Assembly: GCA_900321905.1 (NCBI GenBank)
Contig: ONXZ01000009.1
Coordinates: forward strand, 1-29,456
Source: an uncultured Eubacteriales bacterium
GTDB taxonomy: Bacteria > Bacillota > Clostridia > Oscillospirales > Acutalibacteraceae
Direction of reading: 5' to 3'
DNA: 29,456 bases
Shown here: piece by piece, positions 1 to 29,456 of the stretch
Layout: the number at the start of each line of letters is the position of its first letter
Numbering within the stretch: the stretch's first letter is position 1
The notes under the pieces: model-generated
Database searches by the model: none
The model's input: the letters and a program-made list of their open reading frames with translations, nothing else
Told to the model about the DNA's origin: nothing
Position numbers and translations under genes: made by a program

Positions 1-140
1 TCGGTAGTGTTCTGCGTGGTTTCTGTTGCTGAAGTGTTGTTTTCTGTTGTGGTTGAAACCTCACCGCGCTCGCTGTTGCAGCCTGTAAAAATTCCTGCGC
101 AAATTGCAACTGCGGCAATGACAATCAGTAGTTTTTTCAT
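1..140 (-). CDS. Lipoprotein, N-terminal part (runs off the window)
   Basis: Only the first 46 or so codons are in the window. The product starts MKKLLIVIAAVAICAGIFTG and then has a cysteine, a classical lipoprotein signal peptide with lipobox F-T-G-C, so the mature protein should be anchored to the outer face of the cytoplasmic membrane. After the cysteine comes a Thr/Asn/Glu-rich linker, typical of Firmicutes lipoproteins before the folded domain. A GAAAGGA ribosome site precedes the ATG at 140. It lies 24 bases downstream of ypeB on the same strand and is probably co-transcribed with it. The functional domain is outside the window, so no role is assigned. Confidence 0.75.
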   Translation of the reverse strand, partial: MKKLLIVIAAVAICAGIFTGCNSERGEVSTTTENNTSATETTQNTT

Positions 141-164
141 AGTGTTTTTCCTTTCTGTGTTTAA

Positions 165-1502
165 TTATTTTACGAGTGTGCCGCCGTCGGTATAAAGCAG
201 TAGCATTATATCCTCCTCGGCGCCTGTTTTTGCATTTATATAAACGAGAGCGTCCTCGCCCGTGTCGCTGCTTGTGCAGTTGAACTCATAGCACTGCACT
301 TCTTTTCCGCTTTCTTTGGGGATCACGCACTTTGAAACGTCGTTCACAGTGAGGTAGGGCGACAGTTTTTTCTGTGCGATTTTGCTTGAAATAGCGGGCG
401 AAAACTTGCTTCTCGGAATATGATTTGTAATATACGTTGCGCTGTCGAGCGACACGATTTTGCCGCTGTCAAGCGCAACGCCGCACTTGATAAGGTCACT
501 GTAACAGAGCATATCGCCCTGCTTGTAAACAAAGTTCACCGTGCAGATATTGTCCTGCACCGAGTAGTAGTTGGCGCTCATACTGCCGTAACCTATGCTT
601 TTCAGATACTGCTGTGCAATGTTTTGTGCGTTCTGCTCTGTAATCGCAGCGCTTGTGACTGCGCCGGAATAGAGTATGCTTTTAACATAGCCGCCCTGAC
701 GTGTGATAGAGATTGTGTACCTGCCGCATCTGAAGGTGTAGCAGGGGATAGACGACTTGTCGCTCTCTGCAAATGTTACGCGGTTTTTGTTTACACCAAT
801 CGCTTTAGCGGCAATCGCCTTGCACTCGTCCTTTGTCTTTTCCTGTGCGGCTTTTAATAGTTTCGACTTTTTGTTAAGCACCTGGTCAGCAAACGGGCCG
901 TCGTAAAGCAGGGTGGGGAAACTCTCAAAAGTCTTTGCGCCGTTTGAAAAGTCAACGTCAAGCGCACCTGTGCTTATTTTTGTATCGCTTTTTACAGCGC
1001 CATCTGTTATAAGGGCGCCTGCCTGTGATTTTTTAACCATATCGTCTGCTGAATTGCTGAATTTTTCAGCATACTCAAGCAGGGTGTAAAGTGTTTTGTG
1101 CTGTGCGGGTGTAATGCTTTTGCCCTCCGATACCTCATTGCCTATGAACTGCGCGTAGTCGCTCGCCTGACTAAGAAACTTGTATACGTTTGCAAGTTCC
1201 ATTTGCGACACGGGTAGACGGCTCACCGCATTTTTTGCGCTCTGACACTGCGCAAACAGGTCGCGGCTCAGCGAATAGAGTTCTTTAGATGAATTAGAGT
1301 ATAGTGTCTTTGTGAGGTCTGTGTTAACCGTGTCAAGGCAGCCTGAAAGTTCGCCGAGCGACTGTTGGTACGACGCTTCGAGTTTTGTTTTGTACTCGCG
1401 TTTTTCGTTGGTGTTGATTATTGCAAACGCTGTGAGTATGCCGAAAATCGCGAGCATATACGACACTGCGCGGATATAACTTCTTCTGGTAAAAAATGAC
1501 AT
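165..1502 (-). CDS. ypeB: Spore germination protein YpeB-like
   Basis: 445 residues, the usual length of YpeB. An N-terminal membrane anchor lies at about residues 9-28. It is followed by a Ser/Leu-rich helical region with many short segments (about 40-170) and a C-terminal half with PepSY-like repeats (for example around GVNKNRVTFAES and IAQKKLSPYLTV). In Bacillus, YpeB is needed for stability and localisation of the spore cortex-lytic enzyme SleB; that is family knowledge, and no sleB is visible here. The start ATG at 1502 follows a GGGGGA ribosome site that lies in the 3' arm of a hairpin (1503-1539), so translation and termination signals overlap. It sits between a small gene of the importer operon and a lipoprotein gene. 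The family call rests on overall pattern and length. Confidence 0.8.
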   Translation of the reverse strand: MSFFTRRSYIRAVSYMLAIFGILTAFAIINTNEKREYKTKLEASYQQSLGELSGCLDTVNTDLTKTLYSNSSKELYSLSRDLFAQCQSAKNAVSRLPVSQMELANVYKFLSQASDYAQFIGNEVSEGKSITPAQHKTLYTLLEYAEKFSNSADDMVKKSQAGALITDGAVKSDTKISTGALDVDFSNGAKTFESFPTLLYDGPFADQVLNKKSKLLKAAQEKTKDECKAIAAKAIGVNKNRVTFAESDKSSIPCYTFRCGRYTISITRQGGYVKSILYSGAVTSAAITEQNAQNIAQQYLKSIGYGSMSANYYSVQDNICTVNFVYKQGDMLCYSDLIKCGVALDSGKIVSLDSATYITNHIPRSKFSPAISSKIAQKKLSPYLTVNDVSKCVIPKESGKEVQCYEFNCTSSDTGEDALVYINAKTGAEEDIMLLLYTDGGTLVK

Positions 1503-1539
1503 AAAAAATCCCCCTGTTCACCTCTATTGTGTACAGGGG
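1503..1539 (-). terminator. Intrinsic terminator or attenuator overlapping the ypeB ribosome site
   Basis: On the minus strand CCCCTGT (1539-1533) pairs with ACAGGGG (1517-1511). An inner CAC/GTG pair follows after one mismatch, the loop is 7 nt, and the 3' side runs into six T residues (1508-1503). The T-run ends directly at the ypeB ATG, and the G-rich 3' arm is also the best ribosome site for ypeB. It should stop most transcripts coming from the importer operon, or make ypeB expression depend on opening of the hairpin. Confidence 0.6.
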
Positions 1540-1570
1540 AATTCGTTTTTATTCAATTTTGTTTGCAAAT

Positions 1571-1837
1571 TTATTCGCAAATTTCAAAAAACCAGCGTGT
1601 GTCTTCAAGAAAAAGATACGTCTTTTTGCCTGCAACATAGCAGGTGTAGCGTATGCCTGCGCCGCCTGATTTGAGCGACGCCGCAGGGCGGATATCCGTG
1701 ATTCTGTCAACTTCGTACTCGACGTCATTGTACGTCAGCGATATCGGCATAATATTGCCCTCAACGTCAAACTCCGCTTTTACCGCCACAAAATGCTTGT
1801 CGGGATTATTGTATTCGGTTGATGTAAATTTAATCAT
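1571..1837 (-). CDS. Small conserved hypothetical protein (DUF6504-like)
   Basis: 88 residues, no signal peptide or membrane segment. The pattern is a short beta-rich domain: an F-D-V-E-G-N segment, a Y-x-V-D-R-I segment near the middle, and R-Y-T-C-Y-V followed by L-F-L-E-D-x-R-W-F near the end. This resembles the DUF6504 type of small beta domain, but I recognise it only by general pattern. The ATG lies 2 nt after the stop of the ABC ATPase gene, with an AAGGTG ribosome site inside the ATPase 3' end, so the two genes are translationally linked. The function is unknown, and a role in transport is only suggested by position. Confidence 0.6.
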   Translation of the reverse strand: MIKFTSTEYNNPDKHFVAVKAEFDVEGNIMPISLTYNDVEYEVDRITDIRPAASLKSGGAGIRYTCYVAGKKTYLFLEDTRWFFEICE

Positions 1838-1839
1838 TT

Positions 1840-2583
1840 TTACAGCACCTTAGACAAAAAGTCAACAAGTCTCGGGTCTTTCGGGCTGTCAAAAATTTCC
1901 TCAGGCGTGCCTTCTTCAAGTATTTTGCCGCCGTCCATAAACACAACCCGCGTTGCAACTTCGCGTGCAAACCCCATCTCGTGGGTTACAACAACCATAG
2001 TCATACCATCTTCCGCAAGGCTTTTCATAACTTGCAGAACTTCGCCTACCATTTCGGGGTCGAGCGCGGAAGTCGGCTCGTCAAACAGCATAACCTCAGG
2101 CTCCATACACAGTGCGCGAACAATGGCAACACGCTGCTTCTGACCGCCTGAAAGTTGACTCGGATAAGAGTCCGCTCTGTCGCCGAGACCTACGCGTTCA
2201 AGCAAGTCTTTCGCCTTTGATTCCGCTTCCGCTTTAGATTTGCCGAGCAGTTTCATAGGCGCGATAGTCAGGTTTTTGAGTACCGTCATATGTGGGAATA
2301 GGTTGAAGTGCTGGAACACCATACCCATTTTCTGGCGGTGCTTGTTGATGTCAAGTTTAGGATTGGTGAGGTCGTCGCCGTCAAAAATAATGCTGCCGTC
2401 TGTCGGAATTTCAAGAAGATTCAACGAGCGCAAAACAGTTGACTTGCCTGAGCCTGAAGGACCGATGATAACAACAACTTCGCCCCTGTCAATTTCAAGG
2501 TTAATGCCGTCAAGCGCCTTAACTGTGCCGTCGATATAGTGCTTTTTAAGTCCCTTAACGTCAATTAAAACATTACCGTTCAC
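1840..2583 (-). CDS. Polar amino-acid ABC transporter, ATP-binding protein
   Basis: 247 residues from a GTG start at 2583. The GTG follows AAAGGAGG by 10 nt, whereas the longer frame to 2616 has no ribosome site. Walker [10 protein letters not shown] lies at about residues 31-39, the signature [10 protein letters not shown] and Walker [13 protein letters not shown] in the middle, and the switch histidine in VVVTHEMGF. These are the marks of the GlnQ/HisP-type ATPase that energises amino-acid uptake at the inner face of the membrane. It overlaps the permease gene by 11 nt, which implies coupled translation. It is the third gene of a binding protein-permease-ATPase operon. The substrate cannot be read from the ATPase. 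Confidence 0.93.
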
Positions 2584-3307
2584 TCTTGCGAAGCCTCCTT
2601 TCAATCCTGCCAACAAGCCAGGTTAGAATGATTACAGATGTCAGGTAAATTATAGCAACCGTAAACAGCGGAATAAAATAGTTAAAGGTTCTGCCTGCGA
2701 TTACGTTGCCCGATTTTGTAAGTTCAATAACGCCAACGTAGCCTGCAACAGAGGTTTCTTTGAGCAACGCGATAAACTCGTTGAGCAGGGTGGGCAGCAC
2801 AGCCTTGAACATCTGCGGAATGATGATTGATTTCATAGTCTGCATATAGTTAAAGCCGAGGCTTCGTCCGGCTTCAAACTGACCGGAATCAACAGACATA
2901 ATGCCTGCCCTGAAAATCTCTGCAACATATGCGCCTGAGTTAATACCAAACGCAAATATGCCCACAAGAACGCCGTTGTCGGTGGATACAAAGATTACAA
3001 AATACGCAATCATAAGTTGCACAACAACAGGCGTGCCGCGGATAATTGTAAGATACAACTTGCATATCGCGTTAAGGCAGCCGAGTATGTAGTAGCCGAC
3101 TCCGCCCTTGAGTTTCATCGACTCTTTGTTTTTGTCAAACGACGTGCGTATTGCGGCTATAACAATGCCGATTACAATACCTACAAGCAGGGCGCCTGCC
3201 GTGATTTTGAGCGTGTTAAAAAAGCCGTCAACCAACTGCTTGTAGCGGTCGCCTTCAATCATAACCTGTTTGAAGGTGTCAATTATAGATAAAGTGTTTA
3301 TACTCAT
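2573..3307 (-). CDS. Polar amino-acid ABC transporter, permease
   Basis: 244 residues from the ATG at 3307, preceded by GAGGAAAG. A longer frame to 3337 would start inside a terminator-like hairpin and is rejected. It is a His/Glu/Gln/Arg-type permease (HisM/GlnP family) with about five membrane segments, the R-G-T-P-V-V-V-Q-L motif in the middle and the EAGRSLGFN coupling (EAA) loop that contacts the ATPase. This family forms homodimers when only one permease gene is present, as here. It lies between the binding-protein gene (upstream, separated by a hairpin) and the ATPase gene (overlapping). Confidence 0.93.
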
Positions 3308-3319
3308 ATCTTTCCTCAC

Positions 3320-3343
3320 AAAAAGAGGCGGTATCACCGCCTC
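3320..3343 (-). terminator. Intercistronic hairpin with T-run between binding protein and permease
   Basis: GAGGCGGT (3343-3336 on the minus strand) pairs perfectly with ACCGCCTC (3332-3325) across a 3-nt loop, followed by five T residues. It sits between the stop of the solute-binding protein gene (3367) and the permease start (3307). Such a hairpin usually acts as a partial terminator or 3' RNA protector, giving more binding protein than permease. Confidence 0.75.
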
Positions 3344-3366
3344 CTGAAACGTGTTTTGTCAGTTAA

Positions 3367-4137
3367 TTAAGCCTTGATGTATTTATCAATAATCTTTTGA
3401 ACTGTGCCGTCCTTGGTGAGTTCGTCAAGTGCTTTGTTAACTTTGTCTTTAAGTTCGGTGTTTTCTTTGTTAAAGCAGATAGCATATTCTTCCTCGACAT
3501 ACTCTGTTTCAAGGATTTTAAGACCTTCGTTTGCTTCAACATAACTCTTTGCAGGTTCGTTATCAATGATAACGCAGTCAACCTTACCTGCTACAAGTGC
3601 CTGTACTGCAACAGCGCCGTTGTCAAACCTGGTGATATTCTTCTCGCCAAAGTCGTCAGTTGCGTAGATGTCACCTGTGGTTGAAGTCTGTACGCCGACT
3701 TTCTTACCTTTAACATCGTCAACAGTCTTGATGTCAGAATCGTTTTTAACAATTACAACCTGAACGCCTTTTGCATAAGATGTTGAAAAATCAACGCTCT
3801 TGAGTCTTTCGTCGTTAACAGTCATACCTGCCATACCCATATCATACTTCTTAGCCTGCACGCCAGGAATGATTGAGTCAAACGCAACGTCCTCAATCTT
3901 GAGTTCCATACCGAGTTTGTCTGCGATTGCCTGTGCGATTTCTGCGTCGATACCAACAATCTTGTCGCCCTCGTGGTACTCGTATGGCGGGAACTCTGCG
4001 TTTGTTGCCATAACAAGAGTTTCTTTTGCAGCATTGTTTGCTGCAGTGGTATCTTCAGTGCTGCCACCGTTTGAGCAAGCAACAAATGTGATTGCAAGCA
4101 GTGCTACTGTAAGAAGTACGCATAAAAATTTTTTCAT
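3367..4137 (-). CDS. Amino-acid ABC transporter, solute-binding lipoprotein
   Basis: 256 residues. The signal peptide MKKFLCVLLTVALLAITFVA is followed by the lipobox cysteine, so the protein is anchored outside the cytoplasmic membrane. The body is a type-II periplasmic binding domain of the polar amino-acid family: ATNAEFPPYEYHEG near the N-terminus, GIDAEIAQAIADKLG after it, D-F-S-T-S-Y near residue 120, and a final hinge region G-T-V-Q-K-I-I-D-K-Y. The ATG at 4137 follows AAGGAGAG. It is the first gene of the minus-strand importer, with a consensus promoter upstream. Polar or basic amino acids are the family substrates; the actual ligand cannot be assigned by eye. Confidence 0.93.
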   Translation of the reverse strand: MKKFLCVLLTVALLAITFVACSNGGSTEDTTAANNAAKETLVMATNAEFPPYEYHEGDKIVGIDAEIAQAIADKLGMELKIEDVAFDSIIPGVQAKKYDMGMAGMTVNDERLKSVDFSTSYAKGVQVVIVKNDSDIKTVDDVKGKKVGVQTSTTGDIYATDDFGEKNITRFDNGAVAVQALVAGKVDCVIIDNEPAKSYVEANEGLKILETEYVEEEYAICFNKENTELKDKVNKALDELTKDGTVQKIIDKYIKA

Positions 4138-4185
4138 AATTATTCTCTCCTTAAAATTATTATTTATACATTTATATGCAGCACT

Positions 4186-4219
4186 AACATACCATATCGC
4201 TGAATAATTGTCAATTATT
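4186..4219 (-). promoter_or_regulatory. Promoter of the minus-strand importer with a palindromic operator
   Basis: The -35 TTGACA (4214-4209) and -10 TATGTT (4191-4186) are separated by 17 nt on the minus strand, about 50 nt before the binding-protein ATG. The -35 lies in the centre of a perfect palindrome, AATAATTG-T-CAATTATT (4203-4219). A dimeric repressor bound there would block RNA polymerase. The regulator is not identifiable. Confidence 0.7.
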
Positions 4220-4315
4220 ATGTTTAATTATTCACAAAAAGGATAAATATACACAGTTTTATACAGCGGCTTTTGGTGAATATTTGCAAAATTTGTGATT
4301 TTATCAAATTAACAC

Positions 4316-4344
4316 TTTACAACGCTAAAGAAATAAAGTATAAT
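4316..4344 (+). promoter_or_regulatory. Promoter of the plus-strand importer
   Basis: TTTACA (4316-4321), a 17-nt spacer, then TATAAT (4339-4344). It is followed by a short leader and a GAAAGAGG ribosome site at 4371. The 14-nt string AAATAAAGTATAAT is shared exactly with the promoter at 6732-6760. Confidence 0.8.
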
Positions 4345-4386
4345 AACACCGTTGAAAAAACTAAAATTTTGAAAGAGGTAGTTTTT

Positions 4387-5202
4387 ATGAAAAAATTATT
4401 TGCAATTCTCTTATCGGCAATGCTGATTGTCGCAGTTTTTGCAGGCTGTAGTGGCAAAAGTGCAACGGCTGACACTGAATCCGACCTTGCCTACATCAAG
4501 GATAAGGGCACTCTTGTAATCGGTATCACCTACTTTGAGCCTATGGACTATATTGACGATAACGGCGAACTTACAGGTTTTGAAGTTGAATTCGGCAAGG
4601 CTGTTTGTGAAAAACTCGGCGTTGAGGCTAAGTTCCAGGAAATCTCATGGGACGCTAAGGAAACCGAACTTTCTGCAAAGAACATTGACTGCATCTGGAA
4701 CGGTCTTACAATCACTGACGAAAGAAAAGAAGCAATGTCAATCACAAATCCGTATATGAACAACAAGCAGGTTATCATCTGCAAGGCTGAAAACGAAAAG
4801 GCATTTTCACAGCCGGGCGGACTCAAGGGCAAAACCGTTGTTGCTGAAAAAGAGTCATACGGCGAGGAAATCATCGCTGACGAAACTTACAAAGACTTCT
4901 TTGGCGAGGCTAAATATGTTCCTGTTGACGCTATGAAAAACGCGCTTATGGAAGTTAAGGCAGGCACTGCAGACGCCGCTGTAATCGACTATGTAACAGG
5001 CATCGGCTCACTCGGCGAAGGCACTGACTATGCTGACCTTGTAATTGTTGACAAATCTTTTGCTGACGAGCAGTACGGCGTTGCATTCCGCAAAGGTTCA
5101 GACGTTACCGCAGAGGTTAACAAAGCTATTGACGAACTTAAAAAAGACGGCACTCTCAAGAAGATTGCCGACAAATACAAACTCGGCGCACAACTTGCGT
5201 AA
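4387..5202 (+). CDS. Amino-acid ABC transporter, solute-binding lipoprotein
   Basis: 271 residues from the ATG at 4387, chosen because a lipoprotein signal peptide (hydrophobic stretch ending F-A-G-C) and a GAAAGAGG ribosome site coincide there. The type-II binding domain shows GTLVIGITYFEPMDYID, then GFEVEFGKAVCEKLG, then IDCIWNGLTITDERKEAMS and, near the C-terminus, YGVAFRKGSD and G-T-L-K-K-I-A-D-K-Y. The W-N-G-L-T-I motif places it with glutamine/cystine-like binding proteins, but the substrate is not proven. It is the first gene of the binding protein-permease-ATPase operon on the plus strand. It is divergent from, and clearly different from, the binding protein at 3367-4137, and closer to the one at 6796-7590. 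Confidence 0.93.
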   Translation: MKKLFAILLSAMLIVAVFAGCSGKSATADTESDLAYIKDKGTLVIGITYFEPMDYIDDNGELTGFEVEFGKAVCEKLGVEAKFQEISWDAKETELSAKNIDCIWNGLTITDERKEAMSITNPYMNNKQVIICKAENEKAFSQPGGLKGKTVVAEKESYGEEIIADETYKDFFGEAKYVPVDAMKNALMEVKAGTADAAVIDYVTGIGSLGEGTDYADLVIVDKSFADEQYGVAFRKGSDVTAEVNKAIDELKKDGTLKKIADKYKLGAQLA

Positions 5203-5229
5203 CTGAAATTATCAACAAATACTAACCAT

Positions 5230-5257
5230 CGACGGACGGCATAACTGTCGTCCGTTG
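5230..5257 (+). other. Stem-loop between binding protein and permease genes
   Basis: An 11-bp stem (5230-5240 with 5247-5257, including two G-U pairs) closes a 6-nt loop in the 72-nt gap between the binding-protein stop and the permease start. No T-run follows, so it is more likely an mRNA 3' stabiliser or processing site than a terminator. The minus-strand importer has a hairpin at the equivalent place. Confidence 0.6.
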
Positions 5258-5274
5258 TGATGACTTTAAGGCTT

Positions 5275-5919
5275 ATGACTATTAGTGCAATTACAACTGA
5301 ATTACTGAAAGGATTTGGCGAAAATCTGCGGCTTTTTTGCCTTACAATCCTGTTTTCATTACCGATCGGACTGATAATAAGTTTCTGTTCGATGTCAAAA
5401 ATTCCGCCGCTTCGCTGGCTGTCAAAAACGATTGTGTGGATTATCCGCGGCACACCGCTTATGCTGCAACTTTTTGTGGTGTTTTATGTGCCGGGTATCG
5501 TGTTCGGCACCCCGATGAAAACGCGTTTTATGGCGGCGCTTGTAGCGTTTGTCATTAACTATTCTTGCTATTTTTCGGAGATTTACCGCGGCGGTATCGA
5601 GAGCGTGCCTGTCGGTCAGCACGAGGCAGGTATGGTGCTTGGCATGACTAAAAAGCAGATATTCTTTAACGTTACTCTTATGCAGGTTGTTAAAAAAATT
5701 GTGCCGCCTATGAGTAACGAGATTATTACACTTGTCAAGGATACGTCGCTTGCAAGAGTTATTGCCCTTTCGGAGATTATTATGGTGTCCGAGCGTTTTT
5801 CGGCAAGAGGACTTATCTGGCCGCTGTTTTACACGGGCGTATTTTTCCTTCTGTTTAACGGTATACTCACTGTTCTTTTCGGCAAAATTGAAAAGAAACT
5901 TGACTACTACACGGTATAG
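5275..5919 (+). CDS. Polar amino-acid ABC transporter, permease
   Basis: 214 residues from the ATG at 5275; GTG at 5257 and ATG at 5260 are in-frame alternatives, and none has an ideal ribosome site (TTTAAGG lies only 3 nt before 5275). I prefer 5275 because the earlier codons overlap or abut a stem-loop. About five hydrophobic segments, IIRGTPLMLQLFVVFYVPG and the H-E-A-G-M-V-L-G-M coupling loop identify the HisM/GlnP permease family. It lies 11 nt before the ATPase gene, completing a standard three-gene importer in the cytoplasmic membrane. Confidence 0.9.
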   Translation: MTISAITTELLKGFGENLRLFCLTILFSLPIGLIISFCSMSKIPPLRWLSKTIVWIIRGTPLMLQLFVVFYVPGIVFGTPMKTRFMAALVAFVINYSCYFSEIYRGGIESVPVGQHEAGMVLGMTKKQIFFNVTLMQVVKKIVPPMSNEIITLVKDTSLARVIALSEIIMVSERFSARGLIWPLFYTGVFFLLFNGILTVLFGKIEKKLDYYTV

Positions 5920-5930
5920 GAGGGGCGAAT

Positions 5931-6689
5931 ATGGCAGTATTAGAAGTTAAAAACATCCACAAGGTTTTCGGCAATGTGGAGGTGCTTAAAGGCATAGATT
6001 TTGACCTTGAAAAAGGCGAGGTGTTGTCGATTATCGGCTCTTCCGGTTCAGGCAAAACAACGCTGCTCAGATGTATCAACTTCCTTGAATTTGCCGACAA
6101 GGGTACAATCACCGTTGACGGCGAGTGCCTTTACGACGGCGAAGTTGACCGTAATATAAAGGAAAAGTATCTGCGCGAAAAGCGGCTTCACTTTGGACTT
6201 GTGTTTCAATCGTTCAACCTGTTCCCACAGCATAATGTTATGAAAAATCTGACTTTAGCGCCTGAACTTATGAACCGAGGCACAAAGGAAGAACTGCAAA
6301 AAGAAGCAGAGGAACTGCTCAAAAAAATCAACCTTTCAGACAAGGCAGATTACTATCCGTGCCAACTTTCGGGCGGTCAGCAGCAGCGTGTGGCAATAGC
6401 GCGTGCGCTTATGCTCCAACCTGATATTTTGTGTTTTGATGAGCCGACTTCAGCACTTGACCCTGAACTTACGGGCGAGGTGCTTAAAGTTATCAAGTCG
6501 CTCAAGGACGGCGGCAGAACAATGATTGTTGTAACTCATGAGATGGAGTTTGCACGCAACGTGTCTGATAAAGTCATATTTATGGCTGACGGCGTTGTTG
6601 AGGAAATCGGCACCCCTGAGCAGGTGTTTGAAAATCCGCAGAGCGAAAAAACACGTCAGTTCCTTGCAACCTCGCTTGAAAAAATATAA
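5931..6689 (+). CDS. Polar amino-acid ABC transporter, ATP-binding protein
   Basis: 252 residues with ATG at 5931 and an AGGAGG ribosome site. Walker A is GSSGSGKTT (about 33-41), the signature LSGGQQQRVAIA, Walker [13 protein letters not shown], and the switch histidine lies in V-T-H-E-M-E-F. The segment between Walker A and the Q-loop (YDGEVDRNIKEKYLREKR) is longer and more charged than in the ATPase at 1840-2583, so the two are not a recent duplicate pair. It is the last gene of the plus-strand operon, followed by a strong terminator at 6702. Confidence 0.93.
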   Translation: MAVLEVKNIHKVFGNVEVLKGIDFDLEKGEVLSIIGSSGSGKTTLLRCINFLEFADKGTITVDGECLYDGEVDRNIKEKYLREKRLHFGLVFQSFNLFPQHNVMKNLTLAPELMNRGTKEELQKEAEELLKKINLSDKADYYPCQLSGGQQQRVAIARALMLQPDILCFDEPTSALDPELTGEVLKVIKSLKDGGRTMIVVTHEMEFARNVSDKVIFMADGVVEEIGTPEQVFENPQSEKTRQFLATSLEKI

Positions 6690-6701
6690 ATTAGAACTAA
6701 G

Positions 6702-6729
6702 ATTCCTGTCAGCGTTGGCAGGAATTTTT
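6702..6729 (+). terminator. Intrinsic terminator of the plus-strand importer operon
   Basis: A 10-bp stem, ATTCCTGTCA (6702-6711) with TGGCAGGAAT (6716-6725), one G-U pair and a GCGT loop, followed by TTTTT. It separates the operon from the promoter at 6732. Confidence 0.85.
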
Positions 6730-6731
6730 GC

Positions 6732-6760
6732 TTTACAATACAGTAAAAATAAAGTATAAT
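6732..6760 (+). promoter_or_regulatory. Promoter of the second binding-protein gene
   Basis: TTTACA (6732-6737), 17 nt, TATAAT (6755-6760). The distal spacer plus -10 (AAATAAAGTATAAT) is the same as in the promoter at 4316. It starts 3 nt after the T-run of the preceding terminator. Confidence 0.8.
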
Positions 6761-6795
6761 ATCTTTAGTTAAGTAATATTTTTAGAGGAATATGT

Positions 6796-7590
6796 ATGAA
6801 AAAGGTATTTGCACTTGTTTTATCCGTTATTCTGCTTGCGGCTGCACTTGCAGGCTGCAAAGGCAAATCAACTGCTAAAAACGATGTTGACGTAATCACA
6901 ACTAACGGCAAAATTGTTATCGGCATTTCGGATAACAAACCGATGAATTACAAGGACAAAGGTAGCGACCAGTGGATTGGTTTTGACGCGGAACTTGCTG
7001 CTGCCGCGGCTGAAAAACTCGGCGTTAAAGCAGAGTTTAAGATTATTGATATGAACAATAAGTTTATCGAACTCAATACAAGGTCGGTAGACTGCATCTG
7101 GGACGGTATCACTATCAGAGAAGAGGTCGAAAAGGAAGCGTCTGTTACAAACGCATATGCAAGTAACAGCCAGGTCGCGGTTGTAAAAAGCAGTCTTGCG
7201 TCAAAAATAAAAACCGTTGACAATTTGAAAAGCCAGAAAGAACTCACCGTCGCTGTCGTAACAAATTCTTCAGGCGAAAATGTTGCAAAAGAAAACGGCT
7301 TTAACTATATTTCTGTCGGCGCTCAGTCTGATGCGCTCGCCTGTGTTAATTCGGGCGAAGTCAAGGCTGCGATTATTGATTCAACAAGCGCGGCGGCGCT
7401 CGTCGGCAAGGGTACTAACTTTAAAAGTCTCGCGGCGACAGTTGTACTAAGCGAGGAACAATACGGCGTTGTCTGCCGCAAAGGTTCAGACCTGCCAAAA
7501 CGCCTTAACAGTATACTTGAACAGTTAAAAGACGACGGCACAATGAAGGCGTTGTCGGACGAATACGGCGTTGAACTTATTGAAAATTAA
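6796..7590 (+). CDS. Amino-acid ABC transporter, orphan solute-binding lipoprotein
   Basis: 264 residues; signal peptide with lipobox A-L-A-G-C (cysteine at about residue 21). The domain pattern repeats that of the protein at 4387-5202: GKIVIGISDNKPMNYK, G-F-D-A-E-L-A-A-A-A-A-E-K-L-G, VDCIWDGITI, and E-Q-Y-G-V-V-C-R-K-G-S-D near the end. It is therefore a paralogue that probably feeds the same permease/ATPase pair encoded just upstream, possibly with another ligand range. It has its own promoter and terminator, so it can be made separately from the importer. An AGAGGA ribosome site precedes the ATG. Confidence 0.9.
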   Translation: MKKVFALVLSVILLAAALAGCKGKSTAKNDVDVITTNGKIVIGISDNKPMNYKDKGSDQWIGFDAELAAAAAEKLGVKAEFKIIDMNNKFIELNTRSVDCIWDGITIREEVEKEASVTNAYASNSQVAVVKSSLASKIKTVDNLKSQKELTVAVVTNSSGENVAKENGFNYISVGAQSDALACVNSGEVKAAIIDSTSAAALVGKGTNFKSLAATVVLSEEQYGVVCRKGSDLPKRLNSILEQLKDDGTMKALSDEYGVELIEN

Positions 7591-7602
7591 TTGCAAAAAT
7601 CA

Positions 7603-7629
7603 GGGCGGATAAAATTCCGTCCTTTTTTT
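7603..7629 (+). terminator. Intrinsic terminator after the orphan binding-protein gene
   Basis: GGGCGGA (7603-7609) pairs with TCCGTCC (7616-7622), one G-U pair, followed by seven T residues. Confidence 0.85.
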
Positions 7630-7640
7630 GATTTTTATCA

Positions 7641-7669
7641 TTGATTTATCAGATTAATGGTGATAGAAT
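7641..7669 (+). promoter_or_regulatory. Promoter of the alpha-galactosidase / rmuC unit
   Basis: TTGATT (7641-7646), 17-nt spacer, TAGAAT (7664-7669), about 35 nt upstream of the GH36 start. Confidence 0.6.
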
Positions 7670-7704
7670 GTATATACAAATTTTCGAGCGCGAGAGGTAG
7701 CATA

Positions 7705-9345
7705 ATGGAATACAGATATCATTTTACTTACACAGCAGACGGAAAAGTTAAAACTTCAAGCGATTCAAACGAGGATTTTGACTTTGCTCTTACCGAGGGC
7801 GAGAACTCGATCAAAGCGGTAATCACACCAAAAAAGGATATTGTTATTCACAGTTTTTACATCAGACGCGACTATGAGTACGCCCCTGACAGCAGGTTTT
7901 TTGCAAACGGTTTTCAGTCCTGGACTGACTCGCGCGAGTTTGTTAAAAACGATAAAATGGAAGGCCTTAACAGAATTGGCAAAAGCCTTTACGGCAAGAT
8001 TAACGGCATTGACTATGTAGGCGACTACACCTTTGTCAATGAGGAAAAAGAGGCAGGCACCTTCCACAGTCACGGCCTTGCCTATGTCAGAAACGGCGAT
8101 GTTGTGGACCTTTTCGGCTCGCTTACAGACCGCACGGGTTACACAATCATTTATGCTGATATGAACAGAAATACGCTCAGTATTTCAAAGGACGTTGAGG
8201 GCGTTACCATCAGCGAGCCGTATGAACTTCTTAATATATTCCATATGCAGGGCGGATACGACGAGGTTTTTGACGCGTATTTTGATACAATGGGCGTTAA
8301 ACCGATAACAAATGAGAAAATAAAGGGATATACTTCGTGGTATAACTACTACGAAAAAATCAACGAGGAAGTTATTCTGCGTGACCTCGAATCGCTCTCA
8401 GGCTACAAAGACAGCGTGAATATTTATCAGATTGACGACGGCTTTGAAACGCGTGTCGGTGACTGGTTTTCAATCGACCCTAAAAAGTTCCCTAACGGTA
8501 TTAAATACATTGCGGACGCTATACACGAAAAAGGTTTTAAGGCAGGTATCTGGCTTGCTCCGTTTGGCGCACACAAGCGTTCGCAACTCGTCAAAGACCA
8601 CCCGGACTGGATAATCAGATTTCCTAACGGCAAACCTGTTCCCGTTGGTCACAACTGGGGCGGATTCTACGGCCTTGATATTTACAACGAGGGCGCTCGC
8701 AACTATGTTAAGAGCGTGTTCAACGAAGTTCTCAACGTATGGGGCTTTGATATGGTTAAACTCGACTTCCTCTACGCCGCTTCGGTTATTCCGATGCACG
8801 GCAAGAGCAGGGGCGAGATAATTTACGACGCAATCGACCTGCTGCGCGAGTGCTGCGGCGACAAGCCAATCCTTGCTTGTGGCGTTCAGCAGATGCCGTG
8901 CTTCGGCAAGGTTGAGTATATGCGTATCGGCGCGGATATGTCGCTCGGCTGGGCGCACACCTTCCTGCGTAAAAATATGCACCGCGAGGACGTTTCAACT
9001 CCAAACGCGCTGCGCAACAGCATCTACCGCCGCTGCTTCAATGGCAGAGCGTTCCTCTGCGACCCTGATGTATTCCTGCTTCGCAGAACAAATATCAAAT
9101 TTACCAACAAACAGCAGGAGTTGCTTGCGGAGTTTATCAAACTTTTCGGCAAGGTGCTTCTTATGAGCGATAATATTGCCGAATACGATGAAAATCAACT
9201 TGCAATATTCCACCATATGATGGACGATGACGACACAAAACTCCTTGCGGTTAACGAGGAAAACGATATAATGTTTATTGACTACCTCGACGGCGAGGAA
9301 GAAAAAACGCTCAGGTTCAACGTTAAAACCGGAGCGATACTTTAA
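7705..9345 (+). CDS. Alpha-galactosidase-like glycoside hydrolase (GH36 type)
   Basis: 546 residues from ATG 7705, which follows GAGAGG; the longer frame to 7657 lacks a ribosome site. There is no signal peptide, so it is cytoplasmic. A beta-sandwich N-terminal part is followed by a TIM barrel with clan GH-D landmarks: IYQIDDGFETRVGDW, FKAGIWLAPF, DMVKLDFLYAA with the presumed nucleophile Asp at about residue 354, and RIGADMS with the presumed acid/base Asp at about residue 411. It is shorter than the ~730-residue classical GH36 enzymes, so it belongs to a compact subgroup. The expected reaction is hydrolysis of alpha-galactosides from raffinose- or galactomannan-type plant sugars. The next gene, rmuC, starts 15 nt downstream. 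Confidence 0.85.
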   Translation: MEYRYHFTYTADGKVKTSSDSNEDFDFALTEGENSIKAVITPKKDIVIHSFYIRRDYEYAPDSRFFANGFQSWTDSREFVKNDKMEGLNRIGKSLYGKINGIDYVGDYTFVNEEKEAGTFHSHGLAYVRNGDVVDLFGSLTDRTGYTIIYADMNRNTLSISKDVEGVTISEPYELLNIFHMQGGYDEVFDAYFDTMGVKPITNEKIKGYTSWYNYYEKINEEVILRDLESLSGYKDSVNIYQIDDGFETRVGDWFSIDPKKFPNGIKYIADAIHEKGFKAGIWLAPFGAHKRSQLVKDHPDWIIRFPNGKPVPVGHNWGGFYGLDIYNEGARNYVKSVFNEVLNVWGFDMVKLDFLYAASVIPMHGKSRGEIIYDAIDLLRECCGDKPILACGVQQMPCFGKVEYMRIGADMSLGWAHTFLRKNMHREDVSTPNALRNSIYRRCFNGRAFLCDPDVFLLRRTNIKFTNKQQELLAEFIKLFGKVLLMSDNIAEYDENQLAIFHHMMDDDDTKLLAVNEENDIMFIDYLDGEEEKTLRFNVKTGAIL

Positions 9346-9360
9346 GTAAACGGAGTTAAT

Positions 9361-10560
9361 ATGATATTATACATACTAATTGGTGTGGCGATACTTCTTT
9401 TAGTTATTAATATTGCACTCACACTCAAAGGTAAATCTGACGGCAACAGCGAACTTATAAAGCAACAGATTGAACTTTCAAACAAAGCGACAAGCGATAA
9501 AATCGGCGAACTTTCAGGCAAGATGAACAGTCTGACAGAGAAGAACTACGAGCAGCAGATTAAACTGATGGAAACGCTCAGCGCAAATTCCGAAAAGCAG
9601 ACTAAAGATATTAACGAAGCCATCGGCAAAATGCAGGAGAGTAACGAAAAGAAACTTGAGGAAATGCGCTCCACCGTTGACGAAAAACTGACTAAAACGC
9701 TCAACACAAGGCTTAACGAAAGTTTTGAAACCGTGTCAAAACAACTCGGTGCGGTATACCGTTCGCTTGGCGAAATGCAAAGGATTTCGGGCGATGTTAC
9801 CACAAGCGTTCAGGGGCTCAACCGTGTGCTGACAAATGTTAAAAGCCGCGGTACCTGGGCAGAGGTGCAACTCGGCAATATCCTCGACCAGACCATCCCC
9901 GGTATGTACGAAACCAATGTAAAAACAAACGCAAAGTACAACGGTCAGGTTGAGTTTGCAGTTAAAATCCCGAGCGCTGAGGACGATACAATAACGTGGC
10001 TGCCGATTGACAGCAAGTTCCCGATGGAGGACTATGCACGTCTTTCAGCAGCGGCAGAAGCAGGCGACGCCGACTCCCTTGATGCGGCACGCAAAGCGCT
10101 TGAAACACGCATTAAAGCAGAAGCAAAGGATATCACAAAGTATATAGACGTGCCAAACACAACGCCGTTTGCGATTATGTACCTTGCAACCGAGGGGCTT
10201 TACGCCGAGGTTATGAGCAGCAAGTCAGGCGTTGCGGAAACTATGCAGGCGCAGAACATTATGCTTGCAGGTCCGAGCACAATTACGGCACTGCTCAACT
10301 CGCTTGCGATGGGATTCCGCTCAATCGCAATCAACAAAAAGGCGAGCGAGGTTTACGACGTGCTCGGTGCGGCAAAAGCGCAGTACGAAAAATTCGGCAC
10401 CTTGCTTGAAACAGCGCGCAAGCGCATTGAAAGTGCAGGCAAAGCAATCGGCGAGGCTGAAAACAAAAACTCGTATATCCAGCGCAAACTCAAAACGGTT
10501 GAAACGCTTGATTCCGCTGAAGCAAACAATATATTAGGCATAGAAGAAGCGACTGATTAA
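9361..10560 (+). CDS. rmuC: DNA recombination protein RmuC
   Basis: 399 residues. A single N-terminal membrane segment (about residues 2-22) leads into a long charged coiled coil (about 30-150, with an E-K-K-L-E-E-M-R segment) and then the RmuC core domain, with LTNVKSRGTWAEVQLGNILD and W-L-P-I-D-S-K-F-P-M-E-D-Y, where an acidic pair resembles the nuclease-like core. In E. coli RmuC limits inversions at short inverted repeats. The ATG at 9361 has a CGGAG site. It probably shares the upstream GH36 promoter. Its stop codon lies inside the loop of the shared terminator with the convergent MATE gene. Confidence 0.92.
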   Translation: MILYILIGVAILLLVINIALTLKGKSDGNSELIKQQIELSNKATSDKIGELSGKMNSLTEKNYEQQIKLMETLSANSEKQTKDINEAIGKMQESNEKKLEEMRSTVDEKLTKTLNTRLNESFETVSKQLGAVYRSLGEMQRISGDVTTSVQGLNRVLTNVKSRGTWAEVQLGNILDQTIPGMYETNVKTNAKYNGQVEFAVKIPSAEDDTITWLPIDSKFPMEDYARLSAAAEAGDADSLDAARKALETRIKAEAKDITKYIDVPNTTPFAIMYLATEGLYAEVMSSKSGVAETMQAQNIMLAGPSTITALLNSLAMGFRSIAINKKASEVYDVLGAAKAQYEKFGTLLETARKRIESAGKAIGEAENKNSYIQRKLKTVETLDSAEANNILGIEEATD

Positions 10561-10574
10561 TCAGTCGCTTTTAG
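10547..10574. terminator. Bidirectional terminator shared by rmuC and the MATE gene
   Basis: A perfect 10-bp stem, AAGCGACTGA (10547-10556) with TCAGTCGCTT (10561-10570), and a TTAA loop. The plus-strand tail is TTTTAGTTTT; the minus-strand tail is only weakly T-rich. The TTAA loop contains both stop codons, TAA of rmuC (10558-10560) and TAA of the opposing gene (10559-10557). Confidence 0.85.
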
Positions 10575-11915
10575 TTTTAGTTCTTTTTTGAAATTAATGA
10601 TATAGGGCAGTGCAATCATCGCTGATAAAATGTAGCCGAGCGGCTGCGAACACTCGATTCCGACAACTCCGATAAAGTGCGGCAGTATCAGCACAAACGG
10701 TATGAAAAACAGTCCGTTTTGCGCGCAGGCAAGGAAGAACGCGGGCCCTGTCCTGCCAATGCTCTGGAACGCCATATTCGCCATCATTACCGTTGGCAAA
10801 AAGCACAGCGCAACGCATGCAAAACGCGTGGCTTCCGTGCCGATTTGAACAACTGCAGCCTCCGTCCTGAACAACGCCACCACCTGCGGAGCAAGTGCAA
10901 ACATTATTGCCGAAAGTATTGCGGTTACGCCCGTACACATCTTCCAGGTGTATGTGAGCGCCTCGCGCACTCTGCCGTAGAGTTTTGCGCCGTAGTTGAA
11001 ACTGCACACAGGCTGAAATCCCTGACCGATTCCGAGGCACACGCTGAAAATAAACATCATACATTTTGCCGATACGCTCATCGCGGCAATACATTCGTCG
11101 CCAAATGGTGCCGCCTGAATGTTCATAATCATAGTGGCAATGGCGTTAAGTCCCTGCCTTGCAAGACTTGGCGCGCCTGTCGAAATAATCTCCCACACAA
11201 AGCGCGGTTTCAGCGTGACAAAGCGCAGTTTTATTTTGCACTGCGTTTTGCCGCGCAGGTACATTGACAGTAAAATTATCATACTGATATACTGCGAAAC
11301 AGCGGTTGCAATGCCTGCGCCTGCAATGCCTGTATTAAGAACAAAAATCAGTATCGGGTCAAGCGCAATATTCAGCACCGCACCTGTGGTAAGACCTACC
11401 ATTGCAAGATTTGCTCTGCCTTCAAAACGCAGTACGTTATTCATAACAAACGATGTTGACATAGCAGGCGCCGCAATCAGAATATACATACCGTATGCCT
11501 TGGCGTAGGGGAGTATTGTTTCTGTACTGCCGAGCGCCCTGATAAACGGCGTTAGAAAAATCAGACCCAGCGCCATAATCAAAACGCCAAAAGCAAGACC
11601 GAGGAAAAATCCCGTTGAACAATACGCACTTGCGGAGTCGTTATCTTTTGCGCCGAGTTTTCTGCTCGCACAACTACCTGCGCCGTGACCGAACATAAAA
11701 CTGAACGCCTGAATAAGACCCATCAGGCTGAATACAATACCTGTCGCACCGCTTGCCGCAACGCTGATTTTTGATACAAAATAAGTGTCCGCAAGGTTGT
11801 AGATAATCGTAACCATCATACTGATTATCGTGGGTACAGCCAGCGTGTTTATCAGCTTTTTGACAGGCGTTTTTGTCATTTTATCAAATTGTTTTGTGTT
11901 ACTGTTACTTTTCAT
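10557..11915 (-). CDS. MATE family efflux transporter
   Basis: 452 residues with about twelve hydrophobic segments in two similar halves, the topology of Na+/H+-coupled multidrug and metabolite exporters. The N-terminal signature is clear (PVKKLINTLAVPTIISMMVTI, then YNLADTYFVSKIS), and GQGFQPVCSFNYGAKLYGRVREAL marks the second half. The ATG at 11915 has no Shine-Dalgarno sequence and lies only about 3 nt after the expected transcription start of the consensus promoter just upstream; Met13 also lacks one. The exported substrate is unknown. Confidence 0.92.
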   Translation of the reverse strand: MKSNSNTKQFDKMTKTPVKKLINTLAVPTIISMMVTIIYNLADTYFVSKISVAASGATGIVFSLMGLIQAFSFMFGHGAGSCASRKLGAKDNDSASAYCSTGFFLGLAFGVLIMALGLIFLTPFIRALGSTETILPYAKAYGMYILIAAPAMSTSFVMNNVLRFEGRANLAMVGLTTGAVLNIALDPILIFVLNTGIAGAGIATAVSQYISMIILLSMYLRGKTQCKIKLRFVTLKPRFVWEIISTGAPSLARQGLNAIATMIMNIQAAPFGDECIAAMSVSAKCMMFIFSVCLGIGQGFQPVCSFNYGAKLYGRVREALTYTWKMCTGVTAILSAIMFALAPQVVALFRTEAAVVQIGTEATRFACVALCFLPTVMMANMAFQSIGRTGPAFFLACAQNGLFFIPFVLILPHFIGVVGIECSQPLGYILSAMIALPYIINFKKELKLKATD

Positions 11916-11924
11916 AATGATACT

Positions 11925-11953
11925 ATTATAATACGCATTTTTTGCAAATTCAA
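11925..11953 (-). promoter_or_regulatory. Promoter of the MATE gene (near-leaderless)
   Basis: On the minus strand TTGAAT (11953-11948), a 17-nt spacer, TATAAT (11930-11925). Transcription would start around 11918, leaving a leader of about 3 nt before the ATG at 11915. Confidence 0.75.
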
Positions 11954-11955
11954 GT

Positions 11956-12049
11956 TAAATAACAAAACAAAAAGGCTACGGGGGCGTCCGTCATAAAGAA
12001 GGTTAGGTTTTGGCTTTGCCCTTTTGCCCCTAAAGACATTAAAAACCGC
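11956..12049. other. Non-coding stretch upstream of tnpV
   Basis: No credible reading frame. A G-rich block near 11980 and a C-rich block near 12027 could pair (GGGGGC with GCCCC). The words GGCGTCC and CATAA occur here near 11985-11995 and again in the adjacent hairpin (12054-12070). With the hairpin that follows it could be a short structured transcript, but no promoter is convincing. Confidence 0.35.
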
Positions 12050-12095
12050 CTGAAGGCGTCCACTCCATAAGGAGGGTGGATGCCTTCAGTTTTTT
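12050..12095 (+). terminator. Strong stem-loop with T-run upstream of tnpV
   Basis: A 14-bp stem (12050-12063 with 12076-12089; one G-U pair) with a 12-nt loop that can pair further, followed by six T residues. No gene on the plus strand needs terminating here, since the neighbouring gene on the left is on the minus strand. It may insulate the tnpV element from outside transcription or be part of a small RNA. Confidence 0.7.
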
Positions 12096-12102
12096 ATCAG
12101 CC

Positions 12103-12200
12103 GATGTTTGATTGTAGGAATTGAAAAACACAATCAATTAAGCATACGGAGGATGTTTGATTGTAGGAATTGAAAAACACAATCAATTAAGCATACGGAG
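12103..12200 (+). repeat. Two tandem 49-bp leader repeats before tnpV
   Basis: The 49-bp unit 12103-12151 is repeated without change at 12152-12200, and three more bases match on. Each copy holds an inverted repeat TTGATTGT / ACAATCAA (8-bp stem, 14-nt loop) and ends in ACGGAG, so the ribosome site of tnpV is present twice; only the second copy is at the right distance from the ATG at 12210. Confidence 0.9.
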
Positions 12201-12209
12201 GATTATACT

Positions 12210-12587
12210 ATGAAAAAGTATATTACTGATAAGAAAAACGGGCTGGATTATACACTTGTAAACGGCGTATATCTGCCAAATCTGGTCTCAACCGAAACGC
12301 ACTATGAAATTGGCGTTTGGGGGATGAGATATTATGATTATATCAAAGAACACCGCACTGCCTTCTGTACTTCATTGAGGGTGCAATGTAAATTGAATAC
12401 GTATTTGCACGAGGTTGATGTCAGAGCAAATGAAATGTATGACCGTCTTGTGAAGCAACTCAAAGAACAGCAAGGCATTACTGAGCAGCTCAAGGCTGAT
12501 GATATGATAGCATGGGTGCAGGCGGTGAACAATATCACGAATCAGGCAAGAGAGATTGTCTATAACGAAGTGATTTATACGAGGTGA
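12210..12587 (+). CDS. tnpV: Transposon-encoded protein TnpV
   Basis: 125 residues, matching the TnpV family in its order of landmarks: an N-terminal YLPNLVSTE segment, EIGVWGMRYYDYIKEHR, a helical part LNTYLHEVDVRANE, then LVKQLKEQQGITEQLKADD and a final REIVYNEVIY. TnpV proteins accompany mobile elements of gut Firmicutes; their biochemical role is not established. The ATG follows GGAGG by 9 nt inside a duplicated leader. It overlaps no other gene and is followed 4 nt later by a DUF6809-like gene, so both form one small operon. A 17-codon remnant of a second tnpV lies at 25935-25988 in the opposite orientation. Confidence 0.85.
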   Translation: MKKYITDKKNGLDYTLVNGVYLPNLVSTETHYEIGVWGMRYYDYIKEHRTAFCTSLRVQCKLNTYLHEVDVRANEMYDRLVKQLKEQQGITEQLKADDMIAWVQAVNNITNQAREIVYNEVIYTR

Positions 12588-12591
12588 CGCT

Positions 12592-12855
12592 ATGGATATT
12601 CTTGAAGAGCTTTGGTATGGTAATATTACGCCGACAGAATACAGTCGCATTGAGAATAATGCAAATTATAAGGAAGCACTAAGGTTAGTCAATCAGAATC
12701 AGGAACGCTTGAAATCAACGCTGACAAATGAGCAAAAAGAGTTACTTGATAAGTTTCTTACTGCGAGCGAAGAATTTGAAAACCTTATTGAACTTGACTG
12801 CTTCAAGGTCGGCTTCAAATTAGGTGCAAGATTAATAATAGAAGCATATACATAA
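12592..12855 (+). CDS. DUF6809-like small protein
   Basis: 87 residues, all-helical by eye, no membrane segment. It begins MDILEELWYGNITPTEYSRI, the N-terminal pattern of DUF6809 proteins often found next to tnpV, and ends FKVGFKLGARLIIEAY, a helix seen in the same family. The ATG is 4 nt after the tnpV stop, with a GAGGTGA site overlapping that stop. A perfect terminator follows at 12860. The function is unknown; the constant pairing with tnpV suggests a passenger or accessory of the same element. Confidence 0.7.
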   Translation: MDILEELWYGNITPTEYSRIENNANYKEALRLVNQNQERLKSTLTNEQKELLDKFLTASEEFENLIELDCFKVGFKLGARLIIEAYT

Positions 12856-12859
12856 GTTG

Positions 12860-12884
12860 AGGCGAGGAGAAATCCTCGCCTTAT
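12860..12884 (+). terminator. Terminator of the tnpV operon
   Basis: GGCGAGGA (12861-12868) pairs perfectly with TCCTCGCC (12873-12880) across a GAAA tetraloop, plus an outer A-T pair, followed by TTATTCT. Confidence 0.8.
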
Positions 12885-13036
12885 TCTATACTTATTATAT
12901 TGTCGTCTTGAACATTGGAAAATGGTTTTTAGCAAATAGCATCATGCAAAATGATGTAGGATATGAAAAATGAAATCTGTTATAATAATTTGCTTTTTTC
13001 TTTGCTCTTGAACAGAAAAAATAATCAAAAACCAGT

Positions 13037-13448
13037 TCAAAAATATAAGTTCAGTTTTACGGCAAGCACCATTACCAAATATTTATATCTGTAATAACCG
13101 TAGTTAATTGCGATTTTGCCGAGACCTCCGCCGCCGATAATGCCGCTCATTGACGAGTAGCCCAAAACGGTTGTTACTGCGATTGTAAGATTGGAAAGCA
13201 GAGAGGGAATTGATTCGGGAATCATCACCTTTATAATAATTTGAAAGGGTGACGCTCCCATTGATTTTGCAGTTTCAATCAGATTCGGATTCACCTCACG
13301 AAGCGAGCTTTCAACAAGCCTTGCAATGAACGGAAATGCGGCTATCACAAGCGGTACAATGGTTGCCACGGTGCCAACAACTGTTCCGACAATCAGCCTT
13401 GTGAGAGGAAATAGCAAAATCATCAGTATTAAAAAAGGTACGGAGACA
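13037..13448 (-). pseudogene. metI: Internal fragment of a MetI-type methionine ABC permease
   Basis: The minus-strand frame reads SVPFLILMILLFPLTRLIVG, then a VPLVIAAFPFIARLVE segment, then EVNPNLIETAKSMGASPFQI (the coupling loop) and a G-Y-S-S-M-S-G-I-I-G-G-G-G-L-G segment. This is the centre of MetI, the membrane subunit of the D/L-methionine importer. The usual N-terminal 40-50 residues are missing: the frame stops resembling MetI upstream of about 13448. The C-terminus breaks off after V-M-V-L-A-V and is replaced by K-L-N-L-Y-F and a stop. No metN or metQ is nearby. It is a fragment left by a rearrangement, not a working permease. Confidence 0.8.
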
Positions 13449-13818
13449 GCATGGTGGTTTTGACATAATTAAAAAGTGAGTGTTTGCAAGGGTTTCGGGA
13501 CTTCACTCAGGCGAAAAATCGAACTAATTCGATAGAAATTCTCAAAACAACCAGTACCCCGTCCGAAAAATTCTGGTCGGCTAATTCGCATATTCCCACG
13601 TGTAGACCAATGATTTTTGCATAAAATGCAAAGGAATTTTCACATCCATATCTTTAAATCTTTTAATAAAGCTTATTAAACTTTCATCTGAAGAGCGTAA
13701 CTGACAAAAATAACCCCTTGCTTATTGCTGAGCAAGGGGTCTTATATGAAGGCCGAGTGTATTATGCATTTTTTAGGAATTAGTGACCTTCATTTAAGCA
13801 AATTGATATCGCTTTGGA
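13449..13818. other. Gene-free stretch between metI fragment and hydrogenase operon
   Basis: It holds the terminator of the hydrogenase operon (13706-13740) and an open plus-strand run without a start codon at about 13467-13624 (GFRDFTQAKNRTNSIEIL and onward, ending at TAA) that I cannot assign. An inverted repeat ATGAAGG / CCTTCAT spans 13747-13796. Its composition differs from the hydrogenase genes. It may be debris from the same rearrangement that cut metI. Confidence 0.4.
13706..13740 (-). terminator. Terminator of the hydrogenase operon
   Basis: A perfect 10-bp stem, ACCCCTTGCT (13713-13722) with AGCAAGGGGT (13731-13740), and an 8-nt loop; on the minus strand it is followed by TATTTTTG. 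It lies 79 nt after the hydA stop. Confidence 0.85.
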
Positions 13819-15516
13819 TTACTTGACATAATGAACGTGTAACAGTTCATGCTCTCTGTTTTTGAGAAGACCGTTATACAGTTCTGTCATCAGCGGGTTG
13901 TCCTGGGAGCGCTTGATGGTGCTGACTCTGTCGGAACGGTACAGACCGTCGCTGCGCTTGCTTCTGTGCATTTGCGAAATATACGGCTGGCCTGCGCCGC
14001 TGATACAGCCGCCTCTGCACGCCATTACCTCGATAAGATCATATTTCACAATACCCTTCTGCATATCCTTAATGATTCTGCGGGCATTGGAAAGACCGCT
14101 GACCACAGCGATTTTCAGTTCCCTGTCTCCGTAAGGAACGGTTGCCTCCTTGACATCCTCCATTCCTCTTACGCCGGTATACTTAATCTGAGCCAGCGTG
14201 GTTTTGGAGTTATCCGCCGCGAGTTTACGCAGTACCGCTTCCGTGACACCGCCGGTAACACCGAAGATGACGCCGGCGCCGGACATCGTACCGAACGGCA
14301 AATCCACTGCCTCCGGCTCCAGCTCATTGAATATGATACCGGACTTTTTAATCATCTTAATCATTTCCTGTGTGGTGATAACATCATCGGTATTCGGTTC
14401 ATTTTCGACCTTGAATTCATCACGCTTTGCTTCAAACTTCTTTGCAGTACAGGGCATTAAGGCAACATGGTAGTGACTTGTTTTGCCCTCGGGAAGGTTA
14501 TCCTTGTAATAGTCTTTAATGACCGCCGCAAACATACTCATCGGCGAACGGCAGGTGGAAACATTCGGCAGAAATTCGGGATATTTCTTTTCTACATACT
14601 GTACCCAGGCAGGACAACAGGAGGTGAACATCGGCATCGTTTCACCGTTTTCAATACGGTGAACAAACTCGTTAGCCTCTTCAATTACCGTCATATCCGC
14701 GCCGGTGGCTGTATCAAACACCTCGTCAAAGCCCATACGGTGAAGTGCGGCAATGATTTTACCCATCGCGTTTTCGCTGTCGCCGAGACCGAGTTCCTTG
14801 CCGATACCGACTCTGACAGCAGGAGCAATTTCGCAGGTGACAAATACGCTCGGGTCATCCAGTTTGCTCCACACCTTTTCACTGTCATCACGCACGATGA
14901 TAGCACCTGTCGGGCACGCTGCAGCGCACTGGCCGCAGTTGACACAAAGGGTTTCGGCAATCGGCTTGTTAAAGGCTGTGCTGATTTTAGCGTCAAAACC
15001 TCTGAACGCAAAGTCAATCGCACCGACGCGCTGAATCTCGTTACATTCACGCACACAGTCGCCGCAAAGAATACACTTGCTGGCATCACGGATAATGCTC
15101 GGAGAGGATTCATCCCTTTCGCTTTTATCTTTCACATTTTCAAAACGGACATTTTTGATGCCGAACTGCACTGCTATTTCCTGCAGAGAGCATTTGCCGC
15201 TTTTTTCACAGGTGGTACAATCGCTGCAGTGGCTGGCAAGCAGAAGTTCCAGAATATTCTTTCTGTACTTGCGCAGTCTGCCCGTATTTGTTTTGATATT
15301 CATACCGGCTCTCGGAACCGTGGAGCAGGCAGCCATCAGTCTGCCTCTTTCATCCTCCACCATACACATACGGCAGGCGCCGTAAATGGACAGGTCGGAG
15401 TGGTAGCAGAATACCGGCAGCTTTACACCGGTTTTGCTGATTACTTCAAGAAGGTTTCTCTCCCCTTCAATGGCGACGGGTACACCGTCCACCAGCATCA
15501 TTTTTTCAAGTTCCAT
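13819..15516 (-). CDS. hydA: [FeFe] hydrogenase catalytic subunit, NADH-linked type
   Basis: 565 residues from ATG 15516, which lies 7 nt after GAGGAGG; the in-frame GTG at 15522 is too close to that site. Domains in order: plant-type [2Fe-2S] with Cys37, 48, 51 and 64; the His-Cys3 cluster (H-C-S-D-C-T-T-C); two [4Fe-4S] clusters (CILCGDCVREC and CVNCGQCAAACP); then the H-cluster domain with L1 TSCCPAWV, L2 MPCTAKK and L3 MACRGGCISGAGQP. It reduces protons or oxidises H2 in the cytoplasm. It lacks the extra C-terminal domains seen in some HydA proteins. With the two upstream genes it forms the HydABC complex, which in related anaerobes couples NADH and reduced ferredoxin oxidation to H2 formation by electron bifurcation or confurcation. 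Confidence 0.95.
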   Translation of the reverse strand: MELEKMMLVDGVPVAIEGERNLLEVISKTGVKLPVFCYHSDLSIYGACRMCMVEDERGRLMAACSTVPRAGMNIKTNTGRLRKYRKNILELLLASHCSDCTTCEKSGKCSLQEIAVQFGIKNVRFENVKDKSERDESSPSIIRDASKCILCGDCVRECNEIQRVGAIDFAFRGFDAKISTAFNKPIAETLCVNCGQCAAACPTGAIIVRDDSEKVWSKLDDPSVFVTCEIAPAVRVGIGKELGLGDSENAMGKIIAALHRMGFDEVFDTATGADMTVIEEANEFVHRIENGETMPMFTSCCPAWVQYVEKKYPEFLPNVSTCRSPMSMFAAVIKDYYKDNLPEGKTSHYHVALMPCTAKKFEAKRDEFKVENEPNTDDVITTQEMIKMIKKSGIIFNELEPEAVDLPFGTMSGAGVIFGVTGGVTEAVLRKLAADNSKTTLAQIKYTGVRGMEDVKEATVPYGDRELKIAVVSGLSNARRIIKDMQKGIVKYDLIEVMACRGGCISGAGQPYISQMHRSKRSDGLYRSDRVSTIKRSQDNPLMTELYNGLLKNREHELLHVHYVK

Positions 15517-15518
15517 TC

Positions 15519-17402
15519 TCACGCCTCCTCTATGACTGCACCGAAGTTGCAGTTACCAATGCAAGCACCGCACTTGATACATTTTTCCTGGTTTATGACA
15601 AACGGCTCTTTGATTTTTCCGTCAATCGCATTCACGGGACAGTTACGGGCACACTTGGAGCAACCTTTGCACTTGTCGGCAATGATGACAAACTTCTTCA
15701 GTTTGCTGCATTCACCAGCCGGGCAGCGTTTGTCATAGATATGCGCTTCGTATTCCTCACGGAAGTTCTGAATAGTGGAAACTACGGGAGAAGGAGCTGT
15801 TTTACCAAGACCGCATAAAGCAGTGTTGGAGATGGTGTCCGCCAACTCTTCCAGCGTTTCAATATCGCCGTCTTTACCGTTGCCCTCCACAATTCTTTCC
15901 AGAATTTCGAGCATACGCTTGGTGCCCTCACGGCACGGTACACATTTACCGCAGGATTCATTCTGCGTGAAATCCATAAAGAAACGGGCAATTTCCACCA
16001 TACAGGTTTTGTCATCCATCACAACAAGGCCGCCGGAACCAATCATCGCGCCGACCTTTTTGAGCGAATCAAAATCGAGCGGGATGTCCAGTTCCTTTTC
16101 CGTCAGACAGCCACCTGAGGGACCGCCGATCTGAACGGCTTTGAATTTGGCGCCGTCGCGCATACCGCCACCGACGTCAAAGATGACCTCACGCAGCGTT
16201 GTTCCCATCGGCACTTCAATCAGACCGGTGTTCTTGATTTTACCCGTCAACGCAAATGCCTTTGTTCCAGGGCTGTTTTCCGGACCGATGGATTTATACC
16301 ACGCCGCGCCCTTGTTGATAATCATCGGCACATTGGCGTAGGTTTCAACATTGTTAAGATTGGTCGGCTTGTTGAATAAGCCATGCTCCACAGTACGGGG
16401 CGGCTTCACTCTCGGCATACCGCGCTTGCCCTCGATAGAAGCGGTCAGTGCAGAGCCTTCGCCACAGACAAACGCTCCTGCGCCACGGTTGATATGAATA
16501 TGGAAAGACTTACCGGAGCCGCAGATGTCATCACCGAGAACGCCCAATTCCTCTGCCTGGGCAATCGCCGTCTTTAATCTGTCAACGGCAAGCGGATACT
16601 CGGCACGCACATAAATGTAGCCTTCGGTAGAACCGATGGCAAGACCGGCGATAATCATACCTTCCAGCAGTCTGTGCGGGTCACCTTCCATAATGGAGCG
16701 GTCCATAAACGCACCGGGGTCGCCTTCGTCGCCGTTACATACCGTATATTTCGGGAATTCCTTTTGCGCTGCGCAGGAAGCCCATTTTCTTCCGGCAGGG
16801 AAACCTCCGCCGCCTCTGCCGCGCAGATTGGATTCGGATACTTCGCTCACAATCTCTTCCGGCGTCATTTCAAACAGCGCCTTTTCCAACGCCTTGTAGC
16901 CGCCCGTGGCAATATAGCCTTTAATGGAGGTAGCGTTGATATGACCGCAGGATTCCAGAACAAGTCTTGTCTGCTTTTTATAAAACGGGATATCCTCCTG
17001 TTTGCGATATACCTCGCCGTTAATCCTATAGGCGAGCCGTTCGATATTCTCTCCGCCGATAATTGTTTTTTCAACGATTTCCTCGCAGTCGTCAAGGGAA
17101 ACCTTCGTATAAAGCCATCCCTGCGGCTCAATGCGCACCAACGGTCCCATCTCACAGAAACCGTGGCAGCCGCTTTTTTTCATGCCAATCACATCGCCGT
17201 GAGGTTCATCGGCAAGGTCCACCTCAACCGGCAGATCCTTTTCCTGAATCAGTTGGAGGAGTTTGTCATATATGTCCAGCGAGCCGCCGGCTACACAGCC
17301 GGTACCGCCGCACACAAGAATCTTCTTTGTTTCACAGGCAAGCGCTTCGCTGCAAAGGGAACGAAACGCGTCAAGGTCTGCTCTTGATGTTAATTTATGC
17401 AT
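15519..17402 (-). CDS. hydB: HydB: NuoF-like flavin subunit of trimeric hydrogenase
   Basis: 627 residues from ATG 17402, set by AAAGGAGG; the longer frame to 17423 has none. Domains in order: an N-terminal thioredoxin-like domain (about 25-120, with C-G-G-T-G-C and C-H-G-F-C), the NuoF core with RGRGGGGFPAGRKW, CNGDEGDPGAFMDR and GAGAFVCGEGSAL for FMN and NADH, an SLBB-type segment, the E-S-C-G-K-C-V-P-C-R-E-G cluster motif, and a C-terminal pair of [4Fe-4S] ferredoxin motifs (CKGCSKCARNCP, CIKCGACIGNC). It is the NADH- and flavin-binding module where bifurcation takes place in this family. The gene overlaps hydC by 8 nt and ends 2 nt before hydA. Confidence 0.95.
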   Translation of the reverse strand: MHKLTSRADLDAFRSLCSEALACETKKILVCGGTGCVAGGSLDIYDKLLQLIQEKDLPVEVDLADEPHGDVIGMKKSGCHGFCEMGPLVRIEPQGWLYTKVSLDDCEEIVEKTIIGGENIERLAYRINGEVYRKQEDIPFYKKQTRLVLESCGHINATSIKGYIATGGYKALEKALFEMTPEEIVSEVSESNLRGRGGGGFPAGRKWASCAAQKEFPKYTVCNGDEGDPGAFMDRSIMEGDPHRLLEGMIIAGLAIGSTEGYIYVRAEYPLAVDRLKTAIAQAEELGVLGDDICGSGKSFHIHINRGAGAFVCGEGSALTASIEGKRGMPRVKPPRTVEHGLFNKPTNLNNVETYANVPMIINKGAAWYKSIGPENSPGTKAFALTGKIKNTGLIEVPMGTTLREVIFDVGGGMRDGAKFKAVQIGGPSGGCLTEKELDIPLDFDSLKKVGAMIGSGGLVVMDDKTCMVEIARFFMDFTQNESCGKCVPCREGTKRMLEILERIVEGNGKDGDIETLEELADTISNTALCGLGKTAPSPVVSTIQNFREEYEAHIYDKRCPAGECSKLKKFVIIADKCKGCSKCARNCPVNAIDGKIKEPFVINQEKCIKCGACIGNCNFGAVIEEA

Positions 17403-17895
17403 TTTCCGCTTCCTCCTTTGCAATTGCTTCTTTCAGTTCTTTCAATAAAGCGGAGGCCTTATCCGGTGTCATCGCAGGATGTACCTCGCCGTTGACGGTG
17501 ATAACCGGTGCCAGTCCGCATGCGCCGAGACAGGATACGGTTTCCACAGTGAAATTGAGGTCATCGGTGGTCGTTTTTCCCGCTGTCAGACCGAGTTCCT
17601 CACGCAGCTTGTTTAAAATCGGGATAGAACCTCTTACATGACAAGCCGTGCCGTCGCAGCAACGGATGACATATTTTCCCTTCGGATCCAGCGAAAAGTT
17701 TTCGTAGAAGGTTGCAACGCCGTAAAGCCTTGCTTCGCCTACCGCCAGTTTTCTTGAAACATAGGGGAAAATCTCCTCCGGCAGATAGTGATAATGTTCC
17801 TGAATATCCTGCAGTACCGCAATCGTTGAATTTTCGTTTGCAGGGTATTGGGAAAGGATTTCATCCACTACCTTTAAATCAAATTCTTTTTCCAT
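17395..17895 (-). CDS. hydC: HydC: NuoE-like [2Fe-2S] subunit of trimeric hydrogenase
   Basis: 166 residues, normal for NuoE/HydC. An N-terminal helical bundle (about 1-75, including LQDIQEHYHYLPEE) precedes a thioredoxin-fold [2Fe-2S] domain with C-D-G-T-A-C-H-V-R-G and C-L-G-A-C-G, i.e. a Cx4C...Cx3C ligand set. It relays electrons within the HydABC complex. The start ATG at 17895 follows GGAAGGAGC. It is the first gene of hydCBA. A 143-nt gap separates it from the SpoIIE-type gene upstream, so a promoter of its own is possible though not obvious. Confidence 0.93.
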   Translation of the reverse strand: MEKEFDLKVVDEILSQYPANENSTIAVLQDIQEHYHYLPEEIFPYVSRKLAVGEARLYGVATFYENFSLDPKGKYVIRCCDGTACHVRGSIPILNKLREELGLTAGKTTTDDLNFTVETVSCLGACGLAPVITVNGEVHPAMTPDKASALLKELKEAIAKEEAENA

Positions 17896-17916
17896 TTCAT
17901 GCTCCTTCCTATGTAA

Positions 17917-17929
17917 TGGTTATCAACCA
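17917..17929 (-). promoter_or_regulatory. Small palindrome in the hydC leader
   Basis: TGGTT-ATC-AACCA lies 22 nt upstream of the hydC ATG, just before the ribosome site. On the minus strand it reads TTGGTTGATAACCATT, faintly like a Rex half-site pair but not matching the consensus. It may be an operator or a weak leader hairpin. Confidence 0.3.
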
Positions 17930-18038
17930 ATATAATTTTAATTTTCGCCACTGCCCGCTTTTGCAAAACAGAGGCTTCTTATATGATATGCTTATGCTTT
18001 TTGTTAAGGAGACATCATTGCACAAGCCGTATCAGTCT

Positions 18039-19211
18039 TTAAAAATAACTGACCTTAACACGCTTTCCCATCTGTTGGAGCGCTTTAGTCAGTTCCTCCA
18101 CCAGATTCATTTTTATACTGAAATTGATGGGTAAATCGGGATTCTGATGCGCGGGATTTATCGCTCTTCCGACATAGAAATTGACATCAGTACCCTCTTC
18201 AAACAGCAGTCTGCAAATCAGGGACGCGCCGTCGTGACCGAAATTCCATTTTTCATTTTCGGTGTTGTCGGCAAGATAATCCTTGGCATATTCAATCACT
18301 CGGTTCATCGTAACAACACCCTCGGTAACGAGATCAACGCCTTCGATTTCAGCAATCGGCGGCACATCGCTTTTGACATAGTGAATATCTGTTTTCAACG
18401 GCTTGCCGAGCCATTTTGCTGCAATGGACGCCGTTGTTCCGCCACAGACGATGTGCTTGCCTTTCTTGGAGAAGAACAGGCTCATCATTTTATCACAGTC
18501 ATCCCTGTCTGCGGGCGGTCCGAACAGAATGTTCATCGGCACGCGCTCACGGATTTTCACCACACATGCACTGGCATCGTCTCCAGGATTGTTGCCGTAA
18601 AGCTCATTGCATTTGTCCACCAGCATCGTGGCAAGCGTTTTAGCGGTGTACTGCACGGGAATCAGGCTTCCCATGTAGTCGGCAATTTCCTCCTGCTTCC
18701 ATCCGAAATTATAGGCGGTGCCGATACCGGCGTGAGGACAGCCGTCGCTCATCGCGATAAAGACATCATCCTCCTTCAGACGGATGGTGGATTTATAGAT
18801 GGTTTTGCCGTCAATGTTGATTTCTTCCTTAGGATAATCAAAGCATTGATAGTCACGGTACATAATGATTTGCGGATTGTCGTACTGTATCAGTTCCGCT
18901 GTGCGGTTATTGATCAGATGGATGATAGTGAAGGTGGAATAGGCAACGCCCCTGACAGAGCAAATCGGGAGCGTGGCTGCAATCGTGGAAACACATTCCT
19001 CTATACTCAGTCCTTCGGCTATCATGGTGGAAATAATCGTAGAGGTCAGCGTGGATAAAATGCTGGCTTTCACGCCGCTGCCCATACCGTCCGCAAGAAC
19101 AATCACATCGGAATCGTCGTCCTTATGGATGATATCAATATGGTCGCCGCAGAGCTCTTCACCGTAATGATTGATGCTTTTATAGCCAATATCGGCACAC
19201 AGATTATTCAT
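18039..19211 (-). CDS. SpoIIE-family serine phosphatase linked to hydrogenase cluster
   Basis: 390 residues. The N-terminal ~230 residues are a PP2C/SpoIIE domain with metal-binding motifs V-L-A-D-G-M-G-S-G, I-A-M-S-D-G and D-D-A-S-A-C-V-V-K-I. The C-terminal part (about 240-390, from NILFGPPADRDDC) has no motif I recognise, though it contains an F-C-G-like glycine-rich ICGGTTASIAAKW loop. There is no membrane segment. The gene overlaps hydS by 8 nt, so the two are translated together. SpoIIE-type phosphatases beside sensory [FeFe] hydrogenases are a known clostridial arrangement; a redox- or H2-controlled dephosphorylation signal is the natural inference, but the target is not visible here. 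Confidence 0.85.
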   Translation of the reverse strand: MNNLCADIGYKSINHYGEELCGDHIDIIHKDDDSDVIVLADGMGSGVKASILSTLTSTIISTMIAEGLSIEECVSTIAATLPICSVRGVAYSTFTIIHLINNRTAELIQYDNPQIIMYRDYQCFDYPKEEINIDGKTIYKSTIRLKEDDVFIAMSDGCPHAGIGTAYNFGWKQEEIADYMGSLIPVQYTAKTLATMLVDKCNELYGNNPGDDASACVVKIRERVPMNILFGPPADRDDCDKMMSLFFSKKGKHIVCGGTTASIAAKWLGKPLKTDIHYVKSDVPPIAEIEGVDLVTEGVVTMNRVIEYAKDYLADNTENEKWNFGHDGASLICRLLFEEGTDVNFYVGRAINPAHQNPDLPINFSIKMNLVEELTKALQQMGKRVKVSYF

Positions 19212-20880
19212 CGGTAATAGACTCCTTCAGGTTGGACAGCGCAATTTTTGTTTCTGCCGCGGTTTCGCCGAGCAGAGAGGCGATTTCCTGAACGATACGC
19301 ATTTGCTTTTCCACAACTTTGTCGGCAACCTCAACCGTATTGCGGCTGATTTCCTCCTTGCGCTGACGTTCCTTTTCCTCGCCGGTGACATCACGCATAA
19401 GACAGATCAGCATTTTACTGTCTTTTGCCGGAACAATGGTTTGTTCCACATAGCGATCATATTCCGCAAGGTACAATCTTTCGTTGTAGACGCCTTGTTT
19501 TTCCTGCTGTACTTTTAAAAGCGGGACAGGGTCCATCACTCTTACCGCTTGCTCGCCGAGCACCTCAGACGGATGACGCAGGTTCATAATATGCAGCGCC
19601 GGCTGGTTAATCTGCTGAATTTCCAGCCTATCGTTCAGAACAATAATGCCGTTTGGCGTATTGCTCACAATAGCGTCTGAAAAACCTTCGGCACGGTCCA
19701 TCAGATACGGCAGACACATAGAGATTTCTGCCTTCCCCTGATAAATCGCCACCGCCTTTTCACGGCAGGTATTATAGCCGCAGGAGCCGCAGTTCAGTTC
19801 CTTATCGGGCGTTGTTTTGCCCATATCGGCAAGTATTTTTGTAATTTCAGCTTCGCTTGGGCGCATCGCATGATGCTGTATTGCTGAAAAGTCTTTTTTC
19901 AGCGATGCGGTTTCGGGCCGGGCAACCGAAAAATCCTTTTTGCCGGCATATTCCGAAACCTGAATGTAATCCTGAACGGGCGTGCGGTGGTATTTTTCCA
20001 TTACCGGTCCGCCGATACAGCTTCCCGCGCAGGCAGACATTTCAATAAAACAATGATGAATTTTACCGTTTTGTATATCCTTCAATGCGGCGATGCAGTT
20101 TTCCACACCGTCAATAGCAAGATAGGAATAGCCCTCAATTTCTGTATTCATCGTTTTCAAAATACCGCCGGTGGTCGGGAAAAACCTGGCACGGCTGTTT
20201 TCATCCCGGTCGCTTTCTCCGCTTAAGGTAATCCGTTCTGCTTCCAGCCACTGCGTCAGTTCCTCAAAGGTCAGCACAGCATCCACTAAATCGGGATACA
20301 TCTCCGCTTCATCCTTTTTGGCAACACAGGGTCCAATAAAAACGACCTTTGCGTCAGGGATTCTGCGCTTGATATCCTGTGCGTGTGCCTGCATTGGTGA
20401 AAGCACGTCCGCAAGACAGCCGAGCAAATCGGGATAGTATTTCTGAATCAGCAGGTTAACGGAGTGACAGCAGGAGGAAATCACTACATCCCGCTGCTCC
20501 TCCAGGAGCATTTTGTTATATTCGTTTTTCACAAAGGTGGCGCCGATTGCCGTTTCCTCAGCGGAGTGAAAGCCGAGTTGCCGTAAAGCGGTCTGTATGC
20601 TTTCAATACCGGCGCCGTCATAATTGGCAATGAAGGAGGGCGCCAGGCTGACAACCACCGGACAGTCCCCCTGCAGCAGCACCTTCACCTTTTCGGTGGA
20701 ATCGGCAATCTGCTTGGCGTTTTGCGGGCAGACAACAAAGCAGTGACCGCATAAAATACACTCATCGCCGATAATATGCGCCTGGTTTCCGGAAAAACGG
20801 ATGGATTTTACGGGGCAGTGGCGAATGCATTTATAACAGTTTTTACAATTTGATTTCTTCAGCGTTAAACAATTTGCCAT
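19204..20880 (-). CDS. hydS: Sensory [FeFe] hydrogenase with PAS domain (HydS type)
   Basis: 558 residues. It begins with two [4Fe-4S] motifs (CKNCYKCIRHCP, CILCGHCFVVCP). The hydrogenase-like domain has modified H-cluster loops: L1 S-S-C-C-H-S-V instead of TSCCPxW, L2 GPCVAKKDEAE, L3 MSACAGSCIGGPVM. Next come a CGSCGYNTC cluster motif (around residue 360), a PAS domain (about 390-490, N-G-I-I-V-L-N-D-R) and a C-terminal coiled-coil helix. These changes are those of group C sensory hydrogenases, thought to sense H2 or redox state rather than to produce H2. ATG 20880 follows TAGGAA; the stop overlaps the phosphatase start. It lies 8 nt downstream of a small [2Fe-2S] gene. Confidence 0.88.
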   Translation of the reverse strand: MANCLTLKKSNCKNCYKCIRHCPVKSIRFSGNQAHIIGDECILCGHCFVVCPQNAKQIADSTEKVKVLLQGDCPVVVSLAPSFIANYDGAGIESIQTALRQLGFHSAEETAIGATFVKNEYNKMLLEEQRDVVISSCCHSVNLLIQKYYPDLLGCLADVLSPMQAHAQDIKRRIPDAKVVFIGPCVAKKDEAEMYPDLVDAVLTFEELTQWLEAERITLSGESDRDENSRARFFPTTGGILKTMNTEIEGYSYLAIDGVENCIAALKDIQNGKIHHCFIEMSACAGSCIGGPVMEKYHRTPVQDYIQVSEYAGKKDFSVARPETASLKKDFSAIQHHAMRPSEAEITKILADMGKTTPDKELNCGSCGYNTCREKAVAIYQGKAEISMCLPYLMDRAEGFSDAIVSNTPNGIIVLNDRLEIQQINQPALHIMNLRHPSEVLGEQAVRVMDPVPLLKVQQEKQGVYNERLYLAEYDRYVEQTIVPAKDSKMLICLMRDVTGEEKERQRKEEISRNTVEVADKVVEKQMRIVQEIASLLGETAAETKIALSNLKESITDE

Positions 20881-20888
20881 AAGCGTTC

Positions 20889-21143
20889 CTATCCCTCAAT
20901 TTTTGCCATAATTTCGTTTTGGAAAAATGCCTCAAAGTTTTCTTTGGTAATACCGGTATGCACCTCATCGTTCACGGCAACACTGACGCCCTGGCGGTTG
21001 CATTTGCCAAGACAAAAGCAGCCTATCAGAATGACATCGCCTTCGAGATGCTTCTCCTCCACCGCCTGCTGAAACAGCGCAATGATTTCTTCACTTTTTG
21101 ACAGATGGCAGGAGGAACCGACACAAATTTCAACATATATCAT
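20889..21143 (-). CDS. Thioredoxin-like [2Fe-2S] ferredoxin
   Basis: 84 residues, the length of stand-alone thioredoxin-like [2Fe-2S] proteins. The ligands are C-V-G-S-S-C near the N-terminus and C-F-C-L-G-K-C in the middle, the same Cx4C...Cx3C scheme as in HydC. It is the first gene of the unit with hydS (8 nt downstream) and the SpoIIE-type phosphatase, so it probably supplies or takes electrons from the sensory hydrogenase. The start at 21143 has an AGGTG site. A hairpin with a T-run ends about 19 nt before the start. Confidence 0.85.
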   Translation of the reverse strand: MIYVEICVGSSCHLSKSEEIIALFQQAVEEKHLEGDVILIGCFCLGKCNRQGVSVAVNDEVHTGITKENFEAFFQNEIMAKIEG

Positions 21144-21161
21144 AACAACACCTATATCATC

Positions 21162-21197
21162 AAAAAACAGCAGTCAATCCATTAGATATAACTGCTG
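21162..21197 (-). terminator. Terminator or attenuator just before the hydS operon
   Basis: On the minus strand CAGCAGT (21197-21191) pairs with ACTGCTG (21174-21168), with a 16-nt loop and six T residues directly after (21167-21162). The hairpin lies between the LysR gene and the [2Fe-2S] gene, 19 nt from its ATG. It can end the lysR transcript or act as an attenuator in the hydS leader. Confidence 0.6.
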
Positions 21198-21267
21198 CAT
21201 AGAAAGGATATAACAGGCTGAAATCGGACCCGTTATCAACATAGTATTTAATTAAAGCAAATACACC

Positions 21268-21353
21268 TAATTCCAATTCATGTGTATTTTAACAAATAAA
21301 AGAACTATTTGGAATTATATATCTTATATGCGGTTATATAAATTTTATATAAC
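21268..21353. promoter_or_regulatory. Palindrome-rich control region between lysR and the hydS operon
   Basis: Two perfect inverted repeats: TAATTCCAA (21268-21276) with TTGGAATTA (21309-21317), 32 nt apart, and GTTATATAAA-T-TTTATATAAC (21333-21353). The region is AT-rich and fits an operator region, for example for the adjacent LysR protein. The 21-bp palindrome starts 13 nt from the lysR stop and could also serve as a weak terminator. I cannot place a convincing -35/-10 pair. Confidence 0.5.
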
Positions 21354-21365
21354 GGAAGACTTTCA

Positions 21366-22283
21366 TCAGATAATCGCCTTGGATTGCTCTATAAACTCCA
21401 CAAACAGTCTGTCGAGCCTTGAAAATCTATAATTCTTTTTATACACCAGCACATCTTTATAGACTCTGCTGCTTTCCGGACATTCCCGCTGCACCAGACC
21501 GCAATTATCCAGCACGCGCTGCGGAATCGGCGAAACCCACATATAGGTATTCGGATTGAGACTGAGCAAATCAAACTGACTGCCTCTCTCATACACAAAG
21601 ATGGTGTTTTCAGAATAATTTGTCAGTTCCTGTTTTTTCACAACGGAAATCGGAAGCGACGGCACATACGGGTCTGCATGGGCGATTTCCGTGTAATGTG
21701 CAAGGTCTGAAAGCAGCACCTGCTCTTTTTTAGCCAGGCTGCTGTTTTTATTCATTACCAGCACATACTGAAAACGGACGATGGGCGTGCCCACCAGCTC
21801 CTTGTCCTCGAGCAGTTTACTGAAATATCGCTCATAGCATTCGGCATAACGGATGATGCCGAGGTTGTAGTCTCTGTTGACAATGTTGTCAATCGCTCGC
21901 ATGGAATTGGTTTCGTTATACACCAACTCCACGGCTTCTTCAGAAATATGCTTTGTAAAATTGGCAAATGCATCCGATATATAAGACGCGCGCGGCGCAG
22001 AAATAGCAAAGCTGTGCTTTACCTGGCCGCCGTCCTTATACAGCTTTTCCACATCCTCGATTTGCTTGAGGATTTTTTTGGCATAACCGATGAACTCCTC
22101 GCCCTCCGGCGTCAGGCTCATGCCTCTGGAGCTTCTCAAAAATATTTTGATGCCCAGTTCATCTTCCAATTCTCTGATTGTTTTGCTTAAATTCGGCTGG
22201 GCAATCAAAAGAACATCCGCGGCTTTATTGATAGAGCCTGCTTTTGCGATTCCCACAGCACATTTCATCTGAATGATATTCAT
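21366..22283 (-). CDS. LysR-family transcriptional regulator
   Basis: 305 residues, the usual LysR length. The N-terminal winged helix-turn-helix (about 1-60) contains AKAGSINKAADVLLIAQPNL and the S-K-T-I-R-E-L-E-D-E-L-G recognition-linker pattern; the rest is a periplasmic-binding-like effector domain, for example Y-V-L-V-M-N-K-N-S-S-L-A. The ATG at 22283 follows GGAGAG. It lies between the hydS operon (downstream, same strand) and the adhE/kinase pair (upstream). Genomic position suggests control of hydrogenase or alcohol genes; the effector is unknown. Confidence 0.9.
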   Translation of the reverse strand: MNIIQMKCAVGIAKAGSINKAADVLLIAQPNLSKTIRELEDELGIKIFLRSSRGMSLTPEGEEFIGYAKKILKQIEDVEKLYKDGGQVKHSFAISAPRASYISDAFANFTKHISEEAVELVYNETNSMRAIDNIVNRDYNLGIIRYAECYERYFSKLLEDKELVGTPIVRFQYVLVMNKNSSLAKKEQVLLSDLAHYTEIAHADPYVPSLPISVVKKQELTNYSENTIFVYERGSQFDLLSLNPNTYMWVSPIPQRVLDNCGLVQRECPESSRVYKDVLVYKKNYRFSRLDRLFVEFIEQSKAII

Positions 22284-22300
22284 ATACTCTCCGTAAGACT

Positions 22301-22326
22301 ATCGGAGGATACGATTATCCTCCGAT
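22301..22326. repeat. Perfect inverted repeat upstream of lysR
   Basis: ATCGGAGGATA (22301-22311) and TATCCTCCGAT (22316-22326), a perfect 11-bp stem with a CGAT loop. T-rich sequence follows only on the plus strand, so on the minus strand it is not an ordinary terminator for the kinase gene. It lies 18 nt upstream of the lysR ATG, where LysR autoregulation sites are common. A second small hairpin (GGTGTA-TTT-TACACC, 22340-22354) is adjacent. Confidence 0.6.
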
Positions 22327-22359
22327 TTTATACATTTGCGGTGTATTTTACACCTTTCA

Positions 22360-23100
22360 TTACTGAAAGTCAAACACATTCACCCAGGAATCGAGCAATT
22401 CCTGTTCGCTGTCAATATTTTTGGTGCTTTCGGAGCAGGCAACAATCGGCATCCACTGCTGAACAAGCTGCATAGCGATATCCGCTTTTTTGCAGAACAG
22501 TTTTAAATACTTATCCGCCAGTTCGGTCTTGCCCTCAAGCGTAAATACGAGATAGGTTCTTGCCGCATCCGCAGAAGCGTTGCCCTGTGTTGCGTGTGCC
22601 CAGTCGATGACATAGTATTCACCTTCGGGTGTTACAATCACATTGGAGGGGTTATAATCCCCGTGCAGTACCTTCTTATGCTTTTTCATCCCCTCAAGTC
22701 TGTTATGAAGGTCATATCTGACAGTCGCCTCATATTTTGAAGCGCTGATTTTGGAATGCATCTTATCCTTGATTTTGTTAAGATGTGGCGCTCTCTGCGC
22801 AAATATTTTCAGCTGAAGGTCAACAAATTTTTCAAGGTACTCGTCCTCCTTGTCGGGGTTTTCCTCCATCAATTCTTCCAGGGTTTTGCCTTCAATGAAT
22901 GTTGTAATAATTGCCCAGCCGCCTTCTAACTTTTCAACATTCAGCAGTTCGGGAGTATTGATGTCTGTTTCCTCAATTCTGGCAAGGTTCAGCGCCTCGT
23001 TCAGAACATCGGCTTTTGAAAAACTTTCGTCAAATACCTTAACCAGCTTGTCACCGTCGCGGTAAATCTGTTTATTGCTTCTTTTTGCAAGTGTTGTCAT
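22360..23100 (-). CDS. Aminoglycoside phosphotransferase-fold small-molecule kinase
   Basis: 246 residues with the APH/choline kinase fold. A short N-lobe with a lysine (about residue 20, D-K-L-V-K-V-F) and E-A-L-N-L-A-R helix leads into the hinge A-I-I-T-T-F-I-E-G-K-T-L. The catalytic loop is L-H-G-D-Y-N-P-S-N-V-I and the Mg-binding segment I-D-W-A-H-A-T. Such kinases phosphorylate small alcohols, amino alcohols, sugars or antibiotics; the substrate here is not predictable. It starts 14 nt after the adhE stop and is probably co-transcribed with it. No feature points particularly to drug resistance. Confidence 0.85.
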   Translation of the reverse strand: MTTLAKRSNKQIYRDGDKLVKVFDESFSKADVLNEALNLARIEETDINTPELLNVEKLEGGWAIITTFIEGKTLEELMEENPDKEDEYLEKFVDLQLKIFAQRAPHLNKIKDKMHSKISASKYEATVRYDLHNRLEGMKKHKKVLHGDYNPSNVIVTPEGEYYVIDWAHATQGNASADAARTYLVFTLEGKTELADKYLKLFCKKADIAMQLVQQWMPIVACSESTKNIDSEQELLDSWVNVFDFQ

Positions 23101-23114
23101 ATCCGTATCCTCCC

Positions 23115-25712
23115 TTATTTACCGTAATATGCACGAAGGTACATATCCTTAATTTCACTCATCAGCGGATGACGGGGATTTGCGCCTGTGCACTGGTCGT
23201 CGTAGGCATTTTCCACCATTTCGTCAAGCGTTGCAAGGAAATCCTCCTCGCACACGCCATAATCCTTGATGCACTTTTTAATGCCGATATGCTCTTTCAA
23301 TTCTTCAATTCTCTTCATCAGGCCCTTGAGCTTCGCACTGTCATCTCTGCCTTTTACGCCGAGTGCTTCGGCAACCTCAGCATAGCGGCGGAGCGTTTTC
23401 GGATAGTCATACTGCGGGAAGGTGCCCATCTTTGTCGGTACCTCTGCGGCATTGAATTCAAGAACATAGTTAATCATCAGCGCATTGGCAACACCGTGCG
23501 GAAGATGATGGTAGGCGCCAAGCTTGTGCGCCATGGAGTGGCACACGCCAAGGAAGGCATTAGCGAATGCCATACCTGCCATCGTTGCCGCATTCGCCAT
23601 TTTTTCTCTTGCAACGGGGTCGGCAGCGCCGTTATCATAGGCACTCGGTAAATAATCAAAAATATCCTTCAGCGCCTGAATAGCCAAGCCGTCCGTATAA
23701 GAGGTTGCCATCATGGAAGCATATGCCTCAAGAGCATGCGTAACAGCGTCAATACCAGAAGCAGAGGTTAAGCCCTTAGGCGCCGTCATCTGCATATCAG
23801 CATCAACAATTGCCATATTCGGCATCAGTTCATAATCGGCAAGCGGATATTTTGTGCCGCTGACCTCATCGGTAATAACGGCAAACGGCGTTACCTCCGA
23901 GCCGGTACCTGCCGAGGTGGGTACGGCAATAAAATATGCCTTTTCTCCCATCTTCGGGAAAGTATAAACTCTCTTGCGAATGTCCATAAAACGCATTGCA
24001 AGGTCGAAGAAGTCCACCTCCGGATGCTCATAAAGCACCCACATAATCTTAGCTGCGTCCATTGCGGAGCCGCCACCGACAGCGATAATGCAGTCAGGTT
24101 TAAATGCGTTCATCTGCGCCGTTCCTTCCTTGGCACAGGCAAGCGTCGGATCGGGTGACACATTAAAGAAGGTCATATGCCGAACACCCATCGCATCCAG
24201 TTTATCTGTGATTGCCTTCGTATAGCCGTTTTCATAAAGAAAAGTATCCGTAACAATAAATACCTTTTTCTTATTCAATACCGTGCCTACCTCATCAAGC
24301 GCAACAGGCAGGCATCCCTTTTTGATATATACCTTTTCAGGCGCTCTGAACCAAAGCATATTCTCCCTCCTGACAGCAACAGTTTTAACGTTCATTAAAT
24401 GCTTGACGCCAACGTTTTCGGAAACGGAATTACCGCCCCAGGAGCCGCAGCCGAGGGTGAGCGACGGTGCAAGATTAAAATTGTATAAATCACCGATACC
24501 GCCGAAGGAGGAAGGCGTATTCACAAGAATTCTGCCGGTTTTCATTCTTGAAGTGAAGGTGTTCAGCTTTTCTGTTTCTCTGATTTCGTCGATATAAATG
24601 GAGGAGGTATGACCGTAGCCGCCATCCTCGATCAGTCGTTCCGCCTTTTGCAAGGCATCTTCAAAACTCTCGCTCTTATACATAGCAAGCACCGGAGAAA
24701 GCTTTTCGTGCGCAAACGCCTCGCTGATATCAACGCTTTCTACCTCGCCGATAAGGATTTTTGTGGTTTCAGGAACCTTTACACCGGCAAGTGCAGCGAT
24801 GGTTACGGGCTTCTGGCCGACAATCTTTGCATTAAGCGAACCGTTAATGATAATGGTTTTTCTCACCTTGTCAAGCTCGTCGGGTTTCAGGAAATAACAG
24901 CCTCTGTCGGCAAATTCTTTCCTTACCTCTTTATATATGGACTTATGGGCAATCACGCTCTGCTCGCTGGCGCAAATCATACCGTTATCAAAGGTTTTTG
25001 AATGAATGATGGAGTTGACGGCAACCTTGATGTCGGCGCTTTCATCAATGATGGCGGGAACATTTCCGGCACCTACACCAAGCGCCGGCTTGCCGCTTGA
25101 ATAAGCAGCATTTACCATACCCGGACCGCCTGTTGCAAGAATGATGTCCGCTTCCTTCATCACAAGATTTGTCATTTCAAGCGACGGCACGTCAATCCAT
25201 GAAATAATGCCTTCGGGTGCGCCCGCCGCCACGGCTGCGTCAAGAACAACCTTAGCCGCCGCAACGGTGCTTTTCTTTGCTCTCGGGTGAGGAGAAATGA
25301 TAATACCATTTCTTGTTTTCAATGAAATGAGTGTTTTAAATATTGCGGTTGAGGTTGGATTTGTTGTTGGAATAACAGCCGCAATAACACCGATGGGCTC
25401 AGCAATTTTTTGTGTGCCAAATGCTTTGTCCTCTTCCAGTACTCCAACCGTTTTTGTGTCTTTATATGCGTGATATATATACTCTGCAGCATAGTGGTTT
25501 TTGATGATTTTATCCTCAACAACGCCCATACCGGTTTCTTCAAAAGCCTGCTTTGCAAGTGGAATTCTTGCTTTGTTGGCAGCCATAGCAGCAGCAAAAA
25601 AGATTTTATCTACCTGCTCCTGTGTAAAGGTGGAAAACTCTTTTTGTGCTTTGCGCACTCTTACGATTTCCTCTGCCAATTTTTCAGGGCTGTCTATCGT
25701 TATTCTTTCCAT
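23115..25712 (-). CDS. adhE: Bifunctional acetaldehyde/alcohol dehydrogenase AdhE
   Basis: 865 residues from ATG 25712, 7 nt after CGGAGG; the longer frame to 25745 would run through an operator and is rejected. The N-terminal half is an acylating aldehyde dehydrogenase with the catalytic Cys at residue 247 (D-N-G-M-I-C-A-S-E-Q) and the nucleotide-binding LATGGPGMV region. The C-terminal half is an iron-type alcohol dehydrogenase with GGGSAMDAAK, DAVTHALEAY and the metal histidines in GVCHSMAHKLGAYHHLPHGV. It converts acetyl-CoA to ethanol with two NADH and forms spirosome filaments in known homologues. It heads a pair with the APH-fold kinase. Two Rex-type operators around its promoter indicate NADH/NAD+ control. 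Confidence 0.96.
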   Translation of the reverse strand: MERITIDSPEKLAEEIVRVRKAQKEFSTFTQEQVDKIFFAAAMAANKARIPLAKQAFEETGMGVVEDKIIKNHYAAEYIYHAYKDTKTVGVLEEDKAFGTQKIAEPIGVIAAVIPTTNPTSTAIFKTLISLKTRNGIIISPHPRAKKSTVAAAKVVLDAAVAAGAPEGIISWIDVPSLEMTNLVMKEADIILATGGPGMVNAAYSSGKPALGVGAGNVPAIIDESADIKVAVNSIIHSKTFDNGMICASEQSVIAHKSIYKEVRKEFADRGCYFLKPDELDKVRKTIIINGSLNAKIVGQKPVTIAALAGVKVPETTKILIGEVESVDISEAFAHEKLSPVLAMYKSESFEDALQKAERLIEDGGYGHTSSIYIDEIRETEKLNTFTSRMKTGRILVNTPSSFGGIGDLYNFNLAPSLTLGCGSWGGNSVSENVGVKHLMNVKTVAVRRENMLWFRAPEKVYIKKGCLPVALDEVGTVLNKKKVFIVTDTFLYENGYTKAITDKLDAMGVRHMTFFNVSPDPTLACAKEGTAQMNAFKPDCIIAVGGGSAMDAAKIMWVLYEHPEVDFFDLAMRFMDIRKRVYTFPKMGEKAYFIAVPTSAGTGSEVTPFAVITDEVSGTKYPLADYELMPNMAIVDADMQMTAPKGLTSASGIDAVTHALEAYASMMATSYTDGLAIQALKDIFDYLPSAYDNGAADPVAREKMANAATMAGMAFANAFLGVCHSMAHKLGAYHHLPHGVANALMINYVLEFNAAEVPTKMGTFPQYDYPKTLRRYAEVAEALGVKGRDDSAKLKGLMKRIEELKEHIGIKKCIKDYGVCEEDFLATLDEMVENAYDDQCTGANPRHPLMSEIKDMYLRAYYGK

Positions 25713-25734
25713 ATCCGTACCTCCGAAAAAAAGA

Positions 25735-25752
25735 TTGATAAACATTCAACAA
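25735..25752 (-). promoter_or_regulatory. Rex-like operator in the adhE leader
   Basis: TTGATAAACATTCAACAA matches the clostridial Rex pattern TTGTTAAnnnnTTAACAA at all but two fixed positions. It covers the first transcribed bases of adhE, just downstream of the -10, where a bound repressor would block initiation. Confidence 0.55.
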
Positions 25753-25762
25753 TGTCGCCGTT

Positions 25763-25790
25763 ATCATATCGCTTTTTTGAAAAAAGTCAA
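25763..25790 (-). promoter_or_regulatory. adhE promoter
   Basis: On the minus strand TTGACT (25790-25785), a 16-nt spacer and TATGAT (25768-25763). The expected start near 25756 gives a leader of about 44 nt. Confidence 0.7.
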
Positions 25791-25826
25791 GTAGCATTTT
25801 TATTTTTCTGCAATACGGACAAAAAT

Positions 25827-25846
25827 ATTGATAAATATTTATCAAT
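25827..25846 (-). promoter_or_regulatory. Rex-type operator upstream of the adhE promoter
   Basis: ATTGATAAATATTTATCAAT is a perfect 20-bp palindrome with the TTGnnAAnnnnTTnnCAA framework of Rex sites. Its centre is about 50 nt upstream of the -35. Rex senses the NADH/NAD+ ratio and represses adhE in several clostridia. Confidence 0.7.
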
Positions 25847-25934
25847 TTTTATGAAGATTTTTTTTGCAACTTCGTCTTGCAATATATCCGTCATATAAAA
25901 AATATATACCGCCAGAGTTGATGGTATCGTTCTT

Positions 25935-25988
25935 TTATGAAATATGCCTTTCAAGCCCGTTTTTCTCATCACTAATATACTTTTTCAT
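25935..25988 (-). pseudogene. tnpV: 5' remnant of a second tnpV gene
   Basis: After a GGAGG site, ATG at 25988 opens MKKYISDEKNGLERHIS and a stop, 17 codons. The first 12 codons match the start of the intact tnpV at 12210 (MKKYITDKKNGLD) almost base for base: about 35 of 38 nt from the ATG, while the rest is unrelated. The orientation is opposite to the intact copy. It is too short to be a working gene and marks where a tnpV element once stood or was cut. Confidence 0.7.
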
Positions 25989-26022
25989 TGCATTTTCCTC
26001 CAATATACGATGACAACACTTA

Positions 26023-26055
26023 AAAGGCAAGGAGCACACAGTGTTCCCTGCCTTT
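26023..26055. terminator. Hairpin preceding the tnpV remnant
   Basis: AAAGGCAAGGAGCAC (26023-26037) pairs with GTGTTCCCTGCCTTT (26041-26055), with one mismatch and one G-U pair and an ACA loop. The tails are TTTT on the minus side and GTTTG on the plus side. The intact tnpV also has a hairpin with GAAGGC / GCCTTC arms upstream (12050-12095), so this may be part of the element. Confidence 0.6.
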
Positions 26056-26074
26056 GTTTGATAGTTTTACCAAT

Positions 26075-26107
26075 AAAAAACACGGACCGAAACTATCAAT
26101 CCGTGCT
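26075..26107 (-). terminator. Terminator of the small membrane-protein operon
   Basis: On the minus strand CACGGA (26105-26100) pairs with TCCGTG (26086-26081), extendable by two pairs, followed by six T residues (26080-26075). It ends 12 nt after the stop codon of the 103-residue protein gene. The loop contains AAACTATCAA, which can pair instead with TTGATAGTTT at 26058-26067. Confidence 0.7.
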
Positions 26108-26118
26108 TTTTGCTGATG

Positions 26119-26430
26119 TTATTTCTTTAAAAACTTTTTCTTGAATACGCCTTTTGGATCCTTAATCAGAAGGATGACAATCCAAGCAACCAGACCGAGT
26201 GCAACCACAGCCAGTCCGAGAAGAGAGTCGTTCAGAATATCTGCAAATTCCTGAATGAAATAATCTGCCTTCAATTCTGCATACTCAAAAACAAAGTCCA
26301 TCAACCACATAAGTGAAGCGCCCCAATAGATAAGGGAAAGCGTGCCGAGTTTGTATACATCTCTCTGTTCATTGGTGTACCAGATAATGGTAGCAATAAC
26401 AGCAGCAATAATTGTAATGAGTAACGTCAT
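26119..26430 (-). CDS. Small membrane protein of unknown function (three segments)
   Basis: 103 residues. Hydrophobic segments lie at about 1-18, 28-46 and 70-91; the end is a basic tail (D-P-K-G-V-F-K-K-K-F-L-K-K), which should be cytoplasmic. The loop between segments two and three is acidic (D-F-V-F-E-Y-A-E-L-K-A-D). No family is recognised. The start ATG at 26430 has a GGAGGA site, 13 nt after the stop of the 137-residue membrane protein gene. Together they form a two-gene operon driven by the C6TG4-box promoter at 26901 and closed by the terminator at 26075. The two proteins probably act together in the membrane. Confidence 0.75.
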   Translation of the reverse strand: MTLLITIIAAVIATIIWYTNEQRDVYKLGTLSLIYWGASLMWLMDFVFEYAELKADYFIQEFADILNDSLLGLAVVALGLVAWIVILLIKDPKGVFKKKFLKK

Positions 26431-26443
26431 GGATTAATCCTCC

Positions 26444-26857
26444 TTATGCAGCGCTCTTTTTGAGGCTCTTTTTAATTGCTTTTACCTTTGCTTCGGCAAC
26501 ACCGCAAATAATGCCCCATACAGCTGTTACTGTGATAGCCATAGAAACGCCTACTGTTGACATTTCCGACAGCATCTCCGCCGTGTCCTCAGGCGACGCC
26601 ATCGCTGTTAAGAAGGGTGGGAACGGAACCACCTCACCGTGCCAGAAATGCTCAAATGCAAGAAGCAGAACGCCGCCCCAAAGAAGACCTAAGAGCCAGC
26701 TCAGTCTTTTTGACCAAGTGATTTTCACATCTTCGGAAGCAAACTTATTGCCATCTGCAAGCTTCGGAGCCTGAATCTTCTGCTCTGATTTTTTTGCTGC
26801 GATATATGCGGCTGTCACAACGATAGCCTCAGCAGCAGGTACTAAAAAACATGCCAT
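26444..26857 (-). CDS. Small membrane protein of unknown function (HFWHGE-containing)
   Basis: 137 residues. The first segment (about 2-20, CFLVPAAEAIVVTAAYIAA) lacks a cleavage site and is likely a membrane helix. A cytoplasmic lysine-rich linker follows, then two more segments at about 52-68 and 98-117. Between them is an outward loop with E-H-F-W-H-G-E-V-V-P-F-P-P-F, two histidines and two glutamates that could bind metal. The C-terminus is strongly basic. I do not recognise the family. AAAGGAGG precedes the ATG at 26857. It is the first gene of the pair; the C6TG4-box promoter lies 44 nt upstream. Confidence 0.75.
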   Translation of the reverse strand: MACFLVPAAEAIVVTAAYIAAKKSEQKIQAPKLADGNKFASEDVKITWSKRLSWLLGLLWGGVLLLAFEHFWHGEVVPFPPFLTAMASPEDTAEMLSEMSTVGVSMAITVTAVWGIICGVAEAKVKAIKKSLKKSAA

Positions 26858-26900
26858 AATATATTTCCTCCTTTTTATTTTGGCTTATACCATAGAGTTT

Positions 26901-26942
26901 ATTATAGTAAACTATTAAAACATCAACAAGTCCCCAGGGGGG
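26901..26942 (-). promoter_or_regulatory. Promoter of the membrane pair with abutting C6TG4 box
   Basis: On the minus strand the box CCCCCCTGGGGAC (26942-26930) is followed directly by -35 TTGTTG (26929-26924), a 17-nt spacer and -10 TATAAT (26906-26901). The -10 lies inside an inverted repeat AGTTTA / TAAACT (26896-26913). The same layout occurs at 27757-27798. C/G-tract boxes of this kind resemble operators of the CsoR/RcnR/FrmR family, but no such regulator is in the window. Confidence 0.7.
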
Positions 26943-27010
26943 ATGTTTTTGTCGAATTTTATTCTTTGTTTATATTCCAATAGAGCAATGAATAATTCAG
27001 CTGACACTCG

Positions 27011-27709
27011 TTACGCAGGATATTGCGCAAGCAATCCCTCTAAGGTCTGCTCATATTCGTAGTGCTGTGAATAGGTTTTTACATTTACCTGCCGTCCCAT
27101 AAGATATAATATGTTGTAATATTGCGCCGCTTCCGTTGTCATGCCTGAGATTTTCTGAATCGGGAGCAATTTCATAATATCTTGACGAACCTTTTCATAG
27201 GATCCTCTTCCAACAGCAACAAGGCAACATGTACGGTTACACATATTCTCCATTTTCAATATCTCGTCAACATTACAGACAGCCGGACACATAGAGCTGA
27301 ACACAAAGTCAAATCTATCATCCGTTTCATATTCTTCCCATGCTTTCGGCAACGTTGTAATGTTGTTTAATCCGATTTCCTCCGCGTATTGACGGATAAC
27401 GGAAAGTGAAGCTTCATTCATATCAATAGCTGTTACGCTCTGACAAAGCTTTGCAAACTCCAAAGCATATCTGCCGCTCCCCGCACCTATATCAAGAACA
27501 CAGTCCTCAGCCGTCAACGCTTTTTCGTTTATCAGGAACTTCAGCATATCGCGAGCGTCTTTATTCTCTGTATAATGTGTACCCAGCATCTGCTCGGCAA
27601 CAAAGGACTAGTACGGCATCCAAAGCTTATTTCGTTTTATTCTTTCATCAGGCGTGCCGTATTTTCCGCTTTCTTCCCATGCTTTTTTATATTCCTCTAA
27701 TGTGAACAT
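27011..27709 (-). pseudogene. Class I SAM-dependent methyltransferase with in-frame amber stop
   Basis: The true start is ATG 27709 after AGAGGTGATGA, giving MFTLEEYKKAWEESGKYG, then R-N-K-L-W-M-P-Y, then TAG (27610-27608), then S-F-V-A-E-Q-M-L-G-T-H-Y-T in the same frame to 27011. The whole is 232 codons. The part after the stop (a possible restart is ATG 27589, 192 residues, without a clear ribosome site) holds the SAM motif VLDIGAGSGRYALEFA and the acidic strand end V-T-A-I-D-M-N. The amber codon is one base from TGG. Either the gene is freshly broken, or the stop is read through, or translation restarts at 27589 with the N-terminal 40 residues lost. The substrate is unknown. Confidence 0.8.
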
Positions 27710-27727
27710 TTCATCACCTCTTAAACA

Positions 27728-27798
27728 ATTTTAGATAAAAATGAGCAAAAAAACAACCCCCCTGGGGGCTTCTCGTACCAAAACGGAATTGCTATAAT
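27728..27798. promoter_or_regulatory. Divergent promoters sharing one C6TG5 box
   Basis: The box CCCCCCTGGGGGC (27757-27769) sits exactly between two -35 elements. Plus strand: TTCTCG (27770-27775), 17 nt, TATAAT (27793-27798). Minus strand, towards the methyltransferase: TTGTTT (27756-27751), 17 nt, TAAAAT (27733-27728). The plus -10 overlaps an inverted repeat ATTGCTA / TAGCAAT (27788-27809). A factor on the box would contact both polymerases. Confidence 0.7.
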
Positions 27799-27804
27799 GA
27801 AATA

Positions 27805-27940
27805 GCAATCAGGCCTTATCCTTATTCCTGCTATTTTAAAAGACAAACATGCTAAAAATCCGGCACTGATTGCACAGACTAACATTTAGTCTGCTAATTC
27901 CCTGACAGGCACTGAACATTTTGTTCGGTGCCTAATGTTT
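27805..27940 (+). ncRNA. Candidate small RNA from the divergent promoter
   Basis: Transcription from the promoter at 27770-27798 would begin near 27805. No open frame longer than a few codons follows. Two hairpins do: CAGACTAA / TTAGTCTG (27875-27893, 8 bp, 3-nt loop) and AGGCACTGAAC / GTTCGGTGCCT (27907-27933, 11 bp with one G-U), the latter followed by AATGTTTTA, a modest terminator tail. This gives an RNA of about 130 nt. No known family is recognised. It could alternatively be the long leader of the GH36 fragment at 28051, but that has its own promoter. Confidence 0.45.
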
Positions 27941-27988
27941 TATGGACAACTATGATCTTTAGACTAATAGGTGAAAAAAACTGTTTCT

Positions 27989-28016
27989 TTGTTTCCTTGC
28001 CAGAATATGCTATAAT
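27989..28016 (+). promoter_or_regulatory. Promoter of the GH36 fragment
   Basis: Extended -10 TGCTATAAT (28008-28016) with a weak -35 TTGTTT (27989-27994, 16-nt spacer), about 27 nt before the GAGGTG ribosome site. Confidence 0.55.
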
Positions 28017-28050
28017 GTGTTTGAAGAATCGGGATTTAACGAGGTGTATT

Positions 28051-28497
28051 ATGGATTTTGGCATACAGTTTAAAGTTCGAGGGGACAGTTTCGGCGGTCA
28101 CTTCATTAACGGTATTTCAATGGCTGAAAGCGAAAGCATGTTGAAACTAAAGTTCGTTTCTTCCGACAAAGAAAAAAGTGAATATATCTCCGCCGACGGT
28201 TATAAAATCACGGCATATCATACTAATAAAAACGGCGTTTTTGAGTGTTATACGGTTTTTGAGAATCACTCGAATTCCGTTGTAACGCTTGAAATGATTT
28301 CTTCATTCTGTCTTAATAATATCGCTGCCGATACACTCCACCGCGCAACCTCGTTCTGGAGCGCAGAGGGTAAGCTGCTTAACCAAAAACTGACGGAGCT
28401 CAATATGGAACCATCTTGGAGCGGACACGGAATAAGAATCGAAAAATTCGATCAAAAGCTCGCCAACTTTTCAAACTACTATCAGATTTTAGACTGA
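28051..28497 (+). pseudogene. Truncated GH36 alpha-galactosidase, N-terminal domain only
   Basis: 148 residues from ATG 28051 (GAGGTG site). It reads VRGDSFGGHFINGISMAESE, then the F-E-C-Y-T-V-F-E-N-H-S strand, T-L-E-M-I-S-S-F, and F-W-S-A-E-G-K-L-L with W-S-G-H-G-I-R-I-E-K-F. This is the beta-sandwich before the catalytic barrel of classical (~730-residue) GH36 enzymes. Similarity ends after the last motif; a short unrelated tail (D-Q-K-L-A-N-F) and a stop follow, and the first ~80-100 residues of the family are also missing. No catalytic Asp is present. It is not derived from the compact GH36 gene at 7705. It is a remnant, although it keeps promoter, ribosome site and terminator. Confidence 0.8.
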
Positions 28498-28505
28498 CAA
28501 AAAAT

Positions 28506-28543
28506 ACCGCCAAATACCTCTTTATAGGCTTTGGCGGTTGTTT
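28506..28543 (+). terminator. Terminator after the GH36 fragment
   Basis: A perfect 9-bp stem ACCGCCAAA (28506-28514) / TTTGGCGGT (28530-28538), 15-nt loop, followed by TGTTT. Confidence 0.7.
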
Positions 28544-28656
28544 ACTATGTAATGATAACTTTGATATTCTTTTTGTTAAAAATAACGACGTTATTGTCAT
28601 TTCAATGCTAACTAAAACTGCTTAGTTTTTGTGCGAACAAATATTCTAATTTTCTC

Positions 28657-28685
28657 TTGACAAATGAAATTGCATCTGCTAATAT
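28657..28685 (+). promoter_or_regulatory. Consensus promoter of the structured RNA
   Basis: TTGACA (28657-28662), exactly 17 nt, TAATAT (28680-28685): among the best sigma-A promoters in the window, and no coding frame follows it. Confidence 0.75.
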
Positions 28686-28691
28686 GGTAGA

Positions 28692-29190
28692 TACGAAAAC
28701 TGAATACCAGTTCATCAACTGATTCAAAGCGGTGTGCGAAAGCACAAGCCCTGACTATAACCACGCCAAGATAGACTTCTTGTGAGAAGTAAGGAGCGAG
28801 ATAAGTTATATAGAGAGCAGGATTGCAACCTGCGTAGGCGATGACAGCCGCGGCGAATTATCCGTACTATGTGCGACCAAGCAACAGCGAACCTTGGTGG
28901 GTGAGACTCCCGTGGTATGCAAGTGAGCAGCTTGCAGGTTGGTGAATTCCCTGTTCACATTAGTGAGCTTCACACGGGTGTCGAGGACGAATAGTGTGCC
29001 TAAACGAGCCAGATTATTGTTAGAATAATATTGGATATAGGCTCGTATATAATGATAATTTACAGATGAATTTTAAGATGACGAATAGAAAAATCATTAC
29101 GCTGTAATGGGCATACTATACCCTTTTTTAGGTATTAATAACGGAATAATATAAGCGAACATCATACGCAGGTATGGTGTTTTCTTTTAC
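28692..29190 (+). ncRNA. Long structured non-coding RNA, unassigned
   Basis: No credible frame occurs from the promoter at 28657 to 29404, but helices are dense: TGTGC-GAAA-GCACA (28733-28746), ACTTCT-TGTG-AGAAGT (28775-28790), GCAGG/CCTGC (28817-28833), ACCAAG/CTTGGT (28876-28898), GGG/CCC (28899-28911), TGCAAG/CTTGCA (28918-28936), GTGAA/TTCAC (28942-28958), GTGA-GCT-TCAC (28963-28973), and ACGAGCC/GGCTCGT (29004-29046) around ATTATT/AATAAT. The first terminator downstream is at 29158-29188, so the RNA would be up to ~500 nt with a ~320-nt core. GC content is well above the flanks. Candidates are a raiA-motif RNA, another large clostridial ncRNA class, or the 5' domain of a group II intron (it contains GTGTGCG); none is confirmed. 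Confidence 0.6.
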
Positions 29191-29199
29191 CCTTTTTTA
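29120..29199 (+). repeat. Direct repeat ACCCTTTTTTA
   Basis: ACCCTTTTTTA occurs at 29120-29130 and 29189-29199, 69 nt apart. IS982-type elements often have ends beginning ACC, so one copy may mark the left end of the element whose transposase begins at 29405. This is only suggestive. Confidence 0.35.
29158..29188 (+). terminator. Terminator downstream of the structured RNA
   Basis: AACATCATAC (29158-29167) pairs with GTATGGTGTT (29172-29181), 10 bp with one G-U, GCAG loop, followed by TTCTTTT. Confidence 0.65.
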
Positions 29200-29221
29200 C
29201 AAACTGAATAGCGTAATTAAA

Positions 29222-29253
29222 GCATCGATATTAAAAAATATCGGTGCCTTTTT
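29222..29253 (+). terminator. Second terminator before the transposase gene
   Basis: GCATCGATATT (29222-29232) pairs with AATATCGGTGC (29237-29247), 11 bp with one G-U, AAAA loop, followed by CTTTTT. Two terminators in a row would shield the transposase gene from outside transcription. Confidence 0.75.
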
Positions 29254-29404
29254 CTATTTTAAGACTATACTTTTCGCTCATAAGTGAGCAAATAAGCGAA
29301 AGGATATTCTAAATTAAAACAGAAATGCAATCTATTTCGACAATATATTTTTCGGTCAAGTGCGATAATAATCTGTCGGGAAATGGATGGAAAAGGAGTA
29401 ATTT

Positions 29405-29456
29405 ATGATAACCGGTATGAAGAAAAAGGATAAGATTACGGAGATATTCTTTGATG
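29405..29456 (+). CDS. Probable transposase, first 17 codons (runs off the window)
   Basis: ATG 29405 follows AAAAGGAG. The visible residues are M-I-T-G-M-K-K-K-D-K-I-T-E-I-F-F-D. The K-I-T-E-I-F start is what I expect of IS982-like transposases, whose N-termini commonly read K-I-T-E-I-F followed by an acidic F-C segment. Too little is present to be sure. Two terminators lie within 250 nt upstream, a usual protection of IS elements. Confidence 0.45.
   Translation, partial: MITGMKKKDKITEIFFD

Follow-up and report, generated by a model that had tools for sequence, protein, structure and literature searches.

The nickel-responsive members of the CsoR/RcnR family of metal sensors are described as DNA-bound without metal and released with metal (PMC7055735). 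InrS of Synechocystis is mainly described as a repressor of the exporter gene nrsD; binding of InrS upstream of nik, with enhancement of the import genes, is also reported, and its nickel ligands are given as His21, Cys53, His78 and Cys82 (PMC7055735). RcnR of E. coli, a nickel/cobalt sensor of the same family, represses efflux (PMC7055735), and its G-tract operator is of type 1, TACT-G6-N-AGTA (PMC3902906). Type-2 CsoR operators, such as that of S. lividans (ATATACCCCTNAGGGGTATAT), are described as a pair of G/C tracts, separated by a short gap and flanked by inverted AT-rich arms, and those described govern copper efflux (PMC3902906). NikR regulons control nickel uptake, and the operator of E. 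coli NikR is reported as GTATGA-N16-TCATAC (PMC7055735).

Here we describe a box, a C tract followed by a G tract, that abuts the -35 element of promoters in an uncultured Eubacteriales bacterium and its relatives. Judging from sequence comparison, the box is probably the operator of an InrS-like nickel sensor of the CsoR/RcnR family, the metal-free form of which most likely activates nickel/cobalt uptake. The genes under this sensor would make up a small regulon for the acquisition of nickel/cobalt, present in the genus of the bacterium and in some related Clostridia. The initial annotation of this DNA had suggested an undescribed regulon, and indeed no such regulon was found in the open-access papers that we searched.

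Results

Boxes and promoters in the window

The window, that is, the whole stretch of 29,456 nt that was analysed, makes up contig C60 in a draft genome (G000) of 1.76 Mb that is 84% complete. The features discussed below are as follows.

26930..26942, minus strand: box 1, CCCCCCTGGGGAC, candidate operator for the InrS-like regulator, judged from the sequence and from relatives
26901..26929, minus strand: promoter 1, TTGTTG (26929-26924), 17-nt spacer, TATAAT (26906-26901), a geometry repeated in relatives
26444..26857, minus strand: gene of a 137-aa membrane protein with an EHxWHGE motif, putative target of box 1, candidate metal-transport component
26119..26430, minus strand: gene of a 103-aa membrane protein, second in the operon, adjoining the 137-aa gene in relatives
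27757..27769: box 2, CCCCCCTGGGGGC on the plus strand (GCCCCCAGGGGGG on the minus strand, 27769-27757), between divergent promoters
27770..27798, plus strand: box 2 plus promoter, TTCTCG (27770-27775), 17 nt, TATAAT (27793-27798), in the 13-nt register
27728..27756, minus strand: box 2 minus promoter, TTGTTT (27756-27751), 17 nt, TAAAAT (27733-27728), directed towards the broken methyltransferase gene
27011..27709, minus strand: gene for a class I SAM methyltransferase, interrupted by two in-frame stops; length of intact homologues, 276-281 aa
27804..27950, plus strand: two strong hairpins, not conserved as a whole, downstream of the box 2 plus promoter

The consensus of the box is approximately C5-N2-3-G5, beginning 13 nt ahead of the TTG of the -35, and it recurs across the window's genus. 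The two copies in the window lie 0.8 kb apart and, with their T-rich flank, are identical at 21 of 24 positions by hand count, close to the figure of about 20 in the initial annotation. That annotation had also described three promoters of fixed geometry. When the coordinates were re-read, the box abutting the -35, the 17-nt spacer and TATAAT were confirmed at site 1 on the minus strand and at site 2 on the plus strand; the minus promoter of site 2 likewise has the box and the 17-nt spacer, but its first C is 12 nt from the TTG and thus off register by one. The inverted repeats that had been noted around the -10 elements are present at the window sites. However, the architecture of site 1 (AGTTTA-6-TAAACT) is found in only one of the 21 promoters of the 137-aa gene that have the box, and the repeats were therefore dismissed as a second operator and are not counted in the system.

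With up to one mismatch, CCCCCCTGGGG occurs twice in the window against 0.08 expected occurrences, and none of 100 shuffles reached two. The exact word is found twice in the whole draft genome, both times in the window. The looser pattern CCCC-N1-5-GGGG-N0-2-TTG is found at six places in the draft genome (one control match), one of which, carrying CCCCCTATGGGGGTTG, is the promoter of another copy of the 137-aa gene, located on contig C166, and three appear unrelated. The -35 of the box 2 plus promoter is poor, and TTC in place of TTG is also seen at sites in two other genomes, G032 and G045. This promoter is 81% identical over 52-54 nt to the promoter of the 137-aa gene in G038; we infer that site 2 is a relic or a re-used regulon promoter.

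The initial annotation had placed the membrane-protein pair, the methyltransferase and a small RNA under one shared regulator. A shared operator is supported for the operon of the 137-aa protein, as box and candidate regulator co-occur among genomes with the 137-aa gene (see below); membership of the other two, which are not conserved, is not supported. The methyltransferase gene was rejected as a conserved target on the basis of its two in-frame stops and because a search of 59 relatives at E<=1e-20 gave no match; at E<=1e-40 it was matched in one of 295 genomes, namely the window's own. An intact homologue is 99% identical over the query, and in two other records contigs of equal length (22412 and 7942) suggest that the methyltransferase gene neighbours the 137-aa gene. 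The hairpin region has a fold z-score of -5.45. It has no credible Rfam match and yielded only three short partial matches (52, 30 and 28 nt) in 79 genus relatives, and a conserved small RNA was likewise rejected. Further downstream, a 148-aa ORF (28051-28497) shows weak likeness to a GH36 N-terminal domain (E 0.019, below the cut-off) and is perhaps a gene fragment.

The box upstream of the membrane-protein operon in relatives

The 137-aa protein matched no Pfam or NCBIfam family. Of 7995 candidates scored, 7974 were homologues, and the 120 matches listed carry no function name. In 33 sequences the E, H, W, G and E of the EHxWHGE motif are invariant and the second H is nearly so. Together with the 103-aa protein, it would form a candidate metal-transport component.

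Used as bait, the 137-aa gene was present in 36 of the 98 genomes searched, the window's own included, and we compared 31 upstream regions, from 30 genomes plus the second copy in G000. The prospect raised by the initial annotation, that the box might be missing upstream of orthologues, was not borne out: a C4+-N0-5-G4+ palindrome is found in 21 of the 31 regions, against a mean of 0.02 in mononucleotide shuffles, and in all 21 the first C lies 13 nt before the TT. The likeness to CsoR/RcnR operators that had been remarked on also holds, as the box consists of two G/C tracts with a short gap, like type-2 CsoR operators. Between maximal tracts the gap is variable in sequence and 0 to 4 nt long upstream of the 137-aa gene, compared with 2-4 nt in the type-2 operators described (PMC3902906). 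In boxed promoters an AT flank is usual on the left, and on the right the -35 takes the place of the AT arm.

When presence of the box is mapped on the 137-aa protein tree, seven changes are needed, and well supported branches force at least three of them. Since rows without the box occur at several points of the tree, a single lost clade does not explain them. In four genomes with no CsoR-family match (loci L019, L020, L021 and L029) the box is absent, and TTGTTAA...CAA-like palindromes, which we take to resemble Rex sites, lie near the -35 instead; here a replacement of the regulator upstream of the 137-aa gene is possible.

Target genes in the genus and the order

We searched 80 genus genomes with a promoter-shaped pattern (box, TTG, 19-22 nt, TANNNT), using the reversed pattern as a control. 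The pattern was matched in 42 of the 80 genomes, and the control gave 4 raw matches. After overlapping rows had been collapsed by hand, 60 places were counted, 56 of which precede nickel/cobalt genes or the 137-aa gene: the downstream gene is the 137-aa gene at 21 places, an ECF S-component gene at 12, an ECF ATPase gene at 11, hypB at 7, cbiM/nikM at 3 and nikB at 2. Three of the other 4 places look by eye like coding or chance matches, and the fourth is box 2 of the window. In eight genomes, back-to-back pairs of boxes separate the S-component and ATPase genes. One representative each of HypB (244.5 bits, curated cut-off 121.2), the NikB-type permease (356.9 bits, cut-off 350) and CbiM (456.9 bits, cut-off 401) was scored above the cut-off of its model. 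One ATPase passes the ECF_ATPase_1 model, and one S-component is ECF_trnsprt by Pfam, a match that names no substrate. No palindrome was found upstream of the best-scoring 30 hypB genes, from 64 genomes with hypB above the cut-off, and hypB is therefore regarded as a lineage-specific rather than a core member.

In the order-wide search, 24 of 394 genomes matched, 22 of them outside the genus, with 2 control matches. Of 22 places examined outside the genus (25 were counted), 9 precede fitting genes and the rest do not; the 9 comprise the 137-aa gene (3), cbiM/nikM (4), an ECF S-component gene (1) and a gene of the regulator class described below (1). Altogether, 95 de-duplicated sites were collected, a set that is biased because part of the sites were collected by gene; 77 were labelled with regulon classes, and 76 after the removal of L187, which precedes a generic ABC ATPase. 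The targets point to nickel, and to uptake rather than efflux genes, which the initial annotation had not foreseen.

A candidate regulator and its links to the box

NikR was found in one of the 80 genus genomes, with a marginal score (22.9 bits, cut-off 22), and not in G000; it was set aside as the regulator. In contrast to NikR, CsoR-family proteins are present in 67 of the 80 genomes. They split into a class A, to which 29 of the best-scoring 30 loci belong, and a His-rich class B. Class A was also discarded, as several genomes with class A alone lack the box. The candidate regulator of G000 (contig C59:3999-4235) belongs to class B and scores 92.7 bits with PF02583 (DUF156; curated cut-off 22.8); the NCBIfam RcnR model gives 37.7 bits against a cut-off of 138. 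The best PDB match of class B is InrS (5fmn, E 5.8e-22), and His9, Cys41, His66 and Cys70, invariant in seven class-B proteins, align with InrS His21, Cys53, His78 and Cys82, so that all four nickel ligands are kept. In a tree of 17 proteins, with long branches and one starred fork, InrS falls outside class B.

Class B is linked to the box as follows. First, the box stands before the class-B gene itself at L261, L264, L270, L272, L274, L278 and L283 (7 of 80 among the loci listed; control 0), with one promoter common to L274 and L278. It also precedes the class-B gene in a genome of another family (L186 / G346), and L262 has the same spacing but TTATAA. In six of the seven loci named first (L261, L264, L270, L272, L278 and L283) cooS, the gene of the nickel enzyme CO dehydrogenase, follows about 0.3-0.5 kb downstream, and in the seventh the contig ends first. 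In four of the six, acsB is also downstream, and at L261 CODH and ACS models were matched. A ferredoxin-like gene lies on the opposite side of the class-B gene at L261, L264, L270, L272 and L283; the record of L278 starts too close to it.

Second, a boxed operon lies within 3.3 kb of the class-B gene in 5 of 49 class-B loci (G004, G015, G032, G045 and G111), and in a Hespellia record (L282) a box-like site in the 13-nt register comes after the class-B gene, followed by nikM.

Third, box and class B co-occur. In 30 of the 36 genomes that have the 137-aa gene, both are present in 17, the box only in 3, class B only in none and neither in 10 (Fisher p 9.5e-6). The three box-only genomes are 68, 78 and 73% complete, and some absences of the regulator may be gaps, because the genomes without the box are 77-97% complete. 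Across the 80 genus genomes, 36 have both the pattern and class B, 13 class B only, 6 the pattern only and 25 neither (p 2.7e-6), in a table compiled by hand from raw pattern matches in which the divergent protein of G109 is scored as not B. Two of the 13 (G032 and G045) carry the box followed by TTC, and two of the 6 (G043 and G007) look by eye like chance or coding matches. G005 has class B without either a pattern match or the 137-aa gene. The recurrence of a CsoR-family gene with the box, which the initial annotation had proposed to look for, is thus seen for a class-B gene that is itself boxed, lies near boxed operons and co-occurs with the box. Comparison between genomes thus shows the box, the register it keeps, the genes it precedes and its link to the regulator gene.

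Sign of control and alternative explanations

For a comparison of promoters, 55 regulon sites and 9 others were hand-picked from the 95 de-duplicated sites. The register is 13 in 54 of the 55 regulon sites and the spacer is 17 in 50, though the search had allowed wider ranges. At positions 4-6 of the -35, the match to ACA is 0.56 of 3 in the 55 regulon sites and 1.67 in the 9 others (p 0.02).

These promoters are consistent with the following mechanism. The metal-free class-B protein would bind directly to the C-tract/G-tract palindrome that immediately precedes a weak -35, in most cases TTGTNN, and, once bound, would help RNA polymerase to start there. Nickel, the presumed effector, would fill the His/Cys site, the protein would leave the DNA and uptake would fall. 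If class B binds in the metal-free form, as the nickel-responsive family members described do, and if its targets serve uptake, binding would be expected to activate. Given the regulator, activation seems somewhat the better supposition for the sign of control. The class-B protein may act as both activator and repressor, because the palindrome comes shortly after the csoR -10 at L254, L259 and L279, where binding would repress; at these csoR genes it has ATAT flanks on both sides, as in type-2 CsoR operators.

An alternative with the same regulator and box is that the apo-protein covers the -35 and thereby represses, and that nickel releases it and induces the genes. Repression of this kind is described for RcnR and InrS at efflux genes (PMC7055735) and for CsoR at copper efflux (PMC3902906). 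The three palindromes behind the csoR -10 agree with it, and nickel induction could suit the cooS-acsB neighbourhood of nickel enzymes. Nevertheless, we consider it unlikely: nickel induction of the uptake genes among the targets would amount to positive feedback, the near-constant 13-nt register and the weak -35 are more typical of activation, and InrS is itself reported as enhancing the nik import genes (PMC7055735).

It is quite improbable that the regulator is instead a nickel co-repressor, the nickel-bound form of which binds the box and shuts uptake in the manner of NikR. Co-repression would suit uptake targets and negative feedback, and the co-repressors NikR and Nur are described with square-planar sites (PMC4235346), as is InrS (PMC7055735). 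However, nickel binding weakens DNA binding in all nickel-responsive CsoR/RcnR members described in the latter source (PMC7055735), and NikR itself is confined to the single genome mentioned above.

That another regulator reads the box, with class B a mere passenger of nickel-using genomes, would account for the 13 class-B genomes without a pattern match and the 6 pattern genomes without class B. This is very unlikely, given that several loci have the box at the gene of the regulator itself, that genomes lacking both box and regulator occur at several places in the 137-aa tree, and that the box resembles the type-2 CsoR operators described (PMC3902906). Finally, we rejected as scarcely credible the notion that the box is a structural leftover, be it a short hairpin that terminates transcription or the ends, in inverted orientation, of a cassette carrying the methyltransferase: the methyltransferase does lie between two window copies of opposite orientation, each with its T-run towards the gene, but the box also stands without a methyltransferase before dozens of other genes, in one fixed register to the -35.

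Discussion

An InrS-like activator of nickel/cobalt uptake would differ from the described systems in several respects. Compared with InrS, import genes are prominent here rather than an exporter gene, the operator has one fixed position, the hosts are Clostridia, and the 17-protein tree does not group class B with InrS. Two parts of this picture would be new, namely a CsoR-family sensor of gut Clostridia that directly activates nickel uptake from one fixed site abutting the -35, and a nickel (or cobalt) transporter of a new type, formed by the 137-aa/103-aa pair; we put forward the combination of the two only tentatively.

NikR is nearly absent from the genus, and the finding offers a candidate answer to the question of how nickel uptake is governed there, with a candidate regulator, an operator and a target list that are now concrete. 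It also links a hypothesis of metal transport with a large family of membrane proteins that bear no function name, and it places a class-B sensor beside the CO dehydrogenase/acetyl-CoA synthase genes in Oscillospiraceae. If the proposal is true, a family described, in the papers searched, mainly through the control of efflux would extend to the control of uptake.
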